Shown one piece after another: positions 1-32,377 of a stretch of 32,377 bases of DNA. The stretch lies in assembly GCA_944372545.1 (NCBI GenBank), contig CALVZO010000014.1:1-32377 (forward strand). The letters are read 5' to 3'. The notes beneath the pieces were generated by a model. That model did no database searches and was not told where the DNA came from. It was given only the letters and a program-made list of their open reading frames with translations. The position numbers and the translations under genes were made by a program. Each line of letters opens with the position of its first letter. Within the stretch, counting starts at the first letter, position 1. This stretch comes from an uncultured Bacilli bacterium. GTDB lineage: Bacteria; Bacillota_I; Bacilli_A; RF39; UBA660.

Positions 1-171
1 TTCATCAACTAATTCATTTTTTTTAATATATACTCCTCGACTTACTCTTTCTATTTTGTTTTCTTTAATAAGTTTAGTTAAATAAAATCTAGGAATATTA
101 TTATCATTAACATCTTTAGTAGTTAGATAGCCATTTTTAAATAAATTTAAAATTTTATTTTCATATTCCAT
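1..171 (-). CDS. AbiEi-family antitoxin, N-terminal part (cut by window edge)
   Basis: Only the first 57 residues lie in the window; the frame is open at base 1. The ATG at 171 follows an AAAGGA ribosome site 9 bases upstream. The visible part is a short winged-helix-like module: NGYLTTKDV, then IPRFYLTKLIKENKIERVSRGVYIKK cut here as 'RFYLTKLIKENKIERVSRG'. This pattern is typical of the N-terminal domain of AbiEi, the antitoxin and autorepressor of type IV AbiE toxin-antitoxin/abortive-infection pairs. The partner AbiEii nucleotidyltransferase toxin would be expected just past the window edge. The gene has its own promoter with a strong inverted repeat over the -10 box, which fits autoregulation. 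Family assignment rests on motif recognition alone. Confidence 0.72.
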   Translation of the reverse strand, partial: MEYENKILNLFKNGYLTTKDVNDNNIPRFYLTKLIKENKIERVSRGVYIKKNELVDE

Positions 172-187
172 ATCGTCATTTCCTTTC

Positions 188-224
188 ACGATTAAATTAT
201 ATCACATTTAATCGTATTTGGAAA
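188..224 (-). promoter_or_regulatory. Promoter and inverted-repeat operator of the AbiEi-like gene
   Basis: Read on the minus strand there is a TATAAT box at 201-196 and a TTTCCA candidate -35 at 224-219, 17 bases apart. A perfect 9-bp inverted repeat, ACGATTAAA/TTTAATCGT (188-196 and 207-215, 10-base spacer), flanks and overlaps the -10. AbiEi proteins are known to repress their own promoters through inverted repeats, so this is the likely operator (inference). Confidence 0.6.
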
Positions 225-235
225 CTAAATCTATT

Positions 236-261
236 AAAAAAAATAATATATGAATATTACT
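236..261 (-). terminator. Rho-independent terminator after the ATPase/STAS-like operon
   Basis: On the minus strand an 8-bp stem (254-261 with 242-249, one G-U pair) and 4-base loop are followed by a run of T (241-236). It overlaps the stop codon of the last operon gene and separates it from the AbiEi-like promoter. Confidence 0.55.
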
Positions 262-658
262 TTTTTAAAACTAGCTTTGCTATTCTTTTATAAAGTTGAG
301 TTTCAAAAGCGGAAATGATTTCCATATAATTCCCACCATCTTCATTAGACAATACCGTAGCAACAATTTTGTTAAATTGCCCTTCTATATATTCTTGCAA
401 ATCCAATAAATTCTTCTTTTTAATACCTATATCTAAAAAATCTGAACAGTCTTTTACATTTCTACTATACCTATTTAAAATAGTTACAATATTTTCCTTA
501 TCTTTTATATCAATACTCTTCATCTTTTTAAATATATCTTGCATTGGAACTAATACTATATTCCAATACCAAACAGATTTTTTATCACTATACCATATAT
601 AACCACTTATTATTAATGCACAAAGAGATATAATGATTGAAATAATATCTATAATCAT
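257..658 (-). CDS. Small membrane-anchored protein of the ATPase/STAS-like operon
   Basis: A 133-residue protein with one N-terminal membrane segment (about residues 2-22, rich in I/L/S) and a mostly helical, charged cytoplasmic part. No known family recognised. It starts one base after the stop of the STAS-like gene (GGGGTATAATATG, so the upstream stop region doubles as ribosome site) and is therefore translationally coupled to it. As the last gene of a three-gene unit with a GHKL ATPase and a STAS-like protein, it may be the membrane effector or sensor that these regulate. That role is inference from position only. Confidence 0.6.
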   Translation of the reverse strand: MIIDIISIIISLCALIISGYIWYSDKKSVWYWNIVLVPMQDIFKKMKSIDIKDKENIVTILNRYSRNVKDCSDFLDIGIKKKNLLDLQEYIEGQFNKIVATVLSNEDGGNYMEIISAFETQLYKRIAKLVLKK

Positions 659-659
659 A

Positions 660-992
660 TTATACCCCTAATATATAATCAATTTCCTCATCAAATTGTT
701 GTTGCAATTCTTTTGGTAATTCGCTAAAATCAAAAATTTTGTATACTTGTTCTTTATTATTAATTTTTGTGATTATTTCAGATAATAGTCCTAATATAAA
801 TGAAGATACAACTCCATATATTTGGGTACTTGTATAAAACTTAATTTTATTTATTTCACCATTTTGATATTTTATTATTAAATCATCAAGCTTTTCTTTT
901 TTTCTAGCTTTATCACCATTTTCTCTACCAACTATAAACTTAGCATTTTCATTTTTATAGTTTGATAAATCTATTCTTATTATTTTATTCAT
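660..992 (-). CDS. STAS-like domain protein (DUF4325 type)
   Basis: A 110-residue protein. The N-terminus (NKIIRIDLSNY) is followed by a basic stretch near residues 23-37, a KIKFYTST strand and a GVVSSFILGLLSEI helix near residues 59-74. This strand-then-'SSFILG' pattern is that of the STAS-like DUF4325 family, distantly related to anti-anti-sigma folds. Its ATG overlaps the last codons of the ATPase gene by 8 bases (ATGAATAA arrangement), so the two are co-translated. DUF4325 proteins are commonly encoded next to histidine-kinase-like ATPases; by analogy with SpoIIAB/SpoIIAA the pair could form a phosphorylation or partner-switch module. Exact function unknown. Confidence 0.65.
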   Translation of the reverse strand: MNKIIRIDLSNYKNENAKFIVGRENGDKARKKEKLDDLIIKYQNGEINKIKFYTSTQIYGVVSSFILGLLSEIITKINNKEQVYKIFDFSELPKELQQQFDEEIDYILGV

Positions 993-2319
993 TTACTAAT
1001 TCCTCCTTAAAGTTAAAATCCATATATAATATTGTTCCTGGGAATTTTTTATTTAATTTTATTATACAATCATTATCCTGTTGTTTTAATATGGTATTTT
1101 CTTTATTAAAACATATTTGATATAAATTATTGTCTATTTCGTTATTAAGTTTATATGAATATTTATTTTTAAATTTTATCATTGTGTTCCCAGAAATTAA
1201 TGTACAATTTGCTTTTTCTAACTCTGATTTACTGGATATTTTATCAATTTCACTATTTAATCTATATATCCCACTTCCCCTTTTATCGTAATTATCTGAA
1301 TCTTGAATTTTTGAACTTATTCCTTGTTGTATAGCAAGAAATGTATAAGCCTGATCTTCTTCATAAAAATTTGGAGTAATAAATAAACGTTGCTTTTTTA
1401 TTATTTCTTTACTTGCTTCCATAATTTTTTGCTGTTTTTTTGTTAACAATTCACTTTCATTATCCATAAATTCTCTCAAATTATCAGAAATTATAGTTCC
1501 ATAATTCATTATTGCTAATCTAATACTACTTTTATTATATTCGTCTTTTGGAATAACGTTTCCAACAATGTACCAATTTTTATTATTTGAGTGTTCACGA
1601 ACATTATCTACAATTTCAGAAATTATTCTACCCATAGGGGCAATATAGTCATCTTTGTTTTTAAAATTTGTAAAAATCATCTCAACAATTTCGGTAGTTA
1701 TTATATCATCATTATCTATGTTATTTTTATTAAAATCTACGAACCTAACATCTTGCTCTTTTCTTAATTTTTCTCTTATTTCACTTGCTGGTCTTTTAGC
1801 ACTATGCCATCCTCTCTCATTTATAAAACTAGTAGTAATTATATTTTTGTAGGCAATAGAATTTATATTTTCTGGAAATGAAACCTTAAATTCTACTTTA
1901 TGATTTTTCAAAACATATTTTAAACTTGTCATTACTGAATCTAAGATGCATGATGCATCTAAATCATATGTTTTTGTTTTTTTAAAATTCAAATGGATTA
2001 ATTTTACAGAAGAATATATTTTATTGTTAGCTAACGATGCAACATGTGAAATAAAATTCATACTATCAATATAATTGTCTTTTAATGAAAATAATGTTGG
2101 ACAAACTATTTCATACTCTTTATTATAATAGCGATCTAACTTCAATTGTTTATAGTTTATCAAAAAATTATAATTTTTCAAATATTGTTTTTCCACATTA
2201 TCAATTTTATTATTATTTTTACCTTTTTTTATTCTATTATTTCTTCTAATTCTTTTTAATTGTTTTCTCACATTTTGTCTATCGTGTATATCTCTTAACT
2301 TCCAAAATTTTTTTTGCAA
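985..2319 (-). CDS. GHKL (HATPase_c)-type ATP-binding protein paired with a STAS-like protein
   Basis: About 444 residues. The first 40 residues are strongly basic (QLKRIRRNNRIKKGK), suggesting nucleic-acid or membrane-surface contact. The C-terminal half carries GHKL features: an N-box-like IISEIVDNVREHS near residues 232-244 with the E..xN pair, an AIMNYGTII segment where a G1 box would lie, and a glycine loop RGSGIYRL near 347-354. There is no phospho-acceptor histidine domain in front, so it is not a standard sensor kinase. Start: the frame opens at a TTG (2337), but the TTG at 2319 has a good GGTGGTGAT ribosome site and is preferred. First gene of a coupled three-gene operon; its 3' end overlaps the STAS-like gene. 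Precise function unknown; a defence or stress-signalling role is inference. Confidence 0.65.
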   Translation of the reverse strand: MQKKFWKLRDIHDRQNVRKQLKRIRRNNRIKKGKNNNKIDNVEKQYLKNYNFLINYKQLKLDRYYNKEYEIVCPTLFSLKDNYIDSMNFISHVASLANNKIYSSVKLIHLNFKKTKTYDLDASCILDSVMTSLKYVLKNHKVEFKVSFPENINSIAYKNIITTSFINERGWHSAKRPASEIREKLRKEQDVRFVDFNKNNIDNDDIITTEIVEMIFTNFKNKDDYIAPMGRIISEIVDNVREHSNNKNWYIVGNVIPKDEYNKSSIRLAIMNYGTIISDNLREFMDNESELLTKKQQKIMEASKEIIKKQRLFITPNFYEEDQAYTFLAIQQGISSKIQDSDNYDKRGSGIYRLNSEIDKISSKSELEKANCTLISGNTMIKFKNKYSYKLNNEIDNNLYQICFNKENTILKQQDNDCIIKLNKKFPGTILYMDFNFKEELVNE

Positions 2320-2372
2320 AATATCACCACCAAACAATCAAAAATAGAATATCAAATAGATAATTTTAATAT

Positions 2373-2378
2373 ATTATA
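2373..2378 (-). promoter_or_regulatory. Candidate -10 box for the ATPase/STAS-like operon
   Basis: TATAAT on the minus strand about 55 bases upstream of the preferred start. No convincing -35 is visible in the A-rich stretch in front. The surrounding 2338-2533 gap otherwise holds only AT-rich DNA with no supported gene. Confidence 0.3.
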
Positions 2379-2533
2379 TCATATTTTTTTGTTTTTAAAT
2401 AAAAGAAAATGATTAAATTTCAAAGATTTAACCATTTAAATTTATATATATATCAAACACTTATATTTATACTCTACATCATATTTTTTAGCATAAATAC
2501 TGCTTATTCCCCTAGTAAATTTATAGGTATCAT

Positions 2534-2920
2534 TCATAAGACAGAAAGTTGTATTGGTGTTACACTTATACCTTGACCAAAAGCAGTTGTTGCAAGTTCA
2601 ACTGGACCCATATTGGAATTTTTAAAAAGAATACCATTACCTTCCCCATTTAAATCAATACCAGTCTTTTCGCCAAACCCAAAATCTCTTATATAACCCA
2701 TTAATTTTTCTACTCCTAGTTTATTTCCTAATGATACAAACCCGGGATTACAAGAGTTCTCAACAACTTCTAAATATGTCTGTACTCCATGACCTCCGTG
2801 TTTCCAACAATGTAAGGTAGAACCATCAACATTAATTGAGCCTGTATCAGCATAGGTATCTTTAAATAAATCAATTGTTTTTTCTTCAATACTACTAGCA
2901 AGAGTAATAATTTTGAAAGT
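2534..2920 (-). pseudogene. 3' fragment of a SpoVD-like penicillin-binding protein (class B transpeptidase)
   Basis: This is the continuation of the broken gene at 21142-22011. Right after the element junction it reads TFKIITLASSIEEK, then the transpeptidase SxN motif as SCNPGF, then GFGEKTGIDLNGEG and FGQGISVTPIQL, all classic SpoVD/PBP2 sequence. The frame stops (LSVL, TGA) soon after VTPIQL, so the KTG motif and the last part of the transpeptidase domain are absent; no KTG-like remnant was found in the next 150 bases in any minus-strand frame I read. The fragment is thus cut on both sides: by the serine-recombinase element and by an older 3' loss. An apparent TTG start at 2929 lies in element DNA and has no visible ribosome site. 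Confidence 0.85.
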
Positions 2921-2945
2921 AACCACCAATGGCGAGTACTAAAAA
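2900..2945. other. Left attachment site (hybrid att) of the integrated element
   Basis: Host PBP sequence (up to 2920, plus strand ...TTTTGAAAGT) meets element sequence (AACCACCAATGGCGAG...). The dinucleotide GT at 2919-2920 (AC in the gene's direction) is the only base pair step shared with the right junction in register, as expected for the crossover dinucleotide of a large serine recombinase. The element arm contains CCACCAATGGCGAG, an imperfect copy of a motif in the right arm. Confidence 0.75.
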
Positions 2946-2950
2946 AGAGC

Positions 2951-2985
2951 AAAAAAATAAGGTAGGAATTGTTAGTTCCTACCTT
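2951..2985 (-). terminator. Strong terminator at the end of the recombinase gene
   Basis: On the minus strand a perfect 10-bp stem AAGGTAGGAA/TTCCTACCTT (2976-2985 with 2959-2968) with a 7-base loop is followed by a T-rich tract (2958-2951). It overlaps the recombinase stop codon and lies between the gene and the att site, which would stop element transcripts from running into the host gene fragment. Confidence 0.8.
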
Positions 2986-4717
2986 AATCATTAATCTTAT
3001 TTAAATAAACATTATAAGTAAAAGTATTCCTTTTAAAATCTGCTCTTCCTAAATCTAATGTATCACATGTAGAATTATATATTGATAAATTCTCATTAAT
3101 GCTTCCTATATGTTTAGATCCTTTAGTTGTAACTTTAGGTTTCTTAATTAGATTTAAGAATATATCTAACTTAATATTATTTCTATCATTATCTATTTTA
3201 GAAACAATTATTTCATCAACAAAAGTTTCTACAAATGACTGAATATTGGTTTTAAAATCTAATTGCTTTTTAATAGCAGACTCTACATTTTTTAAATTAG
3301 AAGTACTAATAGACATTAAATCCTTTTCTTTTTCTAATGTAGTTATTTTATTTTTTAGATTTGCTATTTCTTCGTTATATTCATCATTTCGTTCTTGAAA
3401 CTCTAAATTACTAATATTACCACTAATATTTAATTCTAGTATTTTATCTTTTTTTCTTTTTATTTCATCTATTTTATTATTTACTTTTTTGATTTCATTT
3501 TGATATGTATTAGAAAGTTTTAAATTAGAATAATAAGACATCATCTCATTTACAATAGAATCTTTATTTTCAAATATTTTATTCATAATATCACTAAATA
3601 TATTATCTAAATCTATTTCTGCTATTATTGGACTTTCACATGCTTCTAATCTATATCTCATATAATAACCACATGACCATCTAGGTTTTTTACTTCTGCG
3701 ACTACCAGTTGATCTTTGAAAATTAAAATTGTGTTCGCTACAAAACATTTTACCACTATAAGCATATTTTCTTTCAGTTCTTCTATTTGATAATTCCTTA
3801 TTTTTCACAACATTACTCCTTGATTCTAATATCTCATTAGCACGATTCCATAATTCTTCACTAACTATTGCCGGGATGTTTTCATCCCTATAAATAATTC
3901 TTTCTTCTTTAGGTATATAAACTCTTTTTTTAGTTCTATAATCTATAATTTCAGTTGTATGCCCACAATAGAAACCTTTATATTTAGGATTTTCAATAAT
4001 TCTTTTTAATGTATCTTTATCATATATTTTGCCTTTAGAATTATTTATTCCTTGCTTATGCAATTCCATAGCAAGTTTATAAAAACCATAATTGCCAGTT
4101 GCATATAATTCAAATATTTTTCTAACAACTTGTGCTTCTGATTCAACTATTACTAATTTAGCATTTCCTTTTCTATAACCAGTAATACTATTAGATCCTA
4201 AAACTCTTCCTTTTTTAATTGCTTCTCCATGTCCCCATTTAACACGAGCAGAAAGTCTTTTAACTTCTTCTTGTGCGACACTTCCCATCATATTTAATAT
4301 AAATTCAGAGTTAGGATCATAAGTATTAATTCCATTTGACTGAAAATAAACTCCCACATCATTTGCCATTAATTCTTGAGTGTACTTAATACTATCAGAC
4401 AAATTTCTTGAAAACCTTGATACTTCTTTTGTTACTATTAAATCAAAGTAACCACTTTTAGCATCTTCTATCATTCTCAAAAAATGTTTTCTTTTTTTTA
4501 CTGAACTACCACTTATACCTTCATCAATATAACCATCGACATAGATCCAGTTAGGATTAGAAGTAATAAATTCTTTAAAGTAAGATATTTGATTTTCTAA
4601 TGAATTTAATTGTTCGTCGCTTTCAGTAGAAACACGAGCATAAAAAGTAACTCTTAAAGGTAATGTTGTTATATTTTTGCCTTGCAATATTGCTTCTCTT
4701 ACTTTATAAAATCTCAT
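2984..4717 (-). CDS. Large serine recombinase (site-specific integrase)
   Basis: 577 residues, usual length for the family. Resolvase-type catalytic domain about residues 21-165: YARVSTESDEQ with the nucleophilic Ser30, DEGISGSS, VSRFSRN. A 'recombinase' DNA-binding domain follows (about 185-300, including a KRIIENPKYKG segment). A zinc-ribbon-like part has Cys at MFCSEH, WSCGYY and LEACES, and a long coiled coil at about 395-455 (KIDEIKRKKDKILEL onward) is typical of LSR directionality control. The ATG at 4717 has an AGGAGG site that overlaps the stop of the upstream small ORF. It catalyses attP x attB integration through a 2-bp staggered cut; the GT/AC dinucleotide at the junctions fits. 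Host gene insertion shows it has acted here. Confidence 0.95.
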   Translation of the reverse strand: MRFYKVREAILQGKNITTLPLRVTFYARVSTESDEQLNSLENQISYFKEFITSNPNWIYVDGYIDEGISGSSVKKRKHFLRMIEDAKSGYFDLIVTKEVSRFSRNLSDSIKYTQELMANDVGVYFQSNGINTYDPNSEFILNMMGSVAQEEVKRLSARVKWGHGEAIKKGRVLGSNSITGYRKGNAKLVIVESEAQVVRKIFELYATGNYGFYKLAMELHKQGINNSKGKIYDKDTLKRIIENPKYKGFYCGHTTEIIDYRTKKRVYIPKEERIIYRDENIPAIVSEELWNRANEILESRSNVVKNKELSNRRTERKYAYSGKMFCSEHNFNFQRSTGSRRSKKPRWSCGYYMRYRLEACESPIIAEIDLDNIFSDIMNKIFENKDSIVNEMMSYYSNLKLSNTYQNEIKKVNNKIDEIKRKKDKILELNISGNISNLEFQERNDEYNEEIANLKNKITTLEKEKDLMSISTSNLKNVESAIKKQLDFKTNIQSFVETFVDEIIVSKIDNDRNNIKLDIFLNLIKKPKVTTKGSKHIGSINENLSIYNSTCDTLDLGRADFKRNTFTYNVYLNKIND

Positions 4718-4730
4718 ACATTTTTACCTC

Positions 4731-4892
4731 CTAACTTTGACTTTTTAATTGATTTATCTTTTCATATATTATTTTGCATACTTCATGATATTGTGTTTCA
4801 CTAATAACACCATCTTCAAGCAGTTGATTATTTATTATTAATTGGACTTCTAAAATTGAAATTCTAGGAATATTAACTTGGTATTCTACCAT
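4731..4892 (-). CDS. 53-residue protein immediately upstream of the recombinase
   Basis: Starts MVEYQVNIPRISILEVQL and continues with NNQLLEDGVISETQYHEV, a helix-turn-helix-like pair of short helices resembling SHOCT-type short motifs. Its ATGGTAG start overlaps the stop of the preceding 44-codon ORF, and its own stop (TAG) forms part of the recombinase ribosome site (TAGGAGG). Such tight coupling argues that it is real and co-produced with the recombinase. A role as recombination directionality factor or regulator is plausible but unproven. Confidence 0.6.
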   Translation of the reverse strand: MVEYQVNIPRISILEVQLIINNQLLEDGVISETQYHEVCKIIYEKINQLKSQS

Positions 4893-5020
4893 TGAAAAAT
4901 CCCTTTATTTGCTTGATAAAATAGTGTTTTTTTAATTTTGGTTGATTGCATGTTAGCATCATTTTTTGATAAATGCAAATCATCTTCATTGTTTTTTGAA
5001 AACTTTTTAAATTTATTCAA
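4886..5020 (-). CDS. 44-residue basic protein at the head of the recombinase operon
   Basis: TTG start at 5020 preceded by a GGAGGTG ribosome site with about 7 bases spacing. The product begins MNKFKKFSKNNEDD and is lysine- and asparagine-rich. Its TGG-TAG end overlaps the ATG of the next ORF (ATGGTAG), giving a coupled chain of 44-aa ORF, 53-aa ORF and recombinase. No family recognised. The precise architecture and ribosome site support it, though TTG starts and short length keep confidence moderate. Confidence 0.45.
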   Translation of the reverse strand: MNKFKKFSKNNEDDLHLSKNDANMQSTKIKKTLFYQANKGIFQW

Positions 5021-5082
5021 AAAAACACCTCCACAATAGAAGTGTATGAATAATATAATTGAAAAGAACTAGCACTAAAAAT

Positions 5083-5436
5083 TTAGACATTATTTTTAGT
5101 TTCCTTTTCTAAAGATAAATCTTCTTCTAAAGGATGTTTTAAATGTATTTCAATAATAGTTTTTGTATCATCTCCATTATCTATATTTAAATGATATACA
5201 TCATTATTAATTTTTCCTTTAATATATGACTTTTCTTTGGGAGTAAGTTTTTCTTTTATTTCAAAACTAGCAAAAGTTCTGTTATTATTTTCTTTATATT
5301 CAAAAATATTAATTTTTTCTTTTAATATATCTTGAACTAAATTTACAATATTTTCTAATTTTTTAATTTCAACTAATTTAAATTTTTCATACGAAGAAAG
5401 ATCTTCTCTTTGCAAAATTGCTAGAAAAAAACACAT
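5083..5436 (-). CDS. Hypothetical protein (about 117 residues)
   Basis: No family recognised. The middle is helical and charged (KLENIVNLVQDILKEKINIFEY) and the C-terminal part reads like alternating strands (KTIIEIHLKHPLEEDL). No clear ribosome site precedes the ATG at 5436; a TTG at the LQREDL position would be an alternative start. A TTGTCA-like -35 and TAAAAT-like -10 lie about 60-80 bases upstream on the minus strand, so it may be transcribed on its own towards the recombinase operon. Confidence 0.5.
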   Translation of the reverse strand: MCFFLAILQREDLSSYEKFKLVEIKKLENIVNLVQDILKEKINIFEYKENNNRTFASFEIKEKLTPKEKSYIKGKINNDVYHLNIDNGDDTKTIIEIHLKHPLEEDLSLEKETKNNV

Positions 5437-5553
5437 AATTTAAATTTTCATGCGTTTATCCTGAATCTTTTTTTGATAATTATTTCATTTTACTATATTT
5501 TAACACTTGACAAATATAAATCAATGATATTTTGAGCATAATTTAAGCATATT

Positions 5554-5910
5554 TTAGTTGAAACTCAATAATTGCTCTTTTCCATTCAATAATATAGTAG
5601 TTAAATCATTATAATCTAAATATTTTAATGAATTATCATATTCTGTTTTTGCATCTTCAAAAGTATTAAATTTTTGATTTAATAGTCCATTAACAATATT
5701 GTCAATTCCATCGTCCACAAATATATCAACAATGTATTCATTATCTAATTCAAACATTATGACACCTTTAGTAACATTGTTTGAAATATATCTTTCATCT
5801 TTAAATATAAATTTTGTTTTAGTATTGTTAAATAACTTTGGATATTTAGATTTCTTTTGATTTAAAACATCTAATACTTCATAAAATATTTTAATTTCAT
5901 TATCATTCAT
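5554..5910 (-). CDS. Hypothetical acidic protein (118 residues), last gene of cargo operon B
   Basis: ATG at 5910 with an AAGGGGG ribosome site. Acidic, no membrane segment; contains FELDNEYIVDIFVDDGIDNIVN-type strand and turn sequence (about residues 53-72) and a helical C-terminus. Not recognised as any known family. It lies 22 bases after the Nudix gene and shares its direction, so it is probably co-transcribed with the cargo genes. Confidence 0.6.
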   Translation of the reverse strand: MNDNEIKIFYEVLDVLNQKKSKYPKLFNNTKTKFIFKDERYISNNVTKGVIMFELDNEYIVDIFVDDGIDNIVNGLLNQKFNTFEDAKTEYDNSLKYLDYNDLTTILLNGKEQLLSFN

Positions 5911-5932
5911 AAATTTTCCCCCTTAATAGAAT

Positions 5933-6328
5933 TTATATATTTGATAATTTATCTTTTATAAATTCATCTAGATAATCAGAATCTTTTGTAACCCATTTAT
6001 AATCACAATGTTCATTACTTAAATTAATATTTATTTTAGATCTATCAACATTAATAATAAAATCAATTTCTAAATCATGTACTAATTCGTTATTTTTTTC
6101 TTTTACTTCATCGTAGTAGTGAGTAATAATTGGATCAAAGTCATCTGTAAAACCAATTTCTTCTTTTAATTCTCTTTTTAATCCATCTTTTAAAGATTCT
6201 CCATCTTCTAAATGACCTCCGGGAAATTCCCAAGCACCCGGATATAGTTCATCATTTTCATTTCTTTTTACTGCAAGAAATAAATCATTGTCTTTTAATA
6301 TTCCAGTTAACACAATCCTTGTTTTCAT
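5933..6328 (-). CDS. Nudix hydrolase (MutT-like)
   Basis: 131 residues. The Nudix box is complete at about residues 37-59: GGHLEDGES, then the REL.EEIGF ending, matching Gx5Ex7REUxEExGU. An EFPGG lead-in follows LYPGAW, as in MutT/CTP pyrophosphohydrolase-like members. The family cleaves nucleoside diphosphates linked to another group, commonly (d)NTPs to NMP plus pyrophosphate with Mg2+. ATG has AAAGGTGATT as ribosome site. It sits directly downstream of a pyrophosphatase-like gene, so pyrophosphate made by the Nudix reaction could be removed by the neighbour (inference). Substrate cannot be read from the sequence. Confidence 0.9.
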   Translation of the reverse strand: MKTRIVLTGILKDNDLFLAVKRNENDELYPGAWEFPGGHLEDGESLKDGLKRELKEEIGFTDDFDPIITHYYDEVKEKNNELVHDLEIDFIINVDRSKININLSNEHCDYKWVTKDSDYLDEFIKDKLSNI

Positions 6329-6341
6329 AAATTAATCACCT

Positions 6342-6689
6342 TTATCTTATTATTATTGATTCGAAAAATCTTTCTTGAAATTCTGTCATCGCTCGAATTG
6401 CATCATCAGAATAATCCACACCTTTAGGTGCTACTACTAATTTGTCATCATCATCATCATTTGTTCTATGTATAATTGCGACAACATGTCCCTCGAATTC
6501 TTCAACTGGTTCATAAACACCAACAATATAGGCATCTAATTCTTCACCATCCCCACTAATAGTATTAGGTATATATCCATAATTCAACATATACATAAAT
6601 CCATGCTTAGGGTGATTTGTTCCAAGTTGTCTGTCAGTTTTTACAACTACATCCTTTTTTAAATAATCTTTTGCATTGGTCTTTTCCAT
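6342..6689 (-). CDS. Short family I inorganic pyrophosphatase-like protein
   Basis: 115 residues, shorter than the about 170-180 of normal family I enzymes, lacking most of the C-terminal part. Core motifs remain: NYGYIPNT, GDGEELDAY (Asp-x-Glu...Asp in place of the usual DxDPxD) and DDDDDKLVVAP, the metal-binding loop with Lys. The family hydrolyses pyrophosphate to phosphate. GGAGG ribosome site. Between the Nudix gene (13 bases) and an unknown gene. It may act on pyrophosphate or on a special phosphoanhydride made in this pathway; the D-to-E change and short length leave the exact substrate open. Confidence 0.75.
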   Translation of the reverse strand: MEKTNAKDYLKKDVVVKTDRQLGTNHPKHGFMYMLNYGYIPNTISGDGEELDAYIVGVYEPVEEFEGHVVAIIHRTNDDDDDKLVVAPKGVDYSDDAIRAMTEFQERFFESIIIR

Positions 6690-6705
6690 CTTTTGCCTCC
6701 AAATT

Positions 6706-7410
6706 TTAACTATCTTTATGTTTAGTTAATCTTTTTTGTTTTGATTCTTCATTAATAATTGTTAAAGAACCTAAATTTTTAAAATTTTTATATGATGCCA
6801 TACTGATTGTTTCATATTGAATATTATTTGTTGATAATACATTGTCAAATACTTCTATATATTCTTTAAGAGTAGGCATATTTTCTAATTTATTAAGTTG
6901 ACTTAATAGAACTTTTATATCTATAGGTGTTTCATTACCATTTAATTGCAATTGATGGCATATATTATCGCTTAAAAACAAATTATAAAAAGTAGTTGTA
7001 TCTGTAATTAATCTTCCAAATTTGAAATTGAAAGCCGATTCTGTTCGCATTAATTCAACATTAGAATTTGTTATATCAAACTTTTTAAATAAAGTTACAT
7101 CGTATTTTTTTTCACTATCATTACTTATTTTTTGAACAATATTTAGATCTTGTTTAATATTTGATTTTGGACAGAAGATATATATATTACCATCTATATC
7201 TTCACACCATAATTTTATATAACCCTGTTCTTCATCTTTGTTTATTTCATAAAAATTACAATTTATTGATTTATCAAATATTCCTAAACTTAATAATGTA
7301 TTAATGATTTTTTTGTATAAAGATTGATTTGCCTTTAAATTTTCAATCAAACTTATAACATTTGAATCATTAGAAACTAATTCAAATTGTTTTTTCTTTA
7401 TTTTACTCAT
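6706..7410 (-). CDS. Unknown 234-residue protein of cargo operon B
   Basis: No recognised domain. N-terminal half has strands such as GYIKLWCEDIDGNIYIFCP (about 75-93); the rest is mixed alpha/beta with a basic tail (KQKRLTKHKD). No membrane segments or signal peptide. ATG at 7410 has a very strong AGGGGGG ribosome site. It lies between the decarboxylase (22 bases) and the pyrophosphatase-like gene (16 bases), so is probably part of the same pathway, perhaps the gene most specific to it. A structure prediction would be more informative than sequence comparison. Confidence 0.65.
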   Translation of the reverse strand: MSKIKKKQFELVSNDSNVISLIENLKANQSLYKKIINTLLSLGIFDKSINCNFYEINKDEEQGYIKLWCEDIDGNIYIFCPKSNIKQDLNIVQKISNDSEKKYDVTLFKKFDITNSNVELMRTESAFNFKFGRLITDTTTFYNLFLSDNICHQLQLNGNETPIDIKVLLSQLNKLENMPTLKEYIEVFDNVLSTNNIQYETISMASYKNFKNLGSLTIINEESKQKRLTKHKDS

Positions 7411-7432
7411 ATTTACCCCCCTAATAAATCAT

Positions 7433-8377
7433 TTATTTAAAAATATATTCCATTTTTTCAACTCCATTAAACGAAGTATCCCATTGATAAGAATAAGGAC
7501 TTATATTTTTAAAAACAACTTCATCTCCAATAGCAAATTCTTCTGCTTCTGTTTCTAAATATATATCAGTTTCACAACAAGAACAACCAAAGAATATTGT
7601 TTTAATTAAATTTTTATTTTCAGTTTTATAAGTTGGATATGACCATCTTTGATTTGCCATCTTTGAAAAATTCAGTGTAACAAATTGAATTTCATTATCT
7701 TTTCTAATATCAATTACTTTACTATAAAGAGTACCAACATTTTTAAAAAGGAAATCACCAAGTTCCACATAAAGATTTATATTATTAGGTACAATTTTTC
7801 TTATCGTATTTAGATAATTTATTCCATCTTCAAAAGATAAATCTTCAAGATGACCTCCTATATTTAAATTTTTTAAATTAGGAAAAAATATTAAAATGCT
7901 TTGTATCTCCTCATATATTTTTTGACATTGTTCATGATTTTTATGATCTGAATTATGAACATGAATATAGGTAATATTGTTCTTAATGCTTTGATTAATT
8001 ATTTTATAATCAACACCAAATCTACTAACACTAAAATTATTATTTGAATTAAAATTCACTCTTATTCCATTAGTTTCTTTAAATGAACTAAAATTATTTG
8101 AAACAATATGAATGTTATGATAATTACATTTTTTTAATTCAAAAGACAAAGGTCCACTTGCACTAACAAATTGATTATTTAAATACCTTTCTACTAATTT
8201 AAACTCATTCATATTTGAAACATCAAATCCAAAACCATTATTTACCATTAATTCCAAAACACTAATATGATTACAACATTTAACTGGAAAGAGAAAATTA
8301 ATATTAGTAGTTTTATTTTTTAATTCAGTAATATTGTTTTTTAATATAGATAAATCAAATTCTACTCTAGGATTCAT
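7433..8377 (-). CDS. PLP-dependent group IV (alanine-racemase fold) decarboxylase-like enzyme
   Basis: 314 residues, shorter than lysA/speA-type enzymes (about 380-420). Recognisable order of motifs: FPVKCC with the PLP lysine near residue 33 (YAxKAN in relatives), FDVSNMNEF, SRFGVDY, HVHNSDH (HxHxGS-like), LNIGGHLED (glycine loop), VELGDF (EPGR-like), GCSCCETDIY (GPxCDSxD-like, active-site Cys kept) and YSYQWDTSFNG near the C-terminus. This is the diaminopimelate/ornithine/carboxynorspermidine decarboxylase group, which removes CO2 from amino acids at a D-like centre. Motifs deviate, so the substrate is probably non-standard. 11 bases downstream of the CYTH gene; GAGG ribosome site. Confidence 0.82.
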   Translation of the reverse strand: MNPRVEFDLSILKNNITELKNKTTNINFLFPVKCCNHISVLELMVNNGFGFDVSNMNEFKLVERYLNNQFVSASGPLSFELKKCNYHNIHIVSNNFSSFKETNGIRVNFNSNNNFSVSRFGVDYKIINQSIKNNITYIHVHNSDHKNHEQCQKIYEEIQSILIFFPNLKNLNIGGHLEDLSFEDGINYLNTIRKIVPNNINLYVELGDFLFKNVGTLYSKVIDIRKDNEIQFVTLNFSKMANQRWSYPTYKTENKNLIKTIFFGCSCCETDIYLETEAEEFAIGDEVVFKNISPYSYQWDTSFNGVEKMEYIFK

Positions 8378-8388
8378 AATAACCTCAT

Positions 8389-9204
8389 TTATTCCATATA
8401 TGTATTTACATCTTGTAATTCTTTTTCATCAAAAGACAAATCACGATATTCATCAGAATATATATCTATACCATTTTCACTATAAACATCATCAGTATTA
8501 ATTACAATAGCATCATTTAAATTATAACCAAGCATTAAAACAACTTCGTCAATTTCTTCTTTAGTAGGTCCTTCAACTTCCACATAAGGTGGTAATTTAG
8601 GCCATTTATCTATAACTATTTCTGTATTTTTATAATCGTAAGCAATTCTCATTTTAATTTGATGTCTAGCAAAAAAATAACCTAAATCTTCTAATAATTG
8701 TTTACCATCCTCAATACAAGGAACATTAAATTCTAATTCGTTTACTGCATCTAATTCATATTCACCCTTACTATTAACAATTCTTTTTATAGTAATAGTA
8801 GTTTCATCTCCAGTTTGTCTTAATCGTACCCATTTACTAAAATTTTCATTTGTTTTTTTCATTAATTGTATAAGTTCTTCAGAAAACAATTTATCAAAAT
8901 CATTATTCTTATTTTCTATAAATTCTATAAAATCTTTTGTTCCTAAAATACTTTCAATTAAGTTTAAATCTTCTTTATCAAAACATGGTCTTATTTCTAA
9001 TATTAACTTTTTAAATCCTCTTATATCATTACTTTTTAATAAGTTTACATATTTAATATATAGTTCATCTGTAGTAGGTAAATCAAATGTATAAACATCT
9101 TGAATAAATTTTCCTTTAGGTTCAATACCATTTTCTTTCAAAATGGACTTAATTTTATTTACATCCACATCTAATAATTTTATTTCTCTTTCAATTTGTC
9201 CCAT
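8389..9204 (-). CDS. CYTH-domain protein (triphosphate tunnel type) with an internal insertion
   Basis: 271 residues against about 180 for simple CYTH proteins. N-terminal EREIKLLDVD is the ExExK-like signature. Then WVRLRQTGDETTITIKR (about 133-149), NELEFNV, a GYFFARHQIKMRIAYDY segment and EIVIDKWPKLPPYVEVEGP (the paired acidic strand) follow. Residues about 48-120 form an extra helical block between the first and second strands, which simple family members lack. CYTH enzymes bind triphosphates or linear phosphoesters, e.g. thiamine triphosphatase or class IV adenylate cyclase. First gene of operon B with a promoter upstream at a palindrome. A triphosphatase role on a pathway nucleotide is inference. 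Confidence 0.85.
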   Translation of the reverse strand: MGQIEREIKLLDVDVNKIKSILKENGIEPKGKFIQDVYTFDLPTTDELYIKYVNLLKSNDIRGFKKLILEIRPCFDKEDLNLIESILGTKDFIEFIENKNNDFDKLFSEELIQLMKKTNENFSKWVRLRQTGDETTITIKRIVNSKGEYELDAVNELEFNVPCIEDGKQLLEDLGYFFARHQIKMRIAYDYKNTEIVIDKWPKLPPYVEVEGPTKEEIDEVVLMLGYNLNDAIVINTDDVYSENGIDIYSDEYRDLSFDEKELQDVNTYME

Positions 9205-9324
9205 AAATCATCAACTCCTATCTTAACTTGTTATAATTATAACATAAAATAATAAATAATAAAAATTATATACAAGAATATAATTTTTATTGTTTTTTTG
9301 ATATAATATTCTTGGAGGGAATAT
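9205..9324. promoter_or_regulatory. Divergent promoter region with two palindromes
   Basis: Between the minus-strand CYTH gene and the plus-strand deaminase. A perfect 14-bp palindrome GTTATAATTATAAC (9230-9243) contains the TATAAT -10 box (9241-9236 on minus) for the CYTH operon. An 11-bp perfect inverted repeat (9261-9271 with 9278-9288) lies just in front of the deaminase -10 TATAAT (9302-9307). Both are AT-only or nearly so, so some of the symmetry may be chance, but their positions over the -10/-35 regions suit operators. Confidence 0.5.
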
Positions 9325-9693
9325 ATGAATTTTAATGAATTATATAATATAGCAAAAGAATTGTCTAAAGAAATTTCTTTAAATGATAAATCTTCTTATG
9401 GAAAAGTAGCAGTTGCTTGTATAACAGATAATAATAATTTATATACAGGTCTTTGTTTTAAAGCAACTTGTAATGTTGGTTTTTGTGCAGAAACATCAGT
9501 AATTGCACAAATGTTATTAAAAGGTGAGACTAAGATAACAAAATTAGTTGCAGTGTATAATGGTAATGAAATAATTTCACCTTGTGGTAAATGCAGAGAA
9601 CAAATCTATCAATTAGATCATGATAACTTAAATTGCGAAATCCTACTAAAAAACAAAGTCATACTATTAAAGGACTTACTACCAGAATTATAA
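9325..9693 (+). CDS. Cytidine deaminase-family protein, blasticidin-S-deaminase type
   Basis: 122 residues. Zinc site: CAETSVI (Cys-Ala-Glu, in place of the HAE/CAE of the family, with the catalytic Glu) near residue 53 and SPCGKCREQ (PCxxC) near 86. The KDLLPEL ending resembles fungal and bacterial blasticidin S deaminases (recalled, not searched). These hydrolytically deaminate cytosine nucleosides to uracil forms. It is the only plus-strand cargo gene, with its own TATAAT promoter and GGAGGG ribosome site and a terminator at its stop. It could be a salvage, repair or self-protection enzyme for a cytosine-containing product; the last is speculation. Confidence 0.85.
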   Translation: MNFNELYNIAKELSKEISLNDKSSYGKVAVACITDNNNLYTGLCFKATCNVGFCAETSVIAQMLLKGETKITKLVAVYNGNEIISPCGKCREQIYQLDHDNLNCEILLKNKVILLKDLLPEL

Positions 9694-9713
9694 TTCTGGT
9701 TTTATTTTTTTTT
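9682..9713 (+). terminator. Terminator of the deaminase gene
   Basis: Perfect palindrome CCAGAATTATAATTCTGG (9682-9699), including the TAA stop, followed by a T-rich run to 9713. It also covers the end of the convergent methyltransferase gene. Confidence 0.7.
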
Positions 9714-10346
9714 AATTACAAATATTCTATACGGAAATGGTCTAAAATATTTTTTGAAATTAAATAAAATTTTAATTTTAGTAAGATAATGACAAGACTT
9801 TTCCTCTATAATTTTTCCTCCAGATTTTGTAATGATTTCTCTCCAAAATCTTATTTCTAAAAATCTTTCATCACCATACATTGCTTCAACATCATCAAAA
9901 TATTTTGTTGGTATTCCAACAATAACAACTTTGGCAATTTCCATTTGCTTTTTTAATGTTGTAATAATTTCTTTGTCTGTAAAATGCTCTAAAACACCAT
10001 TGCTAAAAGATACATCAAATTCTTCCTTATTATATTTTAAATCCAATATTGAATCTATTTTAAATTTTGGTTTATTTTTCGCACCATATTGATTTGCTAT
10101 ATTTTTTGAGAGTTTTAAAATGTCTTTATCAATATCAATAGCAAGTGAATTAAATCCAATGGAAGCAAGATAAGTAGATAATACACCAGTACCAGATCCT
10201 GCTTCAATTATTTTCTTGTTTGGTGAATATTTTTTTATAAGTTCTATTAAATTCTTTTTTGTTTTAATTTTATCATTTACATAATTTGAAATAGATCCTT
10301 TTTCTTCAATTTCATTAATATAAATTTCGTACCAAGATTTTTTCAT
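9702..10346 (-). CDS. Class I SAM-dependent methyltransferase, last gene of cargo operon A
   Basis: 214 residues. SAM motif I IIEAGSGTGVLS near residues 45-56, acidic AIDID loop after the second strand, and SNGVLEHF motif near 115-122, as in Methyltransf_11/25-like enzymes that use an EHF segment. Acceptor unknown. C-terminus is basic (KKYFRPFPYRIFVIKKK), suggestive of RNA or membrane contact. 12 bases after the radical SAM gene, same direction; convergent with the deaminase across a shared terminator. Confidence 0.85.
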   Translation of the reverse strand: MKKSWYEIYINEIEEKGSISNYVNDKIKTKKNLIELIKKYSPNKKIIEAGSGTGVLSTYLASIGFNSLAIDIDKDILKLSKNIANQYGAKNKPKFKIDSILDLKYNKEEFDVSFSNGVLEHFTDKEIITTLKKQMEIAKVVIVGIPTKYFDDVEAMYGDERFLEIRFWREIITKSGGKIIEEKSCHYLTKIKILFNFKKYFRPFPYRIFVIKKK

Positions 10347-10358
10347 TTCTACCTCCAG

Positions 10359-11129
10359 TTAAATTAAATAACTTAAAGAATCGAATAAAGCATTTCCAAC
10401 TTTTTCATCTTTTCCATTATTTGTAATTACTATATCACCATTAGCAAGTATTAAAACATATTTCTTCTCCATATCTTCTTCTATTCTAGTATCAATATTT
10501 TTAATTTTACTTTGTTGTTTAATCATATCAACAACTTTAGAATATTCATTCATTGAAATATCAAATGTTTCTTTGTTTATAATTGCTTTTTCTCTTAAAG
10601 GCATAAATTTAAATATTCTCCAACTATAAATATTATAATTATTTAAAAAGTCCACTAATTCATTAAAATTACTTGAATTGTTCTTACATACAACACTATT
10701 TATTCTAATCTTTATGTCATATTTTTTTTCTTTAATATAATCCAATATTTCTTTAATTTCTTGAAAATGGCATTTACCTCTACCTAAAGAATCATTTATA
10801 TCATCATCAACTGAATCAATAGATAAAGTGATACTATCTAGATATTTATATATTTTATCAATTCTTTCTTTTGTCAAAAGTTTTCCATTAGTTATAATTT
10901 TATTTTTTATACCTTTATTATAAGAACATTCTAATAAATCATCTATACCAGTTAATAATAATGCTTCTCCACCAGTCCAAGTTATGCTATTAATACCAGA
11001 TTCTTCCAAATTATTTAAAATAGATAAATTTTGTTCATACGATAAATCACTAATATTTAAAAATCGATGACAATACTTACAATTTTGATTACAACGAGCA
11101 GTTATATTCCAACATATTTCTTTTTCCAT
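10359..11129 (-). CDS. Radical SAM enzyme with viperin-like sequence features
   Basis: 256 residues. Fe4S4 motif CNQNCKYC (CxxxCxxC) at about residues 13-20, then TWTGGEALL (SAM-binding GGE), IITNGKLL, SLGRGK, RINSVV and SWRIFKFMP. The layout, including the GRG turn, the INSV strand and the WxxF segment, follows viperin-type enzymes (recalled from human viperin), which make 3'-deoxy-3',4'-didehydro-CTP. There is no SPASM or twitch Cys cluster at the C-terminus, which argues against peptide-maturase types. MoaA- or NirJ-like relatives cannot be excluded. Its ATG overlaps the upstream methyltransferase stop by one base. Confidence 0.85.
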   Translation of the reverse strand: MEKEICWNITARCNQNCKYCHRFLNISDLSYEQNLSILNNLEESGINSITWTGGEALLLTGIDDLLECSYNKGIKNKIITNGKLLTKERIDKIYKYLDSITLSIDSVDDDINDSLGRGKCHFQEIKEILDYIKEKKYDIKIRINSVVCKNNSSNFNELVDFLNNYNIYSWRIFKFMPLREKAIINKETFDISMNEYSKVVDMIKQQSKIKNIDTRIEEDMEKKYVLILANGDIVITNNGKDEKVGNALFDSLSYLI

Positions 11130-11839
11130 TATTTAACTTTCCTTGCTAAAATATATCCAAAACGATGAAAATGATCTCTGACACAATCAACATGTGCTCC
11201 TTCAAAAGTAGGGAATTTATTTTCTCTAAATGATATAATTTCCCAATCATCGTTAAAATAATTTTTTATTTCATTTTTTCTATAAAATTTAGAAGTGGGA
11301 TAATTAACATAATCATTTTCATCTATTGCCATCATGTAATCAATATATAAATAACCATTTGGTAAAACAATATCTTGTAATCTTTTTGTTTTATCTTCTA
11401 GAGTAAAATCTTGATTTGCAGAATAATGTAATGAACAACTAGTAAACACAACATTAAACTTATCTGTTGGTAGAGTTCTATAAAAATCTCTCTTTTCAAT
11501 CGTAGCATATTGATTAAGGTTTTCTATTTCTAATCTTTCTGTAATTCCTAATACTTTTTTTGTTTCTAATTCAAAATCTTTAGATTTAAAATTAGGAGAG
11601 TATGAATGCTTTATTTTTTCTTTAACTATAGGGAATTCTTTTATACCTCCATACAAAGCAATTTCATCAATATCATATCCAGTTACTTTAATATGATCAC
11701 GAGCGAATGGCATTAAAAATTTTCCATCAGAGCAACCTACAATACAAGCAGTAAAATCTTTTCTCCATTCTTGTTTTGCTAAATTTAATAATTTGTATAA
11801 TCTAGTTGGTGGATTCCCCCAAATACTTTTAGTTTTCAT
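11129..11839 (-). CDS. SAM-dependent methyltransferase-like protein
   Basis: 236 residues. Begins KSIWGNPPTRLYKLL; motif I is degenerate but readable as CIVGCSDGKFLMPFA (about 32-46), followed by VTGYDIDEIAL (acidic loop) and FTSCSLHYSAN where motif IV/post-I residues lie, then NGYLYIDYM. Fits a Rossmann-fold methyltransferase; substrate unknown. It overlaps the DAHP synthase gene by 11 bases at its start and the radical SAM gene by one base at its end, so all three are strongly coupled. The radical SAM protein lies between two methyltransferases, implying stepwise modification of one substrate (inference). Confidence 0.75.
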   Translation of the reverse strand: MKTKSIWGNPPTRLYKLLNLAKQEWRKDFTACIVGCSDGKFLMPFARDHIKVTGYDIDEIALYGGIKEFPIVKEKIKHSYSPNFKSKDFELETKKVLGITERLEIENLNQYATIEKRDFYRTLPTDKFNVVFTSCSLHYSANQDFTLEDKTKRLQDIVLPNGYLYIDYMMAIDENDYVNYPTSKFYRKNEIKNYFNDDWEIISFRENKFPTFEGAHVDCVRDHFHRFGYILARKVK

Positions 11840-12635
11840 ATTTATCGATCCTTTCTTTAAATTTTAAAACATCTTTTAAAGTTTCTATATTAATAGTTTG
11901 TTCACTATCACATAAACTTTGACTTGGATTAGTATGCACTTCTATTATTAATCCATCTGCACCAGCAATTAATGATGCTTTACTCATAGATTCAACTATA
12001 TAATCTTTTCCACTTGCATGTGATGGATCAACTATTATTGGTAATTTACTATTTTTCTTTATATAAGGTATTGCTTGTATATCTAAAATATTTCTAGTTT
12101 CATCCGAATTAAATCCTCTAATACCTCGTTCACATAAAATAACATTATAATTTCCTTCTTTTAAAATATATTCAGATGCTAATAACCATTCTTTATAAGT
12201 AGCAGTAAAACCTCTTTTTAAGAGTATAGGTTTATTAGTTTTTCCCAATTCCTTTAATAATTCATAATTATACATGTTCCTACTACCGACTTGAATTATA
12301 TCTATATCTTTAGCATATTTTTTTGCTTGATTAATTGTTAGTAATTCAGTTACTATACATAAATCTAATTCTTTTTTAATCTTTAAAAGAATTTCTATAC
12401 CCTCATCTTGTAAACCTTGAAAAGAATAGGGATTTGTTCTACCTTTATAAGCACCGGCACGAAAAAATTTGATTCCTAATTTTTTCAATTCTTTTGCGAT
12501 AGAGTATGCTTCTTCATAACTTGCAAAAGTACAAGGTCCGGCAATAATTGTTTTTTCTTTTCCACATATAATTTCATTATTAATTTTAATATTATTAGGT
12601 ATATGTAATGAATTATATAAATAATCTTTTTCCAT
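11829..12635 (-). CDS. 3-deoxy-7-phosphoheptulonate (DAHP) synthase, type I-beta
   Basis: About 268 residues from the ATG at 12635, which directly follows the U32 stop; an earlier frame extension to 12689 would overlap the U32 gene and is not conserved-looking. Motifs follow the family: AGPCTFAS, FRAGAYKGRTNPYSFQGL, TELLTINQA, QVGSRNMYNYELL, LLKRGF, ILCERGIRGF, VDPSHASG and EVHTNPSQS. The enzyme condenses PEP and erythrose 4-phosphate, first step of the shikimate pathway. No ACT or chorismate-mutase regulatory domain is present, so it should be free of feedback control. No other shikimate gene is nearby. A related aldol condensation on another sugar phosphate is possible but less likely given motif conservation. 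Confidence 0.93.
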   Translation of the reverse strand: MEKDYLYNSLHIPNNIKINNEIICGKEKTIIAGPCTFASYEEAYSIAKELKKLGIKFFRAGAYKGRTNPYSFQGLQDEGIEILLKIKKELDLCIVTELLTINQAKKYAKDIDIIQVGSRNMYNYELLKELGKTNKPILLKRGFTATYKEWLLASEYILKEGNYNVILCERGIRGFNSDETRNILDIQAIPYIKKNSKLPIIVDPSHASGKDYIVESMSKASLIAGADGLIIEVHTNPSQSLCDSEQTINIETLKDVLKFKERIDKYEN

Positions 12636-12636
12636 A

Positions 12637-14715
12637 TTATTCTTTTCCCTCAAATAAATTACATTCGTAAGAATTCTTCCAAAATTCATTTTGTTTTAAT
12701 TCTTTATAATAATTATTCTTTTTGAAACATATAATGCTATTTTTTATTTCTTCTATATTTTGTCCAAATGTCATATACCTAAAGGTTGTATTGTTATTTA
12801 AATTGACTTTTGAATAATCATTTAACATCGGATCTTTATTCAAAATATATCTATAGTCATCATTACACAATATTTCAAAATCTAAATCTTTATCTACATT
12901 TTTTATATCTTTTTTATTACATTGTTTTTTTTTGCAATTTGAACATCCAAATAAATGATTAAAACAATTTCTTGTATATACTAAAGGTAACTTACCACCA
13001 ATTATTACTTGCATTGCTTCGTTTTCAAAAATACTTTTATTAGTGCTATAAGATAGTTCTGGGGATGCAGTAAATTCTTTGAAGTTATCTTCTTTTAAAT
13101 ATTGCAAAGTTTTTTTATTCCAAATATATATAGTGTAGTCAGTGTATTTCTTTTTAAATGCTATATTTTTACATAAATGAATTTGTGTAAATCTAGTAAA
13201 CATTACTTCTTTATCTTTTAAAAGTTGTAAGTAAGGTATAACATTTTCACTTTTCCAATTAAATAAAGGTAATTTATAAATAATTTTATCTTCAAATTTA
13301 TTTATTACTTCTGCAATGTTTTTAAGATTATTAATAGTTCCAATATCATATATTATTTTTACAAATGGATCTGTTATAAATTCTTCTATAATATTAATAT
13401 CAGTTGTATCTAAATATAATTGATTCAATTTAATAGTATTGTTTACCACCGGATAATTAATTATTTTACAATCTTCCAGTATATAGTTAACAAGTTCTTT
13501 GTATAAAGTCTTGCTTATTCTTAATGGTTCATCATTCATTCGTTGATATTTAATTTTATAAATATTAATGTTCTTATTTTGAGTTTCAATATCTTTTATA
13601 AGTTGGTTTAAATCAATATCAACTAATTCTTCATCATTACCATAAAAAGTATGTCCATCGCCTTTATAATTCATATACAATACTTCTGTTATATTATTTT
13701 GATTCAAAATCAAATCTAATGCCAAATTCTTTTTATTAATATCATAAGATTTTTTAATTTCAGTATATATATACATTACATCTGGGTTAGAATAATCATT
13801 TGAAAACTCTTGTGGTATGTTATCAATGTATTTTATACATATATCATTTTTATTTACATTTTCTAATTCACATGCTTTCATAAATGGTTTTGTTCTAGTA
13901 TTAATTTTTTCAAATAACTTATTATCTTTAATATTCGTACCTAATAAATAACCAGTTGATAAATTTGATAATTTATTATTATAAATTTCATTTAATACTT
14001 CTTTTATTTCCTTTGGATTTCTTCTTCTTCCTTCTAATTTTAAACAATCAATACCATCTAATTTGCTAATCAAATTTAGACAATTCATATCTGGTACATA
14101 TAAATAATGTCCGGGTTTATCATTAACAGAATAAATATCTCTACAAGTGATAATACACTTTCCACGATTTCCACCACCACCATTTATTAATGTTCCAAAA
14201 AAGCACAATCCAGAAAAACTTAAACATTGAGATCCCCATATAAAGCATTCTAATTCAATGTCAGTATTTTGTTTTATATTATTAATTTCTTCTAATGTTA
14301 ATTCTCTTGATAAAATCGCTCTTTCAGCATTTAAGGACTTAATATAATTAACATCATCAATATTGTGTGCTCCAAATTGTGTTGAAAAGTGTAATGGTAC
14401 ACTAGGAAACTCTTTATGCAATGCAGTTATCAAACCAATATCAGTTACAATAAAAGCATCCGGTAAAGCATTATTTTTTAAAAAATCTATTACCTCATCA
14501 ATTTCGTGATCTAACATTAATATATTTAATGTTAAGAAAAATTTTATATTATTTTCATGAAGTTTTTTAATTAGACAATTATATTCTTCGGTAGTGAAAT
14601 TAATTGCTTTATTTCTTGCATTCCATTTTTTTAATCCACCATATACTGCATTTGCTTTTCCATCTATAGCAACTTGTATATGTTCCATATTACTAGCAGG
14701 ACTTAATATTTCCAC
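12637..14715 (-). CDS. U32 family protein (peptidase U32 / RNA hydroxylase-like)
   Basis: 692 residues. N-terminal U32 domain starts MEILSPASNMEHIQVAIDG and continues VYGGLKKWNAR. The signature region ECFIWGSQCLSFSGLC (about 155-170), GNRGKCIITCR with conserved Cys, and LEGRRRNPKEIKEVL (about 227-241) match the family. The C-terminal half has a further Cys group FGCSNCKKKQC (about 606-616) and more strand-helix units. Despite the name, E. coli members TrhP and RlhA hydroxylate RNA, using Fe-S clusters. Overlap or spacing with the DAHP synthase is one base, so the two are coupled. Ribosome site AAGGAGAT. Confidence 0.9.
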   Translation of the reverse strand: MEILSPASNMEHIQVAIDGKANAVYGGLKKWNARNKAINFTTEEYNCLIKKLHENNIKFFLTLNILMLDHEIDEVIDFLKNNALPDAFIVTDIGLITALHKEFPSVPLHFSTQFGAHNIDDVNYIKSLNAERAILSRELTLEEINNIKQNTDIELECFIWGSQCLSFSGLCFFGTLINGGGGNRGKCIITCRDIYSVNDKPGHYLYVPDMNCLNLISKLDGIDCLKLEGRRRNPKEIKEVLNEIYNNKLSNLSTGYLLGTNIKDNKLFEKINTRTKPFMKACELENVNKNDICIKYIDNIPQEFSNDYSNPDVMYIYTEIKKSYDINKKNLALDLILNQNNITEVLYMNYKGDGHTFYGNDEELVDIDLNQLIKDIETQNKNINIYKIKYQRMNDEPLRISKTLYKELVNYILEDCKIINYPVVNNTIKLNQLYLDTTDINIIEEFITDPFVKIIYDIGTINNLKNIAEVINKFEDKIIYKLPLFNWKSENVIPYLQLLKDKEVMFTRFTQIHLCKNIAFKKKYTDYTIYIWNKKTLQYLKEDNFKEFTASPELSYSTNKSIFENEAMQVIIGGKLPLVYTRNCFNHLFGCSNCKKKQCNKKDIKNVDKDLDFEILCNDDYRYILNKDPMLNDYSKVNLNNNTTFRYMTFGQNIEEIKNSIICFKKNNYYKELKQNEFWKNSYECNLFEGKE

Positions 14716-14745
14716 AAAACCATCTCCTTAAATAGTGTAGTAAAA

Positions 14746-15282
14746 TTATTTTGTTTTTCTTAAAGTTTTACCATCATTTTCTAAATCTAATACTACTTTT
14801 TCTTTTAATTCTATTGTAAATGTTCTATCATTTACCTTATAACTAGCAACATCACCAATTTTTTTGTGATACATAGCATTTCCTAATGGACTATTAATTG
14901 ATACTTCTTTTATTTCTGCTTCCATATCAAATGATGGAGTAGTTGCAACTAATCTAAATATTTCTTCTTCTCTGTCGTCTGCAGAAAAAATCATATCAAT
15001 TTTTACAACATCACCAATATCAATTAAACTATCATCGCCTAAACTTTCTACTATTTCTACATTGTTTTGCAATTTGTGTTTCATTTCTGCTATTTCTCTC
15101 ATCAATACTCTTTCTTGCATTTCTGCTTGATATAAAATTGGATTGTCATGCCAATTATCACCTTGATATATAGCATCACTTCCTTTATACATTCTTAAAT
15201 CTGCTAATTCTTTTTCCTTTTTTGCTATTGCATGTAAATATTCTTCGTAACCTTGTTTATTTAATTTTATTTTTTCTTCCAT
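14746..15282 (-). CDS. GreA/GreB-like transcript cleavage factor, divergent (copy 1)
   Basis: 178 residues. N-terminal coiled coil with a tip region GDNWHDNPILY (about 41-51), where canonical GreA has DLSENAEY with two catalytic acids; here acids remain but the spacing differs. C-terminal FKBP-like domain ends with SINSPLGNAMYHKKIGD and an ASYKV strand, the GreA 'SPLG-A' signature. Gre factors enter the RNA polymerase secondary channel and stimulate transcript cleavage. It overlaps the MBL gene by 16 bases and lies in the middle of the metabolic operon, an unusual place for a transcription factor. Confidence 0.85.
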   Translation of the reverse strand: MEEKIKLNKQGYEEYLHAIAKKEKELADLRMYKGSDAIYQGDNWHDNPILYQAEMQERVLMREIAEMKHKLQNNVEIVESLGDDSLIDIGDVVKIDMIFSADDREEEIFRLVATTPSFDMEAEIKEVSINSPLGNAMYHKKIGDVASYKVNDRTFTIELKEKVVLDLENDGKTLRKTK

Positions 15283-16001
15283 AATTTTTTTCCTTCTTTC
15301 TTTTCTATAATAGGTATATTAAAACCTTTATTTTTTAATTCGTTAATGCTTAACACTTCGTTTATGTGCATTAAGAAAATTTTTTTTCTTTCCAAAATAT
15401 CTGTTGCTTCTTCTAATTTTTGAAGGAGCAAATGTTCATCTTGTAACTTTGGATTATTACATATTTCTGTGTATATTTGTGCATTAGGATATTTTATATA
15501 TTTTTTTATATAATCAATATTATTATTGTCTGCAGAATAATAGATAAGACTTTCTTCATCTTCTAAAACAAAACAATAGCATGGTAGATTTTTAACATGA
15601 TTCGCCTTTAATATGTCAAAAGATATTAAATCTAATTCCTTTTTAAAAAAATCTTCATTGACATATTCAACTTCTGTAGTTATATCAACTAATCGCAAAT
15701 ATTCTTTTAAATTAGAAATAAATTCTTCATCTTTAGGTAAAACAATTCTATTTAATATTTTTTTATTATATTTTGAATAGAATAGTAAAGTACCTAAACT
15801 TCCAATATGATCCGAATGTGTATGAGAAATTAATATATATAATTCTTTTATATCAGATAATAGATCATCTTTTATAATTTTTCTCGCAATAGACTCTCCA
15901 CAATCTATTAATATCATTTTAGCATCTTTTTTTATATAAGCAGAAGTATTATCTTCGTTGATATTCCAAGCAGATCCTATACCTAAAAATTTAATTTTCA
16001 T
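15267..16001 (-). CDS. Metallo-beta-lactamase-fold hydrolase
   Basis: 244 residues. KFLGIGSAW start is RNase Z/PhnP/ComA-like; metal motif SHTHSDHIG (HxHxDH) near residues 59-67; later acidic and His positions include SADNNN (about 155) and a C-terminal LMHINE. The ATG overlaps the kinase stop (ATGA-type, 4 bases). Family members hydrolyse phosphodiesters, cyclic nucleotides or thioesters. PhnP- or RNase-Z-like phosphodiesterase activity on a nucleotide intermediate would fit the neighbours, but this is inference. Confidence 0.88.
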   Translation of the reverse strand: MKIKFLGIGSAWNINEDNTSAYIKKDAKMILIDCGESIARKIIKDDLLSDIKELYILISHTHSDHIGSLGTLLFYSKYNKKILNRIVLPKDEEFISNLKEYLRLVDITTEVEYVNEDFFKKELDLISFDILKANHVKNLPCYCFVLEDEESLIYYSADNNNIDYIKKYIKYPNAQIYTEICNNPKLQDEHLLLQKLEEATDILERKKIFLMHINEVLSINELKNKGFNIPIIEKKEGKKLWKKK

Positions 16002-16606
16002 TTTTCTTTAACCAATTTTTTGACTTTAGGTTTTATTTTCAATATTTCGTGATCTACCATTTGTTTTACTTCGTCTAAAGTTTTATCTTCTGTATTTATG
16101 ACAATATATGGTAAATTAAACTTTTCTACAAAATAAATCATTTTATTATATCCATCATCCATTTTATCTGGATCATTTAAATCGGGATCATGTTTATCTC
16201 TTTTTCTTAATCTTTCCATTCTTGTTTTAGGTGTAGCATACAATATAATAGTTAAATCTGGTGTTCTAGAAGTTTCAATTAATGCCTTAAAAATAGGTTC
16301 ACTTTTTAAATCACCATTCCAATAATAATTAGAAACAAGATGTCTGTCTATTACAACATTTTCATTTTGAAAAATTCTTGACACATAAATATTGCCTAAA
16401 CTAAAATACCAAGATTTAACAATAGTGTCATCAATATCATACATTCTATTTGCAACTTTCATTAAATCTGCATATTTTTTATCTGCACCATCATTGTAAA
16501 AATAGTGCAAAGGTTTTTCAATGAAAGTAAAACCATGTTGTTGACAAATATGTTTTGAAATTTCTGTTTTACCAACACCATCCATACCTTCAACTGCAAT
16601 CATCAT
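15998..16606 (-). CDS. Thymidylate/deoxynucleoside kinase-like P-loop kinase
   Basis: 202 residues. Walker A EGMDGVGKTE at about residues 6-15, DRHLVSNYYW (DR(H/Y) motif of Tmk/dNK, about 84-93), and a lid-like RMERLRKRDKHDPDLND stretch (about 129-145). Fits the Tmk/deoxynucleoside kinase superfamily, which phosphorylates (d)NMPs or deoxynucleosides with ATP. Start ATGATG overlaps the HAD stop TGA. C-terminus is Lys-rich (KPKVKKLVKEK). Probably an accessory kinase for a pathway nucleotide rather than housekeeping tmk. Confidence 0.85.
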   Translation of the reverse strand: MMIAVEGMDGVGKTEISKHICQQHGFTFIEKPLHYFYNDGADKKYADLMKVANRMYDIDDTIVKSWYFSLGNIYVSRIFQNENVVIDRHLVSNYYWNGDLKSEPIFKALIETSRTPDLTIILYATPKTRMERLRKRDKHDPDLNDPDKMDDGYNKMIYFVEKFNLPYIVINTEDKTLDEVKQMVDHEILKIKPKVKKLVKEK

Positions 16607-17487
16607 TTTTTAACACCTCCCGTCATATAATAATTTAATCCCTCTGCAACACCAGAATTATTATTATCTTTTTTTGTAATATATTTTGCTAACTTTTTTG
16701 CATGTTCTGTACCATTACTCATACAAATTGAATTTGGGAATTTAGATAACATTTCTAAATCATTATCCCCATCACCAACTACCAAAATTTCATCTATAGG
16801 AATATTCAAAATTTTTGATAATTCAATTAGTCCAGATGATTTTGTATCCTTTGTAGATCCGATTTCTATGTAGTTTATTTTCTTGTTTATGATATGTTCA
16901 TATAAATTTCTATTATGTTCTGTAATAAACAAATTATATTTTTTTAATATTTCTTCAAGTTCTTTGATAGTTATATCAAGATCTTGTTCTGAAACAATAA
17001 CAACCTTTGTTATTGGATTATTTATTATATACTCATTTAAATTTTCAACTAGAAAACAAGCACTTTTTAATTCATCTGGATAACCTTGATTTAAGATATT
17101 GTGTTTTAAATTGAAATAATCCATTTGATCTGACACTTCACAAAATTCCTGATTTAGATGAATATATAAATTATTTTTTTTACAATAATTATATATTTCT
17201 AAAACTGCTTTAGTTTTTAACAATGAACACTTTAAAGTTTTTAAATTATTTATATCTAATAAATGACTGCCATTACTAAAAACTCCATAATCACATTTAA
17301 TTTGTTTGCTAATATATTTTGTAGAAGAATATTCTCTCGCAGTTGATAATACAATTTTTATTCCTTTACTTTTTAAATTTTGAATAGTATCCAAATTTTC
17401 TTTAGAAATAGTATTATCATCACTAAGTAATGTACCACCAATATCCAATGCAACTAACGATATCTTATTTATAAAATTCACCCCCAC
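16603..17487 (-). CDS. HAD-superfamily phosphatase, Cof type, with altered DxD motif
   Basis: About 290 residues. Motif I reads ALDIGGTLL, so the second Asp of DxDGT (general acid/base) is Gly. Motif II STAREYSS, a Lys region near 160-200, and VVGDGDNDLEML (motifs III/IV) are intact, ending with the usual MSNGTEHAKKLAKYIT. Cof-type enzymes dephosphorylate sugar phosphates, PLP or nucleotides. Loss of the second Asp may slow or alter the reaction, as in phosphonatase-like members. Start is uncertain: GTG at 17487 or GTG at 17481, both in a GTGGGGGTG stretch. Confidence 0.85.
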   Translation of the reverse strand: MGVNFINKISLVALDIGGTLLSDDNTISKENLDTIQNLKSKGIKIVLSTAREYSSTKYISKQIKCDYGVFSNGSHLLDINNLKTLKCSLLKTKAVLEIYNYCKKNNLYIHLNQEFCEVSDQMDYFNLKHNILNQGYPDELKSACFLVENLNEYIINNPITKVVIVSEQDLDITIKELEEILKKYNLFITEHNRNLYEHIINKKINYIEIGSTKDTKSSGLIELSKILNIPIDEILVVGDGDNDLEMLSKFPNSICMSNGTEHAKKLAKYITKKDNNNSGVAEGLNYYMTGGVKK

Positions 17488-17495
17488 ACAATTTA

Positions 17496-17523
17496 ATTAT
17501 AACATTTTTTAAATAAATAGAAA
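17496..17523 (-). promoter_or_regulatory. Candidate promoter for the HAD gene and the genes downstream
   Basis: Minus strand: TTTCTA (17523-17518), 16-base spacer, TATAAT (17501-17496), then the GTG starts. It lies after the LysR gene, so the HAD-onward genes may have a promoter apart from the GreA-like/LysR pair, possibly the LysR target. Confidence 0.4.
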
Positions 17524-17580
17524 TTATATCTTTTTTATAACTCTATAACTTGAGGTTATATAGCCAAACAAAAAAAAGAA

Positions 17581-18450
17581 TCACTTTGTAATATGATTCT
17601 TAATGAAATAATTTGCTAAATTAGTTAAATAATCTTCTATATATACTAGATTTAATTCTAATTTTGGTAAATCATAAGATGTTTTAAGTTCTATTAATTT
17701 ATTTTCCTCTAATTCTCTTTTTACCGATTGTTTTACAACATAACCTGTTCCAATATCTTTTTTTACTGATGATATAATTAGATCAGTAGTTTCAACTTCT
17801 AATACAACATCTAATTTTACATCATGTTTTGCTAACTCTTTTTCTAAATTCTTTCTAATTGAACTTCTTTCATAAGGCATGATATATTTATGATTTTCTA
17901 TATTAGTTTCTTTATTGTTTTTTGAAGTTATAAAACAAGTATCAAATGATGCTAAAGATATAACTTTCATATCTTTATTAATTATATTTATTGGCGAACT
18001 ATCGATGACAAAATCTATTCTATGATCCTCTAATCCTTTTAGTAATTCTGTAGTTGTTCCATTAATAATTCTAAAAAAGACATTTGGATGTGTTTTTCTG
18101 TATTCTTCAACATATTCTAATAAATAGAATGAAGCAATATGAGCAGGTGCTCCAATTACTATTGTACCAATATTCATATTATTATTTTCTCTAATGATTT
18201 TTTCTCCCGCCATTAAATAATTATAAGATTTGTCAATATAGTTATATAGTTGTTTTCCATCATTAGTTAGTACTAATCCATTACTATCCCTATAAAATAA
18301 TTTTGTTCCTAGTAAATCTTCTAAATTTTTGATTTGCTTACTAATCGCCGGTTGTGAAACACATAATTTTTTTGATGCTTCAACAAACGAATTGCATTTT
18401 GAACAAATATAAAACACTTTATATAAATTTAAATTTATATCATTAATCAT
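17581..18450 (-). CDS. LysR-type transcriptional regulator
   Basis: About 289 residues from the ATG at 18450, 9 bases after an AAGGAG site; the GTG at 18459 is too close to that site. N-terminal winged HTH: SKCNSFVEASKKLCVSQPAISKQIKNLE split over residues about 15-42, then LGTKLFYRDSNGLVLT. The rest is the periplasmic-binding-like effector domain (TIVIGAP, HPNVFFRI, FVIDSSPI). LysR proteins respond to a small metabolite and activate nearby genes. Its ribosome site overlaps the stop of the upstream GreA-like gene. It may sense an intermediate or product of this cluster. Confidence 0.92.
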   Translation of the reverse strand: MINDINLNLYKVFYICSKCNSFVEASKKLCVSQPAISKQIKNLEDLLGTKLFYRDSNGLVLTNDGKQLYNYIDKSYNYLMAGEKIIRENNNMNIGTIVIGAPAHIASFYLLEYVEEYRKTHPNVFFRIINGTTTELLKGLEDHRIDFVIDSSPINIINKDMKVISLASFDTCFITSKNNKETNIENHKYIMPYERSSIRKNLEKELAKHDVKLDVVLEVETTDLIISSVKKDIGTGYVVKQSVKRELEENKLIELKTSYDLPKLELNLVYIEDYLTNLANYFIKNHITK

Positions 18451-18462
18451 CAATATCACTCC

Positions 18463-18969
18463 TTAATTATTATTAATTTTTTCAACAATATTAATCTCTA
18501 TTTTATTATTATTTACCACATAGTTTATAACTTTATCTTCTATATTTTTTAAATATAGTGCTTTACCAAGTGGACTATTAAGTGTGATTTCTTGAATATC
18601 TGTTTCTGGATCAATATTTGGTATAAAATTACCGGTTAATTTTATTGTAGTTTCTTCAATATCATCATCAGAATAATATATTTTTATTTTTAAAGTATCT
18701 CCAATATTTATCAAATTGCTTTTCTTTGTTTCTGGTTTTATAATTCTTAAAAATTGTTTGGTTTTTAACATATTTTCTATTTTTGTAGCAATGTAACGAC
18801 TTTCTCTCATTGATTCTTCAAAAGCAAAATTATCGTGCCAACCATCTCCAATAGCATCTTGATATGCTTCACTTCCAATAGATGAAAGTACTAAACTTTG
18901 TTGTTTTAATTTTTCTAATTCTTCTAAAAATTGATTATTCCCATATTCATCAACAAGAATTTCTTCCAT
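18463..18969 (-). CDS. GreA/GreB-like transcript cleavage factor, divergent (copy 2), first gene of operon A
   Basis: 168 residues from the ATG at 18969, which has GAGG 8 bases upstream. An ATG at 18987 falls only a few bases after the -10 box and is too early. Tip region reads GDGWHDNFAFEESM, with the same WHDN signature as copy 1. C-terminal domain has EITLNSPLGKALYLKN. The two copies therefore belong to one divergent sub-family in which the canonical DLSEN acids are rearranged. As the first gene after the promoter, it would be made together with the regulator and enzymes. Confidence 0.85.
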   Translation of the reverse strand: MEEILVDEYGNNQFLEELEKLKQQSLVLSSIGSEAYQDAIGDGWHDNFAFEESMRESRYIATKIENMLKTKQFLRIIKPETKKSNLINIGDTLKIKIYYSDDDIEETTIKLTGNFIPNIDPETDIQEITLNSPLGKALYLKNIEDKVINYVVNNNKIEINIVEKINNN

Positions 18970-18988
18970 AAAATCAGCCTCATACAAT

Positions 18989-19019
18989 ATTATACCATGA
19001 TTATTCGCTTATTTATCAA
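18989..19019 (-). promoter_or_regulatory. Promoter of cargo operon A
   Basis: Minus strand: TTGATA (19019-19014), 19-base spacer, then TGG-TATAAT (extended -10 at 18994-18989). The expected start of transcription falls near 18982, leaving a short leader before the ATG at 18969. Confidence 0.55.
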
Positions 19020-19257
19020 ATAATTTCATTTTTAACTCTTTTTTGCAATCTAAAATTTTTCTTTCTATTTTGTCTATTTCTTTGTTACGATCTTCTAATG
19101 TTTTTAAATTAGTTTCTTTTTGTTCATTTAGTTCTCTTATAATTCTATCATAATCTATACCTTGATCTTGCTTTCTAAAAACAAATATTAGAATAGCAAT
19201 TCCACCAAGACCACATAATATAAACAATAGAAATTGTAAATAGTTTGCTAGTTCCAT
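19009..19257 (-). CDS. Small single-span membrane protein with coiled coil
   Basis: 82 residues: membrane segment about 6-27 (QFLLFILCGLGGIAILIFVF), then a highly charged helical tail (RIIRELNEQKETNLKTLEDR onward, cut here) likely to form a coiled coil. Start overlaps the preceding gene by 10 bases, so the two small membrane proteins are coupled. No family recognised. Confidence 0.6.
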   Translation of the reverse strand: MELANYLQFLLFILCGLGGIAILIFVFRKQDQGIDYDRIIRELNEQKETNLKTLEDRNKEIDKIERKILDCKKELKMKLFDK

Positions 19258-19520
19258 CTTATCAACCTCTTAATCTTAACAAGAAATGTTAACCAAAATA
19301 ACTGCATTTTTTTACGAAATAAAATTCGTTTTTGTTTATCTACCATATCACAATATTTACCCCAGTCAGTTTCATAAGTTATTGTAGATTTATAATATTT
19401 TATTTTTGATAATTTTTTTCTTTCATCAGCTATGACATAAATAGCATAAGTTATTAAGAGTATAATCATAATTATACATAATATGCCATTAAATATTATA
19501 TCTCGATCCAATTTTATCAC
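19248..19520 (-). CDS. Small membrane protein, partner of the coiled-coil protein
   Basis: 90 residues: one clear membrane segment about residues 10-30 (ILCIIMIILLITYAIYVIA) and a basic C-terminal half with a weaker hydrophobic stretch (MQLFWLTFLV) near 73-82. Overlaps the next gene by 10 bases. The pair lies upstream of the metabolic operon in the element and may be a membrane complex of unknown role. Confidence 0.6.
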   Translation of the reverse strand: MIKLDRDIIFNGILCIIMIILLITYAIYVIADERKKLSKIKYYKSTITYETDWGKYCDMVDKQKRILFRKKMQLFWLTFLVKIKRLIRWN

Positions 19521-19573
19521 CTCACCACAGCATTAAACATTTCTTATTTTTGCATTTATAATAATATCATACT

Positions 19574-20086
19574 TTAATCTTTAAATATAGACATATTTTT
19601 TAAATAATCTTCATATATCCAATTTAATTGTTGCATATAAAAGTCTGTTTTATTTCTATCAATTTCTTTATGTGGAATAAATGCATTATAAAGATTATCT
19701 TTACGATTGTTTATAATACCAATATAAAATTTTTCTATTTTATCCAAATCTTTTTCATCATTTAATTGTTTACCTTCTAAAAAAACATTTACTTTTTGTA
19801 TAGCATTATATCTTTTTTCAATATCTTTCTTCGCATAATAGCGAGTATTATAAACTAAATTTGCTAAAAACATTCTTTTGAATTCCTGTAAAAATATATC
19901 AACTGAATCATGATAATCACTTTTTATATAAAGACTTCTATTATACATATTTTTTAAAGTTTCTTCCAAAATAATAACAAGTTCATTGTGTTTTATTGTA
20001 TATGTATTCCTTACATATCCAACATACTTATCTAACAATGCAACAAAATTTTCTTCAAAAGTTAAATAATCTCTGCCATATAACAA
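19574..20086 (-). CDS. Hypothetical 170-residue helical protein
   Basis: No recognised family; almost entirely predicted helical with many aromatic and charged residues (e.g. FEENFVALLDKYVGYVRNTY near the N-terminus). No membrane segment. Twelve bases after the 52-residue ORF, so likely in one transcript with it and the two small membrane proteins. ATG at 20086; the ribosome site is weak. Confidence 0.55.
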   Translation of the reverse strand: MLYGRDYLTFEENFVALLDKYVGYVRNTYTIKHNELVIILEETLKNMYNRSLYIKSDYHDSVDIFLQEFKRMFLANLVYNTRYYAKKDIEKRYNAIQKVNVFLEGKQLNDEKDLDKIEKFYIGIINNRKDNLYNAFIPHKEIDRNKTDFYMQQLNWIYEDYLKNMSIFKD

Positions 20087-20098
20087 TTTAGATTTTAA

Positions 20099-20257
20099 TT
20101 ATATTTTTCCTTTTTTAATTTTTTTAGCAAGATCATGCCCAATTTTTACGCTTAACAACTTATAAACTTCACCACTACAAGAATATCTATGAAATAACGA
20201 ATGCTTTTTCATTCTTTTTATCTGCATCGTATCTTTCAAGATAAAATCTGTTTTCAT
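20099..20257 (-). CDS. 52-residue basic protein
   Basis: Reads MKTDFILKDTMQIKRMKKHS and ends KIGHDLAKKIKKGKI. GGAGGTT ribosome site 7 bases before the ATG at 20257. Very basic, possibly nucleic-acid binding, and first gene of the minus-strand unit opposite the XRE regulator. No family recognised. Confidence 0.55.
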   Translation of the reverse strand: MKTDFILKDTMQIKRMKKHSLFHRYSCSGEVYKLLSVKIGHDLAKKIKKGKI

Positions 20258-20413
20258 TTGTTTTAACCTCCATTTTTATATTTTTTAAAGTACTACATCA
20301 ATTATAAGCATAAACTACTTTTTAAAAAAAATCAATGGGTTTTCTTAAACACTTGTGCAAAAGACAATTATTTAACACTTATATAAAATAAAAATAGGAT
20401 TGGAGGTAGTAAA
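20258..20413. promoter_or_regulatory. Divergent regulatory region of the XRE gene and the 52-residue ORF
   Basis: Plus strand: AAGACA (20361-20366), 17-base spacer, TAAAAT (20384-20389) in front of the XRE gene, whose GGAGG site is at 20402. Minus strand: TATAAT at 20306-20301 for the 52-residue ORF. The heptamer AACACTT occurs twice (20348-20354, 20374-20380), placed as a repressor direct repeat around the XRE -35/-10 would be. AAGTA...TACTT half sites flank the minus-strand -10. Assignment as operators is inference. Confidence 0.45.
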
Positions 20414-20716
20414 ATGACAAGCAAACAAATTCTTTCAATGAACTTAAAATACTATAGAAAACTCCTAAATTTATCTCAAGAAAAATTTGCAGATGGCATT
20501 GGTAGTAATCTTGTATATTTAAATCAATTAGAAAATGAGCGAAGAAAACCAACTATAGATATGTTAGATAAAATTGCAGATGGCATAACTACCATGTTAA
20601 AAAACAATAAGAAAAATTTAAAAGATTTAGATAATTTTAATATTACAAGTGCAATGCTTTTAACTTATGATAAAAATCATAAAACAAATTTTAGTAGGAT
20701 AGATGAAAAGAAATAA
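20414..20716 (+). CDS. XRE-family helix-turn-helix regulator of the element
   Basis: 100 residues. HTH_3 domain about 10-65: LKYYRKLLNLSQEKFADGIG, then LVYLNQLENERRKPTIDML, a textbook Cro/CI-type fold. Short C-terminal tail. GGAGG ribosome site 7 bases upstream. The only plus-strand gene at the element's right end, divergent from the minus-strand small genes, as phage- or element-type repressors often are. Probably controls element maintenance or the divergent operon. Confidence 0.88.
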   Translation: MTSKQILSMNLKYYRKLLNLSQEKFADGIGSNLVYLNQLENERRKPTIDMLDKIADGITTMLKNNKKNLKDLDNFNITSAMLLTYDKNHKTNFSRIDEKK

Positions 20717-20740
20717 CCATTAGTGATTATTTCTTTTTTT
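20707..20740 (+). terminator. Terminator of the XRE gene
   Basis: Perfect 10-bp stem AAAGAAATAA/TTATTTCTTT (20707-20716 with 20727-20736), 10-base loop, then a T run. It covers the stop of both convergent genes. Confidence 0.75.
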
Positions 20741-21005
20741 CAAATATTAATTCTTCAAAGTTTACCAACTTTATATTATGCTTTATTTTTAACAAAGATA
20801 TTGCATTTTCTATTATTTCTTCCTTTTCTTTTTTACTAAATTTTGGTTGTTCATATAAAGAATTATAAATTGTACTTCCAGATATATTGTGATATTCTTT
20901 GTTTGAAAATTCATAATTTAAATATAATAATTCTGTTAAAAGTTCTGTAGCATTTAATTTCTTAATGCTTTTTTCATTGGCTAAAAATAATTCATCTATT
21001 GACAT
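20727..21005 (-). CDS. Hypothetical 92-residue protein at the element's right end
   Basis: Helical, charged, no membrane segment (IDELFLANEKSIKKLNATEL at the start). GGAGG ribosome site before the ATG at 21005 and a strong promoter with consensus TTGACA upstream. Not recognised. It is the outermost gene of the element on this side; an excision/maintenance or accessory role is possible. Confidence 0.6.
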   Translation of the reverse strand: MSIDELFLANEKSIKKLNATELLTELLYLNYEFSNKEYHNISGSTIYNSLYEQPKFSKKEKEEIIENAISLLKIKHNIKLVNFEELIFEKKK

Positions 21006-21029
21006 AATTAATCCTCCATTATAAATTGC

Positions 21030-21059
21030 ATATTACCATGCTATAAAAGGGGTTGTCAA
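21030..21059 (-). promoter_or_regulatory. Strong promoter for the 92-residue gene
   Basis: Minus strand: TTGACA (21059-21054), 18-base spacer ending in TGG, TAATAT (21035-21030). Consensus -35, near the element end. Confidence 0.6.
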
Positions 21060-21104
21060 ATCATATTTATTTAGTAATAATTATAGTAATATTTAATATT
21101 ATTA

Positions 21105-21160
21105 ATTAGGACTAGCCATTGGCTAGTACAATATTAAATGTTGAACCAGGCTCAAACGTT
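21105..21160. other. Right attachment site (hybrid att) of the integrated element
   Basis: Element DNA ending ...ATATTAAATGT (to 21141) meets host PBP DNA TGAACCAGGCTC. GT at 21140-21141 is the shared crossover dinucleotide. The element arm holds a perfect 8-bp palindrome with one central base, ACTAGCCATTGGCTAGT (21111-21127), related to the left-arm CGCCATTGGTG, likely a recombinase-binding symmetry. Confidence 0.72.
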
Positions 21161-22011
21161 TTCCAAATAGGCAAGTTTCTATTAATAACTTCTTCACTAT
21201 AATCTTGGTAATTTTCAGGATCAAAACTAGGTTTACTCCCCATTGCTAATACTTCACCAGTTTTTGGATTCATAATAATTGCTAAAGCCTCATCACTATC
21301 ATATTTAGACATTGCATTATTAAGTTCATTATCTAATGCCATAATAAGTTCAATATCTAAAGTAAGTTCTAAAGTCATACCTTTAGTGGGGGCTACATAA
21401 CTATCAGGAATTTCTAATTTATTTCCTTTTCCATCACTATAATACTTTAATTCCCCATTTGTACCCGTTAAATATTTATCATAAGTAAGTTCTAATCCCG
21501 ATAATCCTTGATTATCTCTTCCAACAAATCCAATAATATGTGATAGTGCATCTTTATACGGGTAATATCTTTTAGTATCTACTACTAAGTATACGCCATC
21601 ATACCCTAAGGCATCTATTTTATCGGCAACCGTGCTATCTAAATCCATACCTTTTCTAATTATTTCCATACTACTATTTTTAGATACATATTTATATACA
21701 TCTTCATAATCACAGTTTAATATAGAAGCAATATCCCTAGATACTTTTTCTTTGTCTTCTATCTGATTAGGAACTACATAAATAGTTGTAGTAACTACAC
21801 TTGTTGCAAGCACTACACCATTTCGATCAACTATATCTCCTCTTGGAGCATTAATAGTCATTTTCCTACTCCATAAATCTTCCGTTAGTTTTGATAGTTT
21901 ATTATAAGATATAACCTCGATATAAAATACTTTACCAATTATTAATAAAAAACAAATAACCACTACCAATATAGCAAATCTAATTCGAATATGAATATCA
22001 TTAAAAAACAT
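21112..22011 (-). pseudogene. 5' fragment of a SpoVD-like penicillin-binding protein
   Basis: Intact up to the element: cytoplasmic start MFFNDIHIRIRF, membrane anchor about 9-30, PBP dimerisation part (APRGDIVDRNGVVLA), then the first part of the transpeptidase domain up to KTFEPGST. Host sequence ends at 21142; the last codons (FNIVLANG, stop at 21112) come from the element. ATG at 22011 is preferred over GTG at 22023 because GGTG lies at the right distance. The serine of STFK is retained here while its lysine is now 18 kb away at about 2914, so no active enzyme can be made. SpoVD/PBP2 transpeptidases cross-link peptidoglycan in division or spore cortex. Confidence 0.9.
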
Positions 22012-22321
22012 ATTATTCACCACTAAATAATATGTTTATATATTTATTTTAATTAATTCTAATACTTTTAATTATTTTTCATTAATAATATTAATAGGTT
22101 TAGTTTTAGAAATTTTTAAAATAGGAATAATTGAACTTACTATTAATAACTAAAGTAATTATTACAAACATACTTATTATACAATTTAAATTAAATATAA
22201 TTATTTTTGCATAAAAGAATAATACTTTGGCTATATAATTATTGACAATATTTATTGCTAATAAAGTACTTATACTTGATGACATTAAAGTAAAAATATC
22301 TATTATTCCACTTTCTAACAT

Positions 22322-22357
22322 AAAAAAATTAAAATGACATTATTAATCATTTTAATT
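22322..22357 (-). terminator. Terminator downstream of the rhodanese/thioredoxin-like pair
   Basis: Minus strand: perfect 11-bp stem AATTAAAATGA/TCATTTTAATT (22347-22357 with 22327-22337), 9-base loop, then seven T. It lies about 100 bases after the thioredoxin-like gene. The stretch from here to 22012 shows no supported gene, only AT-rich DNA. Confidence 0.7.
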
Positions 22358-22453
22358 TACATAACTTGTTTTAAATGACTTTAAGGACAAATGAAGAAAA
22401 AATATATTCATTAAATACTATGTTTTTCCTAATATAGTTAATTATTAAAGATA

Positions 22454-22909
22454 TTAATTTGTAATATACTTATTAAACCACTCAGTAAATCCTTCTTCAC
22501 TATAGTAATAGATGTCTTCATTGCTATCACTTCTTAAGAACTCTTTGATTTTACCTTTATTTATTAAGGCAAATGAAGGATAGTATTTCAAAGTTTTACC
22601 AACATATTCTTCTTTTATAGCAGAATAAGCAATTTTATAAAATGTTACATTATTTTCTTCACTAAAATTTGTAACAACACTCTCAAAATTGTATGAAGTT
22701 CCACATAATGGTTGATAGATAAATAACCCAAATGATTTTTTTTCACTTAATATTTTATCTAATTCTTCATAATCTATTTCAATAATTTCTCCAGTACCAT
22801 AATATTCTTTATCGATATTAAATGGTTTATTATCTAAATATTTATAAGTACTAATACCTACTACTATTAAAAGGACAATTATGACAATTATTGCAATTAT
22901 TTTTTTCAT
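22454..22909 (-). CDS. Membrane-anchored thioredoxin-fold protein
   Basis: 151 residues. N-terminal membrane anchor about 3-24 (IIAIIVIIVLLIVVGIS), then a thioredoxin-like domain: SFGLFIYQPLCGTSYNF, where a single Cys stands in place of CxxC, followed by NNVTFYKIAY and LKYYPSFALINKGKI (the cis-Pro loop). A redox role is doubtful without the second Cys; it may be a peroxidase-, thioredoxin-like or chaperone-type relative, or may handle a thiol from the neighbouring rhodanese. The ATG overlaps the stop of that gene by one base. Confidence 0.75.
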   Translation of the reverse strand: MKKIIAIIVIIVLLIVVGISTYKYLDNKPFNIDKEYYGTGEIIEIDYEELDKILSEKKSFGLFIYQPLCGTSYNFESVVTNFSEENNVTFYKIAYSAIKEEYVGKTLKYYPSFALINKGKIKEFLRSDSNEDIYYYSEEGFTEWFNKYITN

Positions 22910-23604
22910 TAACTTACCTTATGTAAATTAGAAAAATCAATATCATGATAAGCAACTTTCCAAAAATCATAAGTTACTTTGCCATCTTCTAATTCCCTTT
23001 TTACTTCAACATTATTATTACCTTCATAAAACCAATAGCCACCAACATTGTAAATTTTATCTTTATCCCAACTTAATTCAATTAACATATTCTTCATCAT
23101 ACCTGCATAACCAGCACCACCACACATTAAGAATATGTATTTATCTTTGGGAAAAATATATTCTAATATAGACATTGATTCTTCATAATTAGCAATATAT
23201 TTACCATCTGCATAAGTAAATAATGTATTGCCAGTATAAGTGTCACCTACTTCACTAGGTAGCCCTGTAACATTAACTACATATGGAAGAGGAATTACTT
23301 CAAAACCTTGAACAAATCCAGAAAGATAAGAGTCTCCACCAATTGCTTCATAATTACCTGGGTCTACTAATAAACGCATGTCACGGTAAACACTATCACC
23401 TCTACCTAAATAATTATCGATGGTACTTTCATTAATATTTTTATCAACACCAAATTGCTCGCCTCTAATGCCATCAGTAACTTCTGGCGTAGGTAATTCT
23501 TTTAACTTATTATCACTTTCATTAAATAAATAATGACTACTAACACCTCCAATTAATAAACCAACTAACAATACCCCCAACCCCATGATTATTTTCTTTA
23601 TCAT
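22909..23604 (-). CDS. Membrane-anchored rhodanese-like protein
   Basis: 231 residues. N-terminal anchor about 4-24 (IIMGLGVLLVGLLIGGV). Rhodanese-type features: YRDMR near residue 75 and the active-site loop FLMCGGAGYAGMM near 160-172 with Cys first. The loop is long and glycine-rich, unlike simple CxxGxR. Exported sulfurtransferase or phosphatase-like role is possible; ends directly at the thioredoxin-like gene (1-base overlap). AAGGAAG ribosome site; a TATAGT -10 lies upstream. Substrate unknown. Confidence 0.78.
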   Translation of the reverse strand: MIKKIIMGLGVLLVGLLIGGVSSHYLFNESDNKLKELPTPEVTDGIRGEQFGVDKNINESTIDNYLGRGDSVYRDMRLLVDPGNYEAIGGDSYLSGFVQGFEVIPLPYVVNVTGLPSEVGDTYTGNTLFTYADGKYIANYEESMSILEYIFPKDKYIFLMCGGAGYAGMMKNMLIELSWDKDKIYNVGGYWFYEGNNNVEVKRELEDGKVTYDFWKVAYHDIDFSNLHKVS

Positions 23605-23671
23605 TAAAATTACTTCCTTTCAATAACAACTATAAAATAAATTAATAAAAAAATAAATAAAACATTGGTTG

Positions 23672-23694
23672 AAAAAACTCAACATTTAGTTGAA
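23672..23694 (-). terminator. Weak terminator after the XRE/membrane regulator
   Basis: Minus strand stem TTCAAC/GTTGAG (23689-23694 with 23678-23683, one G-U), 5-base loop region, then six T. Confidence 0.5.
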
Positions 23695-23707
23695 TTCAAA
23701 AGTTTAG

Positions 23708-24403
23708 TTAACATTCTTCATTTAAAATAAGAGGTATTCTATATGTTATAGTTTCATTATCTTTTTTTGTTGCATTTATTATCAAATATAAATTGTCATC
23801 ATCATATTCTCTACATATTTGTTCATAATTATCTATTGATAAAGTTAGATTTTGTAAAAATTCTTCTAAAGTAATTAAGTCTTCTTCTTGATATTTATAA
23901 GTACTAATTTTTCTTTCTAATGAGCCATCAGTTTCATATAATACACACTCAATAGTTTGAAATTCATCTAAAACATCACCACCACAATATTTAACATTGG
24001 TAATATAGATAGCGGATTTGTTTTTATTATAAGAAACACTTCCAGAAATATTAAAATTATCACAATTAGTAGTTATCGTTTTAAATTCAAAATCATATGA
24101 TTTAAATAAATTATATAAATAGAAAAATATAGCCATTAAAAAAATCACAACAATACTAAACACAATAAAAAAGAAAGTTTTATTTTTTTTAGGTTTAGAA
24201 GATGAACCTAATAGTTCTTCTAAACTTATATCAAAATCATTACTTATTTGTTGCAAAAGAAAAGTATCAGGCATATTTTTTCCATTTTCCCATTTGCTAA
24301 CTGCTTGATAAGTGACATTATATTTATCGGCAAATCCTTTCTGAGTTAAATTATGCTTTTTCCGTAAATTTTTAATTAATTTTCCAAATTCTTCTTGCTT
24401 CAT
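23708..24403 (-). CDS. XRE-family regulator with a C-terminal membrane anchor
   Basis: 231 residues. Cro/CI HTH at about 6-62 (KLIKNLRKKHNLTQKGFADK, then QAVSKWENGK), linker, a membrane segment about 77-97 (FFIVFSIVVIFLMAIFFYLY) and an outside domain of about 130 residues (TTNCDNFNISGSV onward). The layout is that of membrane-bound one-component regulators that sense an envelope signal. The mRNA seems leaderless: TGG-TATAAT ends at 24410, only 7 bases before the ATG. The 24459 gene upstream has its own terminator, so it is a separate unit. Confidence 0.85.
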   Translation of the reverse strand: MKQEEFGKLIKNLRKKHNLTQKGFADKYNVTYQAVSKWENGKNMPDTFLLQQISNDFDISLEELLGSSSKPKKNKTFFFIVFSIVVIFLMAIFFYLYNLFKSYDFEFKTITTNCDNFNISGSVSYNKNKSAIYITNVKYCGGDVLDEFQTIECVLYETDGSLERKISTYKYQEEDLITLEEFLQNLTLSIDNYEQICREYDDDNLYLIINATKKDNETITYRIPLILNEEC

Positions 24404-24409
24404 ACAATT

Positions 24410-24415
24410 ATTATA
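24410..24415 (-). promoter_or_regulatory. Extended -10 of the membrane-bound XRE gene
   Basis: TGG-TATAAT on the minus strand with a T-rich -35 region overlapping the upstream terminator. Transcription would start at or next to the ATG (24403), i.e. a leaderless message. Confidence 0.5.
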
Positions 24416-24426
24416 CCATAACGAAT

Positions 24427-24456
24427 AAAAAAGAAGAATTAAATTTTTATTCTTCT
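24427..24456 (-). terminator. Terminator of the four-span membrane protein gene
   Basis: Minus strand: perfect 8-bp stem AGAAGAAT/ATTCTTCT (24449-24456 with 24432-24439... read as 24432-24439), 9-base loop, six T. It immediately follows the stop at 24459. Confidence 0.7.
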
Positions 24457-24458
24457 AC

Positions 24459-25505
24459 TTAAAGTACTAAATCTTCATAATATTCTTCTTGTTCTACACC
24501 TTTCATTTTATCTGGTAAGTAATCATAAATATTAATTAAATCAAAATCTTCTCCATAAATGTTTATAGAAAGATATAAATATCTAAAAGAGGAATAAGAA
24601 GATACATCAAAACTATAAGTTTTTCCTACTTCAAAGCCACTTTTATTATATTCTTCTAAAAAGCGAACCATGGCACCATCTACAGGTCTTCCAACAATTG
24701 TAATTGTATAATCACCTGGTAATCCTTCCGGAACTACAAAAGAAAATGTTGTAGAATTGGCTTTAAAACTATTTTGAAGGCTTCTAAACGCATTTTGATA
24801 ATCTCTTATAACACTACTTTTAATTGCTTCTTTAAATAAATTACTAAACCAAGTAGTACCAAATTTAGAAGTATTATCTATTCCCTTATTATATGAAATA
24901 TTACCATTAATTGATACTTGCATAAAAGAATATTCATCACTTCCTAATGGAAATATAACAATTTGAATATTCTTATTATCACTTTCTATATCTAGTTTGT
25001 ACCACGTTTTATCATTATCTTTTATTAAATATTTGGCATTTCCCATTAAATCAACTTGAACACTAGTATTATGTAATACTGAACTTAATTCATTATTTTG
25101 TCCTTTATTTAACTCAATTGAGTCCCCCTTACTTCTATATATTTTAGTACTTTCAATTGTATATTCCGAAAATGGTTTTACTAACTCTTTAGATTTTATA
25201 AAAGTAAGATACATAGTTAATCCCGTTGTTCCAAGAAAAACTAATAGACAAATAATACCTCTTTTAAAATTATTAAGACGTTTAGTAAGAAAAAACACTA
25301 TTACTAATGCGAGTATAACCCAAAATAAACAATTACTCAAAAATATTTTTAATAATTGAACTATAGTATTTCCCCAAAAATAAGAAAGTATTATTACTAT
25401 AAATATAGGTAATAAATAAAGCAAAAACTTAGCAAATTTAAATGAAAATATCATATAAGCAATTAATAATAAAGGAACAGCAATAATATAAACTAATAAT
25501 AACAT
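24459..25505 (-). CDS. Unknown membrane protein with an extracytoplasmic domain
   Basis: 348 residues. Four hydrophobic segments fill the first 110 residues (about 2-22, 27-47, 57-77, 82-102; for example LLLVYIIAVPLLLIAYMIF), followed by a soluble C-terminal domain of about 230 residues rich in strands (VQVDLMGNAKYLIK, TFSFVVPEGLPGDYTITIVG). No family recognised. It lies between the surface-protein gene and the membrane-bound XRE regulator, flanked by terminators, so is probably its own unit. An envelope or secretion-related role is only suggested by topology. Confidence 0.7.
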   Translation of the reverse strand: MLLLVYIIAVPLLLIAYMIFSFKFAKFLLYLLPIFIVIILSYFWGNTIVQLLKIFLSNCLFWVILALVIVFFLTKRLNNFKRGIICLLVFLGTTGLTMYLTFIKSKELVKPFSEYTIESTKIYRSKGDSIELNKGQNNELSSVLHNTSVQVDLMGNAKYLIKDNDKTWYKLDIESDNKNIQIVIFPLGSDEYSFMQVSINGNISYNKGIDNTSKFGTTWFSNLFKEAIKSSVIRDYQNAFRSLQNSFKANSTTFSFVVPEGLPGDYTITIVGRPVDGAMVRFLEEYNKSGFEVGKTYSFDVSSYSSFRYLYLSINIYGEDFDLINIYDYLPDKMKGVEQEEYYEDLVL

Positions 25506-25522
25506 ATTTATAATCTCCTAAC

Positions 25523-25583
25523 AAAAAAAATACTTACTTATAAGCCATTATTTCATTAATCACTTAAATTAGCAAGTATTTTT
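25523..25583 (-). terminator. Candidate terminator of the surface-protein gene
   Basis: Minus strand arms AAAAATACTT and AAGTATTTTT (25574-25583 and 25526-25535) around a 38-base AT-rich loop, ending in eight T. The loop is long, so strength is uncertain. Confidence 0.45.
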
Positions 25584-25589
25584 TATTAA

Positions 25590-27578
25590 TTATCTTGAAT
25601 TGCGTTTTTTAAGATTATATAAACTATAACCAATTGCAGCGATACCAACAAATCCTAGAGAAACATAAACTAAAATGTTATCTGATGTTTTTGGTGTTTC
25701 AGGAGTTTCTGGAGTTGTTGTTGGAGTATCAGTACTACTTGTTACTTCACTATCTGAATAAGCAATTGCATATTCTGAGAATTTATCAGTACTAAATGAT
25801 AGTGTTTTACCATCTTCTGATAATTTAGCATCAAGTATTTCTACTGCACCTTCATGATGTCTTACAATATAGTAAGTTCTTGTATAGCCAGTTTTTACTG
25901 CTTCAATAGTTTCTGGTAATAAAACAGTAAATTCAATTGGACTAGATAGTTCTGTAATAGGTGCTAATAAAGTATCAGTACCTTTTTCTTTTACAGCAAT
26001 GTTAATGTCAAGGTAATCAACTATAGTAACGTTAGTTGCTTTTTTATCTAAAACTTCTTTAACTTTAGTTGCAACTTCTTCTTTTACTTCAACATTTTCA
26101 ACAGTTACTTTAACAACACTATCTTTACCATCAATTTCTGCAAGAATTTTGTCATCTTTACTAATTGTATCAAGTAAAACTTCTTCTACTTTTGCACTTT
26201 CAGTAACACCAGCAGTTACTTCTTTAACAGGTTCTTCAGTATTAATTACTGGAGCGTCTGCTTCTACTTTATTTAATCCATAAACAACTGAGATAGTAAC
26301 TTCACTATCAGGCATTGTAAATGTATTATCACTTGGAATAAATTCTACTTCATTACCACTTGCATCAAGTATTTTAACACTACTTAATGAGTAACCTTCA
26401 TTTGGTTTTAATGTAAGTTTAATTACATCACCTTTTGTTGCTTCAGTCTTGTCAACTTCAACAGTACCAGCAGTTACACTGCCAATATTTACTTTATTAA
26501 TTTTATATACATAGTATTCATCAACTAATAATTTTGCTAAGTAACCAGACTCAACATATTCTGAAACATCATTACTATAAATACCACCAGTTAATGATGT
26601 ATTTATTTTACCTATGTAACTTGCGTTACCAAAACCACTTATTGGAGTAACTCCTAAATCTTTAAAATCTACAACTTGATAAGCAGTTCTCGTATCACTA
26701 TTTGTATTTAATATTGCAGAACCAGAAATAGATACGTTCATACTTTGTTCAACTTTACCTAAATCATAAATTCCAATAGCACTACCTTTACCATTAAAAC
26801 TTTCAAATTCACCACCAGTAATTTTTAAATCTAAGATATTAGTTTCTCCTTCAATTTTAGTAGTATAAGTACCACCAATTACATATAGAGCATCTGGAAA
26901 CCATACATTACCACTATAAGCATAAGCAGGTTCACCACTAATTGTATCTGTTGGCATATCGATGTAATCATTAATTGCAGTAATTACACCACCAGAGATA
27001 TTTACTTTACCCATACGAAGGGAAATACCACCCAATATTTTACCACCAGTTACATCTAAACTGATAGGTCCTGGCATATAAATTGCAGGTCCCATTGCGG
27101 CTTCAATTGTTCCACCAGACACTACAAATGTCATAGCACCTTTAGTGTTATTTCCTGATAAAGCAGCATATTTTGATGAAACAGTTCCACCTAATACTTT
27201 AACTACTGCATTGTCAGTATAAAGTCCATAATCATTTGCTACTTCAATAGTTCCACTTTCTAATGTGAAATAAGCAGCACTATCAAGACCATGTACTTCA
27301 ACATTATTTGTACTAACTATTTTTCCTGTAGTACCACTATCACGAACAGTTAAAGCACCATTTACCACCATTTCGCTAGTTAAAGTTTGACCATTTAAAT
27401 CAATGATAATATCTTTATCACTAGCAATAGTGATATTTTCTGTATAACTTGTATCTAATGTAATAACAGATCCATTACTAGCCTCATCAATTTGACTTTG
27501 CAAAGTAGCAGCCATTACTAAATTAGGAGCAAAAATCATACAGAAAACACTCAATAATCCATAAATTTTCTTTTTCAT
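25590..27578 (-). CDS. Secreted beta-helix surface protein with sortase-type anchor
   Basis: About 662 residues from the ATG at 27578, which has GAGGAGG 8-14 bases upstream; a frame extension to 27608 would read through that site. Signal peptide about 1-26 (KKKIYGLLSVFCMIFAPNLV). Residues about 30-370 form a repetitive parallel beta-helix pattern (ESGTIEV, VLGGTVSS, VSGGTIEA, VTGGKILGG, ISGGVITA). A 'bacterial repeat'-type domain follows (VTAGTVEVDKTEATKGD, FTMPDSEVTISVVYG), then an alpha/beta stretch and a Thr/Pro linker. The end is TPKTSDN, a hydrophobic segment and KKRNSR, a variant LPxTG-like sorting signal. Likely adhesin or host-contact protein; exact ligand unknown. Confidence 0.82.
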   Translation of the reverse strand: MKKKIYGLLSVFCMIFAPNLVMAATLQSQIDEASNGSVITLDTSYTENITIASDKDIIIDLNGQTLTSEMVVNGALTVRDSGTTGKIVSTNNVEVHGLDSAAYFTLESGTIEVANDYGLYTDNAVVKVLGGTVSSKYAALSGNNTKGAMTFVVSGGTIEAAMGPAIYMPGPISLDVTGGKILGGISLRMGKVNISGGVITAINDYIDMPTDTISGEPAYAYSGNVWFPDALYVIGGTYTTKIEGETNILDLKITGGEFESFNGKGSAIGIYDLGKVEQSMNVSISGSAILNTNSDTRTAYQVVDFKDLGVTPISGFGNASYIGKINTSLTGGIYSNDVSEYVESGYLAKLLVDEYYVYKINKVNIGSVTAGTVEVDKTEATKGDVIKLTLKPNEGYSLSSVKILDASGNEVEFIPSDNTFTMPDSEVTISVVYGLNKVEADAPVINTEEPVKEVTAGVTESAKVEEVLLDTISKDDKILAEIDGKDSVVKVTVENVEVKEEVATKVKEVLDKKATNVTIVDYLDINIAVKEKGTDTLLAPITELSSPIEFTVLLPETIEAVKTGYTRTYYIVRHHEGAVEILDAKLSEDGKTLSFSTDKFSEYAIAYSDSEVTSSTDTPTTTPETPETPKTSDNILVYVSLGFVGIAAIGYSLYNLKKRNSR

Positions 27579-27627
27579 TTTTCTTCCTCCTCTTTGAATT
27601 ATCTTCAAACTTTTCCTTTCTATGCTA

Positions 27628-27656
27628 ACTATATCACAATAAGTTCACAAAAACAA
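27628..27656 (-). promoter_or_regulatory. Promoter of the surface-protein gene
   Basis: Minus strand: TTGTTT (27656-27651), 17-base spacer ending TGA, TATAGT (27633-27628). Extended -10. Lies 50 bases upstream of the ATG. Confidence 0.6.
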
Positions 27657-27735
27657 TTACCAAAATGTCATTTGACAAAATATAACAATATTTACACTTC
27701 TTTAACATTATATGCTAATATGGATTTTTTATTAC

Positions 27736-27767
27736 AAAAAAATACACTAAAATTAATAGCGTATTTT
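27736..27767 (-). terminator. Terminator of the dcw-cluster PBP gene
   Basis: Minus strand: 10-bp stem AAAATACGCT/AGTGTATTTT (27758-27767 with 27739-27748, one G-U), 9-base loop, seven T. Overlaps the stop codon. It would end the mraZ-rsmH-ftsL-PBP transcript here, so mraY and later dcw genes are not in this operon. Confidence 0.65.
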
Positions 27768-29868
27768 ATGGAGTTAGTGTAACATATAATTCCATATCAC
27801 TAGTTATATTAGTACCTACTTCTATACTTTGACTACTAACATAACCATACCCTTCAGTATATAAAGTAATACCTAGTAAATTTGTATAAGTCATTACTTC
27901 ACTTAAACTCCAACCAGTTAAATCTTCTAAAATATAATCACTACTATTAGTAACTAAAAATACTTTACTATTTTCAATTACTTTTACTCCTTTTAAAGGG
28001 TATTGATTAATTATATATTTACCACTACCTAAAGTATAAACTTTTAATTTTTTATTCTTTAATTTATCAACTATCTCTACTACTTCGGCACTAATATAAT
28101 TATCTAAATTAATTATTTTTTCTTCAATATCTTCTTCATTATTTTCAAGCCCTAAATGTGATACGATATTATCAATTATCTTTATAAATTCTTTAGCAAT
28201 ATTTGATGCTGTTGTATTAATTTGTTTGACTGCAATATAGACAATATACTCTGGATTTTCTTCAGGAAAAATACCGGCAAAACTTCTAATATAATCATTT
28301 GCCCCATCTAAGTATCCTCCACTTGGACTTGCTATTTGGGCTGTACCTGTTTTACCAATAATTGTTGTTTTTGAAGGTTGCCATACTTTACTTGATGCAA
28401 GTCCATCATATACAACATTATGCATTAGCCTCTTCATGTAATCCATTGTCTCTTTACTATATACTTTTTCTACTTCTTCTCTTTTACCTTCATAAACAAT
28501 TTCCCCATCACTATTAACTATTTTATCAACAATATACGGTTTTACTGTAACGCCATCGTTAGTAAGGGCACTTAAGGCTTGTAACATTTGAATTGGTGTT
28601 ACTGTTATACCTTGACCAAAAGATGCTGTCGCAAGTTCACTTTTATATTGAAAATTAATTGTCCCTTTTACTTCATTAGCAAGTTCTATTCCAGTAACAC
28701 TACCAAAACCTAAATTTTTATAATAATCAGTTAAGGTATCTACCCCAAGTTCTAAGGCTAAATTAGTCGCCGCAACATTGGAAGAATAAGCAAACCCTGT
28801 ATCATAAGTAATTGTACCCCAACCATTTTTATTAAAATCTTTAATAGTAGTTTTACTATCTACTTCAACACTTCCTGATTTAAATTCTTCACTACCATCA
28901 TATTTTCCTTCTTCTATACTCGTAGCAAAAGAAAATATTTTCATTGTACTACCGGGCTCATATTCATAACTTACTAAAGGATTCATATAACTAGTAATAT
29001 CTAATTTATTGGGATTAAAATTAGGATAAGTAGAAGATGCTACTATTGCTCCTGTATCTGCGTTCATTACTGTAAAAATCAACCAGTCCATTTCATAATT
29101 ACTAGATAAATTACTAACTAATTCTTCGGCAAAAATTTGAATATTACTATCAAGCGTTAAATAAATATCATTGCCATCAGTAGCATCTTCCTTAATAACT
29201 TCAGCACTAGGCAAAGTATAACCATAAGCATCAGTTTGATAAGTGGTTTTACCATTTTCACCACTTAATTCTTCATCATAATATGACTCTATTCCAAGTT
29301 CTCCTTTAATTTCCCCACTGTCTTGTTTTTTCGCATAACCTATTATGTAAGAAGCAAAAGACCCCATATTATATGTTCTTTTTTGTCCTTGAATAAAATC
29401 TATTCCTGGTAAATCATAAGACTCTATTTTATTTTTAACAGATTCACTTAAATTACTACCTAACACCCCAAATTCTACTTGATACCTATCTTCTTTATTA
29501 AGTCTTTCTAAAGCCTCTTTATAATCTATTCCCAATACTTCATTTAATATTTTGGCTGTATATTCTTTATCTACTACATGTTGTGGGTCCGAATCATCTG
29601 TCGTTCTTCTTTCATCTAAATAAGCAATTATTGTATAAGAATTAACTGTTTGGGCTAAAGTTTCTCCATATTTATCATAAATATTTCCTCTTTTAGCATA
29701 TATAACTTCTGTTTTTGTATTTCTATTTTCCGCAAATTCACTTAAATTAATTCCATCAATTGTACTACTTAAAGAAATATAAGAAAGTCTTACAATTATT
29801 GCCACAAAAAGAAAAGCCACAATAAAAATAATGACTTTTGGTATCTTTACTGTAACTTTTCTTTTCAC
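27766..29868 (-). CDS. pbpB: Class B penicillin-binding protein 2 (FtsI/PbpB type) with PASTA-like C-terminus
   Basis: 700 residues. Membrane anchor about 10-30; PBP dimer domain with YAKRGNIYDKYGETLA; transpeptidase motifs EPGSTMKI (catalytic Ser), SSNVAA (SxN) and GKTGTAQI (KTG) are all present. Two PASTA-like repeats follow (ISAEVVEIVDKLKNK..., LEDLTGWSLSEVMTYTNLLG...). GTG start at 29868 with GAAGGTGA site. It is the septal peptidoglycan transpeptidase and follows ftsL by 11 bases in the dcw order. It is complete, so loss of the SpoVD-like paralogue does not remove division transpeptidase function. Symbol could equally be ftsI. Confidence 0.93.
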   Translation of the reverse strand: MKRKVTVKIPKVIIFIVAFLFVAIIVRLSYISLSSTIDGINLSEFAENRNTKTEVIYAKRGNIYDKYGETLAQTVNSYTIIAYLDERRTTDDSDPQHVVDKEYTAKILNEVLGIDYKEALERLNKEDRYQVEFGVLGSNLSESVKNKIESYDLPGIDFIQGQKRTYNMGSFASYIIGYAKKQDSGEIKGELGIESYYDEELSGENGKTTYQTDAYGYTLPSAEVIKEDATDGNDIYLTLDSNIQIFAEELVSNLSSNYEMDWLIFTVMNADTGAIVASSTYPNFNPNKLDITSYMNPLVSYEYEPGSTMKIFSFATSIEEGKYDGSEEFKSGSVEVDSKTTIKDFNKNGWGTITYDTGFAYSSNVAATNLALELGVDTLTDYYKNLGFGSVTGIELANEVKGTINFQYKSELATASFGQGITVTPIQMLQALSALTNDGVTVKPYIVDKIVNSDGEIVYEGKREEVEKVYSKETMDYMKRLMHNVVYDGLASSKVWQPSKTTIIGKTGTAQIASPSGGYLDGANDYIRSFAGIFPEENPEYIVYIAVKQINTTASNIAKEFIKIIDNIVSHLGLENNEEDIEEKIINLDNYISAEVVEIVDKLKNKKLKVYTLGSGKYIINQYPLKGVKVIENSKVFLVTNSSDYILEDLTGWSLSEVMTYTNLLGITLYTEGYGYVSSQSIEVGTNITSDMELYVTLTP

Positions 29869-29879
29869 TCTTTCACCTT

Positions 29880-30179
29880 CTATTCGTTATCTATTATAAC
29901 AATATTATCACTTATATAAGAAAGTCCATATAATTTGGCTATCTTTTGAATATTTTCCATACTAACTAATTCATTAACTTGCATCTCTAATGACTCATTA
30001 GTACTTTCTTGTTTGACAATTTTACTTCTTAATTTTTCTGTCTTAATATTAGTTTCTGATAATAATGCTTTACTGAAAACATTAACAGTTGGAATAGCAA
30101 TAACTAAAGCAAGTAAAACAAAATACATAAATATTTCACCCTTTAATAACTTTAATCTTTTATTACTCTTCCTTTGCAT
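29880..30179 (-). CDS. ftsL: FtsL-like cell-division protein
   Basis: 99 residues: short basic cytoplasmic tail (QRKSNKRLKLLKGE), one membrane span about 17-37 (FMYFVLLALVIAIPTVNVF), then a leucine-zipper-like coiled coil (KIVKQESTNESLEMQVNEL). Sequence is poorly conserved in this family, so identification rests on size, topology and its place between rsmH and PBP2. FtsL links FtsB/DivIC to the septal synthase. ATG at 30179, 4 bases from the rsmH stop. Confidence 0.85.
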   Translation of the reverse strand: MQRKSNKRLKLLKGEIFMYFVLLALVIAIPTVNVFSKALLSETNIKTEKLRSKIVKQESTNESLEMQVNELVSMENIQKIAKLYGLSYISDNIVIIDNE

Positions 30180-30183
30180 TATA

Positions 30184-31110
30184 TCATAACCTTTCTATAA
30201 TTCGTAATTTTGCACTATGACTACGACTATTTTCTTTTAATTCTTTTTCACTTGCCACTATTGGCTTCTTATTTATTATCTTAATTAAGGGCTTATATTC
30301 TTCCGGAATATTAGGGATTCCCTTAACTAATTCATTAACTTCACTATATTTTTTAAATGTCTTCTTTACTATTCTATCTTCTAATGAGTGAAATGTAATA
30401 ACTACCGCTCTTCTTCCCTTATTAAGTAAATCAATAGCATCAGGCAATACTTTTTTTAATACTTCTAATTCATTATTTACTTCAATTCGAATAGCCTGAA
30501 ATATTTTTCTCTCGGGGTGATTTTTATAAAAATATTTTGCCCCAACAGCCTTTTTTATAATATCTACTAATTCTAATGTTCTCTTAATTTCTTTTTCTTT
30601 TCTTCTCTTTACAATTGCTTTAGCAATTGCCTTTGAATTCTTTTCTTCCCCATATTCATAAAAACATTTTACTAAATCACTTTCACTATATTTGTTTACG
30701 ACATCGTACGCACTAAAAGTGCTATCTAAATTCATACGCATATCTAAGGGTGCATCTTTCATAAAGGAAAAACCTCTTTTTTCATCATCTATTTGGGGAG
30801 ATGAATTTCCTAAATCAAATATTATGCCATCAATTTTATTGATACCTAATTTATTTAAAGCATTTTTTAACTCACTAAAATTAATACCTAATATTTTATA
30901 ATTTTTCCCTACTTGACTTAATAAGTTATCTGAATATATTCTTGCTTCCTCATCTTGGTCTATTCCAATAAGTAAGCCTTTATCATTTAACCTCTCAAGT
31001 ACTAGTTTACTCATTCCGGCATACCCAAGTGTTGCATCAACATAGATACCATCTGGCTTTATATTTAAAGCCTCAATAACTTCACAAGCCATCACACTAT
31101 AATGCTTCAT
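30184..31110 (-). CDS. rsmH: 16S rRNA (cytosine1402-N4)-methyltransferase RsmH
   Basis: 308 residues. The ATG at 31110 (MKHYSVMACEVIEAL) is chosen because RsmH proteins normally start with this His-containing strand; an open extension to 31164 is read-through of mraZ. Motifs: GIYVDATLGYAGMSK (SAM motif I region), LIGIDQDEEA, IDGIIFDLGNSSPQID, FHSLEDRIVK and SRSHSAKLRI near the C-terminus. Start overlaps the mraZ end by 14 bases, so the two are coupled. Also named mraW. Confidence 0.96.
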   Translation of the reverse strand: MKHYSVMACEVIEALNIKPDGIYVDATLGYAGMSKLVLERLNDKGLLIGIDQDEEARIYSDNLLSQVGKNYKILGINFSELKNALNKLGINKIDGIIFDLGNSSPQIDDEKRGFSFMKDAPLDMRMNLDSTFSAYDVVNKYSESDLVKCFYEYGEEKNSKAIAKAIVKRRKEKEIKRTLELVDIIKKAVGAKYFYKNHPERKIFQAIRIEVNNELEVLKKVLPDAIDLLNKGRRAVVITFHSLEDRIVKKTFKKYSEVNELVKGIPNIPEEYKPLIKIINKKPIVASEKELKENSRSHSAKLRIIERL

Positions 31111-31534
31111 CAGATACTCCAAATAAGTTTTCGGCGATGCTCTCCATCTTCGATGCATTTTCATTCATGAATTTATTAAATAAAACTTCGTCCCATATTT
31201 CAATACGGTCATTTACGCCGATTATAACACACTCTTTTGTTAAACCGGCGTAGCCAACCAATGGGGAGGTAATATTGATTCGACCATTTTTGTCGAATTC
31301 ACATACAGTGGCTCCAGCAAAGAAGGAACGCATAAATGTACGGGCATCTTTTTTAGTAAATGGTAGTTTATTTAATTTGGAAACAACTTTTTCCCACTCT
31401 TCCATGGTATATAAGTATAAACATTGTTCTAAACCTCTCGTTACAACGATTTTTTCATCAGTCTTCCGAAAGTCTCTAGGTAAAACAATTCTTCCCTTAT
31501 CATCAATATTATGATGATATTCGCCCATGAACAT
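31097..31534 (-). CDS. mraZ: Transcriptional regulator MraZ
   Basis: 145 residues from the ATG at 31534 (MFMGEYHHNIDDKGRIVLP), 7 bases after a GGGGG site; an ATG-like extension to 31558 runs back through the operator repeats. Two SpoVT/AbrB-like halves: DDKGRIVLPRDFRK and FDKNGRINITSPLVGYAG, ending DRIEIWDEVLF. MraZ binds direct repeats upstream of its own operon and represses or activates dcw genes. First gene of the cluster. Confidence 0.96.
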   Translation of the reverse strand: MFMGEYHHNIDDKGRIVLPRDFRKTDEKIVVTRGLEQCLYLYTMEEWEKVVSKLNKLPFTKKDARTFMRSFFAGATVCEFDKNGRINITSPLVGYAGLTKECVIIGVNDRIEIWDEVLFNKFMNENASKMESIAENLFGVSDEAL

Positions 31535-31544
31535 TATGTATCCC

Positions 31545-31578
31545 CCACTTTCTTCCACAGTCTTCCACTGTCTACCAC
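31545..31578 (-). promoter_or_regulatory. MraZ operator: four GTGG repeats at 10-bp spacing
   Basis: Minus strand: GTGGTAGACA, GTGGAAGACT, GTGGAAGAAA, GTGGGGG. GTGG begins at 31578, 31568, 31558 and 31548, one helical turn apart. Placed between the -10 and the mraZ start, as for MraZ boxes in other bacteria. The last copy also provides the ribosome site. Confidence 0.8.
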
Positions 31579-31579
31579 C

Positions 31580-31608
31580 ATTTTACTATAAACCCCATTA
31601 AAAGTAAA
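31580..31608 (-). promoter_or_regulatory. Promoter of the mraZ operon
   Basis: Minus strand: TTTACT (31608-31603), 17-base spacer, TAAAAT (31585-31580). The start of transcription would fall in the first MraZ box. Confidence 0.55.
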
Positions 31609-31661
31609 TAACTATTCCCAAATTGTTAAGACACATCTTCTAATTGACGTTTTTTTGACAC

Positions 31662-31695
31662 AAAAAAACTCCATCTCTATTTAAGAAATGAAGTT
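31662..31695 (-). terminator. Terminator after the DUF4143 remnant
   Basis: Minus strand: 12-bp stem AACTTCATTTCT/AGAGATGGAGTT (31684-31695 with 31667-31678, two G-U), 5-base loop, seven T. It isolates the mraZ promoter from upstream transcription. Confidence 0.75.
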
Positions 31696-31707
31696 ATAAT
31701 AATAAAC

Positions 31708-32250
31708 TTAATCTTTTAAAGTTCCAATTGAAACAACATATACGCCATCATCACGTTTATAAGAATAATTTGCACCGGTTAAAACCATCAAAAATGAAGG
31801 CTCTCCACTTTTTTTAATGTCTACCCGTTCTTTAAATTTTAATAAATTATTAGCGGCTTCATCTACATAACCTGCTCCAAGTTTTATTTCGACTGCTCCC
31901 CATTTTCCACTACTAGTCCGAACGATAGCATCAACTTCAAAATCTTTTTCATCTCGGTAGAAAGTTACATTTCCGCCATTATTTTCTGCATATATTTTTA
32001 AATCTCGCATGCAAAGAGACTCAAAGAAAAATCCAAAAGTATTTAAGTCATTAATTAAATCGCTTGGACTTATTTCCAGTGTTGCTACCGCAATAGAAGG
32101 GTCAACAAAATACTTTTTTGGTTTGGTACGAATAGCATATTTACTTCTTAAATTCAAATTGGTAGCATTAACATTTTCAATTACAAAAAGTTTTTCTAAT
32201 GTATCTAAATAATCTTTTATTGTTGGCCTAGAGATATCATCATCAAAATT
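31708..32250 (-). pseudogene. C-terminal half of an AAA ATPase/DUF4143 protein
   Basis: Reading from about 32246 the frame gives DDDISRPTIKDYLDTLEKLF, then KKYFVDPSIAVATL, FFFESLCMRDLKIYAEN, DFEVDAIVRT and WGAVEIKLG. These are the linker helix-turn-helix and the DUF4143 nuclease-like domain (VDAIV...EIKLG resembles a PD-(D/E)xK core) of the widespread AAA+DUF4143 family. The N-terminal P-loop ATPase half is missing; upstream DNA is reverse-transcriptase sequence in another frame. No good start: TTG at 32157 lacks a ribosome site. Normal members are about 400 residues; this keeps about 180. Confidence 0.75.
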
Positions 32251-32377
32251 ATTTCTTCTTTTATTTTTTTTAATAATATTTCATGATTTATACTATAAAA
32301 ATATTTACTAATATCTATTTTTAAACAATATATTTCTTTATCTTTACCCTTTAATCTAATTTCATTTATATAATCAA
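32245..32377 (-). pseudogene. Reverse transcriptase fragment (window edge)
   Basis: Minus strand, frame from 32376: DYINEIRLKGKDKEIYCLKI continuing as DISKYFYSINHEILLKKIKEE. The LKIDISKYFYSI segment is RT motif A with its catalytic Asp, as in retron, DGR, Abi-type and group II intron-like RTs. Homology fades after KKIKEEI; the frame runs to a TAA at 32217-32219, and DUF4143 sequence takes over in another frame. The YxDD motif and all later RT parts are therefore missing. The 5' part lies outside the window, so the RT class cannot be decided. Confidence 0.65.

Follow-up and report, generated by a model that had tools for sequence, protein, structure and literature searches.

Two kinds of described gene stand closest to the sequence at the right-hand end of the DNA that is considered here. 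One is the reverse transcriptase (RT) of diversity-generating retroelements (DGRs), among the accessory proteins of which Avd, HRDC and MSL (MutS-like, PF01624) are named in one account of these elements (PMC10053308). The other is the gene for ATP-binding proteins that combine an AAA_14 with a DUF4143 domain (PF13173 and PF13635). We have compared both with contig C14 of a draft genome of 0.91 Mb in 41 contigs. This contig, in its full length of 32,377 nucleotides, constitutes the window of the present analysis, and the right-hand end of the window is the end of the contig.

The contig closes on a piece of each system. The RT piece resembles the DGR enzymes that are accompanied by Avd and MSL in its motif A region, which matches residues 127-167 of the 491-residue RT of locus L240 at 71% over 41 amino acids; a TR/VR pair is present at this locus, together with an Avd-like gene and a MutS_I domain. 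It differs from such enzymes in retaining only about 42 of approximately 490 residues, in lacking the catalytic YMDD and in being joined to another gene. That gene resembles the AAA_14-DUF4143 proteins from the DUF4143 domain to the natural stop codon, with 74-82% amino acid identity to the close homologues of the genus, but the AAA_14 half with its nucleotide-binding motif is absent.

Structure of the Join

All the features concerned lie on the reverse strand. The RT piece occupies positions 32251-32377, which are the last 127 bases of the contig, and is an internal piece of a probable DGR-type RT, as judged from RVT_1, the PHROG RT family phrog_1423 and the alignment with the L240 enzyme. 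It contains motif A (YCLKIDISKYFYSINHEIL), and the frame at 32250-32375 reads DYINEIRLKGKDKEIYCLKIDISKYFYSINHEILLKKIKEEI. The RVT_1 match covers profile positions 63-94 with an E value of 5.2e-4, which is under Pfam's cut-off, the frame comprising only 52 amino acids, and the match to phrog_1423 has an E value of 1.5e-8. The piece stops before motif 4 and YxDD, and its G+C content is only 13%. Next to it (31708-32253) an AAA_14-DUF4143 ATPase gene is represented by its 3' half, which comprises the DUF4143 domain, recognised by PF13635 (E 5.7e-28, 98 bits against a cut-off of 28.1), and the gene's own stop codon; the piece matches residues 236-418 of a whole homologue at 81%. Then come a stretch directly upstream of mraZ (31559-31668), which nucleotide matches show to be partly conserved among relatives, and the gene that we take to be mraZ (31097-31558), the first of a conserved operon, called as an open reading frame and present in 20 relatives that were themselves picked by their match to the mraZ region. 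The relatives' matches that start at query position 1 mostly stop at query positions 491-575, corresponding to positions 31587-31671 of the window.

The preliminary description of this DNA had reported an RT motif A joined to DUF4143 sequence in another frame, with two unrelated genes brought together and the DUF4143 protein decapitated. This holds, and the observation is correct to within some bases: the two pieces lie in different frames, the profile matches given above identify each of them, and the homology of the second stops at 32253-32254. Six DUF4143 relatives share 79-85% of the nucleotides with the window over the 150 bases on the downstream side of 32253 and 30-38% over the 120 bases on the upstream side, and it follows from this sharp drop that the DUF4143 homology ends abruptly. 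The comparison covered six of the seven close homologues of the genus. Six of the seven are whole genes of 422-430 codons (stop to stop); the remaining one, L040 (the same place as L012), was among those compared and is truncated by the end of its contig, further upstream. The boundary can be placed to within some bases: homology to DUF4143 sets in at 32253-32254, and alignments of the RT relatives extend to 32249 (several of them) or to about 32236 (others), the latter alignments probably reflecting chance in A/T-rich sequence; some RT relatives align 2-15 bases beyond the terminal 127-mer. When the start of the DUF4143 homology is set against that of the terminal 127-mer, a micro-homology of 3-4 nt (AAAT/AAT) would lie at the join (32251-32254). 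Two points of the earlier account have to be amended. The run of eight A once thought to be the junction site is found at 32264-32271, inside the RT side and 10-20 nt off the junction. Moreover, the RT is seen to be cut on its 3' side, but its 5' side is merely outside the contig, since the window ends where the contig ends.

The Contig End

When both ends of all 41 contigs are considered, the 82 ends include nine overlap pairs and three same-end pairs of exactly 127 bases, while two further pairs share 126 bases and one shares 54. At 24 of the 82 ends the last 127 bases recur among the examined stretches and the last 128 do not, and because of this exact sharing the assembler is recognised as one of de Bruijn type with k = 127. 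According to one description (PMC10914622), assemblers of this kind break contigs where there are multiple paths, and the end sequences that remain have the length maxK. The extent of the RT piece agrees to about 3 bases with that of the contig's terminal 127-mer, which starts at 32251, and the match between join-to-end distance and k-mer length is thus good to a few bases rather than proven exact. On the DUF4143 side of the join the path runs through without an assembly break.

Probably the contig stopped at an RT word that is shared with another, unbinned context. On the simplest reading the sample contains this word with two different sequences to its left, DUF4143 in the present contig and another one elsewhere, which is probably the remainder of the RT. 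The terminal 127-mer had no partner among the 82 contig ends, and a degenerate pattern of nine residues, used to look for the second RT context, gave 0 matches in the GTDB r220 contigs and 0 in IMG/VR. A homology break at about k bases from a contig end suggests a branch in the assembly graph; it warns against calling the piece a relic and points to a second copy of the sequence in the sample.

Origin of the Join

Our preferred reading, to which we would give a probability of about 0.6, is that a DGR-type RT gene and an AAA_14-DUF4143 gene were cut and joined by deletion and that the contig stopped at a branch determined by k = 127. Both genes would have been cargo upstream of mraZ before they were cut and fused, the RT losing all that follows its motif A region and the ATPase its first 235 codons or so, probably in one deletion through the micro-homology of 3-4 nt, and neither product would be expected to function as RT or ATPase. 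The assembler would have met RT sequence also present elsewhere, so ending the contig about 127 bases past the join. We infer both the deletion and the second RT context; the latter would have remained unbinned and might be an undeleted allele, another copy, or the DGR of another organism.

A chimera produced in the library or the assembly, by which a short shared A/T-rich word linked an intact DUF4143 gene with a DGR RT, likewise intact, from elsewhere, is rather unlikely but deserves serious weight. It would suit the position of the join, about one k-mer length from the contig end, as well as the 13% G+C of the piece and the presence of this DUF4143 gene upstream of mraZ in none of the 20 relatives. 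Yet an intact continuation of the DUF4143 gene at good coverage would presumably have led the assembler to break on that side too, where no break is seen, and the missing N-terminal half of the gene was not found elsewhere in the bin, which is 90% complete; the sole other long match of this genome to a whole DUF4143 homologue is a 42% paralogue on contig C29. Because the path on the DUF4143 side is unbroken and the lost half was not found elsewhere in the bin, we favour a real deletion allele over a chimera by about two to one. It is improbable that a retroelement inserted into the DUF4143 gene and split it, with the other half now past the contig end. An RT beside a split gene does give an insertion-like picture, but the boundary falls within the reading frame of the RT, immediately past motif A, and consequently no intact element ends at the junction; DGRs, moreover, are not known to spread by inserting their RT gene, which counts against the same idea.

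The join is, then, probably a deletion seen through an assembly branch, and the locus looks like ordinary gene turnover seen where the assembler stopped, not like a new system. Taken alone, the gene fragment is of little significance; it is the contig end that is instructive.

An AAA_14-DUF4143 ATPase gene, perhaps of the same subfamily, is also found in L240, just downstream of the DGR RT and on the same strand (5709-6902). An ancestral RT-ATPase pair, which this arrangement might recall, was considered and rejected, since the RT piece has no match in the genus's own DUF4143 loci (L038-L044, of which six contain the whole gene and one a cut gene); no RT was recognised in the lists of open reading frames of these loci.

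Class of the RT Piece

The RT is most probably of the DGR kind rather than a defence RT. This class, assigned from 42 residues, can be held with good, if not complete, confidence, because the best relatives carry the DGR motif and the inspected ones have TR/VR pairs. The motif in question is motif 4 in the form ..[IL]GxxxSQ, which we take to be a mark of DGRs. The ten best of 101 ranked RT loci are all 'LSIGA(M/V)(T/S)SQ' RTs with frames of 427-514 codons, and ..SQ is present in all 93 ranked loci with a readable motif 4; the ranking is made without the window's own rows, contigs C18 and C6 and rows below 28 bits, counts some contigs twice, and includes L252 and L237, which are equal in score and length and may be one record. 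A TR/VR pair is present in four of these ten relatives (L240, L248, L237 and L239), the other six being short loci without a pair. In L240, L237 and L239 the pairs show 14, 10 and 13 mismatches, respectively, of which 93, 100 and 100% are on template A, and the RT bears a C-terminal MutS_I domain; Avd-like genes occur in L240 and L239, the two of these loci scanned for them (bAvd, below Pfam's cut-off). When the scan is extended over L189-L260, pairs appear in 28 of 72 RT loci (some of them duplicates or short) and in 0 of 34 control stretches, without any C or G mismatch bias; the count for T (30 of 72) is the A signal from the opposite strand and no separate result. No TR/VR pair was found in the five pieces of the window that were scanned, and the element would lie past the contig end.

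Across the family, 17 of 145 genomes (the present one included) match the piece at E ≤ 1e-7. The search returned 18 other matches, the best being a 427-residue RT of genome G180 (54.5 bits), and all 14 that were fetched carry the DGR-type ..SQ. Within the genus, 20 of 38 genomes (again including the present one) match the 42-residue piece at E ≤ 0.01, and the best other place reaches 33.6 bits. The genus-typical DGR RT of about 375 residues, considered as the source of the piece, is accordingly second best, with 33.6 bits at most versus the 54.5 bits of the longer RT found elsewhere in the family. At the DNA level five genomes of other genera match the piece with 84-86% identity over 94-106 bases (109-115 bits), whereas the best-scoring match in its own genus, among the matches listed, has 83% over 77 bases (81.5 bits), shorter ones reaching higher identity. 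Since the closer DNA matches lie in other genera than its own, this distribution fits a horizontally shared DGR. A phage origin was also considered and set aside: a protein search of 50,697 phage records yielded no match, and a pattern search of IMG/VR yielded 0 matches, a weak test because the pattern demands an identical nine-residue peptide.

That a defence-type RT (UG/DRT, AbiA) was once present here, as had been suggested at first, is very improbable: PADLOC models do match the 52-residue frame (UG26 first with 28.6 bits, then UG38 with 26.0, UG17 with 25.8 and the generic RT with 23.5), but the same and related models also match the RTs of about 375 residues in the genus, some of which have TR/VR pairs, and are thus unspecific, while the ..SQ of all 14 fetched family relatives and the TR/VR pairs of the closest named ones speak against it. 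The NCBIfam scores of the frame are 19.5 of 250 bits for AbiA and 18.9 of 200 bits for Drt3a, 52 residues being too short for such cut-offs.

DGR Cassettes of Related Genomes

In the genus, 26 loci were fetched for the places outside the present genome that match the piece; in 17 of them the RT forms one cassette with a MutS_I-like and an Avd-like gene, accompanied in 15 of the 17 by a small fourth gene. In L037, which has a TR/VR pair, the MutS_I-like gene scores above and the Avd-like gene below Pfam's cut-off. MutS domain I, which serves mismatch recognition, is thus encoded by a separate gene in the cassette of the genus (L037, 2764-3150), and it is fused to the RT in another DGR group (L237, 1865-3349; L239, 1341-2819; L240, 3926-5401). 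The MutS domain I of DGRs might protect targets that have just been mutated against mismatch repair. In one report mutS was deleted to help preserve DGR substitutions (PMC12875486). A limited literature search found nothing on DGRs in Mollicutes or in rabbit metagenomes. In locus L036 (genome G016), three open reading frames (1228-1932, 1978-5186 and 5291-5785), integrase-like by eye, split a DGR RT at its LPIG-NMTSQ motif.

DGR Remnants in This Genome

At E ≤ 0.001 the bin yielded no RVT_1 match. Contig C11 carries the first 62 residues of an RT of the type of about 375 residues, together with an Avd gene of which the C-terminal part is left (L072, 15109-15433). On one side this remnant adjoins a gene that in L037 and L035 comes after the intact cassette; on its other side lies a regulator gene, which precedes the cassette in L037 (the L035 stretch ends before reaching there). 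From this gene order we regard the remnant as a deleted, dead DGR in a shared place. Contig C18 begins in another RT piece, an 82-codon frame running off the contig. Nine matches at eight places (C2, C3, C16, C19, C20, C28, C29 and C41; L102-L110) resemble a DGR-target surface protein. The frames contain three stops in C41 and one in C19 and are split in two in C2, while the places in C16, C20, C28 and C29 are at contig ends; six of the eight have the ending VRPVFYL, preceded by very different sequences. An unbinned DGR in this genome is possible, the bin being 90% complete.

The Region Upstream of mraZ

The gene turnover that the preliminary description had proposed upstream of mraZ finds support in the relatives. 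Among the 20 of 37 that have enough sequence, nine different clusters (blastp E 1e-8) are represented by the first gene of at least 80 codons that lies upstream of mraZ, some of these perhaps being diverged or chance open reading frames. The gene that we presume to be yceD is reached in 10 of the 20 stretches, directly in 5. A match to the present DUF4143 protein occurs upstream of mraZ in 0 of the 20, so the ancestral arrangement is unseen. Two relatives, L058 and L060, have at the mraZ site a surface protein with the VRPVFYL ending of DGR targets; in the one compared, L058, no match was seen between the surface-protein genes and the genome's own TR.

In the genome under study yceD is located at C11:805-1278, near what by eye is the start of a gene of the surface family, cut by the contig end. 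Because yceD and this gene start sit at the left end of C11, that contig is likely to be the right-hand neighbour of C14, a neighbourhood deduced from the relatives L060 and L066; C11 also carries a gene taken for rpmF. No overlap was found between the ends of C11 and C14. We may speculate, quite tentatively, that between mraZ and yceD the genus has a docking site for DGR-diversified surface proteins and at times for the DGR machinery, and that the population is caught here with both an allele that retains a whole DGR and another in which the DGR has just been deleted into the neighbouring ATPase gene, the older DGR of C11 being already dead. If this were true, the loss of DGRs and the decay of their surface-protein targets could be traced within one genus of small-genome gut bacteria.

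Elsewhere in the window, a stretch that carries a large serine recombinase with Resolvase and Recombinase domains interrupts the gene for a penicillin-binding protein (2534-2929, 2984-4717 and 21112-22023). A piece of 202 bp of the interrupted gene (window 2548-2749) recurs with one mismatch near the right end of C18 (L027, 6954-7155), which would suit a duplication on the flank of a second insertion or of a rearrangement.
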